Below, one piece after another: positions 1 to 64,000 of a stretch of 64,000 nucleotides of DNA (the first letter of the stretch is position 1; each line of letters begins with the position of its first letter). The DNA lies in NCBI RefSeq assembly GCF_900141855.1, contig NZ_FQYU01000002.1, forward strand, positions 124,001-188,000. The letters run 5' to 3'. The position numbers and the translations under genes were made by a program. Source of the stretch: Pseudozobellia thermophila (GTDB lineage: Bacteria > Bacteroidota > Bacteroidia > Flavobacteriales > Flavobacteriaceae). The notes beneath the pieces were generated by a model, which searched no databases, was not told the origin of the DNA, and saw nothing but the letters and a program-made list of their open reading frames with translations.

Positions 1-705
1 GGTACAGAACGCTGGATAGACAAGAATATCCTTCATGTCGAAGAGAACGACGAGAGAACAAGATATCGTTTTATGGACCAAAATTTTACAGTCTTCTATA
101 ATCGGTATAAGGCCAATAGCCTTTTCTCCCTTAATTTAAATGCCGGTTATTTAAAGGGAGACGGCAAGGTATGGCAAGAAACAAGTGCTATTTATGCCAA
201 AAATTTTACGACCACCAGCTACAGGCTTGCAACGGGTGCTACCCTGTTGTTCTATAACCGTTTTCTTAACAAGGTTAGTTTCGGCCTTACTTATCACAAT
301 AAGGAACAGTACGATTTAAATTACGCCTATACCTTTGATTATCAGTATATAGACCCACAGTTAACTCTAGGTTTAAACAAGGGTATTTCTAAAAAAGCGG
401 CATTTTTCGCGGATATCTCCGCTTTATATCACCATGTGCTCGATGTTGAACACGATCCATTTGCGGCTAACAACATTTTTGTGGATTGGATAGGAAACAA
501 AATTGCCGATTACACAGGGATAAGTACCATCAATTATGGCATAAAACTAGGCACCGATTTTAAACTTAAAAACCAGAACAGGTTAGAGCTGTCAGTATCT
601 TCCAATTATTTAAAAGTTGCAAAACTATCGGAAAACAGCTCGAACTACTATTCTAAAAATGATGATTACCTAAATCTGACCACCGGTCTAAAATTACATT
701 TCTAG
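1..705 (+). CDS. C-terminal part of an outer-membrane beta-barrel protein (partial)
   Basis: The frame is open from base 1, so the true start lies upstream and only the last 234 residues are visible. They consist of alternating short polar and hydrophobic strands rich in Tyr, Phe and Asn. The protein ends Leu-Lys-Leu-His-Phe; a C-terminal Phe is typical of outer-membrane barrels inserted by the BAM machinery. The style recalls the DUF6850-type barrels of Bacteroidota, but this is a resemblance, not a proven assignment. No plug or carboxypeptidase-like domain is visible because the N-terminus is missing. The next gene follows after 41 bases on the same strand and may be co-transcribed. Confidence 0.6.
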   Translation, partial: GTERWIDKNILHVEENDERTRYRFMDQNFTVFYNRYKANSLFSLNLNAGYLKGDGKVWQETSAIYAKNFTTTSYRLATGATLLFYNRFLNKVSFGLTYHNKEQYDLNYAYTFDYQYIDPQLTLGLNKGISKKAAFFADISALYHHVLDVEHDPFAANNIFVDWIGNKIADYTGISTINYGIKLGTDFKLKNQNRLELSVSSNYLKVAKLSENSSNYYSKNDDYLNLTTGLKLHF

Positions 706-746
706 CCTTTTTTATTCCATTTTACACCGTTTGTAAATCTTATTTA

Positions 747-2063
747 ATGAAGAGATTATTTTTTTCAATAGTCTTTTTGGTTCCCTTTTGTACCTGGAGT
801 CAAAAGATAGATAACGTGCATATAGAAGAATACGATTTGCCCAACGGCTTGCATGTGATCCTTCACAAGGATGTCAATGAGCCCAACGTAATCGTGGGTA
901 CAAAGTACCATGTGGGTTCTAAAAACGAAGATGTCGACAAAACCGGGTTTGCCCATTTTTTTGAGCACCTTTTGTTTCATGGGACCAAAAATATACCGCA
1001 GGGCGAGTTGGAAAATATCATCTTTAATGCAGGCGGATATTGTAATGCCTATACCAATTACGATGTCACATACTATTACCAGTTACTTCCCGCCCATGAA
1101 TATAAACTAGGGCTATGGGTAGAATCTGAACGTATGCTTCATCCTATCATCACCCAAAAAGGGATAGATCGCGAACGGGAAATTGTCAAGGAGGAAAAAC
1201 GTATGCGGTACGACAACAAACCTTTGGGCAATTCTTATTTTGAGGTAATGTCCGAGCTGTTTACCTACGATACTTACGGGCATAATATTATTGGATCTAT
1301 GGAAGATTTGGATAGGGCTTCCCTAGAAGATTTTGACGGATTTTTTAAAAGGTTTTACGTGCCCAACAATGCCTGCTTGGTCGTATCGGGCAACATCAAT
1401 ATAGAAGATACCAAAAAATGGGTGAGTCTCTATTTTAAGGATATTCCGAAGGGAGAAAAAATTAAAAGACCCAAAAAATTTAAAAAGCCTTCGATATCGG
1501 ACCCCCATACGGATATAACGGTTAAGGGATTACAGAACGAATCTATAGAGATTGCCTACCCTATAATGTCCCAAAGCAGTGCAGATGCCCCTGTTATGCA
1601 AATAATAACCTCCATTTTATCGGGAAACAGTGATTTTTCCTATTTCGAGAACAATCTAAAAACAAAACAAGATACCGTTATTGATCGTTTACGTGCTTCT
1701 GCAAGTTTTTGGGAAAAAGTAGGAACCTTGAACGTTAAGGCCGAAGTAAAAACAAGAGAAAGCGGGGCTTATGCATTGCAAAGGATAAACGAACAATTTG
1801 AACTGTTAAAGACAAGACCTGTAGACCCTATGGTGTTGGAGCGGGCCAAAAAACAATTCATTGCTACCTATATCGATATTTTTTACGATGCACAGACCTT
1901 TGCGGACAAGGTGACCAACTATTATCATTTACATAAAAACACTTCAGATATAAGAGCCCTTATAAGTGATATTGAAAAAGTGACAAGCAGTGATATACAA
2001 CGTGTGGCAAAAAAATATCTTGATACCGATAGGCGCATTGTCATGAGTTATCATCCCGAATGA
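747..2063 (+). CDS. M16 family zinc metallopeptidase, catalytic subunit
   Basis: A 438-residue exported M16 (pitrilysin/processing-peptidase) enzyme. A Sec signal covers residues 1-19 and ends at Trp-Ser-Gln. The inverted zinc motif HxxEH is His70-Phe-Phe-Glu73-His74, and a Glu near residue 150 in an acidic helix is the expected third ligand, about 76 residues on as in pitrilysin. Length fits a single M16B subunit of two half-domains. The next gene, 9 bases downstream, is an M16 protein without the zinc motif, so the pair probably forms the usual active/inactive heterodimer in the periplasm. Substrate is unknown; M16B pairs usually degrade or process unfolded peptides. Confidence 0.93.
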   Translation: MKRLFFSIVFLVPFCTWSQKIDNVHIEEYDLPNGLHVILHKDVNEPNVIVGTKYHVGSKNEDVDKTGFAHFFEHLLFHGTKNIPQGELENIIFNAGGYCNAYTNYDVTYYYQLLPAHEYKLGLWVESERMLHPIITQKGIDREREIVKEEKRMRYDNKPLGNSYFEVMSELFTYDTYGHNIIGSMEDLDRASLEDFDGFFKRFYVPNNACLVVSGNINIEDTKKWVSLYFKDIPKGEKIKRPKKFKKPSISDPHTDITVKGLQNESIEIAYPIMSQSSADAPVMQIITSILSGNSDFSYFENNLKTKQDTVIDRLRASASFWEKVGTLNVKAEVKTRESGAYALQRINEQFELLKTRPVDPMVLERAKKQFIATYIDIFYDAQTFADKVTNYYHLHKNTSDIRALISDIEKVTSSDIQRVAKKYLDTDRRIVMSYHPE

Positions 2064-2072
2064 TTCCATAAA

Positions 2073-3515
2073 ATGAAAAAATTACATCTATTTATATTAT
2101 TTGTTTGTTGCGGTTTTTTGGGCCATGCCCAAGTAAACCGAACCGTACCCCCAGAAGCGGATACACCCCAACAATTGAATATAGGAAAATTAATTCCTAT
2201 AGTATTGGATAACGGACTTCGAGTGTATTTGGCCCCTGTAAAAGACTATCCGAAATTTACGATGTCCGTCAATATCGAATCACCGAGCTTGGATGAAGAA
2301 ACACGATTGGCCGAGAAACGGGTTTTGGGATCGGCCTATTCGAACAAGCTATCTAAAAAATATCCAAACCATGAGATAGATTCCATGGAGAACACCTACC
2401 CTGCCATGATCAATGTAAATACCTATGGTGGCACGGTCAAAGGGATGAAGAAAGATATAGACGATTTACTGGATGCGTATAGAGACCTCATGTTGCACCC
2501 TATTATCGCGAAAGAAACTATCAGTGAAAGACATAAGGAATTTTTAGACCGTAAAAAAAAGACCAAAAAGCCATTGTCACGGCCATTGCGTAAATTCTCT
2601 TTGGATGCCCTTGTCGATTCATTGCTTTTTGGGGCCAAAAAAGAGGAAGGGAAAACCAAAACTAGGCTAGACCCCAATTTTAAGGGACTGACCGTTCAGG
2701 ATGTTTATGATTATAAGAACGACCGGATTTTGTCAAACAATTCATTAGTGGTGATCGTAGGCGATTTTTCAGAATCGGAATGCCGTGCGCTGATGACACG
2801 TTATTTTGGGGATTGGAAAGCGGGTGCCGAGTACGTGAAAAAAAATACCGTGGAACAGAAAGTGTCAATTATTAAAAGCAGAAAAATAGTGGTGAAGGAT
2901 GTGCCCGACGCCGTACAGTCCAAAATTTCGTTCAAATGGCACTTGGGAGACGCTTATACCTATTTCGAAGACGATATAAAGCTGCAAGTTCTAAATAAAA
3001 TTTTTGGGGAAAGCCAATTGTCCTATTTATACAAAAACCTGAGAGAAGATAAGGGACTTTGCTATTACATAAGATCTTCGGTGGGCAGTTCGGTAGCCGG
3101 GGGTACGGGATCGGTAGCTACCGATGTACGCAATGAGCAAACGGCCTATGCCGTAGAAAATATTATTTTGGAAATGCTGCGGCTAAGAAACGAAGATGTC
3201 AGCGTATCGGACCTGAAAATTGCCAAAAACAGTTTAATTGGGGAATATACGAGGTCTTTAAGCCCCATTGCCCCAATATCGTATATAACTTTTGCCATGC
3301 AGAAAGACGTTTATGGCCTACCTGACGATTATCTACAGAATAAGGTAAGGCAATACTACGATGTAAGCATCGAAGATGTTAAGGCAATGGCCCAGAAGTA
3401 CATCGATCCCTTTAAGTGCGTAATAACCATATCCGGCAAGGTGTCGGAACTAAAGGGAAAGCTCGAAAAATTCGGAGAGGTATTGTACTACGATCAAAAC
3501 GGGAATAGAATATAA
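2073..3515 (+). CDS. M16 family peptidase-like protein, non-catalytic partner
   Basis: A 480-residue M16 homologue with a signal peptide ending Gly-His-Ala-Gln at residue 20. The position of HxxEH in the partner is occupied by a Lys/Arg-rich segment without His or Glu ligands, so it cannot bind zinc in the usual way. It keeps the C-half substrate-binding signature of inactive subunits: an Arg within Leu-Arg-Glu-Asp-Lys-Gly-Leu and a following Tyr-Tyr, around residues 320-335. It lies 9 bases after the catalytic subunit, which supports a heterodimer. A long basic insertion around residues 160-175 is unusual. It may act as substrate receptor for the upstream enzyme. Confidence 0.9.
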   Translation: MKKLHLFILFVCCGFLGHAQVNRTVPPEADTPQQLNIGKLIPIVLDNGLRVYLAPVKDYPKFTMSVNIESPSLDEETRLAEKRVLGSAYSNKLSKKYPNHEIDSMENTYPAMINVNTYGGTVKGMKKDIDDLLDAYRDLMLHPIIAKETISERHKEFLDRKKKTKKPLSRPLRKFSLDALVDSLLFGAKKEEGKTKTRLDPNFKGLTVQDVYDYKNDRILSNNSLVVIVGDFSESECRALMTRYFGDWKAGAEYVKKNTVEQKVSIIKSRKIVVKDVPDAVQSKISFKWHLGDAYTYFEDDIKLQVLNKIFGESQLSYLYKNLREDKGLCYYIRSSVGSSVAGGTGSVATDVRNEQTAYAVENIILEMLRLRNEDVSVSDLKIAKNSLIGEYTRSLSPIAPISYITFAMQKDVYGLPDDYLQNKVRQYYDVSIEDVKAMAQKYIDPFKCVITISGKVSELKGKLEKFGEVLYYDQNGNRI

Positions 3516-3533
3516 ATTAAATACATAACAACT

Positions 3534-4421
3534 ATGAGATATATAATAACGTTAGCGCTCTTATTGGCCCTATTTTTTGTGGAAAAAGGATCAGCACAAG
3601 GCAAGCCGGCCTACCAATTGTATAAAAATACTGGGGAGGTCGTAAATTATGACCATATGATCTCAGATCTGGCCACCGGCGATATGGTCTTTTTTGGGGA
3701 ATATCATTTTAACCCTATTTCGCATTGGTTGGAACTGGAGGTCGGTAAAAGTTTGTTCGATATAAAAGGAACAAAATTGTTTTTGGGGGCCGAAATGTTC
3801 GAGAGCGGAAACCAATTGGTGCTCGATGAATACCTACAGGGCTTCTATGCAGAATCTAAAATGATTCCGGAAATAACCCAATTGTGGAGTAATTATAATA
3901 CCGATTACAGACCTTTGGTGGAATTCGCCAAGGAGAATGCTTTGCGGTTCATTGCCACGAACATACCCAGGCGCTATGCATCCATGATAAGTAAGAAGGG
4001 ATTCGATGCCCTTGAAATACTAAGTCCCGAAGCAAAGGCACTCATCGGGCCGGATCTAAAAAAACACTTCGACCCGACGGTCAAGGCCTATGCGGAAATG
4101 GCCAGTAATATGGGGGGGCATGTGCCGCCCAATATGTTAAACATGCAAATGGCCCAAGCGGCCAAAGATGCCACGATGGCCCATTTTTCACTTAAGAATT
4201 TTAACAAGGGCGATCTCTTATTGCATTTTCAGGGATCCTACCATTCCAATTATGATCAAGGCATTATATGGTGGATCAATAAAATTCAGCCGGGTTTGGA
4301 GATTAAGTCCATTACGACCGTTTCTCAGTCCGAATGGGAAAAACTTTCTGTTGAGGATAGAGCGGATATTGCAGATTATATAATTGTAGTGGTAAACACC
4401 ATGACAAGCACCCAAGGCTAA
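3534..4421 (+). CDS. ChaN-like (DUF399) exported protein
   Basis: A 295-residue protein with a Sec signal (residues 1-22, cleavage after Ser-Ala-Gln). The segment Phe-Phe-Gly-Glu-Tyr-His near residue 45 and the following Leu-Gly-Ala-Glu-Met-Phe are the hallmarks of the ChaN/DUF399 family. Campylobacter ChaN is a haem-binding lipoprotein. No lipobox Cys is present here, so this one is periplasmic rather than lipid-anchored. It starts 18 bases after the inactive M16 subunit and is probably the last gene of that operon. A link between haem or iron handling and the M16 pair is only suggested by position. Confidence 0.82.
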   Translation: MRYIITLALLLALFFVEKGSAQGKPAYQLYKNTGEVVNYDHMISDLATGDMVFFGEYHFNPISHWLELEVGKSLFDIKGTKLFLGAEMFESGNQLVLDEYLQGFYAESKMIPEITQLWSNYNTDYRPLVEFAKENALRFIATNIPRRYASMISKKGFDALEILSPEAKALIGPDLKKHFDPTVKAYAEMASNMGGHVPPNMLNMQMAQAAKDATMAHFSLKNFNKGDLLLHFQGSYHSNYDQGIIWWINKIQPGLEIKSITTVSQSEWEKLSVEDRADIADYIIVVVNTMTSTQG

Positions 4422-4506
4422 TCTTAAAAGGGACCAAACCGTTTTATTGGACATGGGCCCATACCAAAAGCAGTGTTGCCCTTGCGCCCCAAAACTCACC
4501 TGGGAC

Positions 4507-4830
4507 CTAAATCCCCAGACATGCGCCGAAATCCGGACACATACGGGGTAGGATGATCCAAACATGGATAAAGAACAGGACGATAAAAAGCAGCCCGACC
4601 CACAGGGCGTGGGTAATATATATCGCATCGCCAGTGGGTTTGATCTTGGGCCATAACAAACCGAAAATCCCGGCAACAAACAACAAAAAGGGAATGCCCG
4701 ATAAAAAGACAAGGCTTTGTACACTAAATTCGTCTTTTAAAACGACGAAGAGCAGGTATCCTACAAGTACGGATACGAGTATTAAAATCCAGTAGGTTTT
4801 TGGGGGCGTTTTGCTATTGATTTTGTCCAT
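4507..4830 (-). CDS. Small integral membrane protein, unknown function
   Basis: A 107-residue protein with three strongly hydrophobic segments (about residues 13-30, 38-58 and 75-95) separated by short charged loops. It begins Met-Asp-Lys-Ile-Asn-Ser-Lys and has no signal cleavage site, so it is likely an inner-membrane protein. I do not recognise the family. It is convergent with the ChaN-like gene and divergent from the next plus-strand gene. No catalytic motif is visible. Confidence 0.6.
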   Translation of the reverse strand: MDKINSKTPPKTYWILILVSVLVGYLLFVVLKDEFSVQSLVFLSGIPFLLFVAGIFGLLWPKIKPTGDAIYITHALWVGLLFIVLFFIHVWIILPRMCPDFGACLGI

Positions 4831-5014
4831 TTTATCAGTTTTTAGATGGATTTACATCTAAAGCTACTGAAAGTCAAGGGTATACCCTATGACATATATC
4901 ATTCCCATTAGGGCACCCCATCCCGGCACATCGCGGAGACTTGATCTCCAACTACCAAAATCGCTTCCCAAACATCCCAAAATCCATTACATTAGTCCTC
5001 GCCATAACATAAAA

Positions 5015-5485
5015 ATGCACACAGGTGTATTTGAAACGCTATGCGATTTGAAAAGGGAAACGGATATAGAAACCATTTCGGAACTCGAAAAGTGGCTAAA
5101 GGATAACTGCTACCCCATGCATGGGTATAGCATTAGTGGAAATGCGATTTACGAAGGCTATGGACTCGAAAAAAACGGCGGCCGTTTTCAATGGTTTTAT
5201 ACGGAGCGTGGCCATAAACAGGTATTGGAAATTTTTGCCACCGAAAAGGAAGCCGTTGCACATGCCCTACATCAGATCAAATCCGACGAGCATGCGAACA
5301 GAAATTATATCGGCATGTACAAATGCGACAAGGAAGTCGAAGAAATAGTAAGCGAACTAAAAAAACGTGGTGTTGCCTACGTGACCGACAAAATTCCCTA
5401 TGGCGGAAGCCAAGACCGGCGAACCCGTATTTTTGTACTAGGCTGCGGGATTAAAAAGGTAAAGGATTTAATCCAAAACGCATAA
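5015..5485 (+). CDS. Unknown soluble protein, possibly immunity-like
   Basis: A 156-residue soluble protein. The frame is open further upstream to an ATG at 4889, but the 42 extra residues are Pro/His/Arg-rich and look non-coding, so I choose the ATG at 5015 beginning Met-His-Thr-Gly-Val-Phe-Glu. The middle (residues 40-80) has Tyr-Gly-Leu-Glu, Phe-Gln-Trp-Phe-Tyr-Thr-Glu-Arg-Gly and Phe-Ala-Thr-Glu-Lys-Glu-Ala-Val. That pattern is common in small immunity or SUKH/Imm-like proteins of Bacteroidota, but no toxin gene is nearby and the family is not recognised with confidence. It sits in a stretch of lineage-specific small genes. Confidence 0.6.
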   Translation: MHTGVFETLCDLKRETDIETISELEKWLKDNCYPMHGYSISGNAIYEGYGLEKNGGRFQWFYTERGHKQVLEIFATEKEAVAHALHQIKSDEHANRNYIGMYKCDKEVEEIVSELKKRGVAYVTDKIPYGGSQDRRTRIFVLGCGIKKVKDLIQNA

Positions 5486-5546
5486 CACCGATGGCAATAG
5501 GATCAATATAGACGAATAAAACCAACTACTGCAAATGGGCAACCCA

Positions 5547-6209
5547 ATGAACAGGATTTTAAAAATACTACCCGTTTTTATGCTGATAATTCTTGGGGGC
5601 AGAGCACAGGAGAGCGGGCCAAAGGACTTTATTCCGAAAGGATATATGGAGTTTGAAACCTATTTTGGGGACCTGAATAAAGACGGACAGGAGGATCTTG
5701 TGCTACTCATCAAAAAAACGGACACGAATAATGTGGTTAAAAACCGCTTCGACAAAATGGTCGACAGAAATAGACGGGGAATAATTGTATTGTTTAAAAG
5801 CAAAGATGGGTATAGGCTTGCCGATAAAAATTACGACTGTTTTTCGTCTGAAAATGAGGATGGCGGGGTTTATTTTCCTCCCGAATTATCAATTGACATC
5901 AGGGACGGAAAAATGTTCATCCACTATGCACACGGCAGGTATGGCTATTGGACCTACACCTTCCGCTATCAAAATGAAAATTTTGAATTGATCGGATTCG
6001 ATGCCAGCAGCAATCGCGGACCGATCATAACGAAAGAAACCAGTATCAATTTTGTAGCAAAAAAGAAATTGACCAAAGAGAACACCAATGAAAACGCTGA
6101 AGGCGGTGATGAAATTTTTAAGGAAACCTGGAATACGATTGAAATAGAAAAGCTGCTAAAACTTTCTGAAATAAAGGACTTTGATGAGTTGGGCATGTAC
6201 CATTATTAA
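5547..6209 (+). CDS. Exported protein with an Asp-rich FG-GAP-like loop
   Basis: A 220-residue exported protein. The frame has an ATG at 5535, but the ATG at 5547 places a clean signal peptide (Met-Asn-Arg-Ile-Leu-Lys, hydrophobic core, Gly-Arg-Ala-Gln) at the N-terminus and is preferred. After the signal comes Gly-Asp-Leu-Asn-Lys-Asp-Gly-Gln-Glu-Asp, a calcium-binding type loop seen in FG-GAP/VCBS and dockerin-like repeats. The rest is rich in aromatic strands followed by a Lys/Glu/Asn-rich tail. Function is unknown. It follows the previous gene by 61 bases on the same strand. Confidence 0.68.
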   Translation: MNRILKILPVFMLIILGGRAQESGPKDFIPKGYMEFETYFGDLNKDGQEDLVLLIKKTDTNNVVKNRFDKMVDRNRRGIIVLFKSKDGYRLADKNYDCFSSENEDGGVYFPPELSIDIRDGKMFIHYAHGRYGYWTYTFRYQNENFELIGFDASSNRGPIITKETSINFVAKKKLTKENTNENAEGGDEIFKETWNTIEIEKLLKLSEIKDFDELGMYHY

Positions 6210-6314
6210 ATATAAACCTGTCCAAAACATAGACCTATGGTAAAAAAACAACTAAATTCTTCGTTCACCTAAGGCCACTACGCATATCCTAACAAGTTGG
6301 CAACAACCATAACT

Positions 6315-6734
6315 ATGAAAAAAATTCCGCTCATAATATTAATAGGTATTTCTAATTTGACTTTTGCTCAAATTGGAACAAATTTGAGCGGAAAAATAGT
6401 GGATGAAAAACTGACTTGTTTATTCGGAGTAAAAATTACAAATCTAAATAGTGGAGCGGAGTCTATATCAGACCGAAATGGTCGTTATGAAATAAGCGCA
6501 ACGGAAAACGACACTTTGAAATTTCAAATGATTGGACTGACAACTGACAAAATAAAAATTGAAAAACCGACTCGGACCCTGAATTTGATAATGATTGATA
6601 AAGATGTGAATTGTCTGGGAGCCGAATGGACCGAAAAACAATATCGCAAAGCATATCGGGAAATTGAAAAACGACTAAAAAAATTATATAAAAAAGCGGA
6701 AAAACGGAACGCGTGGAAAAATAGCAGTTGCTAA
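6315..6734 (+). CDS. Small exported protein with carboxypeptidase-regulatory-like fold (cassette-like)
   Basis: A 139-residue protein beginning Met-Lys-Lys-Ile-Pro at 6315; the frame opens 18 bases earlier at a TTG but the ATG gives a proper signal peptide ending Thr-Phe-Ala-Gln. Residues 25-95 follow the CarboxypepD_reg-like pattern: Leu-Ser-Gly-Lys-Ile-Val-Asp-Glu, then Gly-Val-Lys-Ile-Thr-Asn, Asp-Arg-Asn-Gly-Arg-Tyr-Glu-Ile, and Gly-Leu-Thr-Thr. The tail is strongly basic and helical (Tyr/Lys/Arg/Glu rich). The gene is clearly more AT-rich than its neighbours and is followed by a GC-rich hairpin repeat, which suggests horizontal or cassette-like acquisition. Function is unknown. Confidence 0.68.
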   Translation: MKKIPLIILIGISNLTFAQIGTNLSGKIVDEKLTCLFGVKITNLNSGAESISDRNGRYEISATENDTLKFQMIGLTTDKIKIEKPTRTLNLIMIDKDVNCLGAEWTEKQYRKAYREIEKRLKKLYKKAEKRNAWKNSSC

Positions 6735-6751
6735 CAATACATAACTGGAAA

Positions 6752-6858
6752 TTGCTTGCGCCAGTTCGCTCCGCTCGTATCGACGGATTTGATTATCCCG
6801 AAGCAAGTCGGGGAAATCCGCCCCGCCAGAATGACTTGCCCGGCTGGCCGGAATTGCT
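6752..6858. repeat. GC-rich imperfect inverted repeat after the cassette-like gene
   Basis: A GC-rich block of about 107 bases in an AT-rich setting. A clear internal hairpin pairs CGGATTT at 6784-6790 with AAATCCG at 6814-6820, and an inner CCCG (6797-6800) with CGGG (6809-6812). The outer ends (GCCAG near 6762 and CTGGC near 6843) also pair. Hairpins of this style follow small hypothetical genes in many flavobacterial genomes, so this may be one copy of a dispersed repeat; only one copy is visible here. It is not followed by a T-run, so it is not a standard terminator. Confidence 0.5.
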
Positions 6859-7022
6859 AAATTAAAGGGGTATAGGAAGAAAAAAAGCTTAAAATAAGTA
6901 ACACTTTAAAGGTAAAACGTATTGGAAAAAATAAGGGGGTTGATAACCATCATACCAGAACAAGAACCTTATAATGCCAAATGAATATTAGATTGACTTT
7001 ACCGATTTTTGCTTCAAATTAG

Positions 7023-7463
7023 ATGAAGTTCATACCAAGAATAATACCAATACACAAAATGTCCTTATCAAATATCTCAGATAAAATTGAAATGGTCCTT
7101 CTTGCGCTTTTAATTACTTCTCCTATCTGGTGCCTTGTCTTTTTTCATTACTTACCGGACAAAGCAATGGAAAACAGACTGTTTGATAAAGGAATAAGAA
7201 CCACTGCCAAGGTTGAATTCTACAGCATGGAAAAAAAATCTGGTAGCGGAAAACTGGGCGTTTTTAATAAGCATAATGTTACCATGGCCAATTATATATA
7301 TTACGATGACCAAAACAATGCGTACAAAGGAAAAGTGAAATTTGGTGAATTTAGAATCAATAACGATAGTACCTTTCTGGTGTTGTATCTAAAAACTAAT
7401 CCAAGGGAACATTTGGTAATAAAAACCGAAGGAAAGGGAATATTGGGTCAAACCCGATGGTGA
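7023..7463 (+). CDS. Small membrane protein, DUF3592-like
   Basis: Up to 146 residues. An in-frame ATG at 7059 (Met-Ser-Leu-Ser-Asn-Ile) is an equally likely start. One transmembrane helix lies at about residues 25-47, followed by a soluble domain of beta-strands with the order Gly-Ile-Arg-Thr-Thr-Ala-Lys-Val, a Tyr-Ile-Tyr-Tyr-Asp strand and Phe-Leu-Val-Leu-Tyr-Leu. This recalls DUF3592-type membrane proteins whose strand domain carries a Thr-Ala-x-Val start. Function is unknown. It stands alone, about 290 bases after the hairpin repeat region. Confidence 0.6.
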   Translation: MKFIPRIIPIHKMSLSNISDKIEMVLLALLITSPIWCLVFFHYLPDKAMENRLFDKGIRTTAKVEFYSMEKKSGSGKLGVFNKHNVTMANYIYYDDQNNAYKGKVKFGEFRINNDSTFLVLYLKTNPREHLVIKTEGKGILGQTRW

Positions 7464-7830
7464 GACCTTGAACGGCGAAAGTCGTCCAAGTCCATAGTTA
7501 ACGACCTCTACACCCGCTTTTTGGATCTTTTTTCGAAAGGTCAAGGTGCTTTTTCAGCATCTGGCCCATAGTCCCAACGGCACGTGGGCGAATCGTTTTT
7601 CTGGGTACCCCTATTTCCGGGAATACCCCAAATCGCTATCCAAAATCCGATCGGCCATGGCCCACCCCCTTTTTTTTATAACTTGTGCTACCAGCGCAAC
7701 GGCTCTAAGTAACTGCTTATTCCAGTCCGCTTCTAAAAATCCGCAAGGGTTTTCTAATGGGTATGTAGCTGACCAAGTTGCGCTCTGCCCCCAACTACCC
7801 ATGGTCGTGGCCCATAGTTGTCGTTAAAAA
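7464..7830. other. 367-base stretch without a convincing gene
   Basis: Both strands carry short open frames here (plus 7546-7827, minus 7611-7802), but neither has family-like composition, a signal or a conserved motif. The plus frame is rich in Ser, Pro, Asn and His. I see no terminator or palindrome. It could be remnant DNA of a lost gene. Confidence 0.4.
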
Positions 7831-8670
7831 ATGAAAGCAATTGAAATACCATATAATTCAAAAAGATTGTCGGCAACGTTGTTCGACGCCCATGGCAGTG
7901 AGACCGTTTTAATTATTGCCTCGGCTACAGGAGTAAAGCAGGAGTACTATTTTAAATTCGCCAAATATGCCCAGCATAATGGGATTACGGTTATCACCTT
8001 CGATTATACGGGTATCGGTCGTTCCTTGAAAAAACCGATCCAAGAAGTAAAAACCAATGCCGCCGATTGGGGCAGCAATGATTTGGAACGCATCATACAA
8101 TACGTTATAAACAACTACCCAAAATCAAGGAAGGCCATACTTGGGCATAGTATTGGAGGCCAATTGATCGGACTTGCCCAATCGTCATGTCAATTGGACA
8201 AAATAGTTTTGGTGGCAGCGCAATCAGGTTATTGGAAGCACTGGAAAGGGATGGCAAGGATAAAAATGTGGTTGAACTGGTATGTTCTTTTTCCATTCCT
8301 GATCGCGACCTTTGGTTATCTAAAGTCAAAGAAAATCAGCGGAATGGAAGACCTGCCCAAAAATGTCGCCAACCAATGGCGGAATTGGGGCAAGAATAGC
8401 GACTATATTTTTAGCGACAAGTCGATAAAAAACACATTCTACGAAGCCATAGAGGCTGACATGACCGCCTATAGCATCGACGATGATGATTTTGCACCCA
8501 AAGCTGCGGTCGAATGGATGACCGGGAAATATAAGAATGCAAGAAGAAAATCGGTACATTTAGCCCCAGCCGATTTCCAAGCCGATACCATCGGACATTT
8601 TGGAATATTCAAGGAGCGTTTTAAAAATACCATTTGGACGCAATTTTTGAAGGATATACATAACGGGTAA
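7831..8670 (+). CDS. Alpha/beta hydrolase
   Basis: A 279-residue cytoplasmic alpha/beta-fold hydrolase, COG4757-like. The nucleophile elbow is Gly-His-Ser107-Ile-Gly-Gly. The oxyanion side is probably the Ile-Ala-Ser-Ala-Thr-Gly stretch at residues 29-34, and a strand Thr-Phe-Asp-Tyr-Thr-Gly-Ile-Gly-Arg-Ser precedes the elbow, as in the family. A C-terminal His in Gly-His-Phe-Gly-Ile-Phe (about residue 259) is the likely catalytic base. There is no signal peptide. Substrate cannot be read from the sequence. No partner genes are close enough to indicate an operon. Confidence 0.85.
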   Translation: MKAIEIPYNSKRLSATLFDAHGSETVLIIASATGVKQEYYFKFAKYAQHNGITVITFDYTGIGRSLKKPIQEVKTNAADWGSNDLERIIQYVINNYPKSRKAILGHSIGGQLIGLAQSSCQLDKIVLVAAQSGYWKHWKGMARIKMWLNWYVLFPFLIATFGYLKSKKISGMEDLPKNVANQWRNWGKNSDYIFSDKSIKNTFYEAIEADMTAYSIDDDDFAPKAAVEWMTGKYKNARRKSVHLAPADFQADTIGHFGIFKERFKNTIWTQFLKDIHNG

Positions 8671-8883
8671 GCGACCCCGTATACCATAAAATCAAAACAC
8701 CCCTGCGGGAGTCCCCTCTTACCCCTACCTTTTTTCGGAAATTTCCTATTTTTAGGCAAGGAAAGCGCAGGGCAAAACGGTGCCAGCGGCATTGTATAGG
8801 ACGGGTCGGCCCAAAAAGCCCGAAGTCCCCTTCCCTTGGGCTATCCGTTTTACGCCTTTGCCATGGGGCATATCATAAGATCA

Positions 8884-9447
8884 ATGAACCGAAACACCAG
8901 TAGACTACATATTAGGCCCCTGTGCATCGATGACAAGGAATCGGTTTTCAGCTATCGCAGCGACCCGGACACCTACAAGTACTTAAGCCTGGTCCCAAAG
9001 TCGGTAGACGATATTGAAAACTTTATAGTCCACTCCTCGCCCCTTGTCAATGTTCCCGGCACATGGTTTCAGCTGGGTATCATAGAAAGGGCAACAAATC
9101 GGTTGATCGGCGATATTGGAATCCATTTTCCGGCCAATGACCCCCAACATGGACAGGCGGAAATCGGTTACACGCTCCATAAAGCCTTTCGCGGGAGAGG
9201 ATACGCTACCGAAGCCTTGTCGGCCGTAGTGGACTATTTGTTCAACACCTTGGGCAAGCACCGGATTACCGCCCACATTGACCCGAACAATCCAAGTTCC
9301 ATCAAACTCATCGAACGATTGGGCTTTAGAAAGGAGGCCCATTTTGTCGAAGGCTTTTTTTTTCACGAAGAATGGGTCGACGACTTGGTCTATGCCCTAC
9401 TGGCAAGGGAGTGGAATGCACGAAAAAGTCGGACCCAAAATAAATAA
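8884..9447 (+). CDS. GNAT N-acetyltransferase, RimJ/RimL type
   Basis: A 187-residue GNAT enzyme starting Met-Asn-Arg-Asn-Thr-Ser at 8884; the frame is open further 5' but the extra residues are not family-like. Acetyl-CoA binding motif A is Arg-Gly-Arg-Gly-Tyr-Ala-Thr-Glu-Ala (about residues 109-117). It is preceded by the strand Glu-Ile-Gly-Tyr-Thr-Leu and followed by the typical Asn-Pro-Ser-Ser-Ile-Lys-Leu-Ile-Glu-Arg-Leu-Gly-Phe. These match the ribosomal-protein acetyltransferase-like group (PF13302). The substrate may be a protein N-terminus or a small amine. The next gene follows after 11 bases and may be co-transcribed. Confidence 0.88.
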   Translation: MNRNTSRLHIRPLCIDDKESVFSYRSDPDTYKYLSLVPKSVDDIENFIVHSSPLVNVPGTWFQLGIIERATNRLIGDIGIHFPANDPQHGQAEIGYTLHKAFRGRGYATEALSAVVDYLFNTLGKHRITAHIDPNNPSSIKLIERLGFRKEAHFVEGFFFHEEWVDDLVYALLAREWNARKSRTQNK

Positions 9448-9458
9448 AGTTAAAGGTT

Positions 9459-9872
9459 ATGAAAAAAGAGGACATTACGGCAAACGAAAAGACGGTAATT
9501 GAATTTTTGAAAATGTTGGAGAACCGCAAGTCATCAAATGAGCTTGACCGTTTTTACCATCCCGAAGCGCAACAGATCGAGTTTCCCAATGCCTTGACGA
9601 AACAAACTACCACCCGAAGCTTGCAGGAGTTAAAAGAGGCTTCGGAGAAAGGGGCCAAAATACTTTCAAAGGAAAGCTACGAAATAAAAAACCTACTCCC
9701 ATCGGGCCATACGGTAGTACTCGAATGCGTATGGCGCGGGACATTGGCCGTACCTGTGGGAGCGATCAAGGCCGGCGGACAGATGGTGGCCTACTTCGCC
9801 CAAGTTTTTGAGTTTAAGGAAGGTAAGATTTTCAGGCAACGTAACTACGATTGCTTTGAACCCTTTTCTTGA
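9459..9872 (+). CDS. SnoaL-like / NTF2-like protein
   Basis: A 137-residue protein with the NTF2-like cone fold: an N-terminal helix (Lys-Thr-Val-Ile-Glu-Phe-Leu), the early segment Asp-Arg-Phe-Tyr-His-Pro-Glu-Ala, and C-terminal strands Val-Leu-Glu-Cys-Val-Trp, Met-Val-Ala-Tyr-Phe-Ala and Phe-Lys-Glu-Gly-Lys-Ile. The last motif is typical of SnoaL-like polyketide cyclase-related proteins, many of which have no known substrate. It begins 11 bases after the acetyltransferase. I infer a small-molecule binding or isomerase role only from the fold. Confidence 0.78.
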   Translation: MKKEDITANEKTVIEFLKMLENRKSSNELDRFYHPEAQQIEFPNALTKQTTTRSLQELKEASEKGAKILSKESYEIKNLLPSGHTVVLECVWRGTLAVPVGAIKAGGQMVAYFAQVFEFKEGKIFRQRNYDCFEPFS

Positions 9873-9955
9873 ATTATATTACCTTGCCAACCGGAATCAC
9901 CTGTAGCCTAGGTCCGGCATTTTAGGACTTGGGATAACAATTAATTGAACCGATT

Positions 9956-10273
9956 ATGAACGACGCTTCACAGGCAAATGAAAATCAAAAAGATAAGCAA
10001 GGGCAAACCATTATAATAACCCGGCAAGAAAGCAAGTCGAACGGCACGGGGACCGCGGGCTTCGTGTTGGCCCTGATCGCCCTGTTCTTGGGATGGATCC
10101 CGTTTTTAGGATGGATCCTATGGCTCCTTGGGGTTATCCTTTCGATTATCGGACTATTCAAAAAGCCGCGTGGACTCGCCATTGCCGGAGTTATCATTTC
10201 CTTTCTGGGACTTATTTTGCTCTTGCTTGTTTTTGCCGGATTGGCGGTATTGGGAACGGCTGCGTCGCTCTAA
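9956..10273 (+). CDS. Small two-helix membrane protein, DUF4190-like
   Basis: A 105-residue protein with a polar 35-residue N-terminus rich in Gln, Asn, Lys and Ser, followed by two long hydrophobic hairpins. The pattern (Gly-Phe-Val-Leu-Ala-Leu, Trp-Ile-Pro-Phe-Leu-Gly, Pro-Arg-Gly-Leu-Ala-Ile-Ala-Gly) is that of DUF4190 membrane proteins, where a small-residue-rich first helix and a Lys-Pro-Arg-Gly loop are usual. It is likely an inner-membrane protein of unknown role. Confidence 0.72.
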   Translation: MNDASQANENQKDKQGQTIIITRQESKSNGTGTAGFVLALIALFLGWIPFLGWILWLLGVILSIIGLFKKPRGLAIAGVIISFLGLILLLLVFAGLAVLGTAASL

Positions 10274-10365
10274 GGCAACGACGATGGCTTGGCGACAAGG
10301 CAAGGCACTTGTATAAATTGCGATTTTTGATCGGGCTGTGTAAATTGAACTAAAAATAACAGAGC

Positions 10366-11103
10366 ATGCTTTCTAAGGATGAACTTGGGTTTCTCGAAGA
10401 GAACGGCTATCTGGATCTCGGCCAACTACTGACCGATGAAGAGGTAGGCGCCATAAACAACAGAATTGACGAACTGCTGGTCGAAGAGGGTGAAAATGCG
10501 GGATCCGAACTGGCCGAATCGAAGTACATACGCCACCCCAAGGAAGAAGGCGCCCATCGCTTGGCCGATTTGGTCAACAAAGGGGCCGTGTTCGACGTGT
10601 TCTACACCCACCCCAAGGTATTGGCCGGTATAGCCGCCGTGTTGGGCAACGATTACAAGCTGTCTTCGTTGAACTACCGGGCCGCCAAACCGGGCAAGGG
10701 TTTGCAAAAGCTGCACGTAGATTACAAAAACGCAGTAGTAGACCAAGCCTACAAGGTGTGCAACTCCATTTGGTTGCTCGATGACTTTACCCCTGAAAAC
10801 GGGGCCACGCGCATCGTTCCGGGCACGCACAAATCGGACAGGTTGCCCGATGAGGTTCTGAAAGATCCCTACCTACCCCACCCCGAGGAGATCTTGATCA
10901 ATGCCCCGGCCGGGTCGGTGTTTATTTTCAATTCCCACGTATGGCATGGCGGTACAACCAATACGACATCCAAGACCCGGCGCAGCATACACAGTTACTT
11001 TTGTGCGGCCGACCAGCCCCAGCAGATCGATCAGAAAAAATACATTACCCAGGAAACACGGAACCGGATCAGCAATCGGGCCAAGGAGATACTCGATGTG
11101 TAA
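10366..11103 (+). CDS. Phytanoyl-CoA dioxygenase (PhyH) family protein
   Basis: A 245-residue Fe(II)/2-oxoglutarate-dependent oxygenase. The iron ligands are His117-Val-Asp119 and His194 (in His-Val-Trp-His-Gly-Gly), and Arg205 is placed to hold 2-oxoglutarate. The surrounding segments Pro-Gly-Thr-His-Lys and Phe-Asn-Ser-His-Val-Trp-His-Gly are characteristic of PhyH. It has no signal peptide. Bacterial PhyH proteins hydroxylate varied small molecules, so the substrate is not predictable. Its stop codon overlaps the start of the pseudouridine synthase gene by 8 bases, giving translational coupling. Confidence 0.9.
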   Translation: MLSKDELGFLEENGYLDLGQLLTDEEVGAINNRIDELLVEEGENAGSELAESKYIRHPKEEGAHRLADLVNKGAVFDVFYTHPKVLAGIAAVLGNDYKLSSLNYRAAKPGKGLQKLHVDYKNAVVDQAYKVCNSIWLLDDFTPENGATRIVPGTHKSDRLPDEVLKDPYLPHPEEILINAPAGSVFIFNSHVWHGGTTNTTSKTRRSIHSYFCAADQPQQIDQKKYITQETRNRISNRAKEILDV

Positions 11104-11701
11104 TACCCCGATAGCGCCCGACAGCGCCCACAGCCATTACCGACTCTACAAACCTTTCGGAATGTTGAGCCAATTGAGCTCCAATGACCCGGTCCAATTG
11201 CGCAAAAAGCGCTTTTTGAGCGCACTTTTCGACTTCCCTCCCAACAGTATGCCCATTGGCCGCCTCGATGAAAAGTCGGAAGGCCTATTGTTGGTGACCA
11301 CCGACGGAAAACTTAGCGATACCATCAACCGCTCAGGTATCGAAAAGGAGTATTACGCCCAAGTCGACGGACCCATCACCGATGAGGCCCTAAACCAAAT
11401 GCGCAAGGGTATTGAAATAGGTCTTTTTGGAAAAAAACACATTACCCGACCCTGTGCGATAACACGGATCGAAGCCCCGCACTTGCCCGAGGCGAGTCCG
11501 AAATTGCGCATAGGCGCGCACCGCCCCTCTTCATGGATAAGCATCACCTTAACCGAGGGTAAATTTCGCCAAGTACGCAAGATGACGGCAGCCGTAGGAT
11601 TTCCCACCCTACGCTTGGTCCGCATCAGGGTAGGAACAATCGTGCTCGAAGGACTTCAGCCCGGACAGGTCGAAAAGCTTCAAGGTTTTAATGTGAAGTA
11701 A
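11096..11701 (+). CDS. rluE: 23S rRNA pseudouridine synthase, RluE/RsuA type
   Basis: A 201-residue enzyme starting at the ATG at 11096, inside the last codons of the PhyH gene. The catalytic Asp58 lies in Ile-Gly-Arg-Leu-Asp-Glu-Lys-Ser-Glu-Gly-Leu-Leu, the signature of the RsuA/RluB/RluE/RluF family. There is no N-terminal S4 domain, which fits RluE (pseudouridine 2457 of E. coli 23S rRNA). The Gly-Lys-Phe-Arg-Gln-Val-Arg-Lys-Met motif near residue 160 is also family-typical. The frame is open 195 bases upstream but that part overlaps PhyH and looks non-coding. The symbol rests on domain layout, not on a tested target. Confidence 0.85.
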   Translation: MCNTPIAPDSAHSHYRLYKPFGMLSQLSSNDPVQLRKKRFLSALFDFPPNSMPIGRLDEKSEGLLLVTTDGKLSDTINRSGIEKEYYAQVDGPITDEALNQMRKGIEIGLFGKKHITRPCAITRIEAPHLPEASPKLRIGAHRPSSWISITLTEGKFRQVRKMTAAVGFPTLRLVRIRVGTIVLEGLQPGQVEKLQGFNVK

Positions 11702-11742
11702 TAAGGTTTGGTAAGTGTACGCTATCCGTAAGGTATTCGGAA

Positions 11743-12195
11743 CTAGATCTTCTTTACCCGAACGGCATTCATGCCCTTCATGCCCTTCTCAAGCTCGAAA
11801 GAGACCTTGTCGTCAATATCGATTTCATCGATCAACCCGCTGACATGTACAAAATATTTCTCTTGGTCTTCCGAGTCGATGATAAAACCAAAGCCTTTTG
11901 AGAAATCGAAATACGACACCTTGCCCTTGTGAACGGGATCGAATTCCTCTTCGTCTCCCTCTTCTTTTTTGGGAATACCGATTACAATGCTTTCCGCATC
12001 GATTTTGACCTTTTCGGACGGGTCGGGCGGAGTGTCCACCAAATTGCCGTTATGGTCTACATAGGCAAAGGGAATTCCACTACCCTCCTTGGCCTCGGCC
12101 TTTCTGGCCTCTTTTTTCTTCTGTTTTTCCTCTCTTTTTTTAAGACGCTTTTTTTCTTTTTCCGTCTTGTTATAAGTCTGTTGCGATCTTGCCAT
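11743..12195 (-). CDS. Cold-shock domain protein with basic N-terminal helix
   Basis: A 150-residue protein in two parts. Residues 1-40 are a highly charged Lys/Arg/Glu helix, probably extended or coiled. Residues 88-150 are a cold-shock domain: Gly-Lys-Val-Ser-Tyr-Phe-Asp-Phe, then RNP1 Lys-Gly-Phe-Gly-Phe-Ile and RNP2-like Lys-Tyr-Phe-Val-His-Val. This is a Bacteroidota form of cold-shock protein, expected to bind single-stranded RNA or DNA in the cytoplasm. The basic arm could add non-specific RNA affinity. It is a single gene, convergent with the rluE-type gene 41 bases away. Confidence 0.92.
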   Translation of the reverse strand: MARSQQTYNKTEKEKKRLKKREEKQKKKEARKAEAKEGSGIPFAYVDHNGNLVDTPPDPSEKVKIDAESIVIGIPKKEEGDEEEFDPVHKGKVSYFDFSKGFGFIIDSEDQEKYFVHVSGLIDEIDIDDKVSFELEKGMKGMNAVRVKKI

Positions 12196-12385
12196 TCTTT
12201 AATTTTGCTTTATGCCTATAAGGTATGCAAATTATTTGATCCTTTAATGGATTTTAGGCAAAGAAATATCGCAAAGGGCATTGACCGGGAGAATAATGCC
12301 CTGTTGGCTTCGATCCCTAATGATCGCGGAAAAAAAATAAGTTGTTGATGGTCTAGAAGTTAGCCGATATCGGGCAATTGCCCAA

Positions 12386-12601
12386 CTACAATTTGGCGTT
12401 CAAACGCTTTTCAATTTTTCTTTTTATTGCGGTAAGCCTTTTCATTACGTCCATAAGCGATTCATCCTTGGTGGTCTTATAAACTTCGTTGATCGAAAGA
12501 ATGAGTTCCTTGGCTTCACGAGATGCATTGATCCTGTCGCTTGTGGTCATTCCCGACCATTTTCTGTTTTCAAAATCAGCAGCTCTATGTAGTAAGTCCA
12601 T
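12386..12601 (-). CDS. Small helical protein, unknown function
   Basis: I take the start as the ATG at 12601 (71 residues, Met-Asp-Leu-Leu-His-Arg-Ala-Ala-Asp-Phe-Glu). ATG 12634 is a second in-frame possibility; the frame itself opens at a TTG at 12676. The protein is fully helical, with a basic C-terminus (Lys-Arg-Lys-Ile-Glu-Lys-Arg-Leu). No motif is recognised. The 12-base perfect palindrome at 12372-12383 lies 2 bases past its stop but lacks a T-run. Confidence 0.62.
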   Translation of the reverse strand: MDLLHRAADFENRKWSGMTTSDRINASREAKELILSINEVYKTTKDESLMDVMKRLTAIKRKIEKRLNAKL

Positions 12602-12889
12602 ATTGTTTGAGATTAAGGTTAACACTCCATTCATTATTTTTTTGGGAGCGCTGCGTTTTAAAAACGCAAGGTACAAATTGTGTTATTTCCGATTATGGGC
12701 TTTAACAAATGTTTAAATTATGTGGAATAAAATAGCCGGATTCGGACCGGAACGTTCCCCTTGGTCGGGGCAAAGGGCCATTAATCGAAGAAAGTGGGTA
12801 TAATAGAGGCATTGGTGCCATTGCTAAAATTAATTTGTAGATTTGGTTTAAACAATTGGTTTTCAAATTAATAAATTTAAAACAACATT

Positions 12890-14350
12890 TTGAACCGTTT
12901 TCGTACATTATTTGTCGTATTAGCCTTTTCAACGACCTTCCTTTCGTGCTCAAGCGATGGCGATGGGCCCCTTGCGCCCGATACCGAAACGCCTACTCCC
13001 GATCCGGTGCCAGATCCCGATCCCGATACCATATTGGAGGTAGATGCCATACCGCCTTCCACCCAGCGCCAGGGCGACCCAAGTACAGGTTACCAGTATT
13101 TGGTATCGGGGGAATACATGAGCAGTGGTGTGCCTTACAACGCCTATATCGCGGCCAATGGCGAATCTTCCGACAACCTGTTGGGCAGAACGGGAGACAA
13201 TGCCGTCATCGTCTACGATTACACGACCGCCACCGCCTCGAACGGCACAAGGGTCGTTTCGCCCAATTGCATGGCCTGCCACGCCGACTTCCTGAACGAC
13301 GAACTCATAATCGGACTGGGCAACCATTCCTCCGATTACACTTCGAACAGGGCCAATACCATTGCTACGGCAAGCTCCGTTATCGCCTTGATATACGGGG
13401 AAGACAGTAAGGAATGGGAAGCCTACGACCAGTTTCGCAAGGGTATTTTGGCCATCGGCCCCAAGACCATGACCGAAACAAGGGGGGCCAATCCCGCCGA
13501 TAAGATTACCCAAGTCCTTATTTCCCACCGTGATAAAAATACCTTGGAGTGGTCCGACGATCCCCTTGTCGAGGTCGGCGACGAGGTTATCCCCACCGAT
13601 GTGCCTGCCTGGTGGTTGCTAAAGAAAAAGAACGCCCTGTTCTACACCGGACTGGGCAGGAAGGATTTTTGCAAATCGTTCATCGGCTCTTCGCTGCTCA
13701 CCATGACAGAAATTGAAAAGGCCCAGGAAGTGGATGAAAAAATGCCCGATATGCTCGCCTATATCTATAGTCTGGAGCCCCCTCCCTATCCGTATGACAT
13801 CGATACCGGGCTAAGCGCCCAAGGAAAGGTAATCTTTGGGGACAATTGCGTAAAGTGCCACGGCACCTATGGTGAAGACGAAAGTTATCCGAACCTTTTG
13901 GTTGCGTTGAATACGATAGGTACCGATCCCGAACTCTCCCTGCACTATACGGCCCCATCGGAAATCAACGATTATTTTATCGATTGGTTCAACAACGGCT
14001 GGTTCGGCAGCTACTCCGAACCTTTGGAAGTCTTGGCAGAAGGAGGTTACGTCGCCCCCCCGCTCGACGGCATTTGGGCGACCGCACCCTATTTTCACAA
14101 CGGTTCCGTACCTACCCTTGCGGAGGTGCTCAACAGTTCCGAAAGACCCACGTACTGGAGGAGAAGTTTTGATAGTAAGGACTACGATACCCAAAACCTG
14201 GGTTGGAAGTACACCATTGAAAACCAAAAAACGGACAAAAACACCTACGATACGACCCAAAAGGGTTATGGCAATGGGGGACATACCTTTGCCGACCACC
14301 TTACCGAAGCCGAACGCACGGCCCTGCTCGAATACTTAAAGACCTTGTAA
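12890..14350 (+). CDS. Dihaem c-type cytochrome lipoprotein, RoxA-like
   Basis: A 486-residue lipoprotein. It begins at a TTG at 12890, because the frame has a stop just upstream and no ATG fits; the N-terminus (Met-Asn-Arg-Phe-Arg-Thr, hydrophobic core, Leu-Ser-Cys20) is a good lipobox. A Pro/Asp-rich linker (residues 28-50) follows. Two haem c sites are visible: Cys127-Met-Ala-Cys-His131 and Cys320-Val-Lys-Cys-His324. The block around residue 395 (Ala-Pro-Pro-Leu-Asp-Gly-Ile-Trp, then Ala-Pro-Tyr-Phe-His-Asn-Gly-Ser-Val-Pro-Thr-Leu) is the conserved core of RoxA-like and related dihaem peroxidase-type proteins. Likely role is periplasm-facing oxygenase or electron transfer; substrate unknown. 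Confidence 0.85.
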   Translation: MNRFRTLFVVLAFSTTFLSCSSDGDGPLAPDTETPTPDPVPDPDPDTILEVDAIPPSTQRQGDPSTGYQYLVSGEYMSSGVPYNAYIAANGESSDNLLGRTGDNAVIVYDYTTATASNGTRVVSPNCMACHADFLNDELIIGLGNHSSDYTSNRANTIATASSVIALIYGEDSKEWEAYDQFRKGILAIGPKTMTETRGANPADKITQVLISHRDKNTLEWSDDPLVEVGDEVIPTDVPAWWLLKKKNALFYTGLGRKDFCKSFIGSSLLTMTEIEKAQEVDEKMPDMLAYIYSLEPPPYPYDIDTGLSAQGKVIFGDNCVKCHGTYGEDESYPNLLVALNTIGTDPELSLHYTAPSEINDYFIDWFNNGWFGSYSEPLEVLAEGGYVAPPLDGIWATAPYFHNGSVPTLAEVLNSSERPTYWRRSFDSKDYDTQNLGWKYTIENQKTDKNTYDTTQKGYGNGGHTFADHLTEAERTALLEYLKTL

Positions 14351-14412
14351 GCCTTGGCGATTCGAACGTACGGGCCATAGGGAAGAAGTGCAGCGTACCT
14401 GGTCAACTGCCA

Positions 14413-14442
14413 CAAAAAAAGCGGAACAAATACATGTTCCGC
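14413..14442 (-). terminator. Rho-independent terminator of the 14469 lipoprotein gene
   Basis: GCGGAACA at 14421-14428 pairs perfectly with TGTTCCGC at 14435-14442, loop AATACA. On the minus strand the stem is followed by a run of seven T from the A-run at 14414-14420. It lies 27 bases beyond the stop of the minus-strand lipoprotein gene. Confidence 0.85.
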
Positions 14443-14468
14443 CCAGTATATTAAATGATAAAGGAGCC

Positions 14469-15281
14469 TTAATCCTCAAGGGAAACTTCCTCCTCGGTGC
14501 CATCGGGATATATTACGGTGGCTATGGCATCGCAATCGCCATCCCCAAAATCGACATCGACTTCGAGTCCGTTTTTGGTGAGGGCCATAACGCCCTTACC
14601 GATATAATCACATCCGAATTGGGCTTCCAATAGCTCGGTAATGTCGACCGAATAGGTATTCCCGTCGATTTTCAATACCCATTTGCCGTCTACGGTCAAC
14701 ACACTTTCACTAAAGTCGTCGTTAAATACGATCGACATGGTTTTCGTCCCTTCTTCATCGACCTCGGTTCCATCCTCCAAGGTAACCATCAAGTCACTAT
14801 CAACGATCCAGCTAACAGATTGGCTTTCTTCCTCACTATAGATTTTAAATTTCCTTGTACCGTCGACATAAGACTTACCTACCCGCAACTCGTCATAAGT
14901 AACCGAAAAGGCATATTCGTCGTCATCGCCACCGTAGACCACGGTCATCGAGCCACTTAGCTGCTCTCCCCCGTCCTCAATGGTACAATCGTCAAAGCTT
15001 AAGGTATAGCCGGTTTCCGAATAGGAAACGGTGTAACATCCTTCATCGGTTTTTCCGGTTTTTCCACTTTTACCGGAAGACCCGTACAACTCGGAAACCA
15101 ATTGATCCGTAGCGCCGGTAACGCTCTCGGTTTCAAGAATGGTCTTCAATTCGGTCGAGGTAACTTTTCCCTCGTTGTCGAAATCGTTGCCTTCATCGGC
15201 GTCGTCCGAACAACTAAAAACAACAAAGGCCCCGGTCGTCAGGACCAAAAATCGTTTCACATTAAGAATCAAGTTATGCAT
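14469..15281 (-). CDS. Acidic secreted lipoprotein, unknown function
   Basis: A 270-residue lipoprotein with the start chosen at the ATG at 15281 (Met-His-Asn-Leu-Ile-Leu). The earlier residues of the open frame look non-coding. The lipobox is Val-Val-Phe-Ser-Cys, followed by a Ser-Asp-Asp-Ala-Asp-Glu acidic stretch. That is a Bacteroidota pattern for lipoproteins carried to the cell surface (Lys-Asp/Glu-rich export signal), though here the run is Asp/Glu with Ser. The mature part is strand-rich, very acidic, and has Cys pairs at Gly-Cys-Tyr and Asp-Asp-Cys-Thr. No family was recognised. A strong terminator follows. Confidence 0.72.
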   Translation of the reverse strand: MHNLILNVKRFLVLTTGAFVVFSCSDDADEGNDFDNEGKVTSTELKTILETESVTGATDQLVSELYGSSGKSGKTGKTDEGCYTVSYSETGYTLSFDDCTIEDGGEQLSGSMTVVYGGDDDEYAFSVTYDELRVGKSYVDGTRKFKIYSEEESQSVSWIVDSDLMVTLEDGTEVDEEGTKTMSIVFNDDFSESVLTVDGKWVLKIDGNTYSVDITELLEAQFGCDYIGKGVMALTKNGLEVDVDFGDGDCDAIATVIYPDGTEEEVSLED

Positions 15282-15488
15282 ATTCAATATTTTAGGGTTA
15301 TGCGGTATGAACGGAAGGGCTGCCCATTTAGTATTTGGAAACAAGGAAATTGGACAAACTCCCCCTTAAAAAGGATTAATCCCATAAGAAAGTACGAATA
15401 ACATTACTTTTTTGGATCATACAAAATCGGAAACAATGTCACTTCCATACCGATTGATATACTTTTTTTGACTTTCTTTACGTTGTGA

Positions 15489-15500
15489 ATCGTATACGAT
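15489..15500. promoter_or_regulatory. Perfect 12-bp palindrome, probable GntR-family operator
   Basis: ATCGTATACGAT is its own reverse complement and ends 20 bases before the ATG of the GntR/FCD gene. Its core TCGT-AT-ACGA fits the established FadR-subfamily GntR operator pattern t-N-GT...AC-N-a. Position suggests autoregulation by occlusion of the promoter or start region. No second copy was noticed elsewhere in the window. Confidence 0.6.
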
Positions 15501-15520
15501 ATAATTAATAAGGGGCAACT

Positions 15521-16141
15521 ATGATCTATAGGGACAAGGTAAGGGAGTATTTGTTGAAAGAGATGCAAAAAGGGAGTTTGCAGCCCGGACAGAACATCAA
15601 CCTGGCCGCGGTATCAAGGGTCATCGGCGTTAGTGTAACCCCTATCAGGGAGGCCCTGACCCAATTACAGCAATCGCATATCGTAAAGGCCATACCCAAC
15701 CGCGGATTCATCATCGCCAAGGTCAGTCCCGAAGAGGCCAAAAACCTTTACGAATTGGTCGCCCACCTCGAGGTATTGGCCCTTGAGGAGTCGCAATTCG
15801 ATGCCACGACCATAGCGCAGCTCAAAAGACAGCGCGATGTGGTTGCCGGTGCACGCACCGCCCTCGAACGCCTGACCGCCTATATGGAGTTCCATCGCCT
15901 GCTTACCAAAAATTACAAAAACGAGGTCTTTCAACAAATCTTGAAGGATTTAAAGACCCGCATCTTTTTCTACGAAAGGGCCTTTATGGCCAACGACTCC
16001 TTTCATTACAATTCCAACGACCAGCACGACGCCATCATCTCGGCCATCGAAGATGACAACATTCCCTCGGCCGCCCTGGTCTTAAAGATGAACTGGATGA
16101 TGGTACAGAGCTATATAGAAAAGCAATTGGTGGTTTTATAG
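15521..16141 (+). CDS. GntR family transcriptional regulator with FCD domain
   Basis: A 206-residue regulator. Residues 1-70 form the winged helix: Gly-Ser-Leu-Gln-Pro-Gly, Ala-Val-Ser-Arg-Val-Ile-Gly-Val-Ser-Val-Thr-Pro-Ile-Arg-Glu-Ala-Leu, then Pro-Asn-Arg-Gly-Phe-Ile-Ile-Ala. Residues 75-200 form the all-helical FCD effector domain with the usual Tyr-Glu-Leu-Val-Ala-His-Leu-Glu opening, and His side chains (Phe-His-Arg, Asp-Gln-His-Asp) fitting a metal/ligand pocket. FadR-subfamily members usually sense small carboxylates. A perfect palindrome precedes the start. Targets could include itself, the 47-codon gene downstream, or the protealysin operon; none is shown. Confidence 0.9.
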   Translation: MIYRDKVREYLLKEMQKGSLQPGQNINLAAVSRVIGVSVTPIREALTQLQQSHIVKAIPNRGFIIAKVSPEEAKNLYELVAHLEVLALEESQFDATTIAQLKRQRDVVAGARTALERLTAYMEFHRLLTKNYKNEVFQQILKDLKTRIFFYERAFMANDSFHYNSNDQHDAIISAIEDDNIPSAALVLKMNWMMVQSYIEKQLVVL

Positions 16142-16341
16142 GTACGCCTTCCTCACCCGGTTCGACCGTAAATCCGCAGGTATTTAAACCCAGCGCTAAA
16201 GAATCACAAAATTTTTGTAAAGTGTTACATTATAAACCGTTTCTGCCCTAAATTTGTCCTATAATTTGAACAGCATATCGAATTGCCACAACAAAACGAT
16301 ATGTCGAGCGTTTAACAAGAGTCATTAAAAAAAACAGGATT

Positions 16342-16485
16342 ATGGGCTATTTATCACCTGAAATCGAAGTATTGGCCAAAAAAAAGAAGCAAGAAAAAAA
16401 ATCGCTTATCAAAAAGGAATATTCTTGCGGAATTTTTCAGGATTACGGCAAGTTGGAAAACGGTGCCTCCCGCAAGGAGCACTAG
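16342..16485 (+). CDS. 47-residue Lys-rich peptide, unknown function
   Basis: A small reading frame of 47 codons (Met-Gly-Tyr-Leu-Ser-Pro-Glu-Ile-Glu at the start, Arg-Lys-Glu-His at the end). The centre is a lysine cluster, followed by a single Cys in Tyr-Ser-Cys-Gly-Ile-Phe. It lies 200 bases after the GntR gene. The leader contains CATATCG (16274-16280) pairing with CGATATG (16297-16303) and a TAAATTTG box at 16249 that resembles the Bacteroidota -7 element. No family is recognised. It may be a real small protein, but composition alone cannot prove it. Confidence 0.45.
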   Translation: MGYLSPEIEVLAKKKKQEKKSLIKKEYSCGIFQDYGKLENGASRKEH

Positions 16486-16530
16486 GTTCGACCACAACCT
16501 GACGGACCTTTTTCGATCCGTACCACAAGC

Positions 16531-16794
16531 TCAACCGGATACGATAAGTCGGTCTATCAGCTCCCTTAATTCGCGAGGTAGGCTATGCTCTGCGAAGGCC
16601 GCAGCGTAGGTTTTGTCGCCGTCCTCGAACGATAGGCTGTAATGTTGCCCGTCGCGAAGTGCTTCGTTGCCGACCGAAGGTGACCGTAAGGTACGGAGCA
16701 GTTCTTTCTTTTCCGCCCCCTTCAGGGGCAATTCACCTTCATAAGACTTCGGAATGCCCGTAAACCCGCCCGTTATTTCTATCTTATATTTCAT
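16531..16794 (-). CDS. Emfourin-like inhibitor of the adjacent M4 protease
   Basis: An 87-residue protein beginning Met-Lys-Tyr-Lys-Ile-Glu-Ile-Thr-Gly-Gly-Phe-Thr-Gly, the strand and glycine hairpin typical of emfourin (PF20242). Emfourin is the small inhibitor first described for protealysin of Serratia. It ends with a helix Leu-Pro-Arg-Glu-Leu-Arg-Glu-Leu. The gene begins on the base directly after the stop of the protealysin-like gene, so the two are surely co-transcribed. It probably binds the mature protease in the cytoplasm and keeps it inactive. Confidence 0.87.
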   Translation of the reverse strand: MKYKIEITGGFTGIPKSYEGELPLKGAEKKELLRTLRSPSVGNEALRDGQHYSLSFEDGDKTYAAAFAEHSLPRELRELIDRLIVSG

Positions 16795-17808
16795 CTAAAC
16801 TACCGTTCGAGTTAGGCCCACTTGGGCAAAACTGGCCGTTACGGCCTCGACCGCATTTTCGGCGACCCGCGACTCGTCCGCCAAGCTTTGGGCCGTATTG
16901 ACCAAGGTCTCGAGCATATCGTTAAAATTGGCCGTTCTCCATAGCGCCCTTAAGGTTTCGAACCAGATTAGGGCACAGTCGTCGATACCGATTTCCATAC
17001 AACTTAGGTAAAAAGCCTTGTTGGGTATGCCCGAATTGATATGCACGCCCTGATTGTCGGCCGTTCCGTTGTAGTAGTTGTCCATATGGTCGGGCTGGGT
17101 ATCGAAATCATTGGCCGTACCCGGTGCCTTCATCGAACGTATGGCCACTCCGGGAAAGGCCTCGGTCACCACGCTATCGCCGATCAACCAATCGGCCTCC
17201 GATACATCTTGCCCCAAGTACTTTTGCTTGACGACCGTTCCGAAGACATCGGAAAAATGCTCGTTCAGGGCACCGGGTTGGCTTTGGTACTCCAAATTGG
17301 CCAAAAACTGGGTTACCCCATGCGCCAATTCGTGGGCCACAACATCAATGGCACCCGCAAAATTGGTAAATTCCCGACCATCCCCATCGCCATAGGTCAT
17401 CTCGTCCCCGTCCCAATAAGCATTGTTATAGGCCACCCCATAGTGAATGTTCGAAATAATATCGAGGCCGTTGTCGTCGATCGAGTTCAGTCCAAAGGTA
17501 TTCCTGAAGTAATCGCGTACAAAGCCCGAGGTATCGTAAGCCTTATTGGCCGCTTCATCGGCCACGGGGTCTTCCCCTTCTTGGCGTACCAAGGCGACCC
17601 GTTGTTCGTACTGCGTTTTGCAATCGTATACGAAACGCTTTCCTTCACCCGCTTCCTGGGCCCTCGACAATAAATAGTTCAAGGCGTTCTGACGGCGCTC
17701 GCGTATCCTACCGGTATCGTTAAGCGTTCTTTTGCAACTCAAACTGCCCCTTTTGGCAAGTTCTTCGAGAATATGGGGCGGTACAATATGACATTTGGCG
17801 GTACACAT
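16795..17808 (-). CDS. Protealysin-like M4 metallopeptidase
   Basis: A 337-residue thermolysin-family protease with a very short propeptide. Zinc ligands are His159-Glu-Leu-Ala-His163 and Glu183 (in Ala-Leu-Asn-Glu-His-Phe-Ser-Asp); Glu160 is the general base. His256 in Gly-Val-His-Ile-Asn-Ser-Gly is the second catalytic histidine. There is no signal peptide. The N-terminal Cys-His-Ile-Val-Pro-Pro-His-Ile resembles the protealysin precursor motif (Pro-Pro-Leu) that blocks the active site, so processing is intramolecular. Protealysin-like enzymes are cytoplasmic or released without Sec. The following gene is its emfourin inhibitor, abutting at 0 bases. Confidence 0.93.
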   Translation of the reverse strand: MCTAKCHIVPPHILEELAKRGSLSCKRTLNDTGRIRERRQNALNYLLSRAQEAGEGKRFVYDCKTQYEQRVALVRQEGEDPVADEAANKAYDTSGFVRDYFRNTFGLNSIDDNGLDIISNIHYGVAYNNAYWDGDEMTYGDGDGREFTNFAGAIDVVAHELAHGVTQFLANLEYQSQPGALNEHFSDVFGTVVKQKYLGQDVSEADWLIGDSVVTEAFPGVAIRSMKAPGTANDFDTQPDHMDNYYNGTADNQGVHINSGIPNKAFYLSCMEIGIDDCALIWFETLRALWRTANFNDMLETLVNTAQSLADESRVAENAVEAVTASFAQVGLTRTVV

Positions 17809-17903
17809 ACTTAAGATTTTAGGGAATTATCCCTACAAGTTCGAATCTTTTGAAAGTTCTACCAAAAAAACTTCGTTAAGCCTTTACTAAATTCGAAGGC
17901 CCC

Positions 17904-18998
17904 CTACCCTTTGGGAAAGCGCGAGGGATCTAAGCCCGGAACGAGCTTCAGGGCGTTTTTGTAGTAGACTTTCCTCAGCACTTCGTCGGGCAGGCCAAGG
18001 CCGTACATGGCCCAAAAGGCGTGGTATTTCTTGTAATAAGGGAAGTATTCGTCCTCGGTTTCCAAGACCCTAAAATAGGTCGGAAATTCGTCGGGGTTCC
18101 AACTGTCCTTTCCAAAAAGGATACGGTCTTGGTACTTGATAAAAAACTCCCGTGCATTTTTGGGCTGTCTACCCAGTTCGGCGATTACGGCCGCGATGCC
18201 CACGCTCATATTGGGTATTTCATCCAACAGCCTGCCCAACTCTTGCAGGTTGTTGGCATACCAGCCCATATGGGCATTGATAAACTGGGTATTCGGGTGT
18301 TTCTTGAACATGCGGTGCTGCTCATCGATGATCTGCTGCCAAGGGGCGGGATCCGTATCGGAACGCTTTCGTCGCGGATGGGTTTTAAGCTCGAGCCATC
18401 TTTCGTTCTTTGCATCCATAGGGTCCCAAAACGATCTGGGGTCGGCCGAATGGATCAAAACGGGAATACCCAATGCTCCGCACTTCGCCCAGATAGGGTC
18501 GAGTCTTTCGTCATCGACCGCCACCCTTTTGCCCTGGTTATCGGTATAGCGGAGTCCCAAACTCTTAAAGACCTTCAAGCCTTTCGCCCCGTTCTCGACA
18601 TCCTTTTCCAACTGGGCCACCGCCTTTTCGGTCCACCCCGGGCTACCGATGCCATCGAAATCGACATTGGCAAAGACAACGATGCGACCCGGACAGTTTT
18701 CTTCGATATTTTGCACCATTTGGACCAAACCTGCACCGGACCCACCGCTGAGGTTCACCATAATGGCCTCGTTCAGCCTGTCCATATCCCCGACCAATTC
18801 CTTTAGCCGCCCGGGCGACATATTGCGTTGATGGCTGTGGATATCAACAAAGGGAAATTTGGCCCTTGTCACCTTGTTTTCCGGAACCACCAAAGTCGAT
18901 TCAGGGTTGTATTCCTCAAAGCCCATTTCCTGTGCCCCAGCTGGGTAAACCAACAAAAAGGCAAGAACACAAAACATACATATATTATTGAAATTCAT
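17904..18998 (-). CDS. Exported amidohydrolase (amidohydrolase_2 type)
   Basis: A 364-residue protein starting at the ATG at 18998, with a signal peptide ending Pro-Ala-Gly-Ala-Gln. The mature part is a TIM barrel of the amidohydrolase_2 group. It has Asp-Ile-His-Ser-His near residue 54 at the start of barrel strand 1, Val-Leu-Ile-His-Ser-Ala after mid-barrel, Asn-Ala-His-Met-Gly, and a late Phe-Gly-Lys-Asp-Ser. These are the metal and catalytic positions of decarboxylase/hydrolase relatives. It starts 4 bases after the mocA stop, so it belongs to the molybdenum-hydroxylase operon. A substrate related to the product of that hydroxylase is plausible but not shown. Confidence 0.85.
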   Translation of the reverse strand: MNFNNICMFCVLAFLLVYPAGAQEMGFEEYNPESTLVVPENKVTRAKFPFVDIHSHQRNMSPGRLKELVGDMDRLNEAIMVNLSGGSGAGLVQMVQNIEENCPGRIVVFANVDFDGIGSPGWTEKAVAQLEKDVENGAKGLKVFKSLGLRYTDNQGKRVAVDDERLDPIWAKCGALGIPVLIHSADPRSFWDPMDAKNERWLELKTHPRRKRSDTDPAPWQQIIDEQHRMFKKHPNTQFINAHMGWYANNLQELGRLLDEIPNMSVGIAAVIAELGRQPKNAREFFIKYQDRILFGKDSWNPDEFPTYFRVLETEDEYFPYYKKYHAFWAMYGLGLPDEVLRKVYYKNALKLVPGLDPSRFPKG

Positions 18999-19002
18999 CA
19001 AA

Positions 19003-19620
19003 TTAACTGGTTTTATCTAATTGATTGCTTAATTTTATATATTCCGATTCCGTGTCTATATCGATGGCCGTTCCCCCAGGGTCGGCCGCCAAGACCTTAT
19101 ACTTGTGGTTCCTAATGATCGCCTTGGCCCCACTATCTTCATTCAACCCCATCAATTCCTTAAAATGCATTTTTCCGAACAAGGCCGGAACACCTGTACC
19201 GCCCTTGTATCGGGTACCCACAATCGTGCTGGTATCACCGTCGTACAGATCGATCAAGGTATTCAGGTATTTCGAATCGATAAGCGGTTGGTCGGCCAAG
19301 ATAATCAGGACCCCGTCCATATCGTTTTTTTGTTCCACCAGGTATTCCATTCCATAGGCTATGGAACTTCCCAAGCCTTTTTTCCAATGGGTATTTACCA
19401 CAATTTCGAAACCGTTTTGGTCCAATCCGGCCCTTATGGCCTTGTAGTTGGCCCCTAAGACCACAACCACGTCGCTGCATCTACTGGCTTGGGCATTTTT
19501 TATGGCATGCCCCAACAAGGTCGTGTCTTTCCAAGAAAGTAGTTGCTTGGGCCGGCCCATACGCGATGATGCACCTGCCGCCAAAATTAGAACGGGAAAT
19601 TGTTTTGTTGAATGCGGCAT
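19003..19620 (-). CDS. mocA: Molybdenum cofactor cytidylyltransferase-like NTP transferase
   Basis: A 205-residue nucleotidyltransferase with the GT-A type signature Leu-Ala-Ala-Gly-Ala-Ser-Ser-Arg-Met-Gly-Arg-Pro-Lys-Gln-Leu-Leu at residues 13-28, the MocA/MobA nucleotide-binding loop. Asp-Gln-Pro-Leu-Ile-Asp near residue 105 and Gly-Gly-Thr-Gly-Val-Pro-Ala-Leu-Phe are also typical. MocA attaches CMP to molybdopterin, giving the cytosine dinucleotide form used by xanthine-oxidase-family enzymes. Its start overlaps the xdhC stop by one base. It supplies cofactor for the hydroxylase encoded upstream in the operon. Confidence 0.88.
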   Translation of the reverse strand: MPHSTKQFPVLILAAGASSRMGRPKQLLSWKDTTLLGHAIKNAQASRCSDVVVVLGANYKAIRAGLDQNGFEIVVNTHWKKGLGSSIAYGMEYLVEQKNDMDGVLIILADQPLIDSKYLNTLIDLYDGDTSTIVGTRYKGGTGVPALFGKMHFKELMGLNEDSGAKAIIRNHKYKVLAADPGGTAIDIDTESEYIKLSNQLDKTS

Positions 19621-20630
19621 TAACTGTGAATTCTACCCGATTTGTCCTTAAGCATCATAGGTTCGGTTTTTCGGGTAACGGAAAGGATTTCCGATATGAT
19701 GGATATGGCGATTTCCTGTGCCGTTTCGGCCCCGATGTTCAAGCCGGCGGGGCCATAGACCCGATCGAAGAAACTGTCCGACACCTCGGGATAATATTCG
19801 ATGAATTCGTCCAAAAGCCTTTCGCGCCTGGTGGCCGGACCGAGAAGTCCGAAATAAACAGGTTCGGTCTCCTTAATGGCCAACAGGTATTTAAGGTCGC
19901 GTACGTAACTATGCGTCATCAATACCACGGCGGTCTGTCCGTCGATTATGTCCACGGGCATCGTTTCAGGTTCAACGGAGAAAAAATGGTCCGCTCCGGG
20001 GAAGTCGCCAATGTTCTTTTCTTCGTTGGCCGAGGCGACAATGGTCACCTCCCATCCCGCAAGGGAAGCGAAGGAACAAAGTTGAACGGCATCGTGCTCC
20101 GCACCGATGATCACCAGTTTGAAGCACGGCGGCAATAGCTGTTCGAACAACTGGACACCATCGGCCCTTTTTAGGGACGGTCGGGCGCCAAACTCCTGAT
20201 TTTCAAAAATAAAGAAGGAACCTAGACCGGCATTTTCGCCTTCCTCCTTTGCAAAGGCGGATACGATCTTAAAACGCTTTCGATCGCGTATAACGCCATC
20301 AAAGGCCCTTACAAACGCTTCATCGGGGGCAAAGGGCTCTATTAAAATGTACAAGATACCTTCACAGCCCAATCGGTAACGGCCATCGTACGTCATCATT
20401 TTCGGCACCTGGCTTGCAAAAACACCCTGGGCCTGCCTGGCTATCTCCTTTTCCACACAGCCCCCGCTTACGGCACCTATCATGGTACCGTCATCAGTAA
20501 TAAGCATGCGAACGCCCGGTCTTCGGTACGAAGAGCCTTCCAAGGCGACCACGGTGGCCAAAACCGTCTTTTTTCCCTGCTCCTTGGCGTTCCGATAGGC
20601 CTTGATAATTTTTTTTAATTCATGGGTCAT
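19620..20630 (-). CDS. xdhC: XdhC/CoxI family molybdenum hydroxylase maturation protein
   Basis: A 336-residue protein with both halves of the XdhC family. The N-terminal part has Val-Ala-Leu-Glu-Gly-Ser-Ser-Tyr-Arg-Arg-Pro-Gly, Gly-Ala-Val-Ser-Gly-Gly-Cys-Val-Glu. The C-terminal Rossmann-like part has Val-Ile-Ile-Gly-Ala-Glu-His-Asp-Ala and later Tyr-Phe-Gly-Leu-Leu-Gly-Pro-Ala-Thr-Arg-Arg. XdhC binds the molybdenum cofactor, helps sulfurate it and loads it into the enzyme. It lies 123 bases after the large-subunit gene and overlaps mocA by one base. Its job here is maturation of the enzyme encoded just upstream. Confidence 0.92.
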   Translation of the reverse strand: MTHELKKIIKAYRNAKEQGKKTVLATVVALEGSSYRRPGVRMLITDDGTMIGAVSGGCVEKEIARQAQGVFASQVPKMMTYDGRYRLGCEGILYILIEPFAPDEAFVRAFDGVIRDRKRFKIVSAFAKEEGENAGLGSFFIFENQEFGARPSLKRADGVQLFEQLLPPCFKLVIIGAEHDAVQLCSFASLAGWEVTIVASANEEKNIGDFPGADHFFSVEPETMPVDIIDGQTAVVLMTHSYVRDLKYLLAIKETEPVYFGLLGPATRRERLLDEFIEYYPEVSDSFFDRVYGPAGLNIGAETAQEIAISIISEILSVTRKTEPMMLKDKSGRIHS

Positions 20631-20753
20631 TCCTCAACAACTTAGATGAACCGTACGGGCAGGTATGCTAGGCATCCATCCCGATTAAGGAGAGCCCTCT
20701 CCCCTGCCATCGATTCCGTTACAAGGCTTAAGTTAAAAAAATAAATCCGTTCC

Positions 20754-22988
20754 CTAACCCAAAACAGGTTTCTCCGCCACTTTCCAGATTTCGTCGTACT
20801 GGATAAAGGGCTGTTTGTATACCCGCTTCCCGGTTGCCGCCTTAATGGCATTGGCCACGGCTCCGCCCGCAGGCGGCAAGGTAGGTTCGCCCAATCCCGT
20901 GGGAGAGAGTTCGTTTTCCATAAAATAGGTCTCCACCTTGGGCGCTTCCTTCATGCGGATCAAACGGTACCTGTCGTAGTTCTTGGCTTCCGGCATGCCT
21001 TCCTTGAAAGCGTAGTTTCCGTACATACTATGGCCTATACCGTCGATAATACCCCCTTCGATTTGGTTTAGGGCCCCCAAGGGATTGACCACAATTCCGC
21101 AGTCGACCACACAGGTTACCTTTTTAACGACGGGGACGCCGTTTTCCAACTGTACATCGGCGACTTCGGCCACATGGGTGTTATGGCAATAATAGGCCAC
21201 AAAACCCTGATAGGTTCCTTCGGGCTGTTTGCCCCACCCCGATTTTTCGACCACTTTTTTAATGACCCCTTGCATACGCTCGGGGGAGTATTGGATCCTT
21301 TCGTCGGTCGTTCCCTTCACCTTTTCCAACAGATCGAGGCGCAATTGTACCTTATCGGCGCCCATCTCCTCGGCCAATTCATCGAAGAAGCTCTGTTCGG
21401 CATAGGCCAGGAAGTTGGTATAGGGAGCGCGCCAGGCCCCTGTGGTAATATTACTGTCGTATTTGGCGACATCGACCTGATAATTCTCCACGGCGCCCGC
21501 CGGAAAGAAATTGGGAATGAGTCCGTACATATTCCCATTAATGGCCGCCTCTTTCAGGTAGTATCCCGTTAATTCGCCGTTCTTGATCGCCGCCTTGATG
21601 CGGTATTTGATGGCAGGCCGGTATACCCCGGTTGTCATATCGTCTTCACGGGAAGATACCATTTTTACCGGTTTTCGCAGGGTATCGGCTATCTCCGCGG
21701 CTTCATAGACAAAATCGCCATAAAGCCTTCTGCCGAAACCACCTCCCATTCGGGTCATTTCCAAATGGATGTCCGCGACGTCCCTGCCCAATAGCTCCGC
21801 CACCGTATTGGCCGCATCCTCGGGGGTTTGAACAGGACCTACCAGGTGTATTTTTTCATCGGTGACATGGGCGAAAAAGTTCATGGGCTCCATACAGTTA
21901 TGGGGCAAAAACGGGGATTCGTAGGTGCGTTCGATCACCTTGTCGGCCTGGGCAAAGGCCTTTTGGACATCACCGTCCTTTCTCAAGGTCGTAAATTCCT
22001 TACCGTCCAATAACTCCGTCAATTTTTTATCGTGGAATTCGGTACTTTCGGGCGGAGAGGCAAATTTCCATTGGGCCTTGACCGCCTTCTTCCCTTCCAT
22101 GGCCGCCCACGTATTTTCGGCAATGACCACGACCTTGGCACTGGGACTCAGCTGGGCGGTCCAATTTACTTTTTCCCCGGCCAAAAGCTTCTTGGCCTTG
22201 TCCCCTATCTCGATCACGTCGATAACACCAGGTACGGCCTTGGCATCGCTGGCGTCGTAAGACTCGAGTTCTTGGCCGAAAGCCGGTGGCCTCAACACCG
22301 AGGCATATACCATCCCTTCAGTCTTGTAATCGATGCCGAAGAGGGGTTTTCCGGTAGTGATCTTGTCAATATCGACGTTCTTTCGGTCCGTACCGATGAT
22401 CTTATAATCCTTGGGGTCTTTGAGGGTAACCTCCCCAGGCACCTCGAGCAGGGCGGCCTCTTCGACCACATCGCCATAGCCAAGGGTCTCCCCGGCCTTA
22501 TTGCTTATGATTCCCTCACTTACGGAAAGTTCGTTTACATCGACGCCCCATTTCGCGGCCGCCGCATTGAGCAGCATTTGTTTGGCCGTGGCCCCGGTCT
22601 GGCGTAGGGCATCCCACCCAAATCGAATGGATTGGCTACCGCCGGCCACCTGTCGCGTATAGTTTTCGGTATCCAGGTCGCCCTGCTGCACATACACATT
22701 GTCCCAGGCCACGTCGAGCTCCTCGGCTATGATCATGGGCATGGAGGTCTTGACCCCTTGGCCGATTTCCGGATTCGGCGAAAAAATGGTCACCGCCCCG
22801 TTCTTGGCAATTTTTATAAAGGCGTTGAAATCCTTATAGTTCAGGTCGGCCAAATCTACGGGCGGCTTTGCGTTGGGCTTACAGGCCGTAAACAGGTTAA
22901 AACCGATAAGCAGGCCGCCTCCGGCCAAGGAGGATGTCCGTAGGAAATCCCTTCTGTTGAACTTTATATTGGAAGTTGTTGAAGACAT
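20754..22988 (-). CDS. Tat-exported molybdopterin-binding hydroxylase large subunit (IorB-like)
   Basis: A 744-residue aldehyde oxidase/xanthine dehydrogenase-family large subunit of the isoquinoline 1-oxidoreductase beta (IorB) type. Residues 9-16 hold the twin-arginine motif Asn-Arg-Arg-Asp-Phe-Leu-Arg-Thr, followed by a hydrophobic stretch and Phe-Thr-Ala-Cys, a possible lipobox. The molybdopterin-binding segment Gly-Gly-Gly-Phe-Gly-Arg-Arg is near residue 414. The catalytic Glu is in Gly-Leu-Gly-Glu-Pro-Thr-Leu-Pro-Pro-Ala close to the C-terminus. It works with the 2Fe-2S subunit 55 bases upstream; no FAD subunit is present, so electrons probably go to a cytochrome. Substrate is unknown. 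Confidence 0.92.
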   Translation of the reverse strand: MSSTTSNIKFNRRDFLRTSSLAGGGLLIGFNLFTACKPNAKPPVDLADLNYKDFNAFIKIAKNGAVTIFSPNPEIGQGVKTSMPMIIAEELDVAWDNVYVQQGDLDTENYTRQVAGGSQSIRFGWDALRQTGATAKQMLLNAAAAKWGVDVNELSVSEGIISNKAGETLGYGDVVEEAALLEVPGEVTLKDPKDYKIIGTDRKNVDIDKITTGKPLFGIDYKTEGMVYASVLRPPAFGQELESYDASDAKAVPGVIDVIEIGDKAKKLLAGEKVNWTAQLSPSAKVVVIAENTWAAMEGKKAVKAQWKFASPPESTEFHDKKLTELLDGKEFTTLRKDGDVQKAFAQADKVIERTYESPFLPHNCMEPMNFFAHVTDEKIHLVGPVQTPEDAANTVAELLGRDVADIHLEMTRMGGGFGRRLYGDFVYEAAEIADTLRKPVKMVSSREDDMTTGVYRPAIKYRIKAAIKNGELTGYYLKEAAINGNMYGLIPNFFPAGAVENYQVDVAKYDSNITTGAWRAPYTNFLAYAEQSFFDELAEEMGADKVQLRLDLLEKVKGTTDERIQYSPERMQGVIKKVVEKSGWGKQPEGTYQGFVAYYCHNTHVAEVADVQLENGVPVVKKVTCVVDCGIVVNPLGALNQIEGGIIDGIGHSMYGNYAFKEGMPEAKNYDRYRLIRMKEAPKVETYFMENELSPTGLGEPTLPPAGGAVANAIKAATGKRVYKQPFIQYDEIWKVAEKPVLG

Positions 22989-23043
22989 GGTTGAAAGATT
23001 TTAGTTGAATTAGCGAAAACGGATAAATAGTGGTTGGGTAGGC

Positions 23044-23505
23044 CTAGGCCATTTTTTTGGCAGCCAGGGCCACGGCCTTTTGGATCCGGTTGTAGGTGGC
23101 GCACCTACATATATTGCCATGCATGGCGTTTTTGATCTCTTCCTCCGAAGGATCGGGGTTTTTCGCCAAAAAGGCCGAGGCGGTCATTATCTGCCCGGCC
23201 TGGCAGTAGCCGCACTGGGGCACATCGATTTCCTTCCAGGCCACTTGAACCGGATGGGAACCGTCTTTCGAAAGGCCTTCGATGGTGGTTATGGACTTTT
23301 CCCCTACGGCAGATACGGGAAGGGAGCAGCTTCGTACCGCATTTCCATCCAAATGAACGGTACAGGCGCCACATTGGGCAATACCACAACCGAATTTGGT
23401 TCCGACCATATCCAAATGGTCGCGTAATACCCAGAGCAAGGGCGTATTTTCACAGGCTTCGACAGCATGCGATTCTCCGTTGATTTTTAGATGATAGCTT
23501 GGCAT
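23044..23505 (-). CDS. 2Fe-2S subunit of a molybdenum hydroxylase (IorA-like)
   Basis: A 153-residue small subunit; the start is the ATG at 23505, since the open frame upstream is Cys-rich non-coding sequence. Two 2Fe-2S clusters are visible. The plant-ferredoxin type is Cys-Gly-Ile-Ala-Gln-Cys-Gly-Ala-Cys near residues 44-52, with a fourth Cys in Val-Arg-Ser-Cys. The alpha-helical cluster uses Cys-Gly-Tyr-Cys-Gln-Ala-Gly and Asn-Ile-Cys-Arg-Cys. No signal peptide is present; it should be exported by hitch-hiking on the Tat signal of the large subunit. It is the first gene of the operon. Confidence 0.93.
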
Positions 23506-23724
23506 ATTGAGCTTGTTTTTAGGATAACACAGGATTAGTTTACAACAAGTTACCAAAAAACGGCAGTACCATGGCCTTTTTAACAATTTGTTAAATATAA
23601 TTTATGGCTTCCCAAGTCGGTTATTCCCACATGGAAACAATACAACAATTTTACCAATTGTACGGCAAGGGATACAGGTTGCGAAATCGTTTTCATGGCA
23701 TTAACAATGTTTAACATATTTTTT

Positions 23725-23754
23725 TTTGAGGGCCATACTTTTAAGCCGATTTTG
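23725..23754 (+). promoter_or_regulatory. Tentative Bacteroidota promoter for the vWA lipoprotein
   Basis: TTTG at 23725-23728 and CGATTTTG at 23747-23754 have an 18-base spacer, close to the Bacteroidota consensus TTTG-N19-TAnnTTTG, but the first two bases of the -7 box do not match. Ends 33 bases before the ATG at 23788. Confidence 0.25.
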
Positions 23755-23787
23755 CCGTTGTGAAGGTTGAACCATAAAATTTAGAAA

Positions 23788-24879
23788 ATGAAATTTTCCT
23801 CGCATCTTATTCTTTTGTTTCTATCGGCCCTAACCCTGTTTTCTTGTGGAAATGCTGACGACGACGTAAATTTCGCCCTAAACACCGGAGACGGATTGGG
23901 AGAGGGCAAGCCGGTCGACGAATGTCTTGACCTGGGCGAAAACGATTTGATTTTATCCATTCAGGACCAATACACGACCCTGCCCGGCAAGGTTTCCATT
24001 TTTTTCAAGGTTTCCGATAGCGAGGGCAACCCCGTTCCGGGATTGAGTGCCGACCAATTTACGATCTATGAGCAGGGACGGAACGACGAGTGCTTCAACA
24101 CCATCTCGACTTCCGAATCGGCAGCCCGCATATCGCCCAACTCGCAAATATTCAGCAACAATACGCTCTTGGTACTCGATTTGAGCGCCAGTGTACTCGA
24201 GTCGAGCCTTGAGGAGCTCAAATCGGCGAGCATCAGTTTTGTCAACAACGTAATGCCCGAGGTTACCCAAGAATCCTTTAAAATGGCCATCTATTGGTTC
24301 GACGGGGAAGACGGCCTGCACGAACTGAATCCGTTGACGGCATCTAAGGAAGAGCTGACCGCATCGATAGAGGGAATTACCGACGATATTAGCCAAGATC
24401 CTTCTACCGATCTTTACGGTGCCGTAATCGAATCGACCGAGATTGCCTCCGACCTCTTGGTGGAAAGCACGAAGGGCGACAAGATCGGTGCGGCCTCGGT
24501 CGTCATCTTTACCGATGGAACCGATCAGGCCTCGAGATATACGCAAGACGACGCACAGGAAAAAGTGGACAAGGCCGATGCCAACATCTCCTTCTTTACT
24601 ATTGGCCTTGGTTCCGAAATCGACGAACAGGTTCTTTCCGACCTGGGAAAAACCTCAAGTGTGTTCGCCGTTAACAAAGACGAACTGGAGACCACCTTCA
24701 ACGACATTTCCGATTTGGTCTCCCAGCGTGCCAACAGCTTTTACCTATTTGAGTATTGCAGTCCGAAGCGCGATGGCAGTGGCGACAACAACTTGGCCAT
24801 CCAGGTAAAAAACGGCAACCTCCAAGGGGCCGTACAGACCAAATTTAGCGCCGACGGCTTTACGGGAGGCTGCGAATAA
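23788..24879 (+). CDS. Lipoprotein with von Willebrand A domain
   Basis: A 363-residue lipoprotein, lipobox Leu-Phe-Ser-Cys20, followed by an acidic Asn-Ala-Asp-Asp-Asp-Val segment. Residues 60-105 look like a Big-type or cohesin-like strand domain (Phe-Lys-Val-Ser-Asp-Ser-Glu-Gly-Asn-Pro-Val-Pro). The vWA domain starts at Leu-Leu-Val-Leu-Asp131-Leu-Ser-Ala-Ser (MIDAS DxSxS) and continues through Val-Val-Ile-Phe-Thr-Asp-Gly-Thr-Asp. Paired Cys at the end (Tyr-Cys-Ser-Pro, Gly-Gly-Cys-Glu) may form a disulfide. Probably a surface or periplasmic metal-dependent ligand-binding protein. An efficient terminator follows, so it is monocistronic. Confidence 0.85.
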   Translation: MKFSSHLILLFLSALTLFSCGNADDDVNFALNTGDGLGEGKPVDECLDLGENDLILSIQDQYTTLPGKVSIFFKVSDSEGNPVPGLSADQFTIYEQGRNDECFNTISTSESAARISPNSQIFSNNTLLVLDLSASVLESSLEELKSASISFVNNVMPEVTQESFKMAIYWFDGEDGLHELNPLTASKEELTASIEGITDDISQDPSTDLYGAVIESTEIASDLLVESTKGDKIGAASVVIFTDGTDQASRYTQDDAQEKVDKADANISFFTIGLGSEIDEQVLSDLGKTSSVFAVNKDELETTFNDISDLVSQRANSFYLFEYCSPKRDGSGDNNLAIQVKNGNLQGAVQTKFSADGFTGGCE

Positions 24880-24904
24880 GTGCAAAAACATATCCGTTTA
24901 AAAG

Positions 24905-24933
24905 AAAAGTGCCCACCTTAGGGCACTTTTTTT
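24905..24933 (+). terminator. Rho-independent terminator after the vWA gene
   Basis: AAAAGTGCCC (24905-24914) pairs with GGGCACTTTT (24921-24930), loop ACCTTA, followed by further T residues. It ends transcription 25 bases past the vWA stop. Confidence 0.88.
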
Positions 24934-25101
24934 GTGCTGTAAACAAAGGTTTTAAGCATTCATTTACAGTTCATTGCAATCGACAAAGGGCCTGGCAACA
25001 AGAAAAACCCGCTGCTCCTAAAGCCTTCCTGACATCCGAAACGTCGGATGCTGCGTATTTTATTCCGAGACAGAACCTTTTAAATCATTAAAAACTATAC
25101 A

Positions 25102-25929
25102 ATGAAGAAATCGATTATCGCAAGTACACTTTCCATAGCCTTCTTGGCCTCCTGTGTTTCAAAAAAGAAATACACCGCTTTGGAAACCAATCTCTCGGAA
25201 ACCCAAAGTGCCCTGACCAAAACACAGGTAGAGAAAGAAGAACTCGAGGGTAAAATGGCAAAGATCGAAGCCAGGGTTGCCGAATACAATGAGAAGATAA
25301 GCTCCCTAAAGGAAATCAACGACAGCCAGTATTCAAGTGTCGACGATGTTGCCGTGATGAGCAACAATACCAAGGAAAAAATGAGGGCTACCTTGTCGAA
25401 GGTGGATGCCGATAAATTGGCAGGGGCCAAAACCTTGCAAGATTCGATGAACCTCGCCATCTCCTACAACCTTAAAAAGTCCATTTCCGACGAAGACGAC
25501 GATATTGACGTAAACATCGATAAAACCGTGGTCATGATCAATATTTCCGACAAATTGCTTTTTAACAGTGGTAGCTACAAAGTGAGCAGCAAGGCCGATA
25601 AGATCTTGTCAAAACTCGCCGAAGTAATCAATTCGGAGCCCAGCATGGAGGTAATGGTCGAAGGCCACACCGATTCGAGAAGCATCAGCACCCCAATGTT
25701 CCGCAACAACTGGGACCTTAGTGTAAAGCGGGCAACCTCTGTCGTTGACATCCTTCAGAACAAATACAATGTAGATCCAACCAAGATGATCGCTGCCGGT
25801 AGAAGTAGCTATATGCCCTTGGTAGAGAACGATTCAAAAGAGAATATGGCCAAAAATAGACGTACTCGAATCGTACTTATTCCAAATTTAGACAAATTTT
25901 TTGCGCTTTTAGACGCAGAAACCTTATAA
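25102..25929 (+). CDS. OmpA-family peptidoglycan-binding lipoprotein
   Basis: A 275-residue lipoprotein with lipobox Phe-Leu-Ala-Ser-Cys18. Residues 22-75 are a coiled-coil-like helix (Leu-Glu-Thr-Asn-Leu-Ser-Glu-Thr). Residues 140-265 are an OmpA C-terminal domain: Leu-Phe-Asn-Ser-Gly-Ser-Tyr, Val-Glu-Gly-His-Thr-Asp, Asn-Trp-Asp-Leu-Ser-Val-Lys-Arg-Ala-Thr, Ala-Ala-Gly-Arg-Ser, and Lys-Asn-Arg-Arg-Thr-Arg-Ile. The Asp and Arg in the last motifs bind diaminopimelate in peptidoglycan. It tethers the outer membrane to the cell wall. A terminator follows and the upstream gene ends with one, so it is a single unit. Confidence 0.93.
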   Translation: MKKSIIASTLSIAFLASCVSKKKYTALETNLSETQSALTKTQVEKEELEGKMAKIEARVAEYNEKISSLKEINDSQYSSVDDVAVMSNNTKEKMRATLSKVDADKLAGAKTLQDSMNLAISYNLKKSISDEDDDIDVNIDKTVVMINISDKLLFNSGSYKVSSKADKILSKLAEVINSEPSMEVMVEGHTDSRSISTPMFRNNWDLSVKRATSVVDILQNKYNVDPTKMIAAGRSSYMPLVENDSKENMAKNRRTRIVLIPNLDKFFALLDAETL

Positions 25930-25969
25930 TTGCACTATCAGGAGTTTGGTACCTGGTTAATAATCTGAG

Positions 25970-26001
25970 AAAAGGGAGGACTTTATGGTTCTCCCTTTTT
26001 T
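25970..26001 (+). terminator. Rho-independent terminator after the OmpA-family gene
   Basis: AAAAGGGAG (25970-25978) pairs with CTCCCTTTT (25991-25999) with a 12-base loop, followed by T residues. Lies 40 bases past the stop. Confidence 0.82.
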
Positions 26002-26139
26002 GTTGCACTTCATCGAAAACCTTCATTTTCCATTAGGGAATGTGTGTTGTCAGTTGTTCTTAAGGCAAGGGTCCCCATCTTCCCTAAACGTCCTACACCG
26101 CTAAAGAAGCACCTTGTATCACCTTAAACTCCCTAGGTT

Positions 26140-26307
26140 ATGGATGTATGGAACACTATTATTGAAAACAGCGCCCTGAACGGCATGCCCAAGTGGTATC
26201 GGGCCCTTACCCTAAGCCTATTCGGGCTTATTGCCGCAATTGTCTTGTATAGCTACTATGTGTTGCTGGTCCATGGGCCGGACATGATCGTTCGTTTCTC
26301 GTACTAA
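26140..26307 (+). CDS. Small single-span membrane protein
   Basis: A 55-residue frame (Met-Asp-Val-Trp-Asn-Thr-Ile-Ile at the start, Val-Arg-Phe-Ser-Tyr at the end). Residues 25-44 are a clean hydrophobic helix, flanked by Lys-Trp-Tyr-Arg before and His-Gly-Pro-Asp after. It is not a signal peptide because no cleavage site follows. It is convergent with the M14 gene 16 bases away. Family unknown; coding status rests on the membrane helix with correctly placed charges. Confidence 0.5.
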   Translation: MDVWNTIIENSALNGMPKWYRALTLSLFGLIAAIVLYSYYVLLVHGPDMIVRFSY

Positions 26308-26323
26308 AGGCCGACACCGGGTC

Positions 26324-27799
26324 TTAGCGGTAGATCATGGCATTTTTAAAGTTGCCGGTTTTACCTTCCGATAGGTTGATCAAAAAACCGTTGATCACGG
26401 CATACCCAACCTTTCCGTTCTTTTCGAGAAGAAAGGTGGGGTTTACCCCTACTTCCATAGCGAGGTCGGGAATCTTGTAGTTTTTGCCCACAATGTGGAG
26501 GGCTACGGGAGACGAAAGCTTTTCCTTGGGAATGTTCTGCATCCGTACATAGGTATACCCTGCCCGCAGCAGGGCAAAGGTATCGAGCCCTTCGAGCCCG
26601 GCCATGTTGTTCACCGGGGTCGGATAAACTTTGCCCGGCCTGATGACGTACCCCGTGGCATCGAGGGTTTCATAACCGTAATAGGTCGAAAGGTCTCCGA
26701 TGTCCCATACCCGGCTACTGTACCAAAAATCGTTATAGCCCTCTTTGTTTACCTCTAGGCGGTTAATGCCCAGGTCTATTTGGTAGTTCTTACCCAACAG
26801 CGGAAAGGTAGCGTTTACAATCTTCAGGTCGAACAACTTTCGGTCGTTTTCGGGGATTTCGTTGTAACGTTCCAGTGGAATGTCCTTATAGGAACCTTGG
26901 GCAATGGTATAGAGGGCAGAGAGTATGGAAACGTAGTTCAGCTTCCTTATTTCCTGTTTCTCCACATCGCCCGGATAACCGCCCGACTCTATCAAAATGG
27001 CGCTTGTACCCCACTTTTGGATGTTATCGCCAAAAGCCCTCGGCTCAAAATCATCGTTGTACCTGCCCACTTGTCCCGGAGCGTATTTCTGTATAATATT
27101 GTTCATAAAGACAATGACCTTCATGGCATTGGCCCGCACTTCGTTGATGTCCTTTTCATAGTTATAGGCGGGTGCCAGATAGGAAATCGTCGCCGGTTTT
27201 TCGGTACGTTCGGCATTGTAGTAGGTGCTTTGGTCGTGCAGGTTGAAACCAAAGTCGGCCTCCAGGCTATCGCGAACCCTTTTCAGGGTTTGCCCTTCGG
27301 GCGATTGCAGGCGCAGTGCATCGCGGTTGACATCGATGCCCAAACGGTTTCTTCTCTGGAACACTTCCGCCCCATCGGGGTTGAGCATCGGGAGGAAGTG
27401 CAGCGTACAGTTTTCAAGAATGGCCCGCTTTTCGTTCTTGAAATCGTCACTTTTCAAAAAATTGAGGATATCAAAAATGGCCTGTGTTGCGGTAGGCTCG
27501 TCACCGTGCATCTGCGACCAAAGAAAAACCGAGATATCGCCCTTTCCGATACTGACCAAGGACAGTTCCCGGCCTTCTATGGACTCCCCGACCTTGTTGA
27601 CCCTAAAGTCGGGATGTTTTCGATAGGCATCGATAAGGGGCTGCAATTGGCTGTGTTTGATACGCCTTTTGTCAAGTGTCGCCTCTTTGTATTTGTCGTA
27701 GGTCTCGTAGAGCGAGGAGGTCAAATCGGAAGTTTGGGCCTGAGCTAGTGAAAATAATAAGAATAGGGGCAGTAAAAATTTCATATGCATTGGAATCAT
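26324..27799 (-). CDS. M14 family zinc carboxypeptidase
   Basis: A 491-residue exported peptidase. The start at 27799 overlaps the stop of the upstream amidase as ATGA, but the ATG at 27784 would give a tighter signal peptide (Met-Lys-Phe-Leu-Leu, ending Ala-Gln-Ala-Gln). Zinc ligands are His98-Gly-Asp-Glu101 and His188 in Asn-Leu-His-Asp-Gln. A Glu in Ile-Leu-Ile-Glu-Ser-Gly-Gly-Tyr (about residue 270) is the likely catalytic base. The C-terminal third is strand-rich. The two upstream genes act on peptidoglycan, so trimming of muropeptide or D-amino-acid-containing stem peptides is a reasonable guess. Third gene of a three-gene operon. Confidence 0.87.
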   Translation of the reverse strand: MIPMHMKFLLPLFLLFSLAQAQTSDLTSSLYETYDKYKEATLDKRRIKHSQLQPLIDAYRKHPDFRVNKVGESIEGRELSLVSIGKGDISVFLWSQMHGDEPTATQAIFDILNFLKSDDFKNEKRAILENCTLHFLPMLNPDGAEVFQRRNRLGIDVNRDALRLQSPEGQTLKRVRDSLEADFGFNLHDQSTYYNAERTEKPATISYLAPAYNYEKDINEVRANAMKVIVFMNNIIQKYAPGQVGRYNDDFEPRAFGDNIQKWGTSAILIESGGYPGDVEKQEIRKLNYVSILSALYTIAQGSYKDIPLERYNEIPENDRKLFDLKIVNATFPLLGKNYQIDLGINRLEVNKEGYNDFWYSSRVWDIGDLSTYYGYETLDATGYVIRPGKVYPTPVNNMAGLEGLDTFALLRAGYTYVRMQNIPKEKLSSPVALHIVGKNYKIPDLAMEVGVNPTFLLEKNGKVGYAVINGFLINLSEGKTGNFKNAMIYR

Positions 27800-28464
27800 C
27801 GGTTTTTGGCTTTTGGTACCGGTTTGAAGTTAAGGTGCCTGGTCGCTTCCCTTACTTTTTTCATAAAATCGGTGCCGGGATCGGTTTTTTGGGTTCTGTA
27901 GCCATCATCCTTTTCCAACCAAAGGGGGTGTCCTTCAAAGTTGGTATACTCGTAATGGCCGATAAGGTATTCGATATCGTATTTTTTGGCCAGGTATTCG
28001 ACCAACCAAATATTGGCCTTCAACTGGGCCTCGGTCAAGGGCGTGTCTTCAGTACCGCCAACGTTCTCAACGCCCAGGGCGGTATGGTTCAGCCCGATGA
28101 CATGGCGTCCCATCATAGTTTCGGGCATCAACCTGTAAATGGTCCCGTCTTGGTCTATCAGGAAATGGGTCGATACATTCAGGCCACTCACCCCTTTGAT
28201 GTCGGGCCGATAATTGGGTAACGTTGGTCGCTCAAAGGCTTCAAAGGAGCCTTCAAGGGTCGGGATGGCCGTCCAATGGAGCACGATCATCTTGGGGTCG
28301 ATAACCGGTTCGTCCCGTTCAATACCGTAGCGTTCCTTCATGTATTCGGAAGTCAACTGTATCCGGGTCTCGTCGAAAACGATCGGTCTGTCGATAATAG
28401 GTTTGGAAGAGCCGCAAGAACTAAGGGCCATACCCAGAACTAGGGTCCATAAGTAAACTTTCAT
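27796..28464 (-). CDS. N-acetylmuramoyl-L-alanine amidase lipoprotein
   Basis: A 222-residue lipoprotein, lipobox Leu-Ser-Ser-Cys17. The amidase_2/PGRP domain has zinc ligands at His63 (Ile-Val-Leu-His-Trp-Thr), a second His in Gly-Leu-Asn-His-Thr-Ala-Leu-Gly-Val-Glu, and an Asp in Lys-Thr-Asp-Pro-Gly-Thr-Asp near the end. Gly-His-Tyr-Glu-Tyr is also conserved. It cleaves the lactyl amide between MurNAc and the stem peptide. It lies 3 bases after the 3D-domain gene and overlaps the M14 gene by 4 bases if that starts at 27799. Membrane-anchored wall remodelling is the expected role. Confidence 0.9.
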   Translation of the reverse strand: MKVYLWTLVLGMALSSCGSSKPIIDRPIVFDETRIQLTSEYMKERYGIERDEPVIDPKMIVLHWTAIPTLEGSFEAFERPTLPNYRPDIKGVSGLNVSTHFLIDQDGTIYRLMPETMMGRHVIGLNHTALGVENVGGTEDTPLTEAQLKANIWLVEYLAKKYDIEYLIGHYEYTNFEGHPLWLEKDDGYRTQKTDPGTDFMKKVREATRHLNFKPVPKAKNR

Positions 28465-28467
28465 AGG

Positions 28468-28884
28468 TTAATTCGTGTTTGGTATAGTGTCTTTCTTTAT
28501 CCTGTATTTAATTTTCACCCTTTTTCGCCCCCACTCCTTGGCCCTGGCGACATCCAGTCCCATATAGACATCGATTGTATTGCGCCAGCGACCGTGCGTC
28601 TTGTCCCTGACCCTATAAATACCATCCAAGCCCTTGATTTTTACCTGGGTGTCGTAGTCAAGGCCAAGCTCGATCAAATCCCTCGAAACCGCGACCACCT
28701 TGGCACCAGGTTTCAGGGTATCGCCCCAGGCACCGATATCAGGTCGACGATCGGTTTGCGCAGGGGTGGAGTTATAGGCCGATACGGTTACTTCCTTTTC
28801 CTTCCAAATATACTCCTGTTCGGCCGAGCCACAAGCGGAAAGAAGGAAAAAGAGCTGTAAAAACAAAGCCTGTTTTAGTGCCAT
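28468..28884 (-). CDS. 3D-domain lipoprotein (probable lytic transglycosylase-related)
   Basis: A 138-residue lipoprotein, lipobox Leu-Leu-Ser-Ala-Cys18. The rest is the 3D domain, named for three conserved Asp residues: Ala-Tyr-Asn-Ser-Thr-Pro near residue 36, Ala-Val-Ser-Arg-Asp-Leu, Tyr-Arg-Val-Arg-Asp-Lys-Thr, and Asn-Thr-Ile-Asp-Val-Tyr-Met-Gly. The fold is the double-psi beta barrel of MltA-type transglycosylases. Free-standing forms such as this probably act on peptidoglycan glycan strands. It is the first gene of the wall-processing trio, 3 bases before the amidase. Confidence 0.85.
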   Translation of the reverse strand: MALKQALFLQLFFLLSACGSAEQEYIWKEKEVTVSAYNSTPAQTDRRPDIGAWGDTLKPGAKVVAVSRDLIELGLDYDTQVKIKGLDGIYRVRDKTHGRWRNTIDVYMGLDVARAKEWGRKRVKIKYRIKKDTIPNTN

Positions 28885-28887
28885 AAA

Positions 28888-29331
28888 CTATTTCGTAAGG
28901 TTCTCCAAAAGCAATAGATCTAAACTTTCTGCATCCCACTTTTCCTGCAAATCTTCGGGAACAGGACTGTAAGCATATGTCAATGAGCTTATTATTATAT
29001 CTTCATCGCCATCGGAATCCATATCTCCCGAAACCATTAAAAACCATCTGCCGGCGTTTGGATCGGGCAAGGCATATCCCGTGAAATCAAAATCTCGAAT
29101 ACCGTTGTTTTCTAGGTAAACAAAGGTTTCATTCGGGTGACTTTCGTAATCGGGAAATGTTGACAGAAGGGCAATATCCACATCGCCGTCCCCATCAAAG
29201 TCTTGGACTATAAGCCGGGTACAACCGTGCATCGGATAAAAGAAAGCTTCCTTAAAGTCGTTGTTTCCGTCGTTCAAATGAATACGCATGCCATGATAGG
29301 GCTTCATTATATTTCGATTATTTTTGTCCAT
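28888..29331 (-). pseudogene. Truncated FG-GAP/VCBS repeat protein (C-terminal remnant)
   Basis: A frame of up to 148 residues with two intact FG-GAP calcium loops, Asp-Phe-Asp-Gly-Asp-Gly-Asp-Val-Asp and Gly-Asp-Met-Asp-Ser-Asp-Gly-Asp-Glu-Asp. It begins effectively at Lys-Pro-Tyr-His-Gly-Met-Arg-Ile and ends Leu-Leu-Glu-Asn-Leu-Thr-Lys. Full-length relatives are several hundred residues, exported, and carry repeated copies of these loops before this point. Here the N-terminal repeats and signal are absent, and the next gene starts on the opposite strand 30 bases upstream. This is probably a 5'-deleted gene. Starts at 29331 or 29307 are possible if it is still translated. Confidence 0.65.
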
Positions 29332-29361
29332 AAATTTACAAATCAACTACCTACACATTTT

Positions 29362-30690
29362 ATGAAAATAGCAAAGAGAATCGTATTGGCCCTTTTGGTT
29401 CTTCTGGCCATCGTCATTTATACCCAATACCCCAAGCTAAACATCATTTCAGGTTATGCCGCAAAGAATATGGCTTCCACTGTATTTTTAACAGGTAGAA
29501 ACGCCGAATCGGTAAAGCAACACGACAACGATGTACCTTTGATCAAACTTGCGGATGTTGAAACCGATGGTTCCAGTGCGGCGGCCACCGTTTTCGGACT
29601 CATGGAGCGCAAATCGGTCTGTTTCGATGGCTTGGGTTGTATTTTAACCAATGACGATTACGACCCCAACACCGTAATCCCCCGGCCAAAAAGAACATTT
29701 ACCCAATCCGATTTACCGTTTCCCTACGGGGATGCCCCAGGCAAGGACACCTTATTTGAAAACATCGATTACCGGATGCTGGAATCGGCCCTTGACAAAG
29801 CCTTCGAATCGCCCGACATCCAAAGAACGAGATCGGTCCTTGTCGTCTATAAAGACCATATCGTTGCCGAACGCTATGCCAATGGCTTTACCAAAGATAC
29901 GCCTATCTTGGGATGGAGCATGACCAAAAGTGTATTGGCCACCCTGTACGGTATCCTCGAATACCAAGGAAAAATAGACCTGAACGATCCGGCCCCCATA
30001 GCGGAATGGCAAAGGGACGATAGAAAAAATATTACCCTGAACCACCTCTTGCGAATGCAGAGCGGACTGGCCTGGGAAGAAGATTATACCTCAATCTCGG
30101 ATGTGACCAAGATGTTGTTTCTCGATTCGGACATGACCAAGGGACAGGCCGAAAAGAAAGCCATTGCCCCGCCCACGGAAATATGGAACTATTCTTCGGG
30201 AACCACCAACCTGCTGTCGGGTATTCTAAGAAGTCGCTTCGACAGCCATCAGGCCTACCTGAATTTTCCCTACGCCGCACTGATCGACAAAATAGGAATG
30301 CATTCAATGCTCATCGAGACCGATCAGGCCGGAAACTATGTGGGCTCTTCGTACGGATGGGCCAGCACGAGGGACTGGGCCAAATTCGGTATCCTCTACC
30401 TAAACGAGGGAGAATGGAACGGTGAGCGTCTTTTTGACAAAAAGTGGGTCGATTATGTTACAAAACCTACGGCACATTCCGATGGCACCTATGGAGGTCA
30501 TTTCTGGCTCAATGCCCATGGCAAGTTTCCCGATGCACCGCGAGACATGTACTCGGCCAACGGCTACCAAGGGCAACGGGTGTTTATTATTCCCTCAAAG
30601 GAATTGGTGATCGTACGCACCGGACTGGCCGAGGAACCGGATTTCAACATCAACGAATTTTTAAGGAATATTTTAAAGGCGATTCCATAA
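29362..30690 (+). CDS. Serine hydrolase, class C beta-lactamase/NylB-like
   Basis: A 442-residue membrane-anchored hydrolase. The start is the ATG at 29362 (Met-Lys-Ile-Ala-Lys-Arg), giving an N-terminal hydrophobic anchor of about 18 residues. The SxxK motif is Ser186-Met-Thr-Lys189. The Tyr motif is Asn-Tyr-Ser-Ser-Gly, and the third box is Asp-Gly-Thr-Tyr-Gly-Gly-His-Phe. This layout matches 6-aminohexanoate-dimer hydrolase (NylB) relatives, which act on amides and esters. The physiological substrate is unknown. It is divergent from the truncated FG-GAP gene and ends at a bidirectional terminator. Confidence 0.9.
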   Translation: MKIAKRIVLALLVLLAIVIYTQYPKLNIISGYAAKNMASTVFLTGRNAESVKQHDNDVPLIKLADVETDGSSAAATVFGLMERKSVCFDGLGCILTNDDYDPNTVIPRPKRTFTQSDLPFPYGDAPGKDTLFENIDYRMLESALDKAFESPDIQRTRSVLVVYKDHIVAERYANGFTKDTPILGWSMTKSVLATLYGILEYQGKIDLNDPAPIAEWQRDDRKNITLNHLLRMQSGLAWEEDYTSISDVTKMLFLDSDMTKGQAEKKAIAPPTEIWNYSSGTTNLLSGILRSRFDSHQAYLNFPYAALIDKIGMHSMLIETDQAGNYVGSSYGWASTRDWAKFGILYLNEGEWNGERLFDKKWVDYVTKPTAHSDGTYGGHFWLNAHGKFPDAPRDMYSANGYQGQRVFIIPSKELVIVRTGLAEEPDFNINEFLRNILKAIP

Positions 30691-30864
30691 GCCAAGCCTG
30701 CCCTCACTCGCAATTACATAAGGGGGCAATTTGGTTTTTCTTGCCATTTTTACAACAACTCCCCTATATCTTGCAACAATTTTTTTTGTTTGGGCAACAC
30801 TGTGCCTAAGTTTGACCTGTAATTCAAATAGAGTGAATTTTCATTTTCGTAAAGTATGTTGTCA

Positions 30865-30897
30865 AAAAGGGCCTTCAACAATTGAAGGCCCTTTTTT
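30865..30897. terminator. Bidirectional terminator between serine hydrolase and menB
   Basis: A perfect 14-base stem (AAAAGGGCCTTCAA at 30865-30878 with TTGAAGGCCCTTTT at 30882-30895, loop CAA) with T-runs on both strands. It lies between converging genes and serves both. Confidence 0.9.
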
Positions 30898-30932
30898 GTA
30901 TACACTGTGTACCAACAGGTATTAAACCCCTT

Positions 30933-31778
30933 TTAAGGTATCCATTTGTTCTTCCCAAAATTGGGTTTTCGCTTTTCGAGGAAGGCGTTACGTCCTTCCT
31001 TGGCCTCTTCGGTCCCATAGGCCAATCGGGTGGCCTCACCGGCAAATACCTGCTGGCCCACCATACCATCATCGGTAAGGTTCATCGCAAATTTTAGCAT
31101 TTTTATAGAGGTGGGCGATTTTTGTAAAATTTCCTGGGCCCATTGGTAGGCCGTATCCTCGAGCTCGTCGTGGGGTACCACGGCGTTCACCATTCCCATT
31201 TCAAAAGCCTCTTGGGCCGAATAGTTACGGCCTAGAAAAAAAATCTCTCGGGCCTTTTTCTGACCGACCATTTTGGCCAAGTAGGCCGAGCCGTACCCCG
31301 CGTCAAAACTGGTAACATCGGCATCGGTTTGTTTGAATATGGCGTGCTCCTTGCTCGCCAAGGTCAAATCGCAGACCACATGCAGGCTATGGCCTCCGCC
31401 TACGGCCCACCCGGGCACCACGGCAATAACCACCTTGGGCATAAAACGGATCTGGCGCTGAACCTCCAAAATATTTAATCGATGCATGCCGTCCTCACCG
31501 ACATATCCTTGCTCCCCCCTCGCCTTTTGGTCGCCACCACTGCAAAAGGAGTAGACCCCGTCCTTGGTCGATGGCCCTTCTGCCGATAACAATACCACGC
31601 CAATGGAAGTATCTTCCTGGGCATCGTAAAAAGCCTTGTAAAGCTCGCTGGTCGTTTTGGGGCGAAACGCATTGCGTACGTTCGGTCTATTGAATGCGAT
31701 ACGTGCCACCCCATTACATTTTTTATAGGTTATGTCTTCAAATTGAATAGCTGTTTTCCAATCGGGTCGTTCCATCAT
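30933..31778 (-). CDS. menB: 1,4-dihydroxy-2-naphthoyl-CoA synthase
   Basis: A 281-residue crotonase-fold enzyme of menaquinone synthesis, converting o-succinylbenzoyl-CoA to 1,4-dihydroxy-2-naphthoyl-CoA. The start is at 31778 or 31775 (Met-Met-Glu-Arg-Pro-Asp); the preceding open residues are not conserved. Typical motifs are Arg-Asn-Ala-Phe-Arg-Pro-Lys-Thr, Phe-Cys-Ser-Gly-Gly-Asp-Gln (oxyanion hole), Val-Gly-Gly-Gly-His-Ser-Leu, Gln-Thr-Asp-Ala-Asp-Val-Thr-Ser-Phe-Asp (catalytic Asp), and Gly-Tyr-Gly-Ser. Length matches MenB. The rest of the men cluster is not in the window. Confidence 0.96.
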   Translation of the reverse strand: MMERPDWKTAIQFEDITYKKCNGVARIAFNRPNVRNAFRPKTTSELYKAFYDAQEDTSIGVVLLSAEGPSTKDGVYSFCSGGDQKARGEQGYVGEDGMHRLNILEVQRQIRFMPKVVIAVVPGWAVGGGHSLHVVCDLTLASKEHAIFKQTDADVTSFDAGYGSAYLAKMVGQKKAREIFFLGRNYSAQEAFEMGMVNAVVPHDELEDTAYQWAQEILQKSPTSIKMLKFAMNLTDDGMVGQQVFAGEATRLAYGTEEAKEGRNAFLEKRKPNFGKNKWIP

Positions 31779-32003
31779 TGAGTCTACTTTTAATGAAAGT
31801 GCAAAATAGTACAATTACCAGAGATAGTAAATACCATACCCACCCAAAATACGGGACAGGCTCCTTTACGTGGTTCCCAAATACCCATAAAATGGGTGTC
31901 AACTCCGAAATCATTGCCGAAAGGCGTTACGTTGGGCGAGAAATAAGACTTAAGTTCCTGTATTAGATATATTTAGTTTACCTTAGTAAGGGTATCGGCC
32001 ACG

Positions 32004-34712
32004 ATGTATAAAATTTGTCAGGAGATTATCGGCGTAGCCCATATCCTTCCCTTTATATCAACATTACCTATAGTGAAAAGCAATAACAACGAAAATCATA
32101 CCCCGTATGGTGACTTATATGCCCAGGCGAAAATCGGCCATTGGGAATTTGATGTAAGCTCCCAAATATTCACCCTTGACGATATTAGCTGCAGTATCCT
32201 TGGGCTACCCCAGGGAAGCCGCTTGGCCAAAGGCGAAGCCCCCCCCTACTTTGTATCGGACACAGAAAAGGACAGCACGGACCACCTTATGGCCAACCTA
32301 ATCGAAAATGGCGAACCCTTCAATACCGAAATACAATTGAAAAGACCCGATGGACAGCTCATTTGGGTTATGGTGGCGGCATCGGCTTATATCGTTAAGG
32401 AGAAGTGCTTAAAGGTTTCGGGACTAACCCAAGACTTGACCCGGCTAAAGGCCCTCGAGGAAAACTTGCACCGTAAAAACCAATTATTGAACGTTGCGCA
32501 AGTAAAGGCGGGGCTGGCCCATTGGCAATGGGACCACAGAACCAATATGGTACGTTGTTCCGAAAACATGTCACGTCTGCTAAAAACGGAAAAGGAATCC
32601 CCCGTACCCCTCAGCACCATATTGAAGCACATACCTTCGGAAGACGTGGAAACCGTGCGCCGGTCGTTGGAGAAAAGTGTAATGCATAAAAGATATCAAA
32701 GTTTTATACATCGCCTGATTCTAAATGGGAGTATGCGCTACATTAAGGTAATCGGGAAGGTAAATACCGATGCCGATGGCAACATTACCAATATCCTCGG
32801 TATTTCACAGGACGTAACCGACCAACAGGAGTTCCAAGCCAGGCTTATTAAAAAAAACCACCTTCTCAACCTTGCGGAAGAAAAGGCCTCCATGGGGCAC
32901 TGGTACTGGAAAACCGGCACAAAAACACTTTTGGCATCCAAAAACCTGTTGCGCTTGTTCGGCCAGGACTTTGACAGGGAAGACGTTCGGATCAAACACC
33001 TACTGAAGTTTGTACATCCCGAAGATGCCACGGCGGTAAGGCAGTATACTTCCCATGCCCTCTCAAAAAAACGACTTGACCGTTTTGAATTCCGCATCGT
33101 CCTAAATAACGGTCATATAAAAATACTTAGGACCAGTGGGGAGGTATATCTCGACGGCAATAATGAAATCGAGGAAATTCTCGGTATTTTTCAAGACGTT
33201 ACCGAACAGAAGGATTACGAAAGCCACATCCTTAAAAACAACTACCTTTTAAACCTTGCGGAAGAAAAGGCCTCCATGGGACACTGGCATACCAAAAGTG
33301 ACAGCCCCGTTGTTACCATGTCGCAAAACTTGGAGAATATTTTTGGTATCAAAGGGAATGGTGACGGTATAACTTTGGACGAAATGTTACAACGTATCCA
33401 TCCCGAGGACAGGGAACAGGTAAGGTCTGAATTCGGCCTCATCAAAAAAAACAAGGCTTTTAAGGAATTTATGTTTCGCATAGTGCTGAACGATGGCCGC
33501 GTCAAAACCCTGTTTGTACCAAATGAAGTACAGATCGACCATAAGGAGGGGGTATCCGAAATTTTGGGCGTGTGCCAGGATATCACCCGGCAACGAGCCG
33601 AGGAATTGAAATTCAGGAACCTCTTGGATTCCGCTCCCAATCCGACATTCATCATCAATTACGACCGAAGTATCGTAATGGCCAACAAACAGGCCCAGCA
33701 TCTGTTCGGTTATACGTCAAAGGAACTCCTGGGCCAATCGATAAGAAAACTGTTTCCAAAAAGATTCTACCCTGTTGGCGATATGTTGCAAGATGCTTTT
33801 TTTTCAAATCCGACGGTACAGAAAGTCGACCTAAAGGAAAGTCTATATATGCGCAACAAGCAAGGAGAAGAAATTCCCGTACATATCACCTTGGGCCCTG
33901 TCCAAACTGAAAGCGGACTATTGGTTTCTTGGGTAGCGAGGGACATTACCCAAGAAAAATTGGCCGAAAGCCTAATTTTACAGGCAAAGGAAAATCTTGA
34001 ACGACTTACCAAGGAGTTAAGGTCGCAAAACCATCAACTTGAAGATTTTTCATATATAACCACCCATAACCTTAGGGCGCCCGTCAATAATTTGAACGCC
34101 CTTTTAAAGCTGTACAAAACAGCAAGCACCGAAGCGGAAAAATCACTTCTCTTCGAAAAATTGGAACGGGTAACGGGGCATCTGACCCTAACCCTCGATA
34201 CCTTGGTCGATTCATTGAAGGTGCAGACGAACCAGTCGATGTTACTTGAAAAATTAAGCCTGAACAAGGTATTGGCCAAGACCAAGGAAATTCTTATGGC
34301 CGAAATTGAGCATACCGGGGCATCGCTCCACTGCGATTTTTCGGAAGTCGACCACGTAATTTATGTAAGGCTCTATTTAGAAAGCCTCTTCCAAAACCTT
34401 ATCAACAACTCCTTAAAATACCGAGATCCCGAACGCAGTCCCGTAATTACCATTTCCTCGAAACTATCCAACGGAACCGTCACCTTGTTGTTCTCCGATA
34501 ACGGCCTGGGTATGGACCTACAGAAATATGGCCACAACCTGTTTCGCTTGAACAAGGTATTCCACAATCACCCCGAAGCCAAGGGTGTCGGCCTTTACAT
34601 GACCAAAACCCAGATCGAATCGGTAGGAGGCGATATCCGTGCCGATAGCGAGGTAGGCAAAGGCACTACCTTCAAAATTGTACTTAAAAATCAATTACCC
34701 GATTTGAGATAG
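32004..34712 (+). CDS. Multi-PAS sensor histidine kinase
   Basis: A 902-residue kinase without membrane helices, so probably cytoplasmic. Four PAS/PAC modules of about 125-130 residues each begin with a Gly/Ala-His-Trp motif (around residues 45, 172, 300 and 428). Modules 3 and 4 share a 29-base identical segment. A fifth, more classical PAS (Ser-Ala-Pro-Asn-Pro-Thr-Phe-Ile) covers residues 540-650. The phosphorylated residue is His688 in Thr-Thr-His-Asn-Leu-Arg-Ala-Pro. The ATPase domain has Asn-Leu-Ile-Asn-Asn-Ser (N box), Asp-Asn-Gly-Leu-Gly-Met (G1) and Gly-Val-Gly-Leu-Tyr (G2). No response regulator is adjacent. The Hpt/regulator pair 15 kb away is a possible but unproven target. Confidence 0.92.
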   Translation: MYKICQEIIGVAHILPFISTLPIVKSNNNENHTPYGDLYAQAKIGHWEFDVSSQIFTLDDISCSILGLPQGSRLAKGEAPPYFVSDTEKDSTDHLMANLIENGEPFNTEIQLKRPDGQLIWVMVAASAYIVKEKCLKVSGLTQDLTRLKALEENLHRKNQLLNVAQVKAGLAHWQWDHRTNMVRCSENMSRLLKTEKESPVPLSTILKHIPSEDVETVRRSLEKSVMHKRYQSFIHRLILNGSMRYIKVIGKVNTDADGNITNILGISQDVTDQQEFQARLIKKNHLLNLAEEKASMGHWYWKTGTKTLLASKNLLRLFGQDFDREDVRIKHLLKFVHPEDATAVRQYTSHALSKKRLDRFEFRIVLNNGHIKILRTSGEVYLDGNNEIEEILGIFQDVTEQKDYESHILKNNYLLNLAEEKASMGHWHTKSDSPVVTMSQNLENIFGIKGNGDGITLDEMLQRIHPEDREQVRSEFGLIKKNKAFKEFMFRIVLNDGRVKTLFVPNEVQIDHKEGVSEILGVCQDITRQRAEELKFRNLLDSAPNPTFIINYDRSIVMANKQAQHLFGYTSKELLGQSIRKLFPKRFYPVGDMLQDAFFSNPTVQKVDLKESLYMRNKQGEEIPVHITLGPVQTESGLLVSWVARDITQEKLAESLILQAKENLERLTKELRSQNHQLEDFSYITTHNLRAPVNNLNALLKLYKTASTEAEKSLLFEKLERVTGHLTLTLDTLVDSLKVQTNQSMLLEKLSLNKVLAKTKEILMAEIEHTGASLHCDFSEVDHVIYVRLYLESLFQNLINNSLKYRDPERSPVITISSKLSNGTVTLLFSDNGLGMDLQKYGHNLFRLNKVFHNHPEAKGVGLYMTKTQIESVGGDIRADSEVGKGTTFKIVLKNQLPDLR

Positions 34713-34775
34713 TCGCAGGACAATCCGCTTAGTTCGGTTCTGAACCGTTTGGAAACAGGCCCTGATAAGGTCCGC

Positions 34776-36020
34776 CTACTTCCCCGAAGCCTTCTTTTCC
34801 TCGATCCACTTGGCCATGTACTTGGTCGCATTCAGGGTGTGGTGCTGCAGCAAGGAGCCGGTCAAATTGCGAAGCCTGTGTTCTTCGAGTCCCTCTGACA
34901 AGGCCTGGATCCTGTCCTTAAAAAGGGCCTCATGTCTTTCTTTGCCATAAAGGCCGTTGACCAGGGCAACGCCTTTTTCTTGGGCCTTTTTCCATTCGCA
35001 TTCATTTTCGTACAAATGGATGGCCGCCCGGGCAAAGCCTTCGGCGTCGTCTTCGATTTTACCGTTCCACGCCAGGGTGCCGCACATGCCTTCCGCTCCT
35101 ATCGAAGTGGTGACACTGGGCGTTCCGCATGTCATGCCCAAAAGCAGTTTGCCCTTGATTCCCGCACCGAAGCGCAAGGGTGCCAAGTTCAATCGGGCCA
35201 TTTTCATAACGGAATCGGCATCCTCGACCCATCCCTTGACCAAAAAACCTTCCCTGGCATGGTGCATCTGCATGATCGACTGGGGTAGATAGGCACCGTA
35301 AACATTCAGTTTGGCCTCGGGAAGGCCTTTTTTGATCCTGGGCCAAATTTGGGATTTCAACCACCGTAGCGCATCGATGTTGGGCTGGTGTTTTCCATTG
35401 CCGATACAAACAAAGCCGCTTCTGTCGGAGTACGAAGGCCATTGTTCGGTGTCGGCGTCCGTGAGGGTCTCGACCATAAAGGGCAGGTGCAGCAACAAAC
35501 GGTCATCGATGTTCAGGACGGACAATAATTCCATTTCATAACTGGATATGATCAACGACAGGTCGCTGCGATAAATGCTCGCGAGTTCCCGCTTGGCCAC
35601 ATCGCTTTTCAGCCACTCCGATAGGGAAAAGTCAATTCCCTTTTTGTGGTTCCTTTCCCGTATGGCCCGTAACGAATGTAGGTCTTCGGTATCCAGTATA
35701 CGCAATGCGCCCGGAGCGAATTCGGCCACCCGCCAACCAAATTGCTCTTCGGTCAAAAAACGGTCGAACAGCACCACTTCGGGTTGCAGGCGGGCAACGT
35801 AACGGTCGAAACCCGGATCGTTCAAAAGTATCGCCTTGGTTTCGATACCCATGTCGGCCAGGGCAAGGGAGCGTTCGGAAGCCTTGGCGGTGCTGGCAAA
35901 AACAATCTTATAATCGAGCGAGAGAAAGAAAAGGAGAAGCTGGTGCATACGGTTTCCGGCGGCCGTCGATTCCGGTTCGGGCCAAGTGTAACCAATGATC
36001 AAAAGGCAACTTTCTCGCAT
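34776..36020 (-). CDS. GT-B family glycosyltransferase (GT4/GT1-like)
   Basis: A 414-residue enzyme starting at the ATG at 36020 (Met-Arg-Glu-Ser-Cys-Leu-Leu-Ile-Ile-Gly). The N-domain has Trp-Pro-Glu-Pro-Glu-Ser-Thr-Ala-Ala-Gly-Asn-Arg, typical of GT-B acceptor loops. The C-domain has Val-Cys-Ile-Gly-Asn-Gly-Lys-His-Gln-Pro-Asn, then Leu-Ala-Pro-Leu-Arg-Phe-Gly-Ala-Gly-Ile-Lys-Gly-Lys-Leu-Leu, the nucleotide-sugar site of the family. There is no membrane anchor. It is a cytoplasmic transferase acting on a glycan or small-molecule acceptor, not adjacent to a polysaccharide cluster of its own. It ends 61 bases before the helicase gene. Confidence 0.85.
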   Translation of the reverse strand: MRESCLLIIGYTWPEPESTAAGNRMHQLLLFFLSLDYKIVFASTAKASERSLALADMGIETKAILLNDPGFDRYVARLQPEVVLFDRFLTEEQFGWRVAEFAPGALRILDTEDLHSLRAIRERNHKKGIDFSLSEWLKSDVAKRELASIYRSDLSLIISSYEMELLSVLNIDDRLLLHLPFMVETLTDADTEQWPSYSDRSGFVCIGNGKHQPNIDALRWLKSQIWPRIKKGLPEAKLNVYGAYLPQSIMQMHHAREGFLVKGWVEDADSVMKMARLNLAPLRFGAGIKGKLLLGMTCGTPSVTTSIGAEGMCGTLAWNGKIEDDAEGFARAAIHLYENECEWKKAQEKGVALVNGLYGKERHEALFKDRIQALSEGLEEHRLRNLTGSLLQHHTLNATKYMAKWIEEKKASGK

Positions 36021-36081
36021 GAAACTAAATATCAAGTGGATGACTACCGACGTTCGGCCCTCTATCACAAACGGGCCTGAC

Positions 36082-37593
36082 CTACATCTTTTCGGCGAAC
36101 CGCCGGGAGATACTCGAACGAAGTTTGCGCTCGTAGTCTTCCTCCAGCCATTCCTTGTAATTTTTGGTATTGTTCATAATACAATAAGAGTATTGCCTGA
36201 CGCGATAGGCTATTTCGTCCTTCAGTTCCTTGGCCAACATCCGGGCATCGAAAACATCCTCGGCATTTTCGACACATATTTTGGCGTGTTGTTCGATACT
36301 CCGTTCCAGTACGACCTTCGATTTTAGGCCTTGGGCGAAAACCTTTTTGTATTCTTCCTTAATATTATACTCGATATCGGACGATTTACTGAACTTCTTT
36401 CGCAGTTCGGGGGGCATTTCGTATACGAACTCGCGTTCAATTTCCTCGTCGTTCTTGATGTTTTCCAAGTAGAAATCGGGAAAGTGGAAAATCTCCTGCC
36501 AATCGATGGGCGCGTCCCACATTCCGAAACGGGCGACGTTGTTGCCCAGATCGACTACGGTAAACTCCTCTTTGTTGGGCAAGATACGGCTACCACGTCC
36601 GATCATTTGAAAATAGAGGGTCAGCGATCGCGTGGCCCGGTTCAATATTATGGTCTCTACCGAAGGCTCGTCGAAGCCCGTGGTCAAAATACTCACCGAA
36701 GTCAAAATGGCATCGGGCGTATTCGAAAACCATTCCAAGATCTCCTTGCGTTCGGAAGCGGTGTTTTTGTTATCGAGATGGCGAACGTTGTAACCTGCCT
36801 TTTTAAAGGTTTCGTAAACGTACAGCGAGGTATTGATCCCGTTGTTGAAAATCAAGGTTTTGGTACCTTCGGCGATTTCCTTGTATGCAGAGAGCAACTT
36901 GCCCAACATGCTGTGGTTGCCATAGAGCTCGTCGGATGACTTTACGGTGTAATCGCCGTTAATCCCCAACTTCAGCCCTTGAAGGCTGACATCGTAGTTA
37001 TAAACGTTGGCCTTGGCCAAAAACTTCTTCTTGATCAGCGAAGAGATCGATTCGCCCACGATCAACTTTTGGTAGTTGTCCTTCATGGGCAATTTAATGT
37101 TCGAACTCAAGGGAGTTGCGGTAACCCCGAGAATGGTCGACTTGCTAAAGTACTTGAAGAGCTTGCGGAAGGAGTTGTAGTGGGCCTCGTCGATGATGAC
37201 CAGGCCGATATTGTTGATTTCCACCTTTTCTTCCTGCAGGCGGTTGTTCAGCGTTTCGACCATGGCGACGAAACACATGAACTCGTCTTGGTCGGTAAGC
37301 TCCTTGACCTCACTGTTGATAATTTTGTTGCGTACCCCGAACCCCTTGAGCATCTTTGAGGTTTGGACACTCAATTCGATTCGGTGGGTCAGTACGACCA
37401 CCTTCTTACCGGTTTTTTCGATATAGCGGCGCGCAATTTCTGAAAAGACCACCGTTTTACCCCCACCCGTCGGCAACTGATACAAAAGATTGCCGCTTTC
37501 GGTATCGCTTTCGAGATACTCGAAAATCTTATGCAGATCCTTGATCTGATAGTCGTAAAGTTTTTTGTCGGATTTGTCTGTTCGCACTTCCAA
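36082..37593 (-). CDS. DEAH-box SF2 helicase
   Basis: A 503-residue superfamily 2 helicase starting at a TTG at 37593, since a stop lies just upstream and no ATG is available; GTG at 37587 is an alternative. Walker A is Pro-Thr-Gly-Gly-Gly-Lys-Thr (41-47), motif II Asp135-Glu-Ala-His138, motif III Thr-Ala-Thr-Pro (158-161), and motif VI Gln-Met-Ile-Gly-Arg-Gly-Ser-Arg near residue 335. The family is the ERCC3/type III-restriction-like group, with a basic-helical C-terminal 120 residues. No nuclease or methylase is adjacent, so this is not an obvious restriction system. It may act in DNA repair. Confidence 0.9.
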   Translation of the reverse strand: MEVRTDKSDKKLYDYQIKDLHKIFEYLESDTESGNLLYQLPTGGGKTVVFSEIARRYIEKTGKKVVVLTHRIELSVQTSKMLKGFGVRNKIINSEVKELTDQDEFMCFVAMVETLNNRLQEEKVEINNIGLVIIDEAHYNSFRKLFKYFSKSTILGVTATPLSSNIKLPMKDNYQKLIVGESISSLIKKKFLAKANVYNYDVSLQGLKLGINGDYTVKSSDELYGNHSMLGKLLSAYKEIAEGTKTLIFNNGINTSLYVYETFKKAGYNVRHLDNKNTASERKEILEWFSNTPDAILTSVSILTTGFDEPSVETIILNRATRSLTLYFQMIGRGSRILPNKEEFTVVDLGNNVARFGMWDAPIDWQEIFHFPDFYLENIKNDEEIEREFVYEMPPELRKKFSKSSDIEYNIKEEYKKVFAQGLKSKVVLERSIEQHAKICVENAEDVFDARMLAKELKDEIAYRVRQYSYCIMNNTKNYKEWLEEDYERKLRSSISRRFAEKM

Positions 37594-37898
37594 GTAGGTG
37601 GTGGTATTTTAGATTTGTGTACTTAGTGATTTTTCAAGATTTGTACAAAACCTCAATTTGCAAAACTAAAGGAAAATTGTACCAGGATGAAATTTATCTC
37701 CCGGAAAAGCGTTAAAATCGCAGAACATCCGACTAATCAACCACTTAGAAAAGTCCCTGCCCCCAGGCCTTTTGACCGGGGCAACGGCCCTCGGGTTTCC
37801 CACCCGGTTATTGCCTTCAACCGCCTTGAAACCAGATTTTTACATATGCGTATACCGTACCCTTCCCCTATTAAAAAGGGCTACTAAATGGAAAAGAC
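37594..37898. other. 305-base intergenic region, no convincing gene
   Basis: A plus-strand frame at 37687-37887 (66 codons) is Pro/Arg/His-rich and lacks any family-like feature. The left part is AT-rich and probably holds the helicase promoter on the minus strand. No terminator is visible. Confidence 0.4.
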
Positions 37899-38408
37899 TC
37901 AATCGATAATATCGAGTGCCCTGGAAAAACCTTCGGTATAAGGCCAATCTTGTTCTTGGGTCTCGGTATAAATTTTCACGATACGTTCCTTAAAATCGGG
38001 CAATAAACCGTGTACCGAAATAAAGCGAACCGCCTCGTTGAAGGAGTTCAGCATACTTTTGTAAAAAGAATCGGGTACGTTTCGCTCCCTGGCAAACAGT
38101 TGTGCTATTTCCAAATTGTATAGCATAACGTCGATTACCAGGTCGGGGGCCACCCCGAGCTTGATAAAGTGCTTGATGTACTTTTGCGCGACCGACCTTC
38201 TGGCCCTCGCCCGTCGGCGTTTGACGGGAAAGTACTCATTGCCGATTTTTGCCTTTGCATTCTGTACAAGCTTGTCTTCCTTGGGGTTGAAAATAAAGTC
38301 GTAATACTCCTTCACCATGGGAAAGCGCTCATAAAGGTCGATCATCTGTTCTTCCAAAGCCTCTTTCGGCAATTCGGCAATATATTTTTTTAGGGCCCTT
38401 TTGCTCAT
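37899..38408 (-). CDS. DUF6155 family protein
   Basis: A 169-residue soluble helical protein starting at the ATG at 38408 (Met-Ser-Lys-Arg-Ala-Leu-Lys-Lys-Tyr-Ile). The open frame extends 51 residues upstream but that part is not conserved in style. Signature segments of DUF6155 are Asp-Leu-Tyr-Glu-Arg-Phe, Val-Lys-Glu-Tyr-Tyr-Asp-Phe-Ile-Phe-Asn-Pro-Lys-Glu-Asp-Lys-Leu, and Arg-Ala-Arg-Arg-Ser-Val-Ala-Gln-Lys-Tyr-Ile-Lys-His. Function is unknown. It is divergent from rpoD with a 174-base gap. Confidence 0.85.
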   Translation of the reverse strand: MSKRALKKYIAELPKEALEEQMIDLYERFPMVKEYYDFIFNPKEDKLVQNAKAKIGNEYFPVKRRRARARRSVAQKYIKHFIKLGVAPDLVIDVMLYNLEIAQLFARERNVPDSFYKSMLNSFNEAVRFISVHGLLPDFKERIVKIYTETQEQDWPYTEGFSRALDIID

Positions 38409-38582
38409 AAATTCTCCATTACCGCGTAAAAATATGGGAAAGCCTGAAATTTCAGGTGTTTTCGGAAAGTAAATCTTAAACTTCTCATAAATTATGTATA
38501 AGTATACTGACAAGTCTTTGGAAAAGACGTAATAAAAATGTATAATGAGAACTTGTAGCAATTATAAACATAAGCAATATAT

Positions 38583-39446
38583 ATGAGGCAACTTAAGATT
38601 ATCAAGCAGGTAACCAATCGCGAATCGAAATCATTGGACAAATACCTGCAAGATATCAGCAAAATAGACCTGATCAATGCGGCGGAAGAAGTCGAACTGG
38701 CCCAAAGGATCCGAGCTGGAGACCAAGTCGCCCTTGAAAGGTTGACTACCGCCAATCTAAGATTTGTGGTCTCCGTTGCAAAACAATACCAGAACCAAGG
38801 TCTAAAACTTCCCGATTTGATCAACGAAGGCAATTTGGGCTTGGTCAAGGCCGCCAAACGCTTTGATGAGACCCGTGGTTTTAAGTTTATCTCCTACGCC
38901 GTATGGTGGATACGCCAATCGATCTTACAGGCCTTGGCCGAACAATCGCGGGTCGTAAGACTTCCCTTGAACAAAATAGGTTCGATCAACAAGATCAAAA
39001 AGACCTTTTCTTACTTGGAACAGGCCCATGAACGCCCACCCTCGGCAGAAGAAATAGCCAAGGAACTTGAAATGACCGTAAGCGAGGTGAAACAATCCAT
39101 CAAAAATTCGGGAAGGCACGTTTCCATGGACGCCCCCTTAAGGGAAGGCGAAGACTCCAATCTGTACGATGTCTTGAGGTCGGGCGAATCGCCAAGACCC
39201 GATAAGACCCTTATGCAACAGTCTTTGAACACGGAGATCAACCGCGCCCTCGAAACCTTGTCCCCACGTGAGGCGGACGTGGTTAAATTATACTACGGTA
39301 TTGGCGACCAACAGTCGATGACCTTGGCCGAAATCGGCCAGACCTTTGACCTTACGCGCGAACGGGTAAGGCAAATTCGGGAAAAGGCCATTCGCAAGCT
39401 TCGCCATAACTCAAGAAGTAAATTGTTAAAGACCTATTTGGGATAG
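38583..39446 (+). CDS. rpoD: Primary RNA polymerase sigma factor
   Basis: A 287-residue sigma-70 protein, the usual short length of the Bacteroidota housekeeping sigma factor. Region 1.2 is at 15-50 (Asp-Lys-Tyr-Leu-Gln-Asp-Ile-Ser). Region 2 contains Asn-Leu-Arg-Phe-Val-Val-Ser-Val-Ala and [10 protein letters not shown], then [11 protein letters not shown] (2.3-2.4). Region 4 is at the end (Thr-Leu-Ala-Glu-Ile-Gly, [11 protein letters not shown]). Expected promoter is TTTG / TAnnTTTG. A strong terminator follows 17 bases after the stop. Confidence 0.97.
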
Positions 39447-39463
39447 AACAATCGATACAAGCA

Positions 39464-39497
39464 AAAAAAGGCTTCCACGAACATGGAAGCCTTTTTT
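39464..39497 (+). terminator. Rho-independent terminator after rpoD
   Basis: A perfect 14-base stem, AAAAAAGGCTTCCA (39464-39477) with TGGAAGCCTTTTTT (39484-39497), loop CGAACA. The A-run on the other side makes it usable from the minus strand too, where it would end the transcript of the two micro-genes. Confidence 0.9.
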
Positions 39498-39528
39498 GAT
39501 ATAACTAACTAGATCAACAACTAAAACA

Positions 39529-39630
39529 TTAAGAATAATTTAGTTTGTTTATTTCTTGGCTCTTTAAGATTTCGTTGAGGCTCTCAATAAAGCTCATGTA
39601 AGCGGTATTGTCTGGATTTTGATTTGCCAT
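39529..39630 (-). CDS. 33-residue micropeptide, paralogue of the next
   Basis: A small frame of 33 codons. Its core reads Tyr-Met-Ser-Phe-Ile-Glu-Ser-Leu-Asn-Glu-Ile-Leu, then after four residues Ile-Asn-Lys-Leu-Asn-Tyr-Ser. Aligned over 22 codons with the frame at 39674-39772, 11 residues are identical and most others conservative, while 5 of the 11 identical residues use different codons (Ser AGC versus TCT, Leu CTC versus TTG). This pattern indicates selection on protein, so both are real genes. It is acidic-amphipathic and helical. No family is recognised. It reads towards the rpoD terminator, 43 bases after its paralogue, so probably both are in one transcript. Confidence 0.65.
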   Translation of the reverse strand: MANQNPDNTAYMSFIESLNEILKSQEINKLNYS

Positions 39631-39673
39631 AGGTGTAGGTTTTAAAGATTAAGAATCAGGACTTGGTGGCGGA

Positions 39674-39772
39674 TTACATATAATCCAATTCCACCAATTC
39701 GTTTACACTTAAAATTTCGTTCAACTCTTGCAAGAAAGAAAGGTATTCTTCTCCGTAGGTATCGTAAAGCAT
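39674..39772 (-). CDS. 32-residue micropeptide, paralogue of the previous
   Basis: A small frame of 32 codons beginning Met-Leu-Tyr-Asp-Thr-Tyr-Gly-Glu-Glu. Its core is Tyr-Leu-Ser-Phe-Leu-Gln-Glu-Leu-Asn-Glu-Ile-Leu, and the C-terminus is Glu-Leu-Val-Glu-Leu-Asp-Tyr-Met. It is related to the 33-residue peptide downstream (see there). It lies first in the transcript on the minus strand. Both peptides share a Leu-Asn-Glu-Ile-Leu centre and end on a Leu-(Asn/Asp)-Tyr motif, which may be a binding or processing feature. Neither has a signal peptide, Cys, or a Gly-Gly leader. Possible roles are a secreted or modified peptide, or a small protein regulator; this is speculation. Confidence 0.62.
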   Translation of the reverse strand: MLYDTYGEEYLSFLQELNEILSVNELVELDYM

Positions 39773-40167
39773 AGGATATAGGTTAAGTTTGACTTTTTAC
39801 CGTAACGCGATTTGGGTCGCATTATTTATATAGTAAAACTATCAATATACCTTCGACCGAACAACAAAATGTGGTGAAGACGGCATTTTTTGTTGTAAAA
39901 CGCGGAAATTGTATATAGTTGGTTTGTCGGTTCGCCCCAAAAGTCGATACGTGTCCGATATCCTTGACCAACCTTGCCGTCCAATCCTCCCCTGCTGCCG
40001 GTATCGACTTGGTACACCAGGGCCGCACCTTAGGGGCCAGGCCGATGGCACCATACAAGACCTATAGGAACAAGTGCGCCAAATCGCTAACAATAAGGGC
40101 CTTCATTAACCGTTTTGTTATAGGCCCGGAGTGGTTGTACATAGCCAGGGCCAAAACCCGATATGCC
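39773..40167. other. 395-base divergent intergenic region
   Basis: Holds the upstream regions of the micropeptide pair (minus) and the ILEI-GDPD gene (plus). The left 150 bases are AT-rich, with T-tracts such as TTTTTTG near 39885; on the minus strand a TATATTG near 39850 is a possible -7 box. The plus frame runs on upstream of 40168 to 39919, but this part is rich in Arg, Pro and Ala without a signal and is not likely translated. Confidence 0.4.
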
Positions 40168-41466
40168 ATGATACATAGCCCATTGACAAACAAAAAAAGA
40201 AAGACACTGGGTTTGGCCCTGTTGCTCGCCTTCGTCCTTTGGTCGGATCTGTTCGCCCTACAGGACGTCCAGAACGATCACCATCCCTCCCATGACATAG
40301 AATTGAACAGCTTTGGCTTTAACGCGAAGAAAAGAAGTGGATTCGTAGTTGCGGGACATACGGAGCATGTAGAAAGGGGATTGACCCTTGTTCATTTCAA
40401 CTCAGGGGAAAAATACGAGTTCAAGACCTTCGATACCTATGCCAGTGCCGAAGCCTGCCAAGAATTCATTGCCATCTTAAGACAACTGACCGAAAAAAAA
40501 GCGGTATTTGCCATTTTGGCGCACGATTCGGCCGCCAATGCCATCATAAGCCACTCGAGCGAACTAAAGGCGCTCGGCTACCCCAAATTGGTGAACATAA
40601 AAGGCCGACAGGCCTATGCGATGCACAATTTTCAAGGCCACGTTTACGAACAGGTCGACGACCTGCAGGTCAGGCTTCACCTTGAACCTCCCAATAGACT
40701 ATCGGATGCCAACATCTACTTTCCCAAAATAAAATACGAGTTCGAACCGGGTAACGATCGGTATATCGCCCATGCCGCAGGGGAAATCGAAGGTGTAAAA
40801 TCGACAAACTCAAAAGAGGCCCTCGATTTGAACTACCGTAAGGGCTTTCGGTTTTTTGAGCTCGATATCATCAAAACCTCGGATGGTAAGTTCGTCGCCG
40901 CCCACGATTGGAACATGTGGTCCCGTTTTACCGACTATAAGGGTTCCCTGCCCCCTACCCATGAGGAATTTGTCAAACACAAGATTTATGGGGCATACCA
41001 CACATTGGATATGGAGGGCATCAATTCGTGGTTCAAGGCCCACCCCGATGCCGTTTTGGTAACCGATAAGATAAACGACCCGATGGCCTTTGCCAGTGCC
41101 TTTGTCGACAAACAACGATTGATCATGGAACTTTTTAGTCCCATGGCCATCGAACAAGCCTCCAAACAGGGCATAAAGGCCATGATCTCGCAAGAACCCT
41201 TGCTGGCGTTGAAGGGCGACAGGCTAGATTATCTGGCCCTTAACCAGGTAGAATACGCGGCCGTATCGCGCAGGATCATTGCCCGTAACACCAAGCTGAT
41301 GCAACAGCTTAAAGACCAAGGGGTAAAGGTTTACGTATACCATGTCAACTTTGATCCGGGCAAGGACGAAAAATACGTGTACGATAACGAATTGGGACTG
41401 GTATATGGGATGTATGCCGACCAATGGGCCTTTGGCCCGCTCGACGCCCCCAAGGTTTCCAAATAA
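40168..41466 (+). CDS. ILEI/PANDER domain fused to a glycerophosphodiesterase-like domain
   Basis: A 432-residue exported protein starting at the ATG at 40168; residues 1-28 form a signal or anchor. Residues 45-165 match the ILEI/FAM3 (PANDER) fold: Gly-Leu-Thr-Leu-Val-His-Phe, Phe-Lys-Thr-Phe-Asp-Thr-Tyr-Ala-Ser, Ala-Ile-Leu-Ala-His-Asp-Ser-Ala, and Gly-Arg-Gln-Ala-Tyr-Ala-Met. In animals this fold occurs in cytokine-like proteins and, in POMGnT1, as a sugar-binding stem. Residues 195-425 are a GDPD-like TIM barrel: Ile-Ala-His-Ala-Ala-Gly, Phe-Glu-Leu-Asp-Ile, Ala-His-Asp-Trp. The usual HRG and ENT are replaced by HAA and STN. It may cleave or bind glycerophosphate-containing surface glycans. 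It converges with the polysaccharide operon. Confidence 0.8.
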   Translation: MIHSPLTNKKRKTLGLALLLAFVLWSDLFALQDVQNDHHPSHDIELNSFGFNAKKRSGFVVAGHTEHVERGLTLVHFNSGEKYEFKTFDTYASAEACQEFIAILRQLTEKKAVFAILAHDSAANAIISHSSELKALGYPKLVNIKGRQAYAMHNFQGHVYEQVDDLQVRLHLEPPNRLSDANIYFPKIKYEFEPGNDRYIAHAAGEIEGVKSTNSKEALDLNYRKGFRFFELDIIKTSDGKFVAAHDWNMWSRFTDYKGSLPPTHEEFVKHKIYGAYHTLDMEGINSWFKAHPDAVLVTDKINDPMAFASAFVDKQRLIMELFSPMAIEQASKQGIKAMISQEPLLALKGDRLDYLALNQVEYAAVSRRIIARNTKLMQQLKDQGVKVYVYHVNFDPGKDEKYVYDNELGLVYGMYADQWAFGPLDAPKVSK

Positions 41467-41530
41467 GCGGTCGCAGGCCCTTTGGCGGTCAAAAGAAATC
41501 GCCCGAAGGTCGGAAAAGGGACGGACGGAC

Positions 41531-42832
41531 CTAGAATTTTACCTGATAGGTAATGCCCCCGGAAATACCATAGAAAAATTCGCCGGGCGCATAGGCCAAC
41601 TCCTGCCGTGTTGCCCCGATATTGGCCCGATAGGAATTTCGGTCGTTTTTTCCCGTAAACTGATATTCGAGACTCAAACGCTGCGATTCGACATAGAGCA
41701 AGGTTTCCGCCAGTAGCTCTTCCCCTGAAATAATTTGTCGCAATTCGGGCGAATAGCCCATGCCCGCGTTAATGCCAAAATAGTTCTCGGCATCCTTAAG
41801 GTATTTCCGCACCAAAAGATTGCCCGAAAACCGGGTCAACTTATCGGGTTGCGGGGTAATGTACGAACGCAATGAAAAATAATAGTTGCCCCTATAATGA
41901 CCTAGGGAATTGGTAATTACCGTAACGTCATTGGTGTCGTACAGAATATGCCTTCCCCCAGCCGAGAACTCAAACGCTCCGGGAAGGTTCACATAAAGGT
42001 CCCCTCCTAGCTTGTGCTTGGGATAGATACTCGAATTTGAATACCCGTAGTTTAAATAGGCGTAAAACCGTTTTGAAAATTTGGGATAAAGATCCAGGTC
42101 GTATTGCAGCCCGTTTTTTCCCAAGCGGTTGCTATAATTGATCCTCGGGATAAGGCTTCCGACCTTGGTTTGGTGCTTTAGGGAAACACTGGAGTAGACC
42201 ATGGGGTCGTAGCGCTGGTCAAATACCGTTACCGCATTGCCAAAATCGAGCCTGTTCCTGGGCTCCTTCTCGGCCTCGGCCACCATTTCAGGGCGCCTTT
42301 CTTCCTCGGCATTGGCCGCATCCGCCCCTTGGTCCCCCATTGACAGGTCCCCTCCTCGACCATCTCCTTCTTCGGTGGTATATGCCTTTTGTTCAAGCCG
42401 CTGTCGGGCAATGTCCCTCAACCTAAGAATCGCGACCGTATCCCTTTTTAGGTAGAAAAGGGCCTTGTTGGCCAGCCCCAAGGCGGTGGCGTTGTTCTTG
42501 GCGTATAGCTCGTTTTTGATGGCCGCTTCCCATATATCCGCATTTTCCCTACTTCTGGAGGTAACCACATTAAACTGTTGCCTTGCCAAACGATATTGGC
42601 CCTGCCAGCTATAGGTACTCGCCAAAAGGTTCCTCGCCTTTATATTTTCGGGATCTTCTTTAACAATGCCCTCCAGTAGTTGCCTTGCCGAAGCGTGCCT
42701 GCCTTCAAAGGCAAGATCGTAGGCCTGTTGAAAGCCAGGGTCGGCCGTTTCGCCAAGGGCACTGTCTTGGCCCTTGCCGGCATAGGCAAAAAACCAAATG
42801 AGAAGCACGGTATATATTTTTTTGGTATACAT
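41531..42832 (-). CDS. TPR and YaiO-type outer-membrane beta-barrel protein
   Basis: A 433-residue exported protein, signal ending Gly-Lys-Gly-Gln. Residues 30-150 are TPR-like helices (Ala-Phe-Glu-Gly-Arg-His, Asn-Leu-Leu-Ala-Ser-Thr-Tyr-Ser-Trp-Gln-Gly, Ala-Leu-Phe-Tyr-Leu-Lys). A Glu/Asp-rich linker (155-195) follows. Residues 200-433 are an YaiO-type barrel: strand-rich, Tyr-rich, ending Gln-Val-Lys-Phe with C-terminal Phe. YaiO proteins lie beside GT2 genes in other bacteria, including yaiP in E. coli. It starts in the last base of the phosphotransferase gene stop, so it is co-transcribed. It is the likely outer-membrane exit or anchor of the polysaccharide. Confidence 0.87.
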   Translation of the reverse strand: MYTKKIYTVLLIWFFAYAGKGQDSALGETADPGFQQAYDLAFEGRHASARQLLEGIVKEDPENIKARNLLASTYSWQGQYRLARQQFNVVTSRSRENADIWEAAIKNELYAKNNATALGLANKALFYLKRDTVAILRLRDIARQRLEQKAYTTEEGDGRGGDLSMGDQGADAANAEEERRPEMVAEAEKEPRNRLDFGNAVTVFDQRYDPMVYSSVSLKHQTKVGSLIPRINYSNRLGKNGLQYDLDLYPKFSKRFYAYLNYGYSNSSIYPKHKLGGDLYVNLPGAFEFSAGGRHILYDTNDVTVITNSLGHYRGNYYFSLRSYITPQPDKLTRFSGNLLVRKYLKDAENYFGINAGMGYSPELRQIISGEELLAETLLYVESQRLSLEYQFTGKNDRNSYRANIGATRQELAYAPGEFFYGISGGITYQVKF

Positions 42833-45198
42833 TAGTTTTCGCTTGCCGCCAACTTGGCGTCCGTATTTTTGGCAAAGGCAATGCCTTTTTTTCTTGCCTG
42901 TCTTTTGGCCCGGTCAATCTTATCGGTTATTTCATGGACACTGGAACTGTTCGCCTCGACCAATTTTATAAGCTCTAAGGCCTCTGTTGTCCTATCCGAC
43001 CAGTAATACACATCAAAAAGGGCGGAATAGGAATCAATGTAATTGGGGTTCATCTTTATACATTCCTTCAAAATCCGTATAGAGGCCCCATAATCCCCGT
43101 TCCACACACTCACCCTTCCCATAAGGACCTTGGTATCGATATGACTTGGCGATTCGGAAAGTATGTAACGGCATAGCAACAGGGCCTTGTCGTACTCCTT
43201 TTTAAAGGCCAAGGCCCGTGCCTTCAAATAGACCTTATCAAAGTTTTCCCCGTTATAGACGCTGTTGATCCACACGATCTCACTATCGGTAAATTGTTCT
43301 TTCGGTACGCTGAAAAGGGCCAGGCTATCGGGTATGATCTTATCGTTCGCGGTAACATAGGCATTCAGCGATTTAAACGCCTTTAGCCTTGCCTCAAGGT
43401 CGGAACCACCGAAACTTCCACCAAGGTCCATGTTTTCGTCAATGGTGTACACCTTGCCTTCCGTATATAGTTTTTCCCCGCTTATGAATTCCTTCAATTC
43501 GTTCTTATTGCGCATGAGGGGAATGTCCTTTACCCCCCTAAACCCGATGTTCATATCGAGGGAATTGCCCATCCACGCCACTTTTTTGGGCATTTTTATG
43601 GCATATTTTCCTTGGAGCAAAGCCGTAATACTCGGGGCTACATCGAAATGGGAGTTAATGGCGCCCATCTTTCTAGGAGACTTGAGCATCGGGCTGTAGA
43701 TGATCAAGGGCACATGAAAGCGGCTTAAATTGTTTCGTTGGGGTATGGGAATAAGCCTGTGGTCGCCTGTGACAATGAAAATGGTATTATCGTAACCGGG
43801 CTGTTCCTTATAGGCTTCGAACACGTAGCGCAGGGCTTCATCGGTGTACAATAGGGAGGCAAAAACGTTGGCGTTTTTTTCGATTATTTTTCGGGTCTTT
43901 CCCTCGTAGCCCCCATTGGCCAGTATCTGCCCCACTTGGCTTTCATATACCTCGGGGCGGGGCGGAACAAAAGGTTCGTGCGTGCTTATGGTCATATATA
44001 CCTCCATTCTGGGCTGTTCGGAATTTCGGGGCAAGCTCATGCTTTTTTTAAACAATTCCTTGTCTGGGTAACCCCATGACGAACCGGCGGCATCTTCGGC
44101 CTGCATCGTATATTGGGAGCCAAAGCCCGATTTATCGAGGACAAAGTCGACGTTTTCGCTGTTCAGGAAGCGATCGACATTATCAAATGCACTATTGGTC
44201 CCCTGATAGTAGGAAGTATGGTAACCGTTGTTCTTTAATATGCCGAAAAGGGTTAGCTTGTTGGGGTATTGCTCCAGTTCCATAAAACCGCTTTTGCCAA
44301 AGGGCAGTGAGCCGATCAAGGAAGGGAGCACGCCAAAGGTCCTTCCCGTATTACTAAGGCAATTCTCCCAATAAAGCGATTTGGTCGTCAGATCGTCTAA
44401 AAATGGGGTAAAGCCCCCAAATTCGGCGCCCTCGCCCACAAAATCCCTTCCCAAACCTTCGACCATTATAAAAACGAGATTCGGTTTTTCATCCTTAAGG
44501 TCAAAATACGGACCAAGGACGTTTTTGGTCTTTTGGGTTTTGATCAAAGGAAACTCCACACTCGAATCGTAGGAGGTGTCTTCGGTCGAGGAGTCGTAAA
44601 TATTCAGCACCAGATACTGGGTCTTGTTCTGGTCTATGGGCTTGCCCGCGATGAACATGGCCATAACGAACATACTGACCAGGATGATGGTAAAAGGGTA
44701 CATTTTGCTGATGTGGTGGTAGTATTTGGAGCTCAACCTATAGAGACCGAAATAAACCGCGATGATTGTGAAAAAACCGATAGCCCCGGTAAAAGACACC
44801 CCTCCCGAATTGCCTATGGTGGTCGTTATATCGGCAAGACTATAGCCCAATAGATCGGAACCCAGGGGTACCAAGGCGGTACAGAAATAGCTGATGAGCA
44901 TGGCTTCGACAAGCAAGAGCAGGGCCAAAATAACGGCAATGGGGCCGAAGCCGTACCCAGGCCTCAGGTTTTCAAGAAAATTGAAGGGAAAGACCAAGGT
45001 CAAGCCGACCAATGAGGCATAGCCGATCTGGTGTACCACCGCTATAAAAAAACTAGTCCCGAAGATAAGGTCGACGACCCCTTTGAAATATAGGGTGGTA
45101 TACTGATAGATGGTAAGCACGAGCAGCCCTCCGAAGAAGGAAAGGATCAACCGGGTATAATGCTTAAGGCCATATCTGTCGCGTGTACTGGTATTCAT
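42832..45198 (-). CDS. LtaS-like phosphotransferase with C-terminal TPR
   Basis: A 788-residue membrane protein starting at the ATG at 45198. About five transmembrane helices occupy residues 15-190. The alkaline-phosphatase/sulfatase-fold domain follows: Phe-Ile-Met-Val-Glu247 as metal ligand, Thr287 in Asn-Thr-Gly-Arg-Thr-Phe-Gly as probable nucleophile, Ile-Ser-Thr-His-Glu-Pro-Phe, and Val-Thr-Gly-Asp-His. LtaS, OpgB and EptA relatives move glycerophosphate or phosphoethanolamine from phospholipid to an acceptor. The last 150 residues are TPR-like (Lys-Glu-Tyr-Asp-Lys-Ala-Leu-Leu), unusual for the family. It begins 7 bases after the GT2 gene. Likely acceptor is the glycan made by that GT2. 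Confidence 0.88.
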   Translation of the reverse strand: MNTSTRDRYGLKHYTRLILSFFGGLLVLTIYQYTTLYFKGVVDLIFGTSFFIAVVHQIGYASLVGLTLVFPFNFLENLRPGYGFGPIAVILALLLLVEAMLISYFCTALVPLGSDLLGYSLADITTTIGNSGGVSFTGAIGFFTIIAVYFGLYRLSSKYYHHISKMYPFTIILVSMFVMAMFIAGKPIDQNKTQYLVLNIYDSSTEDTSYDSSVEFPLIKTQKTKNVLGPYFDLKDEKPNLVFIMVEGLGRDFVGEGAEFGGFTPFLDDLTTKSLYWENCLSNTGRTFGVLPSLIGSLPFGKSGFMELEQYPNKLTLFGILKNNGYHTSYYQGTNSAFDNVDRFLNSENVDFVLDKSGFGSQYTMQAEDAAGSSWGYPDKELFKKSMSLPRNSEQPRMEVYMTISTHEPFVPPRPEVYESQVGQILANGGYEGKTRKIIEKNANVFASLLYTDEALRYVFEAYKEQPGYDNTIFIVTGDHRLIPIPQRNNLSRFHVPLIIYSPMLKSPRKMGAINSHFDVAPSITALLQGKYAIKMPKKVAWMGNSLDMNIGFRGVKDIPLMRNKNELKEFISGEKLYTEGKVYTIDENMDLGGSFGGSDLEARLKAFKSLNAYVTANDKIIPDSLALFSVPKEQFTDSEIVWINSVYNGENFDKVYLKARALAFKKEYDKALLLCRYILSESPSHIDTKVLMGRVSVWNGDYGASIRILKECIKMNPNYIDSYSALFDVYYWSDRTTEALELIKLVEANSSSVHEITDKIDRAKRQARKKGIAFAKNTDAKLAASEN

Positions 45199-45205
45199 CT
45201 TACAT

Positions 45206-46636
45206 TTAAGCGGCTTTTGCAAATCCTTTTCTGACCTGTGAGCCCCAACCGGACTTAATTCTGAACAGTTTTTTGTAATTGCCCCTGACCGCCGACCATA
45301 CCACGATCGGGTGAAATGCCAAGGGTTCGATAAGGGCACAGCCCATTAAGATCAAGATGTCCTTGGTTTTGCGATACTCGTTGTAGCTGTATACGTCCCA
45401 AAGAATGGCATAGAACGAGAACATCACTGAAAACACGTAGACCATGGCGGTTATGGCAATGAAAAAGCCCCAATTCAAAATACCCAGGTACAAAAACACC
45501 AAAATGGTGAAAAAACCGAAAAACTCGAGCAAGGGGGCCAACCACTCATAAAAGAACCAATAGGGGTAACTCAAAAGGCCCAGCCGCCCATATTTGGAGT
45601 TAAAGAACATGTCCTTATGCTTAAACAAGGTCTCTAAATTGCCCCTGGCCCACCGATCCCGTTGATTGACCAGTATCCGAAAATCCTCGGGCACCTCGGT
45701 CCAACATAGGGGATCGGGAATATATTCTATGGTATAGGGCTCGCGACGATCGTGCATATAACGTCTCATTTTAAAGACAATTTCCATGTCTTCGCCCACG
45801 GTATCGGTATCGTAGCCACCAACCGCCATGGCAATTTCCCGGTCGAAGAAGCCGAATGCCCCTGAGATGATCAAAAGGCTGTCTATGCGTCCCCAGGCCA
45901 TACGCCCTAAAATAAAGGACCGGGTATACTCGAGCAATTGAAAACGGGCCAACCAGTTTTTCGGCAGTCGTATCTCTTCCAACTGCCCGCCCTCTATGAC
46001 ACATGAATTGGCTATTCTGATCACGCCTCCCACGGCGATTACCCTTTTTGCCGAACGTTGGTAAAAGGACTTGACCACGTGCAACAGTGCATCGGGCAAC
46101 AGGAGGCAATCGACATCGATACAGCCGACATAGCGACTGTTCGACAAGGCCATTCCGGTGTTAAGGGCATCGGATTTGCCGCCGTTTTCCTTGTCGACCA
46201 CCGTCAGTCTCGCAAAGGCCCGCTGTCGCGATTTATATACGCCCCTTATAGGTTTGTACTTCCCATGGGGGTCGACCTCAAAATCGATTTTTTCGAGCTC
46301 ATACGCATCGATCAACTTTTGCAGGGTATCGTCTTTGCTACCGTCGTTGACCACCATGACCTCATAGTTTACATAACGCAACGACAGCAAAGACCTGATG
46401 TTCTCAACAATGGTAAGGGCTTCGTTATACGCCGGGGCGATAATGGTAATACTGGGCGATAAGGGAGACGCCATTATTTTCGACAGGTCGCCAAAACTGT
46501 TTTTTTTACGATAATGGATCGAATTTCGGGTAGATAGGTACCCCATAAAGGTGAAGAGGGCGAACAATACCACCGTAAACACAAGAAAAACGGTGTTTAT
46601 ATATTCGAGGATAATATGGAACAGGGTACTATCCAT
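45206..46636 (-). CDS. Processive GT2 glycosyltransferase (polysaccharide synthase)
   Basis: A 476-residue membrane synthase of the PgaC/HasA/NodC-like GT2 group. One helix is at residues 15-35 and a C-terminal bundle of about four helices spans 350-450. Catalytic motifs are all present: Asp98 (Val-Asn-Asp-Gly-Ser), Asp174-Val-Asp176, Glu282-Asp283, and Gln325-Arg-Asp-Arg328-Trp329. QxxRW marks processive enzymes that make long chains and export them through their own channel. It overlaps the HEAT gene by 8 bases. Product sugar cannot be read; poly-GlcNAc or similar beta-glycans are the nearest precedents. Confidence 0.93.
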   Translation of the reverse strand: MDSTLFHIILEYINTVFLVFTVVLFALFTFMGYLSTRNSIHYRKKNSFGDLSKIMASPLSPSITIIAPAYNEALTIVENIRSLLSLRYVNYEVMVVNDGSKDDTLQKLIDAYELEKIDFEVDPHGKYKPIRGVYKSRQRAFARLTVVDKENGGKSDALNTGMALSNSRYVGCIDVDCLLLPDALLHVVKSFYQRSAKRVIAVGGVIRIANSCVIEGGQLEEIRLPKNWLARFQLLEYTRSFILGRMAWGRIDSLLIISGAFGFFDREIAMAVGGYDTDTVGEDMEIVFKMRRYMHDRREPYTIEYIPDPLCWTEVPEDFRILVNQRDRWARGNLETLFKHKDMFFNSKYGRLGLLSYPYWFFYEWLAPLLEFFGFFTILVFLYLGILNWGFFIAITAMVYVFSVMFSFYAILWDVYSYNEYRKTKDILILMGCALIEPLAFHPIVVWSAVRGNYKKLFRIKSGWGSQVRKGFAKAA

Positions 46637-49361
46637 TCAACTTGCACATAAAATTCCTTTGCAATCTGTACAGTTGAAATAGAAAAGAGGCCCCGTTGTG
46701 TGATACTTCGGTAGCAACTACGGGCATATCCAATATTTCTTTGGAATGGCACCGATCAAGCGCTTCCTCAGGTTCAAAATCGATTTCAAAAACTTCGGGA
46801 TCCGCCGAGGGTTCGATCTCCATTTCGTCGAGAAGTTGATGGAATTCGTCCTCGGTATAGTCGACCTCAGGGTTTTCCTCGGCCATCTGGCGATCAAAGA
46901 GGGCTTTGGTCTCCCTAGCCTCACTTTCTTTTTTTTTATCCTTTTCGGATTGTTTTTCACGGGCCATCTTATCCACCAACAATTTCAACACCTGGTGGGC
47001 CTTGTCCCTGATTTCGGTATCGGGATGTTCGAGAAGGCCGTCAAGGAATTTAATTTCCTTTTCATCGCCCACGGCCACCACCTCATCGAGCAATATAAGT
47101 TTGGCTTCGCGGTCAATGTTCTTGAACAAATCGGCGAAGACACTGAAAAAAGGAAGGTTCAACTCTTCTACATAGTTCTTTTTTGTGGTCGTGTGACCAT
47201 CGTGCTGTCTACTGAATAACTTTATCATACGTACGATTCTATCTTTTATAAAATTTTTCTTCTCGGCCGCCAATAGCTCTTCCAATAACGGGATTTCCCT
47301 ATGGTCGCCCATTTCCTCCAAATCGTCCAATAGCCCCATCATATAGGTCTCATGATGGTCGTAATAGACGGGTTCCGGTATCAGGTGCCCCCATTGGTCA
47401 TCAAGGGGAAGGTCTGTGGTGACCTCTTCGTATTCGACTTCGATTTCGTTCAATTCGTTTTGAAGCAATAGCCAGGTCAATACATCGTCTTGATCCCCCT
47501 CGTCCTCGACGGAATAAGGTGCTTCTTCCAATTCAAAACCAATGTCCTCGATAGGTCCCCTATCTTCGGCCTTCACGAATTCGACCTCAAAATCGGACAG
47601 GCCGTAGCCCTCAATCCCATCGGACATGTCCACGGGCCCGGGCACAAAACCAGGGTCGTCAACAGCGTTCGAAAAACCTTGTGCGACAAGGTCGTTTTCC
47701 GTTTTTCCCTCCTCTTCATTACCTGCTGTCGGTGGTAAAAAGTCGATATCATCGCTATGGATTTGTGGTTGATCGGTCCTATCCGGTCTTCCGGGCATTG
47801 CCCGTATTTCTTCATAGCATACCTCAAGATTGAGAATGTCTGGACCATGGTTTGTGGCGTCTTTCATGCTATTTGTTTTATCGAACGATGGGTAAGGTGA
47901 TGGATCGGATGGGGTTACAGGGGGCAAGAAAATTATATTCGCGGGAGGTCCCAATCCAGGGGAAACCGACCGCAGACCCTTGCCTCCGGAAACGGACGGG
48001 GGAACGTGTTCTTGTGCCGTCCCGCACTGACCTTTTTTTCCGGTTTCCCTCGAGGCCGTCGCTCCGACGAGTCCCTTTCCAAGGCCCGTGGCCGCTTCGG
48101 ATGTCACGACGGAAAGTGCCGTGGACATGTCGCTTGCCCCCAAGCCTGCCTCGACGGCCGATTGGTCTTCCTTTCCCGAAATCGTAAGGTCTGCCAAGGG
48201 CTCTTGGGGACGGACCCCCTCTTCCATGTTTTCGTCCGTTTTATACGTTGAATCCAAGATTTCCCGCTCCACGGGTTCCACTTCGAAGTGATCGATACCT
48301 TCGGTAGGCATAACCGTTTCGGGAGCGATCATGTTGATGGCCGCCAAGGCCTTGCTCTTCACCGAAAAATGGCCTTCCCTTTGGGCGACGGCATGCAAGA
48401 ACCCGGTATCCGCCTGTCCCCCCAACTCCCCGATAGTGCCTAAAATGGCAATCTTGATATCGGTATTGCTTTTGTAAAAGACCTTTTTTAAGACGGGCAG
48501 GGCCTCAACCACATTAAACTCCTTGATGCATTCAATGGCCTCCAACCTTATTAGAGCCGTCTTGTGTTTTAACAATTCGACCAACGATGAATTCGCATCA
48601 TTTTGATTGTAGTATTTGATAAGCCGAAGCGCAAAAAGTACCACGTGCCTATTGGTCGATGTAAGCCATAACTTGAACCTGGGCGGATCAAAAGTCTCCC
48701 GGTTTCTTAGTACATCCAATAATTTTAACTGTTGCCACTCCGATATTTTATAACGTGTCGTGTCTAAAAAATAATTGATTCCCTCGGGTTTAAGGGTTAC
48801 AATGGCTATTTCGGCCTGTTTCCGTACTGTAGACCGGCGGTCGTTGATAAATTTTGAAATAAAACTGTAGGCCGATTCGACCTGCATCTCGGTCAGTTGC
48901 GATATGCCCTTGGCTATCACCTCCCACCGCCAACTATGCAGTTTTGCAAAGGCGTCGTTGTGAAGACCAAGATCTTGGTACAACTGTAACAGGCGCATTC
49001 GGGTATCCCCTGAAACGTCCTTTTTTAAGTCTAAAAGTACTTCCGTAAGGAGTTGTCGGTTAAACCTGTCCTTCAACAGTTCGCGCACTTGGATCTTTAA
49101 GTCGATATAGTGCGACTTCTCCGACTTAGCGACATCGTCCTCATAAAAGAGAAATTCGCTTATCATGGGAGATAGCTCTTTCTTGAGTTTTTTGGTCTTT
49201 TCCGAAGTGGACGAAATTCGATTTCTAAAAACAAAGACCGAAACCAGGTATACCGCCGACAACCCCATAAAGACCAAGGTCAATACCCATAGCCATTCGG
49301 TATCGATCTCGGGTGCGGTTATCAAATGGTGATTCCAAAATAGCGATCTTGTCTTTAGCAC
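46629..49361 (-). CDS. Membrane-anchored HEAT-repeat scaffold protein
   Basis: A 910-residue protein starting at a GTG at 49361, one base after the response-regulator stop. One transmembrane helix at residues 24-46 anchors it, leaving a cytoplasmic remainder. Residues 90-370 are HEAT-like helical pairs (Thr-Ala-Leu-Ile-Arg-Leu-Glu-Ala-Ile-Glu-Cys, Asp-Ile-Lys-Ile-Ala-Ile-Leu-Gly-Thr). A disordered acidic Ser/Pro/Gly-rich linker spans 375-640. A second HEAT block (680-820) and an acidic tail follow. HEAT proteins are scaffolds. It sits between the regulator and the synthase, so it may link the phosphorelay to the GT2 enzyme. This role is inferred only from position and fold. Confidence 0.8.
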   Translation of the reverse strand: MLKTRSLFWNHHLITAPEIDTEWLWVLTLVFMGLSAVYLVSVFVFRNRISSTSEKTKKLKKELSPMISEFLFYEDDVAKSEKSHYIDLKIQVRELLKDRFNRQLLTEVLLDLKKDVSGDTRMRLLQLYQDLGLHNDAFAKLHSWRWEVIAKGISQLTEMQVESAYSFISKFINDRRSTVRKQAEIAIVTLKPEGINYFLDTTRYKISEWQQLKLLDVLRNRETFDPPRFKLWLTSTNRHVVLFALRLIKYYNQNDANSSLVELLKHKTALIRLEAIECIKEFNVVEALPVLKKVFYKSNTDIKIAILGTIGELGGQADTGFLHAVAQREGHFSVKSKALAAINMIAPETVMPTEGIDHFEVEPVEREILDSTYKTDENMEEGVRPQEPLADLTISGKEDQSAVEAGLGASDMSTALSVVTSEAATGLGKGLVGATASRETGKKGQCGTAQEHVPPSVSGGKGLRSVSPGLGPPANIIFLPPVTPSDPSPYPSFDKTNSMKDATNHGPDILNLEVCYEEIRAMPGRPDRTDQPQIHSDDIDFLPPTAGNEEEGKTENDLVAQGFSNAVDDPGFVPGPVDMSDGIEGYGLSDFEVEFVKAEDRGPIEDIGFELEEAPYSVEDEGDQDDVLTWLLLQNELNEIEVEYEEVTTDLPLDDQWGHLIPEPVYYDHHETYMMGLLDDLEEMGDHREIPLLEELLAAEKKNFIKDRIVRMIKLFSRQHDGHTTTKKNYVEELNLPFFSVFADLFKNIDREAKLILLDEVVAVGDEKEIKFLDGLLEHPDTEIRDKAHQVLKLLVDKMAREKQSEKDKKKESEARETKALFDRQMAEENPEVDYTEDEFHQLLDEMEIEPSADPEVFEIDFEPEEALDRCHSKEILDMPVVATEVSHNGASFLFQLYRLQRNFMCKLNG

Positions 49362-49362
49362 C

Positions 49363-49734
49363 TTAGTTTTTGTTTAACTCCCTGGCCACCCTGACCAATA
49401 GTTCAGAGGGACTTACCGGTTTTGAGATAAAATCGTTGGCGCCCAGTTCAAAGGCGTTAAGAACGTTCTCTTCGTTACCGGCGGAAGAAATTATGATTAT
49501 CGGTACGGCCGATTTAAGCTCGTTGCGTACATAACCGATAAGCTCGATGCCCGAGAAATAGGGCATCATGATGTCGCTTACAATAATATCGGGCATGGTC
49601 TGCCCCAAAAATTCCTTTACCTGCTTGCCGTTGCTGCTATGAATTACCTCATACCCGCCCTTGTTCAGTCGAAAATTCAACAAGGAGGCCAATAGCTCAT
49701 CGTCCTCTGCCAGCAATAGCTTTTTTCTCACCAT
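49363..49734 (-). CDS. Single-domain response regulator
   Basis: A 123-residue CheY-like receiver with no output domain. Acidic pocket Asp11-Asp12, phospho-acceptor Asp54 (Val-Ser-Asp-Ile-Met-Met-Pro), switch Ser/Thr in Ile-Ile-Ser-Ser-Ala, and Lys105 (Ile-Ser-Lys-Pro). It should signal by protein-protein contact. It lies 9 bases after the Hpt gene and one base before the HEAT gene. I infer that it relays phosphate from Hpt to control the HEAT/GT2 apparatus. Confidence 0.93.
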   Translation of the reverse strand: MVRKKLLLAEDDELLASLLNFRLNKGGYEVIHSSNGKQVKEFLGQTMPDIIVSDIMMPYFSGIELIGYVRNELKSAVPIIIISSAGNEENVLNAFELGANDFISKPVSPSELLVRVARELNKN

Positions 49735-49743
49735 TACCCTATT

Positions 49744-50499
49744 TTAATGCTTGTTGTTTTTTCTCAGGTCGCTCAAGGCCTCTTGCAAACTTTCTATGAC
49801 CAAGGGTAGCTCTTCTACAAAACAATTGTATAGAAAATGCAGGTATTTATCGTCTTTGTTGGTTTCGCAAACGTGCTCCATCTGGGAAACGATCAAATAA
49901 AGGTCGTTTGTCTTTAACATGGCCAGTCCTGCCTTGATTTTATGGGCAGCCATTTTTAGGTTTTGGTAGTCGGCATTTTGAAGATGGATCTTGGCCAAGC
50001 CTATAAACTCCATGGCGTTTTTTTCATAGAGCTTGAGAAGCTCTTCCAAAAGTTCCATTTCGCCCATGCAGTCATCGAGAAGTGGCATCAGGTCGACCGA
50101 TTCTCTTTTCTCCAGGACGGATTTGCCGTTGTTGTTATAGATGAACGAACTGTATATTTCTGTTTTCATGGGAGGTTCGATATTTAAAGATTTGAGGACG
50201 GTATCGTAGGTCTTGAAATGGTTGACAATGGCATCGTAGGTACGTATATCAATGTGGTCTTCCGTTTTGTTTTCAGCGCAGGGCGATCGCAGCGGATCGA
50301 ACGAGGTCTTTTCCTTGGCACCCGTGGGTCCCGAATGGTACATACCCGTTGAGGAAATACTATGCACCAGCGTCTTTTTGAAGAAAAGAAATACTTGTTT
50401 TAGGTTCTCCGCCTGGTCGATACGCAATTGCCCTTGGGAGAAATCGTTCAAAAGGACTTCTAAATCACTAACTCGTTTAAGTAGGTCGTCAGCTTTCAA
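49744..50499 (-). CDS. Hpt-domain phosphotransfer protein
   Basis: A 251-residue protein starting at a TTG at 50499, because a stop precedes it and no ATG fits. The N-terminal 120 residues are helical and of unknown type. The C-terminal Hpt domain has the phospho-acceptor His186 in Met-Ala-Ala-His-Lys-Ile-Lys-Ala-Gly, where the canonical form is AHxIKG, so one Gly is replaced by Ala before Gly191. It is the first gene of the polysaccharide operon, directly before the receiver protein. A histidine kinase must come from elsewhere; the multi-PAS kinase at 32 kb is one candidate. Confidence 0.85.
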   Translation of the reverse strand: MKADDLLKRVSDLEVLLNDFSQGQLRIDQAENLKQVFLFFKKTLVHSISSTGMYHSGPTGAKEKTSFDPLRSPCAENKTEDHIDIRTYDAIVNHFKTYDTVLKSLNIEPPMKTEIYSSFIYNNNGKSVLEKRESVDLMPLLDDCMGEMELLEELLKLYEKNAMEFIGLAKIHLQNADYQNLKMAAHKIKAGLAMLKTNDLYLIVSQMEHVCETNKDDKYLHFLYNCFVEELPLVIESLQEALSDLRKNNKH

Positions 50500-50693
50500 T
50501 TTTTACTGTAGATTTGGTTAATAGCTTTGGGACAAAACGGATGCCCGGGCCGAACGCAACGTGTTGCAACTGCCATGTTTACCGTTTTACATGTATAAAA
50601 TTCCCCTTTTCACGGGGTCTAGGCAATTAAATGTTACCTATGCTTCCAATTATGTTGTCAAAGGGCCTTATTTGTAGGTATAAATCTTACATT

Positions 50694-50880
50694 ATGAGGT
50701 ATTTCACCTATATTTTGTCCCTGATGACCACTATGTCATGTACCGAATCCAACAAAAAAAGAACCTGCCGCTATTCAAAAAGCTAGACGGATACCTGAAA
50801 TTGCTATTGCAATGATCATCCCTATCGACATCAATATCAACAACTTCACTTCCGAAATAAAAAAGGAAAAATACGAATAG
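50694..50880 (+). pseudogene. Frameshifted small lipoprotein gene
   Basis: The frame starts Met-Arg-Tyr-Phe-Thr-Tyr-Ile-Leu with a lipobox-like Met-Thr-Thr-Met-Ser-Cys and stops after 30 codons at 50784-50786. If one A is removed from the A7 run at 50754-50760, the frame reads through from 50761 (Glu-Pro-Ala-Ala-Ile-Gln-Lys) to a TAG at 50878-50880, giving 61 residues. The same downstream phase remains open after that TAG for 21 more codons, so further decay is likely. A -1 shift does not restore the frame. No family is recognised. It could also be a sequencing error at the homopolymer. Confidence 0.5.
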
Positions 50881-51342
50881 GACTTCGAAGCCCGGGCACA
50901 TGGCATAGTGGCGAGAACCGACCCAACTTCGGTCGAGGTGCGTTAAGGTGGAAGCAATCGGCCTGGCGATTGGCCAACCGATATAGGGAGCGAGAAATTA
51001 TTCAATTTACAAATAAGGCAACCCGAAACAAACAATTGTTATACAAGCACATACGCCAAATAAAAAGTAGGGGACCCTGATGCAAAGGAAATTGTTGCGA
51101 ATGCCTCGCCAATGCCCTCTCCCCTCTTCGGCCGGGGCTGTACGAGCGCAATGATAACCTCGGGAAGGATCAGCCGATAATCTTGAACCAAAACGGGGAT
51201 GCCTTATAACCGGAGTCCGTGGTCCGGATGACCCAAAAGAACTGGTCCGAACCGCCCTATGGACGTGTTCTGCAAGAAAACCGTCTTTCGGTTACGTATC
51301 AAAAGGTTTGAAGGTTCCTGAATGGTAGGCTCTGCCGCGATA
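50881..51342. other. 462-base stretch with decayed or no coding content
   Basis: In the phase of the restored lipoprotein frame, open segments of 21 and about 37 codons are separated by stops (TAA at 50944-50946). This looks like a decaying gene tail. The right half has no gene-like frame on either strand and lies downstream of the thioesterase gene. No terminator or repeat was seen. Confidence 0.35.
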
Positions 51343-51744
51343 TCAATTCCCCTCGCTAGAAGCCAGGCGATCTCTTACGTATTCCACCTTTTTCTTGCCA
51401 TGGGGCTTAGGTTTGCCGTCGTCACCCAAATTGACCATGATAATGTTGTCTACCGTGACAATGGTTTCCCTTGTCATTTTATTGCGTACCTCACAATTCA
51501 AGGTCAACGAAGATACACCGAACTTCACCACCTCAATACCGATTTCAATGATATCGCCCTGTTTTGCCGTACTCATAAAATTGATTTCCGACATATATTT
51601 GGTGACCACCTTCTTGTTCTCCAACTGTATTATGCTGTACAAAGCCGCTTCTTCATCGATCCAAGCTAAAACACGGCCCCCGAATAGGGTTTCGTTGGCG
51701 TTCAAATCTTCAGGTTTAACCCATTTTCTTGTATGAAATCTCAT
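51343..51744 (-). CDS. Acyl-CoA thioesterase, hotdog fold (YciA-like)
   Basis: A 133-residue hotdog thioesterase. The catalytic segment is Gly-Gly-Arg-Val-Leu-Ala-Trp-Ile-Asp-Glu-Glu-Ala-Ala, with the Asp typical of YciA-type enzymes. It is preceded by Asn-Glu-Thr-Leu-Phe, the usual Asn-(His)-xx-Leu-Phe-Gly-Gly loop. Lys-Gln-Gly-Asp-Ile-Ile-Glu matches the central helix-turn. It hydrolyses acyl-CoA in the cytoplasm; chain length is unclear. It is 55 bases after the DUF72 gene on the same strand. Confidence 0.9.
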   Translation of the reverse strand: MRFHTRKWVKPEDLNANETLFGGRVLAWIDEEAALYSIIQLENKKVVTKYMSEINFMSTAKQGDIIEIGIEVVKFGVSSLTLNCEVRNKMTRETIVTVDNIIMVNLGDDGKPKPHGKKKVEYVRDRLASSEGN

Positions 51745-51799
51745 AATACTTTTTTTTTGGAGCTCCTTTTTAGGTGCAAAATTAAATAAGATAACGGCG

Positions 51800-52696
51800 T
51801 TAGAATAGCTTACCGTCTATTTTGTGCAAGGTTTTTGGAATAATTAAATCCGTTTCCAATTTTCCGTTCAACTTCTCAATAAATCGTGCGGAAATCAACG
51901 GAGACTCCAATTCCAAGTTCTGGTGTACAAAAAAGTGGATGTTTTCCAAGCCCTTTCCTTTCCAATCGTCCAGCCGTTCGACCCACTGGTCGATACGGTC
52001 GTAATCGCTCGGGTGGTTGGCGCCCACATACCTGACAAAGGCCTCGTTATTGGTCAAGCGCATATGCATCAGGTCCCTTCTACCGGCCGTATCGACCAAA
52101 ACGTTGGCAATACCGTTTTCCTCCAGCAAGTGAAAGAGTTCTTGGGCTACCGTTTCCTCGTTGAACCAATCGGTATGCCTAAATTCAACGGCCAGTGAAA
52201 ACTCCTTGGGCCAATATTCGACAAAGCGGACTACCCTGTCCCAATTTTTGGGCCCGAAATTATTGTGCATCTGAAGAAATATCGTTCCCAGTTTGTCCTT
52301 CAGGTTCGATGTGGCCTCAAGATACCGGTCGACCGTAGGGTAAACGGCGTCGTTCAGCCTTCTGAGATGACTCACCTCATTGGTCATCTTGGGGAAAAAC
52401 CTAAAATTATCAGGTGTTTTGTCGTACCATTTTTGGTATTGTTCCGCCGGGAATATGCGATAGAAGGTAGCATTCATTTCTATGCAATTGAACTGGGTCG
52501 AATAATAGGCCAGTTCGTCCTTGGTGCCCCGGGGATAGAAATTCTTAAGATCTTGACGGTTCCATTTGGCACAGCCTACATAAACCTTTAAGGGTTGCTT
52601 GGTCTGGGTATGGGCCAATACCACGGCCGTATCCGGATGATCGGCGGGAATGGTAAAATCTATATGTTCGGGATTATCAACTTTTCCGAATTTCAT
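51800..52696 (-). CDS. DUF72 domain protein
   Basis: A 298-residue protein of the DUF72 TIM-barrel family (YecE-like). Signature segments are Tyr-Val-Gly-Cys-Ala-Lys-Trp, Tyr-Tyr-Ser-Thr-Gln-Phe-Asn-Cys-Ile-Glu-Met-Asn-Ala-Thr-Phe-Tyr, Phe-Phe-Pro-Lys-Met, Leu-Gln-Met-His-Asn-Asn-Phe-Gly-Pro, and Ala-Val-Glu-Phe-Arg-His. The family resembles endonuclease IV barrels but its reaction is unknown. It lies between the aldehyde dehydrogenase gene (41 bases) and the thioesterase and may be in one transcript with them. Confidence 0.9.
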   Translation of the reverse strand: MKFGKVDNPEHIDFTIPADHPDTAVVLAHTQTKQPLKVYVGCAKWNRQDLKNFYPRGTKDELAYYSTQFNCIEMNATFYRIFPAEQYQKWYDKTPDNFRFFPKMTNEVSHLRRLNDAVYPTVDRYLEATSNLKDKLGTIFLQMHNNFGPKNWDRVVRFVEYWPKEFSLAVEFRHTDWFNEETVAQELFHLLEENGIANVLVDTAGRRDLMHMRLTNNEAFVRYVGANHPSDYDRIDQWVERLDDWKGKGLENIHFFVHQNLELESPLISARFIEKLNGKLETDLIIPKTLHKIDGKLF

Positions 52697-52737
52697 TGCC
52701 TGCGCTATTTGTGGTCAAAATCAATGGCCAAAAGGCC

Positions 52738-54093
52738 CTACATGTCAATAAAGACCGTTTTTCTATTCATGAACTCCCGTATGCCGTGGGCTGAAAGTTC
52801 CCTGCCGTAGCCTGAGATCTTAACGCCCCCAAAAGGAAGCCTCGGATCGCTTTTGACCAGTTCGTTTACGAATACGGCCCCTTCTTCGAACCTCGGCACC
52901 AGTTTTTTGGCCCGTTCGATATTTTTGGTAAATAGCGAAACGCCCAAGCCAAAACTTGATGTGTTTGAAAGGGCCACAGCCTCTTCATCGGTTTTGAACG
53001 TGGTAAGCCCGATGGCCGGTCCGAACGTCTCTTCTTTGAATATCGGCATCTCGGGCGTTACATCGCCAAGTAGGGTCGGCTCGTAATACGTACCCTTTCT
53101 TCGACCTCCCAAAAGGAGCTTTGCCCCCATTTCAACCGACTTGTCGACCTGTTCCTCTATGCCTTTGGCAAGGTCTTCCCTGGCCAGGACACCGATAAAC
53201 GTTGCTTCGTCCATGGGGTCGCCGCTCTTAAGCTTCCCCACCCGGTCGGTGAATTTTTGGAGAAACTCGTCCGCCACATCCTCATGCACCAGCAAACGCT
53301 TCCCGGCAATACAGCTTTGTCCGGTATTTTGAAAGCGGGCCTGCACACAGGTTGTCACGCTTTTATCGATATCGGCATCGTCAAAAACGACCAGGGCGTT
53401 GCTGCCCCCGAGTTCGAGAACGCTTTTTTTAATATTCTTTCCGGCGATGGAGGCCACCGAAGCCCCCGCGGGGGTACTGCCCGTTAAAGTTACGGCCTTC
53501 ACCGATGGATGCCCTATTACCGATTCGACCTTTTCACTTCCTATGACCAGGTTTTGGAAGCAGCCTTTGGGAAAACCGGCCCTTGTGAATACCTGCTCTA
53601 TAAGCTCTGCCGATTTCATAACATTCGAAGCATGTTTTAAAATGCCCACATTACCGGCCATTAAATTGGGGGCGGCAAATCGGAACACCTGCCAAAACGG
53701 ATAGTTCCACGGCATAACGGCGAGAACGACCCCTAGGGGTTCGTAAGCGACGTAGCTTTTTTGGGCCTCGGTTTCCACAAGCTCATCGGCCAATTGCCCC
53801 TCTGCATTTTGCGCATAGTACCCACAGACCCAGGCACACTTTTCAACCTCGGCGATCGCCTGGCTTATGGGCTTCCCCATTTCAAGCGTAATCACCTCGG
53901 CATAACTCCTTTTGTTCGTTTTCAACTCTTCCGCAGCCTTCCGCATCATCACCGAACGCTCCGCAAACGACGTGTGCTTCCATTTTGAAAAACAGGCATC
54001 GGCAAGCCCTATCTTAGCTTCCAATCCCCTTTGATCCAACTCTTTAAAACTAAACAACTTTTCCCCGGAATAAGGATTTATCGATTCTTTCAT
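52738..54093 (-). CDS. NAD(P)-dependent succinate-semialdehyde dehydrogenase
   Basis: A 451-residue aldehyde dehydrogenase of the short SSADH (Sad/YneI) type. Val-Met-Pro-Trp-Asn-Tyr-Pro-Phe-Trp is the cofactor-binding Asn site. The general base Glu is in Glu-Leu-Gly-Gly-Ser-Asn, the nucleophile Cys in Asn-Thr-Gly-Gln-Ser-Cys-Ile-Ala-Gly-Lys-Arg, and Phe-Gly-Gly-Val-Lys-Ile-Ser-Gly is near the C-terminus. The start Met-Lys-Glu-Ser-Ile-Asn-Pro-Tyr-Ser-Gly fits the family. It oxidises succinic semialdehyde or a related aldehyde to the acid. Neighbours do not point to a GABA pathway. Confidence 0.9.
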   Translation of the reverse strand: MKESINPYSGEKLFSFKELDQRGLEAKIGLADACFSKWKHTSFAERSVMMRKAAEELKTNKRSYAEVITLEMGKPISQAIAEVEKCAWVCGYYAQNAEGQLADELVETEAQKSYVAYEPLGVVLAVMPWNYPFWQVFRFAAPNLMAGNVGILKHASNVMKSAELIEQVFTRAGFPKGCFQNLVIGSEKVESVIGHPSVKAVTLTGSTPAGASVASIAGKNIKKSVLELGGSNALVVFDDADIDKSVTTCVQARFQNTGQSCIAGKRLLVHEDVADEFLQKFTDRVGKLKSGDPMDEATFIGVLAREDLAKGIEEQVDKSVEMGAKLLLGGRRKGTYYEPTLLGDVTPEMPIFKEETFGPAIGLTTFKTDEEAVALSNTSSFGLGVSLFTKNIERAKKLVPRFEEGAVFVNELVKSDPRLPFGGVKISGYGRELSAHGIREFMNRKTVFIDM

Positions 54094-54299
54094 CTTAAAA
54101 AATTCGTTTCAATAAAACTACGCATATATGGGTAGAGCAAAAAATGAAGATAGGGAATAAATCGCATTGGGTTACCTTTTCGACCTATAGGGACCAAGAA
54201 GGCCTGTTTCCAAAAACTGTTCATAACCCCGTTAAAAACTAATGTTCGCGCCCAAGACCAAGGATGGGGTTAATCACTACCTTTATAAAAACCAGTAAG

Positions 54300-54707
54300 A
54301 TGAGCGATCGATCCCAAAGTCTCCTCCGCATTCGCCCTGAAATTGCTTCTGCCTTGATCCATAACGACATGAGTGACGAAGAACGTTTTCAAAATCGTAC
54401 GCTTCGCCCCATTATCAAGATGCAGGACGAGCTATTTGTCGCGGCGTTCAGGAACTATGCTTCCAAACACAAAAATTCGTTCTACGAACTTTCCTTGCCC
54501 AAACGTTTCGAGTATATAGAGAATGCGGTGCAAAGGGACATAAAATTCAGAAATGCCTTAAAAGGTATGGTCATAGGCCAGTTCACCCTTGAGGAGTTCC
54601 AAGAGTACATTCAAAACTCCTCGGCCTTGAACAAGCGCATGATGAACATGGTAATCAATAGGCTAAAGGACCAAGTCCAGCTTTTTGAATCGTCCGTCCT
54701 AGTCTAA
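54300..54707 (+). CDS. Conserved flavobacterial helical protein (often named glyoxalase in error)
   Basis: A 135-residue soluble protein starting at the ATG at 54300 (Met-Ser-Asp-Arg-Ser-Gln-Ser-Leu-Leu). It is all-helical, with Phe-Gln-Asn-Arg-Thr-Leu-Arg-Pro-Ile-Ile-Lys, Arg-Asp-Ile-Lys-Phe-Arg-Asn, Gly-Gln-Phe-Thr-Leu-Glu-Glu-Phe, and Ser-Ala-Leu-Asn-Lys-Arg-Met-Met-Asn. Relatives in this order are sometimes labelled glyoxalase, but the fold seen here has no beta-alpha-beta metal site. Function is unknown. It overlaps the converging DUF2461 gene by 9 bases. Confidence 0.8.
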   Translation: MSDRSQSLLRIRPEIASALIHNDMSDEERFQNRTLRPIIKMQDELFVAAFRNYASKHKNSFYELSLPKRFEYIENAVQRDIKFRNALKGMVIGQFTLEEFQEYIQNSSALNKRMMNMVINRLKDQVQLFESSVLV

Positions 54708-55379
54708 GATCGATTCGCCGTTGAGATTGGTCGTGAGCACATCGCTCATGTAATCAAAGAAAGGCCTTATGGCCTTAAAGGCACGGTCGACATCGTCAAT
54801 AAATTGACGCGACAACACCTCTTCGTCGCTAAACTTGCGCAAAAAGATGAACTGTTTGCGCTTGATCAAGTCGATGTTTTCGTGGTTTTTGTCAAAACCC
54901 TTGGGCGCCGTTTTTACGGCGTCGCCCTGTAAGCTTCCCCAAATGTCCTTAAATTTTGGGGCGTTCATAATCTCCCTGAGGTCGGATGCATCTTGTTCAA
55001 ACTCCTTTCTGATACGAAACAGGTCATCCTTATTGGGATTCCAAAAACCTGTAGCGGCAAAGGATTCCCCGGGTTGTAAGTGTAGGTAGTAGCCGCCCCT
55101 AAGATGGGCGCCCAGTCGCGAAAACGACCCCGCAAAATGGGTTTTGTAAGGTGTCTTGTCGTGGGAAAATCGAACGTCGCGATAGATCCGAAACAACTTG
55201 GACCGCTCTATGTCGTCATGGCTCTCCAAGCGCTCCCTAAGGGCCTCGAAAAAGTCTTTGACCTCGGCTTCACGGGCCTTGAACTCCGCTTTATACCCAT
55301 TAAACCACTCCCTATTGTTGTTTTTTTCAAGCGCTTTTAAAAAATCGAAGGTCTCCTTCGTAATTGTAGATTGTAACAT
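54699..55379 (-). CDS. DUF2461 domain protein
   Basis: A 226-residue protein of the DUF2461/TIGR02453 family. Recognisable parts are Phe-Leu-Lys-Ala-Leu-Glu-Lys-Asn-Asn-Asn-Arg-Glu-Trp-Phe, Arg-Ile-Tyr-Arg-Asp-Val-Arg-Phe-Ser, Thr-Pro-Tyr-Lys-Thr-His-Phe, Gly-Gly-Tyr-Tyr-Leu-His-Leu-Gln-Pro-Gly, and Ala-Thr-Gly-Phe-Trp-Asn-Pro. Function is unknown. It is convergent with the helical protein gene and divergent from the serine acetyltransferase. Confidence 0.92.
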   Translation of the reverse strand: MLQSTITKETFDFLKALEKNNNREWFNGYKAEFKAREAEVKDFFEALRERLESHDDIERSKLFRIYRDVRFSHDKTPYKTHFAGSFSRLGAHLRGGYYLHLQPGESFAATGFWNPNKDDLFRIRKEFEQDASDLREIMNAPKFKDIWGSLQGDAVKTAPKGFDKNHENIDLIKRKQFIFLRKFSDEEVLSRQFIDDVDRAFKAIRPFFDYMSDVLTTNLNGESILD

Positions 55380-55473
55380 ACGACCAAAAGGTTGTTATTT
55401 ATGCTAAAGTTAACCTTTTTCACAAATCAGACTTTTGCAATAATCAGTATTTTTGACCAATAGTAGCTTCTTT

Positions 55474-56268
55474 ATGGACAGGAAATCGATAATCGATCAA
55501 ATCAAAAAACACAAAAAGCAACCCAATTTAAGGTATACGTTAAAGGAAAAAACAGAAGTCTTTACCGACCTGCTGTTCTATACCTTGTTCGACAGCGACA
55601 CCGCGGTTGCGAAGAACTTGGACAAACTCGAGGAGCAGTTCGACGGACTGGTCGACCTGGCCTGTTGGGACGTCGACAAATCGTGCAAGGCCGTATGGAA
55701 CAACTACGTTTCGAAATTGCCCCATATCTTGGAGCGCCTGAACCTGGATGCCGAGGCAACGCTTAACTGCGATCCCGCTTCCTTGTCCATCGAAGAGGTC
55801 TACATGGCCTACCCCGGTTTTTATGCCATAGCCATTTACCGTTTGTCGCACGAACTGTATTTGGAAGGTTTTCCCCTGGTACCGAGATTAATGACCGAAT
55901 ACGCCCATAGGCAGACCGGTGTGGACATCAACCCCGGGGCCGAGATCGGCAATTCCTTCCATATCGATCACGGTACGGGTGTCGTCATCGGCGAAACGGC
56001 CATTATCAAAGACCATGTAAAAATTTACCAAGGGGTTACCTTGGGCGGACTCTATGTTGCCAAACATTTGCAAAAAACGAAAAGGCACCCGACGATAGAA
56101 AACAACGTAACCATATATGCCAATGCGACCATTTTAGGCGGGGAAACCGTCATTGGAGAAAATTCCATAATCGGGGGCAACGCTTGGATCACCGCATCGG
56201 TACCCCCAAACTCTACGGTCTTTCACACACCAGAAATAAAAATAAAAACATTACCGCATGTCTCATAA
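55474..56268 (+). CDS. epsC: Serine O-acetyltransferase
   Basis: A 264-residue enzyme starting at the ATG at 55474; a TTG 21 bases earlier opens the frame but is not preferred. The N-terminal 130 residues are helical. From about 140 the left-handed hexapeptide helix follows: Gly-Val-Asp-Ile-Asn-Pro-Gly-Ala-Glu-Ile, His-Ile-Asp-His-Gly-Thr-Gly-Val-Val-Ile-Gly-Glu (catalytic Asp/His), and Gly-Gln/Gly repeats to the end. It makes O-acetylserine from serine and acetyl-CoA. Its 3' end overlaps the cysteine synthase gene by 11 bases, so the two successive steps of cysteine synthesis are translationally coupled. Confidence 0.9.
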   Translation: MDRKSIIDQIKKHKKQPNLRYTLKEKTEVFTDLLFYTLFDSDTAVAKNLDKLEEQFDGLVDLACWDVDKSCKAVWNNYVSKLPHILERLNLDAEATLNCDPASLSIEEVYMAYPGFYAIAIYRLSHELYLEGFPLVPRLMTEYAHRQTGVDINPGAEIGNSFHIDHGTGVVIGETAIIKDHVKIYQGVTLGGLYVAKHLQKTKRHPTIENNVTIYANATILGGETVIGENSIIGGNAWITASVPPNSTVFHTPEIKIKTLPHVS

Positions 56269-57145
56269 CCTGCTCGATTTAGTAGGCCATACGCCTTTGG
56301 TCGAATCCCGTGTATTGAACACCAACCCCAATGTCAAGCTTTATTTTAAGTTGGAAGGGCACAACCCTGGCGGTAGTGTAAAAGACCGGGCCGCATTGAA
56401 CATGATCAAAAGTGCCCTCGATCGGGGCGATTTTACGACCGAATCGAAATTGATAGAGGCCACCAGCGGAAACACGGGTATCGCCTTGGCCATGATCGCC
56501 GGCGTTTACGGCCTCGACATTGAACTGGTGATGCCCGAGAACGCCACCAAGGAACGCGTACAGACCATGAAGGCCTATGGGGCAAAGGTAACCCTCACCC
56601 CCAAGGACGTGGGTATCGAAGGGGCACGCGACTACGCCGAGGCCAAGGTTAGGGACGAAGGCTATATTATGATCAACCAGTTTGCCAATGACGATAACTG
56701 GAAAGCCCATTACAAAACGACCGGTCCTGAAATCTGGAAGGACACGGATAAAGCGGTAACCCATTTTGTATCGGCCATGGGTACCACGGGTACGATCATG
56801 GGCACATCGACCTACTTAAAGGAGCAAGACGACACGATTCAAATTGTAGGGGTACAGCCTACCGATAATTCGAGCATACCCGGCATTCGAAAATGGCCGA
56901 AAGCATATTTGCCCAAAATTTTCGATGCCAGCAAGGTCGACCAGGTGATCGAAGTAAGCGAGGACGAAGCCAAGGCTATGGCCCGCAGACTGGCCAAGGA
57001 AGAAGGCATTTTTGCGGGAATGAGCAGCGGAGGGGCGGCAGCGGCCGCCTTGCGATTGGCCGAAACCCTCGACAGCGGTGTCATTGTGTCTATCGTTTGT
57101 GATCGTGGGGACCGGTATCTTTCGTCAAGCCTCTTCGATGAATGA
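56258..57145 (+). CDS. cysM: O-acetylserine-dependent cysteine synthase
   Basis: A 295-residue fold-type II PLP enzyme. PLP binds Lys42 in Asn-Pro-Gly-Gly-Ser-Val-Lys-Asp-Arg. The substrate loop is Glu-Ala-Thr-Ser-Gly-Asn-Thr-Gly, and the phosphate-binding Gly-Thr-Thr-Gly-Thr lies near residue 174. Pro-Glu-Asn-Ala-Thr-Lys-Glu-Arg and Gly-Ser/Gly-Met-Ser-Ser-Gly-Gly-Ala-Ala complete the family pattern. Length and the Gly-Ala-Arg-Asp-Tyr-Ala region suit CysM/CysK B type. It converts O-acetylserine and sulfide (or thiosulfate) to cysteine. It overlaps the preceding acetyltransferase gene by 11 bases. Confidence 0.92.
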   Translation: MSHNLLDLVGHTPLVESRVLNTNPNVKLYFKLEGHNPGGSVKDRAALNMIKSALDRGDFTTESKLIEATSGNTGIALAMIAGVYGLDIELVMPENATKERVQTMKAYGAKVTLTPKDVGIEGARDYAEAKVRDEGYIMINQFANDDNWKAHYKTTGPEIWKDTDKAVTHFVSAMGTTGTIMGTSTYLKEQDDTIQIVGVQPTDNSSIPGIRKWPKAYLPKIFDASKVDQVIEVSEDEAKAMARRLAKEEGIFAGMSSGGAAAAALRLAETLDSGVIVSIVCDRGDRYLSSSLFDE

Positions 57146-57153
57146 CCATTTTC

Positions 57154-57951
57154 TTACTTCAGGGCTTCTCGTAGGCCCTTTTTAAAGACATCGAAATCCT
57201 GTAGGTAATTGTGACCTGCATCCTTGACCATTATTAAATGCTTATTGGTACCCGGAATGCACTCGTACAACCGCTTCGCCGAGGTATAGGGAATGACCGA
57301 ATCTTCCTTTCCGTGAAAAAGATAAATGGCACAGGTGACGTCTTTGATATATTCATTCGACGGAAACCGGAATTTCGACAACCAGTCAATGGGCAGAAAA
57401 GGAAACCTATGCTTCCCTAGGTCGACCGCGCTGAAAAAGGGCGATTCCAAGATCAATCTGCCCGGATGGTGTTCGGAGGCCAACCAAGTGGCCACTCCCG
57501 TTCCGAAAGAGCGTCCGTACAGTATAATATTATTTTCATCGTAATGTTCAAGGGCGTAATCATAGAATTTTTCGGCATCGCTATACAAGGCTTCCTCGCT
57601 TAGTTCGCCAGAGCTTTTCCCATAGGTTCTATAATCGACCAGAATGGACTCATACCCGTTTCTCGAAAATCTATTGGCTACATGGTTCAAGTGGGAGATG
57701 TTTCCCGAATTGCCGTGAAAATAGAGAATCACCCCCTTGGCATCTTCTTGTTTTATATGTACCGCATTTAACCGGGCCCCGTCTTCCGTATCGATAAAGA
57801 ACTCCTTATAGGGTTGGCAAAAATCGTAGGTGTGGTTCATGGGCATTTTCGAAGGAAAGAAGATCAGGCGTTCCTGATAAAAATAAGCCAGGGCCGTTAT
57901 CAATAAATATCCTACCGATAAAACAATTGCAATTTTCTTGAGTCTGCGCAT
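57154..57951 (-). CDS. Membrane-anchored alpha/beta hydrolase
   Basis: A 265-residue hydrolase starting at the ATG at 57951 (Met-Arg-Arg-Leu-Lys-Lys). A transmembrane helix at residues 7-25 anchors it with the catalytic domain outside or in the cytoplasm. The nucleophile is Ser148 in Gly-Arg-Ser-Phe-Gly-Thr-Gly. Oxyanion stretch is Tyr-Phe-His-Gly-Asn-Ser-Gly-Asn, catalytic Asp in Phe-His-Gly-Lys-Glu-Asp-Ser-Val, and His in Asp-Ala-Gly-His-Asn. It resembles ABHD13/YfhR-type serine hydrolases (bem46-like). Substrate unknown. Convergent with cysM. Confidence 0.88.
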   Translation of the reverse strand: MRRLKKIAIVLSVGYLLITALAYFYQERLIFFPSKMPMNHTYDFCQPYKEFFIDTEDGARLNAVHIKQEDAKGVILYFHGNSGNISHLNHVANRFSRNGYESILVDYRTYGKSSGELSEEALYSDAEKFYDYALEHYDENNIILYGRSFGTGVATWLASEHHPGRLILESPFFSAVDLGKHRFPFLPIDWLSKFRFPSNEYIKDVTCAIYLFHGKEDSVIPYTSAKRLYECIPGTNKHLIMVKDAGHNYLQDFDVFKKGLREALK

Positions 57952-58089
57952 TCGATAAACGGTTAAAAAATTCAAGTCTTCTTTACCTTCTTCCCTTCAA
58001 CCGATCCCACGGACCTCATAGGATCAAGCTTTCTTCATTGCCACCCGACAAACAGGAAGGCATGGCGACGGAGGGAGGAACACATGGCC

Positions 58090-59193
58090 CTACAACCATT
58101 TTTTTCTTTTAAAATAGATCAACAGGGCAATAAAAAGAAGGATCATAAAGCCCCAGGCCATGGGATACCCATATTTCCAATGAAGTTCGGGCATATGGTC
58201 GAAATTCATTCCATAAATACCCGCTATAAAGGTCAATGGGATAAAGATGGAGGCCATAATGGTCAGCACCTTCATTACCTCGTTCATCTTGTTGCTCATA
58301 TTGCTCATGTACATTTCCATTAGGCTCATCGACATTTCGCGATAGATCTGTAGGCTCTCGTTAATTTCGATGGAGTGGTCGAGTACGTCTCTCAAAAACA
58401 CCTTCGTGTCCTTTGAAATCAAGGGATGTTCAGAATCTATAAGTCGGCTTACCAGTTCCCTGACCGGGGATATCCATCTTCGCACTTTGAGCACCTCCTT
58501 TTTAAGAATCTGTATTTCTTGGGCCACCTCGTTCGTGGGGTTGGCGTAGACCAGTTCCTCCAAATGTTCGATCCGTTCGTTGAGGTGTTCCAAGACGACA
58601 AAATAATTGTCTACGATGGCATCCAAAAGGGCAAAGAACAAATAATCAGCCCCCCTCGAACGAATTCGGCCCGACTTGTTTCGTACCCTGGACCTCACGC
58701 CGGCAAACACATCGTCTTCCAACTCCTGAAAAACAAGTACCCGGTTATCGAGAAGGATCAGGGCCACATGCTCACATACGATTTCCTGGCTTTCGCCATC
58801 GATATACAACATCTTGAAAACCCCGAAGATATAGTCTTCGTACTCATCTATCTTGGGACGCTGATGGGTGTTTACGGTATCTTCAAGTACCAAGGGGTTC
58901 AGGCCGAAACCTTTGCCCACCTGCTCTATAAAGGCTTCGTCGCTGATTCCAATAATATCGACCCAGGTAGTATATGAATCCCCTTTTTGGGCAAGGACGG
59001 ATTCAATCGTTGTCCGTTCGTAGGTATGGAGCACTTCGCCATTGTACTCGAACACGTTGACGATGCTTTCACCGCCTTCCCTGCGCCCCATATAGGTAAC
59101 GGTTCCCGGGGCCTTGCCCATTTTTCCCTCGAACTTCGACTTCCTTTGGGGCCTAAGCTTGCCCAAGCCTTTCCTTTTTTTTGGTCTTCCCAT
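58090..59193 (-). CDS. corA: CorA-type magnesium/cobalt transporter
   Basis: A 367-residue transporter with a long cytoplasmic N-domain and two C-terminal membrane helices. The selectivity motif is Tyr-Gly-Met-Asn-Phe at the end of the first helix (Phe-Ile-Ala-Gly-Ile-Tyr-Gly-Met-Asn). The periplasmic loop Met-Pro-Glu-Leu-His is typical. The N-terminus (Met-Gly-Arg-Pro-Lys-Lys-Arg-Lys) is unusually basic. It is a pentameric Mg2+ channel in the inner membrane. It is 51 bases after the truA gene on the same strand. Confidence 0.95.
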   Translation of the reverse strand: MGRPKKRKGLGKLRPQRKSKFEGKMGKAPGTVTYMGRREGGESIVNVFEYNGEVLHTYERTTIESVLAQKGDSYTTWVDIIGISDEAFIEQVGKGFGLNPLVLEDTVNTHQRPKIDEYEDYIFGVFKMLYIDGESQEIVCEHVALILLDNRVLVFQELEDDVFAGVRSRVRNKSGRIRSRGADYLFFALLDAIVDNYFVVLEHLNERIEHLEELVYANPTNEVAQEIQILKKEVLKVRRWISPVRELVSRLIDSEHPLISKDTKVFLRDVLDHSIEINESLQIYREMSMSLMEMYMSNMSNKMNEVMKVLTIMASIFIPLTFIAGIYGMNFDHMPELHWKYGYPMAWGFMILLFIALLIYFKRKKWL

Positions 59194-59244
59194 GGATGGA
59201 GCTATTTGTATAAATATAGTAAGAAGTACGCGCTCTTTACGATT

Positions 59245-60030
59245 CTATTGAAAATTCAATTGATTCAGAAACAAACCGGATGCCGGTGCCACATAGGTAA
59301 GTTTTATTCCGCCATCGCCCTGTAACGATTTCTCGAGGTCGCCAAATGAGAGCTCCCCCTTGCCCAACAGGATCAACGCGCCCATTATCATACGCACCTG
59401 ATAGCGCATAAACCCCGCGGCACTGATGTAAAGGGCATAGCTCTTCTCCGGGAAAAAATTGGCTTGTAAAAGTTCGTTGTCCCTAAGTTCGCAGGAGGCA
59501 ACGGTCCTAAGCGTTTGGGTTCCTTCGCGCAACCGTGCCGTATACGAAGAAAAATCGTGGGTTCCCTCAAACAGCCTAGCCGCGTTTTTCATGGCCTTAA
59601 TATCGAGGGGGGCAATGATATTGGCCAAAAAAGGGGCCGCGAACGGATGGTTCTTCTCGCCACAAGAGAAAAGATAGACATACTCCTTCAGCTTTGCATC
59701 TTTGATGATATTAAATGCCCCATCGACTTGCCTTACATCCAAGGCCCTGATATCAGGTGGCAAGTTAAGGTTGAGGGTAGTTAGAAAAACATCGGGTTCC
59801 GCCAATGGGACATCTTCAATGAACAATTCGAACGTCATATCCAAGGCCGAGACCTTGGCATCTGTACGGCCGGCACCCAGAACCTTGAATTTTTTATCGG
59901 GCAATACGAATTTCAAGGTCTTTACCAACATCGATTCAATGGTCTTCTGCCCCGGTTGGTTTTGCCAACCACTGTATCGGAAGCCCAAATACTGCACGCG
60001 TACCAGATAATAAAAACGCTGTCTTTGCAT
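59245..60030 (-). CDS. truA: tRNA pseudouridine synthase, TruA type
   Basis: A 261-residue enzyme. The catalytic Asp57 is in Gly-Ala-Gly-Arg-Thr-Asp-Ala-Lys-Val-Ser-Ala, where canonical TruA has GxGRTDxGVHA, so Lys and Ser replace Gly and His. Tyr-Leu-Gly-Phe-Arg-Tyr-Ser-Gly-Trp-Gln and Met-Arg-Tyr-Gln-Val-Arg-Met-Ile are other family motifs. TruA modifies positions 38-40 of tRNAs. The variant catalytic loop is noted in the findings. It is followed by corA. Confidence 0.88.
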   Translation of the reverse strand: MQRQRFYYLVRVQYLGFRYSGWQNQPGQKTIESMLVKTLKFVLPDKKFKVLGAGRTDAKVSALDMTFELFIEDVPLAEPDVFLTTLNLNLPPDIRALDVRQVDGAFNIIKDAKLKEYVYLFSCGEKNHPFAAPFLANIIAPLDIKAMKNAARLFEGTHDFSSYTARLREGTQTLRTVASCELRDNELLQANFFPEKSYALYISAAGFMRYQVRMIMGALILLGKGELSFGDLEKSLQGDGGIKLTYVAPASGLFLNQLNFQ

Positions 60031-60099
60031 AAAACTCCTTTAAGGCCAAGCTAGCATTTTTTTTGTATTTTGTAAAGACAACCATAAAATATAAACCTT

Positions 60100-60534
60100 A
60101 TGAAAACCAATCTAAAAAAGCCGCCCGCCTGGTTTTGGGTGGTAAGTATCGTTGCCCTACTCTGGAATATTATCGGGGTTATGGCCTATTTGGCCGATGC
60201 CTTTATGAGTGCCGAGGCCTTGGCCGCACTTAGCCAAGAACAACAAAACCTCTACGAATCAAGGCCGGCCTGGGTCACGGCAGCCTTTGCCTTTGCCGTA
60301 TGGGGCGGCCTGTTGGGTTCCCTGGCCCTCTTGCTCCGAAAGGATTGGGCCCTTCCCTTGTTCATCGTTTCCTTGGTAGGTGTCCTTGCCCAGAATGTGT
60401 ACCAATTCTTTTTGAGCAACACCTTCGAGGTACTGGGTAGGGAGGCGATGGCCTTTCCCCTGTTGATCATAACGACAGGCATTTTGTTGATCATTTTCGC
60501 GAAATGGGCCAAAAAGAACGCATTTTTAGGATAA
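60100..60534 (+). CDS. Four-helix membrane protein, unknown function
   Basis: A 144-residue inner-membrane protein with four hydrophobic helices (about residues 12-34, 55-78, 85-103 and 115-137). Pro-Pro-Ala-Trp-Phe-Trp and Trp-Gly-Gly-Leu-Leu-Gly-Ser are recognisable in similar small proteins of the order, often labelled sugar transporter without support. I give no function. It is divergent from truA with a 69-base gap. Confidence 0.72.
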   Translation: MKTNLKKPPAWFWVVSIVALLWNIIGVMAYLADAFMSAEALAALSQEQQNLYESRPAWVTAAFAFAVWGGLLGSLALLLRKDWALPLFIVSLVGVLAQNVYQFFLSNTFEVLGREAMAFPLLIITTGILLIIFAKWAKKNAFLG

Positions 60535-60722
60535 TGAACGATAAAATTTTTATCCCTTGGGTTTAAATCTATACTTTGTCGCGTGCAAAATGCTTAATTA
60601 TCAATAGTTCCCCCGCTTTTTCAAAGGAAACTTGAAAGTGCGGTTTGTCGAATTTTTTAAATAAACCAAATTCCCGGGCCGTTTGTACGGTTGAGCCAAT
60701 AAGCCCGGTATGCATGTTACGT

Positions 60723-61208
60723 ATGAAAACTTTTGAAACCCTTCTTCCGTGGAAAAGAACCATTCACTTTTCGATCGCCATTATCGTTCTGCTGACCTTT
60801 TTTAATTTCTATGGGCTTTACACCAATAGTTTTCCGGTGCTGAAACCAGAGAATTTTGTTTTTCCATTGGTAAGTATCATCCATTTTATATTTCTCTACG
60901 TGCTTTGGTTCAAGATAAGGGAAGATGAGACTACCGACCCCCAGATGCGCACTATCGAGTATCTATTGTATGGGGTAATAGTACTCTATGTACTCTATAC
61001 CGTCAACACCGTGGTAACCTTATTCAGTTTTACCGAATTTTCGAACCATGTGATTCCCGCTACCTTTTTCCCGGTAGGTATTTTTACCCTGTTACTTCAA
61101 CTGTCCCTCTTACTCCTTTCTATATTGGCCATTAACTATAGGATAAAAATGGTAGGCAATTACAATTTTGAAGACCTGAACGAGCATATCGATTCGTGGG
61201 AACAATAA
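60723..61208 (+). CDS. Four-helix membrane protein, unknown function
   Basis: A 161-residue protein starting at the ATG at 60723; the open frame upstream of it is not membrane-like and overlaps nothing conserved. Four hydrophobic segments lie at residues 14-30, 42-58, 75-97 and 110-130. A soluble C-terminal tail reads Asn-Tyr-Asn-Phe-Glu-Asp-Leu-Asn-Glu-His-Ile-Asp-Ser-Trp-Glu-Gln. The family is not recognised. It is separate from the preceding membrane gene by about 190 bases. Confidence 0.65.
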   Translation: MKTFETLLPWKRTIHFSIAIIVLLTFFNFYGLYTNSFPVLKPENFVFPLVSIIHFIFLYVLWFKIREDETTDPQMRTIEYLLYGVIVLYVLYTVNTVVTLFSFTEFSNHVIPATFFPVGIFTLLLQLSLLLLSILAINYRIKMVGNYNFEDLNEHIDSWEQ

Positions 61209-61263
61209 AGAAAGAAACCCCGTATTTAACGAGGTTATCCTTTAATACGCTGGCGCAATCCAA

Positions 61264-62151
61264 CTATCTGCTTACACTTCCCGAAGGAAAACTTGCCTGT
61301 ACATTATCCCCGATTTCCTGTATGCCCATTCCGTCTTCGGAAATCATTCCGGCCAGGGGTTTTAGGGCAAACGGTGCGGGATCGTTATCGGGATAAGGTT
61401 CAATACTGATCACTGCGACTTTGCCCCTTATATCGGTGGGGAAGGTCAAGGAAGAGGGGGCATTGACCAAGAAATCCTCACCCGGGTAGTTGGGCCCTGG
61501 GTTTGTTCCGCTAAACGGCGCTTGTTCATCGGAGGCGTTGACATCGGTAAAAGTACCCGTAGTAACAGGCACGCCATCGATAACTACCCAACCTTCGTAT
61601 TTCCATCCGGCTTCAAGTTCGGGCAATTCCAGACCGGGCATCATACTGCCCGTACTGTTGTCCAAAAACCAAATTCCACTGTATTTCTCTTCTTCCGCAC
61701 CTGTTCCCGTGGGAGCGGCCACTATAAACTTCCCCGCAATGGCATCAAATGAAGGTGCTACCGTACCTGTGCTTAAATTGGCCGTGCTTCCATTAAAATC
61801 ACCGACAAAAAGCTTGGTGTCGGCCGGGTCTGGCGAGGGGTCCGGATTGGGCTCGATGGACAGCACAAAGGCCGTGGCACTGGCCAAGGTTTCGGCGTCC
61901 ATAGCGAATTCAGTGGCCGAGGGTTCACCGGAATCGTTTACCGAAAAAGTACCGGTCGACACAGGTGCCCCGTCCACTATCACCCATCCCTCATAGAGAA
62001 AATCATCCCCTAAGTTCCCAAGTCCACTTAAGTTTAAGCTCAATGATGCCACTTCGGGCATTTCCGTTTGATCGTCGTTATCACTGCATGAAGCTAGCAT
62101 CAGTCCCATGCAGGCCAAGGCAAATCCTGTTTTAATTGTAATGTTTGTCAT
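61264..62151 (-). CDS. Lipoprotein with two homologous strand repeats (anti-sigma-factor-like label in relatives)
   Basis: A 295-residue lipoprotein, lipobox Met-Leu-Ala-Ser-Cys, then Ser-Asp-Asn-Asp-Asp. The mature part has two homologous halves. The first (about 55-130) contains Tyr-Glu-Gly-Trp-Val-Ile-Val-Asp-Gly-Ala-Pro-Val-Ser-Thr-Gly, and the second (about 180-255) Tyr-Glu-Gly-Trp-Val-Val-Ile-Asp-Gly-Val-Pro-Val-Thr-Thr-Gly. Both continue with Ser-Ile-Glu-Pro. This is the extracellular domain pattern of proteins often labelled anti-sigma factor (RskA-like); no cytoplasmic helix for sigma binding is present, so that name does not fit. Possible role is surface ligand binding. Confidence 0.75.
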   Translation of the reverse strand: MTNITIKTGFALACMGLMLASCSDNDDQTEMPEVASLSLNLSGLGNLGDDFLYEGWVIVDGAPVSTGTFSVNDSGEPSATEFAMDAETLASATAFVLSIEPNPDPSPDPADTKLFVGDFNGSTANLSTGTVAPSFDAIAGKFIVAAPTGTGAEEEKYSGIWFLDNSTGSMMPGLELPELEAGWKYEGWVVIDGVPVTTGTFTDVNASDEQAPFSGTNPGPNYPGEDFLVNAPSSLTFPTDIRGKVAVISIEPYPDNDPAPFALKPLAGMISEDGMGIQEIGDNVQASFPSGSVSR

Positions 62152-62384
62152 TTTCTAAGGGTTTTGAATTATATGACAAACTACGGCCTACCATATCATG
62201 GCAAAATCACGAAATATTCAATTTTTACTTAATTTTTGTTATCATTTTGTGAGTTCTTAACATTTTTAACGACCTAATTGCAATAAAAACCGCTACCGAC
62301 ATACCATTGGGCGGGTTTTTGAGAGGATACGACCCAACCGTGATACTTGTGTGATACTTTTTATATTCATTCGTATACAGAATT

Positions 62385-63083
62385 ATGAAAGAAATTTTAA
62401 TAATAGAAGATGATCCGGAAATCATCAAACTTTTAGAGATCCACCTGACCGACCTTATTTATCAAACCGCTGTGGCAGCGGATGGTGCCCTAGGGTTAAA
62501 AATGGCCTTGGAAAAGGACTATGACTTGATTTTGCTCGATTTGACCCTGCCTTCCATGGACGGGGTGGAAATATGCAAGCGCCTAAGGGCCCAAAAGGGA
62601 ACTCCTGTGATCATGCTCACGGCCAAGTCGGAGGAAATAGACCGGGTCTTGGGTTTGGAGATCGGCGCGGACGATTACATCACCAAACCTTTTAGTATCA
62701 GGGAGCTATTGGCCCGTATCAAAGCTGTGCTACGAAGAAGCGATAATCGAAAGGAAACGAGGGAAGAATCTACCGCCATGACGTTTGAGGGCTTACAGAT
62801 CGATGTGGAGAAAAGAAAGGTTTTGCTCGGCGGTACCAAGGTAGAGCTGTCGCCCAAAGAATTTGAATTGTTGGTATTGATGGCCTCCAATCCGGGAAGG
62901 AACTATTCGAGAACCGAACTGTTGAACATAATCTGGGGCTATAATTTTGACGGTTACGAGCACACCGTCAATTCGCACATCAATCGGTTACGGGCAAAAA
63001 TTGAATCGGACATGGCCAATCCGAATTATATCTTGACCACTTGGGGCGTTGGCTATAAATTCAATGAGGATATATCGATATGA
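62385..63083 (+). CDS. OmpR-family response regulator
   Basis: A 232-residue two-domain regulator. Receiver: acidic pocket Asp9-Asp10, phospho-Asp52 in Leu-Leu-Asp-Leu-Thr-Leu-Pro, Thr79, Lys101. DNA-binding winged helix at 133-232: Leu-Ser-Pro-Lys-Glu-Phe-Glu-Leu-Leu, Tyr-Ser-Arg-Thr-Glu-Leu-Leu, Arg-Ala-Lys-Ile-Glu-Ser-Asp. The stop overlaps the kinase start as ATGA, so the pair is translationally coupled. The regulated genes are not identifiable. Confidence 0.94.
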   Translation: MKEILIIEDDPEIIKLLEIHLTDLIYQTAVAADGALGLKMALEKDYDLILLDLTLPSMDGVEICKRLRAQKGTPVIMLTAKSEEIDRVLGLEIGADDYITKPFSIRELLARIKAVLRRSDNRKETREESTAMTFEGLQIDVEKRKVLLGGTKVELSPKEFELLVLMASNPGRNYSRTELLNIIWGYNFDGYEHTVNSHINRLRAKIESDMANPNYILTTWGVGYKFNEDISI

Positions 63084-64000
63084 ACAAGAGCGAAAAAACC
63101 CTAACCCCAAAGCTCGTAAAAAAATTATGGGTGGCCTTCATCTGTCTGGTTTTGCTAATGGGGGCCTCTTACATTTTTATTACCGGCTATTTCGCAAATA
63201 AACATAGCCTGGAGACCACCCAACGGCTAAATGCCGATGTGGCCAATCACGTAATAGCCGAAAAGTTCAACGGGGCCTCCCCTTTTCTTGAAGATGGCTC
63301 GGTCAATAAGGCCTTGTTTGGCGATCTAATGCACGATATGATGGCGGTCAACCAGAGTATTGAAGTGTATTTGCTTGACCAAGAAGGTAAGATCTTATAT
63401 TCGGTGGTGTTAGATCACTCCGATAAGGCACCGGCCAAAAAAGTGGATTTGGCTCCCATTAATTCCTTCATTGCCGATAAGGGAAATAATTTTATACTTG
63501 GCGATGACCCAAGAAACCCGGGGGAAAAGAAGATATTCTCCGCCGCCCCGTACCATGTCGACGGACATTCGGGCTACATCTATATCATACTGGCGGGAAA
63601 GAAATTCGAGGAAGTAAGCGCTACGCTTATGAGCCAGTATTTTACAAGGTTGGGTATCGGGGCGACCTTGCTAACGATGCTATTTTCAGCGATTATCGGC
63701 CTGTTGGCCATCTGGTTCCTGACCAAAAACTTGCGACTAATCACCCAAACGGTTAGAAAGTTCCATGAAGGGGACCTACAGGCCCGAATCTCCAATCCCG
63801 AGAAATCCGATATCGAGGTTTTCGCCAAATCGTTCAACAATATGGCGGATAGCATTGTAAGCAATATGGACAAAATGCAGTCGGTAGACCAATTAAGAAG
63901 GGAATTGATAGCCAATGTTTCGCATGATCTAAGAACGCCCCTGGCGGTATTAAAAGGTTATATTGAGACCTTGCAGATCAAGCATGACACCTTATCGGAA
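63080..64000 (+). CDS. HAMP-domain sensor histidine kinase (partial)
   Basis: The first 307 residues of the kinase; it continues beyond base 64000. A cytoplasmic Lys-rich N-terminus leads to a transmembrane helix near residues 17-37, a periplasmic domain of about 130 residues, a second helix near residues 193-215, a HAMP segment (Thr-Lys-Asn-Leu-Arg-Leu-Ile-Thr), and the H-box Asn-Val-Ser-His-Asp-Leu-Arg-Thr-Pro-Leu at about residues 281-290. The ATPase domain lies outside the window. It is the partner of the OmpR-type regulator, with ATGA coupling. Confidence 0.93.
   Translation, partial: MNKSEKTLTPKLVKKLWVAFICLVLLMGASYIFITGYFANKHSLETTQRLNADVANHVIAEKFNGASPFLEDGSVNKALFGDLMHDMMAVNQSIEVYLLDQEGKILYSVVLDHSDKAPAKKVDLAPINSFIADKGNNFILGDDPRNPGEKKIFSAAPYHVDGHSGYIYIILAGKKFEEVSATLMSQYFTRLGIGATLLTMLFSAIIGLLAIWFLTKNLRLITQTVRKFHEGDLQARISNPEKSDIEVFAKSFNNMADSIVSNMDKMQSVDQLRRELIANVSHDLRTPLAVLKGYIETLQIKHDTLSE

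Follow-up and report, generated by a model that had tools for sequence, protein, structure and literature searches.

Synthase-dependent exopolysaccharide systems are frequently under the control of c-di-GMP (PMC12802240). In the type II Bcs system of E. coli, which produces pEtN cellulose, BcsG acts as the pEtN transferase within the Bcs synthase complex and offers a precedent for a decoration step (PMC11470070). In Myxococcus, the EpsW-EpsZ system offers a precedent of another kind, namely a single-domain response regulator that controls EPS synthesis post-translationally (PMC12802240). How exopolysaccharide synthases are switched in those Bacteroidota that lack c-di-GMP enzymes is an open question. 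The genome of Pseudozobellia thermophila belongs to this group: no match to GGDEF or PilZ domains was found in it, the control genomes being positive, so that the post-translational control by c-di-GMP that is usual, though not universal, for synthase-dependent systems was not recovered here. We describe an operon from a 64,000-nucleotide stretch of this genome (the window) that provides a concrete and testable answer to this question. It probably makes, sometimes decorates with phosphate, and exports a surface polysaccharide under phosphorelay control. A literature search of open-licence PMC papers returned no description of an operon that combines a receiver (REC), a HEAT protein and a family-2 glycosyltransferase (GT2).

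Gene layout and conservation across Bacteroidota

Six ORFs, all on the - strand, run from 50499 to 41531 with spacings of 9, 1, -8, 7 and -1 between consecutive genes (Table 1). A preliminary description of this DNA had listed these six genes, their spacings and intact GT2 and phosphotransferase motifs, all of which were borne out by the ORF coordinates, Pfam and alignments. Pfam and NCBIfam backed every domain assignment in the six genes, and Pfam added a C-terminal TPR region in the LtaS-like protein. The natural start of the LtaS-like gene is the ATG at 45198, the listed ORF start at 45339 being too early. The interpretation of the six genes as a phosphorelay-controlled operon for polysaccharide synthesis, decoration and export held in part: a conserved GT2/LtaS-superfamily/YaiO operon with a receiver beside the HEAT gene stood, and four points were corrected. 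Upstream of the operon, the gap at 50500-51340 looks eroded throughout, and an M19 remnant marks this eroded region; in relatives, the M19 membrane dipeptidase gene is intact and lies upstream of the operon in divergent orientation.

Table 1. Positions of the operon genes and of two neighbouring features in the window
Feature	Position	Strand	Supporting observations
Truncated hybrid-kinase remnant ("Hpt protein"), 251 aa	49744..50499	-	TTG start; Pfam Hpt 3.8e-6
Lone receiver (REC), 123 aa, D54 and K105, without output domain	49363..49734	-	Pfam Response_reg 1.5e-24
Membrane-anchored HEAT solenoid protein, 910 aa	46629..49361	-	GTG start; Pfam HEAT_2 2.5e-12, two stretches
Processive-type family-2 glycosyltransferase (GT2), PgaC/IcaA-like, 476 aa	45206..46636	-	Pfam GT2 6.8e-21
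LtaS-superfamily membrane phosphotransferase with C-terminal TPR, 788 aa, complete active site	42832..45198	-	Pfam Sulfatase 1.5e-31 and TPR
TPR and YaiO outer-membrane barrel, 433 aa	41531..42832	-	Pfam YaiO 1.4e-63 and TPR
Secreted ILEI/FAM3-like and GDPD-like phosphodiesterase, 432 aa, convergent, probable seventh member	40168..41466	+	GDPD 1e-7, ILEI 2.7e-5
Decayed 5' piece of M19 dipeptidase gene, outside the system	50652..50859	+	tblastn 50% identity, E 2.6e-8

The preliminary description had staked its reading on conservation of the gene order in relatives, and a search for this order showed that REC-HEAT-GT2-LtaS-YaiO recurs across the Flavobacteriaceae. Gene order is identical in close genera, and dozens of genomes whose GT2 is 72-95% identical keep it as well. 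When named genomes were scanned, 80 loci came to light in Zobellia, Maribacter, Pareuzebyella, Pricia, Robiginitalea, Eudoraea, Flavobacterium, Polaribacter, Pedobacter, Sphingobacterium, Chryseobacterium, Chitinophagaceae and others; the constant part of the loci is REC-HEAT-GT2. Since the order is conserved in dozens of genomes and this core holds across the phylum, the arrangement is far from chance. Altogether, 99 HEAT-GT2 loci were collected through GT2 matches. Because these had been found through GT2, we drew an even, unbiased sample of 148 Bacteroidota genomes, 23 of which contained the HEAT domain; comparison of coordinates placed all 25 HEAT matches just upstream of GT2 and on the same strand. 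The operon is thus real and conserved widely within Bacteroidota; its functional unit is REC-HEAT-GT2 plus YaiO, the exact six-gene set with Hpt being clade-specific.

Several loci deviate from this arrangement. In L133 and L135, GT2 occurs without a recognised HEAT protein, yet with a receiver, an unrecognised protein of 374-383 aa and YaiO. L045 (3369-7696) and L138 represent a variant in which HEAT and GT2 occur with a TPR-YaiO protein of great length (937-955 aa) and no receiver directly adjoins HEAT; L045 additionally encodes a DUF4838 protein. The order is rearranged to REC-YaiO-HEAT-GT2, without LtaS, in L041 (9720-13702) and L042 (6371-10575), which ties the receiver and YaiO to one unit. 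In Maribacter litopenaei (L072), the kinase, LtaS and YaiO genes appear broken into several frames, which could reflect sequencing error or decay.

The receiver and the HEAT protein

The receiver residues D54 and K105 are intact here, and each is kept in 83 of 84 sequences. The HEAT protein consists of an N-terminal TM helix and a HEAT domain (residues ~1-350), followed by an acidic stretch and a second HEAT region; it measures 625-1187 aa in the clade versus about 340-376 aa elsewhere. The acidic stretch and second HEAT region (46629-48250, - strand) are clade-specific and poorly conserved. In the AlphaFold model of the N-terminal domain (pLDDT 85.8), a long membrane-type helix is followed by a helical-repeat solenoid resembling HEAT/armadillo adaptors, and this solenoid would be cytoplasmic according to the positive-inside rule.

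We infer a signal path that leads from the relay via HEAT to GT2, although the receiver could have another target. Indeed, a receiver without an output domain might serve as a phosphate sink, as known for DifD in Myxococcus (PMC12802240), or signal elsewhere, in which case the relay would not gate GT2 via HEAT and the latter would merely be an assembly factor of the synthase. The missing kinase, here and in several relatives, would suit this explanation, which we nevertheless regard as unlikely: the lone receiver lies directly upstream of HEAT in 89 of the 99 HEAT-GT2 loci (and 60 of the 99 have a kinase within 1.5 kb), the two genes often overlap or are at most 10 bases apart, and the phosphorylation site of the receiver is retained even where the kinase is gone.

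Proposed synthesis, decoration and export

The GT2 motifs D98, D176, E282-D283 and Q325..R328-W329 do not vary among 13 sequences and PgaC/IcaA is the best-matching model, consistent with an inner-membrane GT2 that is predicted to be processive. The score against the PgaC/IcaA model TIGR03937 (147 bits) is far below the equivalog cut-off of 422.3, which counts against fixing the sugar; the match to CelA (the BcsA equivalog) reaches 36 bits for a cut-off of 699, and PilZ is absent. At L049 (7094-10501), GH18, polysaccharide deacetylase and GT2 are found in one chain of 1135 aa, and the same genome also has a GT2-LtaS fusion.

The proposal that the YaiO barrel is the exporter gained support from structure prediction. 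The AlphaFold model combines TPR helices with 14 strands, although the placement of the domains relative to each other is uncertain (pTM 0.53). Among the PDB matches of this model in Foldseek, BcsC was the best, and OmpG, PelB and PgaA (4y25) ranked high. The predicted architecture is thus that of a TPR scaffold with an outer-membrane barrel, for which export is predicted.

In the LtaS-like protein, whose PDB relatives are VP1736, LtaS and LtaP, the catalytic Glu, Thr, Trp, His and Asp-His are all present (E247, T287, W375, H407 and D479-H480). It scored below both equivalog cut-offs, with 54.8 bits for LtaS (cut-off 970) and 43.2 bits for OpgB (cut-off 574). Among classifiable LtaS-like sequences, the site is complete in 54, partial in 6 and stripped of several catalytic residues in 21 (DSLKSH in place of ETWHDH, for instance). 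Kriegella and Sediminicola lack the catalytic domain altogether, and in them the part corresponding to window residues 1-197 (the membrane part) is joined to that from residue 636 onward (the TPR). These domain-less proteins are encoded at 11431-12558 in L086 and 11340-12557 in L094, in operons that are otherwise intact. Phosphate decoration by the LtaS-like enzyme, as proposed in the preliminary description, is consistent with the intact active site in the window, but 23 related loci have lost the site or the entire domain, so that decoration is optional for the system. Since the TM-TPR part is kept where the catalytic domain is lost, it has a role of its own, most likely the coupling of the synthase to the exporter.

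GT2-LtaS fusions of 1135-1195 aa occur in Sphingobacteriaceae, Weeksellaceae and others (L039 9751-13185, L040 7436-10873, L105, L107, L111, L113, L119, L122, L125, L127 and L129). Because these natural fusions keep all catalytic residues, they are strong evidence that the LtaS-like catalytic domain acts with GT2. Inactive LtaS-like proteins form one clade in the LtaS tree and are scattered in the GT2 tree, so that exchange of an LtaS-YaiO cassette between lineages at first looked likely. The two tests for a single clade of inactive proteins conflict, however (p 0.16 versus p 5.6e-44, the likelihood gap behind the second value being too large to be plausible).

No PgsA above the cut-off was found, which argues against phosphatidylglycerol as the donor lipid and sits awkwardly beside a glycerophosphodiesterase-like partner. 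Phosphatidylethanolamine is therefore the likelier donor, a choice that also draws on the lipid composition of flavobacteria.

This partner is encoded by the convergent gene downstream, which probably belongs to the system. The protein starts with what resembles a signal peptide and contains ILEI/FAM3-like and GDPD-like domains; its candidate catalytic residues H201, E231-D233, H246 and E321 are conserved in orthologs. The gene adjoins the operon in 23 loci with active LtaS versus 0 of 21 inactive loci; in whole-genome searches, it was present with 31 active LtaS, missing from one genome with active LtaS (G001) and present in 0 of 22 with inactive LtaS. On the tree, the direction of this link was always the same and it was not significant after phylogenetic correction. 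As only one well-supported change, and four independent changes in total, underlie it, the tracking of catalytic LtaS status by GDPD is suggestive only. More distant relatives with active LtaS lack the GDPD gene.

Such a phosphodiesterase would suit glycerophosphate, and the LtaS-like protein matches OpgB-type models (43 bits) as well as VP1736. Together with the loci in which no YaiO lies beside GT2 (L036, L106 and L120), this fits a periplasmic oligosaccharide system resembling osmoregulated periplasmic glucans (OpgH and OpgB), in which the glycans would be short and periplasmic, the LtaS-like protein would add phosphoglycerol and YaiO would have another role. We consider such a system quite improbable. 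GT2 is PgaC/IcaA-like and not OpgH-like, the operon shows no OpgG-type gene, and YaiO has a TPR and a 14-strand barrel resembling BcsC, PelB and PgaA; moreover, the TM-TPR part persists beside YaiO even though catalysis can be dispensed with.

Kinase loss, proposed mechanism and known systems

Most relatives in the clade carry a gene of ~570-608 aa with HisKA, HATPase, receiver and Hpt domains. The first protein of the window operon aligns with both ends of the 586-595 aa kinases of relatives and lacks the middle, keeping the N-terminal ~45 aa and the Hpt domain with H186. The designation as an Hpt protein was thus right as to the domain (recognised by Pfam, with H186 intact), but the gene is evidently the remnant of a HisKA-HATPase-REC-Hpt hybrid kinase, and the local relay is without its kinase. 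The HisKA-HATPase core is absent from the window and no kinase ortholog was found elsewhere in the genome, the next matches being generic hybrid kinases with at most 37% identity. Hpt-only genes were also observed in G001, Zobellia, Pareuzebyella and Pricia, and others keep REC-Hpt. In a sister genus (G036) the kinase is split into a separate 297-aa protein, with no Pfam match and without the phospho-His, and a separate Hpt. L083 has two kinase/Hpt genes ahead of the receiver, one for a full hybrid kinase and another for a short Hpt protein.

H186 is invariant in 54 of 54 sequences, and the non-synonymous distances of Hpt (0.09-0.48) fall within the range of kinase-fused Hpts, synonymous sites being saturated. 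These values point to an Hpt that is not decaying and is under purifying selection after kinase loss. As the operon's own kinase has been lost in this organism, Hpt must be loaded by others, and the most parsimonious view is that different kinases supply its phosphate today. It is very unlikely that the whole operon is decaying, with the kinase lost, the upstream gene eroded and the remainder following, as the genome-wide lack of the kinase core, the M19 remnant and the split kinase of the sister genus might suggest, given that the downstream genes are all intact, that their synonymous sites are saturated while non-synonymous change is far lower, and that REC identity in kinase-lost genomes (81-89%) is no lower than in kinase-bearing ones.

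The reading that we favour, and hold to be reasonably likely, is a synthase-dependent exopolysaccharide system in which a phosphorelay via the receiver and HEAT replaces c-di-GMP, with optional decoration and export by YaiO. Kinases would phosphorylate Hpt, which would pass the phosphate to the lone receiver. The phosphorylated receiver would then dock on the HEAT solenoid, a cytoplasmic domain that a single TM helix anchors to the inner membrane, and HEAT would switch the adjacent GT2. GT2 would polymerise and extrude a linear glycan, probably of a GlcNAc- or glucose-type sugar, and the LtaS-like protein would take the chain, its TM domain and periplasmic TPR coupling synthase and exporter. 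Catalytic versions, as in the window, would decorate the glycan with a phosphate-containing head group taken from a phospholipid, YaiO, which carries a TPR itself, would export the glycan, and the secreted GDPD-like enzyme would probably trim the phosphodiester.

A wider proposal, to which we give an even chance, is that these loci represent an undescribed, phylum-wide class of synthase-dependent exopolysaccharide machines. In this class, the relay would allosterically gate the GT2 polymerase via the receiver and a membrane-anchored HEAT adaptor, in the role of c-di-GMP; the LtaS-like protein would have begun as a phosphotransferase and become a purely structural TM-TPR coupler in several lineages, and the secreted GDPD-like eraser would have been lost along with this change. 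Loci range naturally from kinase-bearing through split to Hpt-only, and phosphotransferases from catalytic through dead to domain-less, which would allow signal input, decoration and export to be separated genetically. The host organisms are close to Zobellia, Maribacter and Flavobacterium, and several are cultured.

Like the type II Bcs system of E. coli, with BcsA, BcsG and BcsC, the operon combines a membrane GT2, a TM-anchored phosphotransferase and a TPR-barrel exporter (PMC11470070). Unlike Bcs, it has no BcsB, BcsE, BcsQ or PilZ, and it has REC-HEAT in place of c-di-GMP, an LtaS-type phosphotransferase with a C-terminal TPR and a PgaC-like GT2. Similarity to the PgaABCD/IcaA systems for poly-N-acetylglucosamine lies in the GT2, which is closest to the PgaC/IcaA model, and in the PgaA-type exporter among the Foldseek matches; however, GT2 stays below the equivalog cut-off, and neither a PgaB deacetylase nor PgaD was seen in the operon. 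With the glycerophosphate transferases LtaS and OpgB (MdoB), the LtaS-like protein shares the catalytic domain and the active-site residues, but it differs in its C-terminal TPR, its setting in a GT2 operon, its dead or domain-less relatives in the same operon and its scores below both equivalog cut-offs. The YaiO-YaiP pair of E. coli presumably also joins a YaiO barrel to a GT2, without REC-HEAT or LtaS. FpgA of Flavobacterium psychrophilum (FP1638) does not qualify as a known member, as it belongs to a two-gene unit with a WbhW-like gene (PMC4293000), and the available part of the report on an F. johnsoniae colonisation screen does not name the operon (PMC10936215). EpsW-EpsZ of Myxococcus xanthus differs in acting on a phosphoglycosyl transferase from a Wzx/Wzy pathway, by direct contact with the enzyme and without a HEAT protein. 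The proposed regulatory logic is the novel part of the operon.
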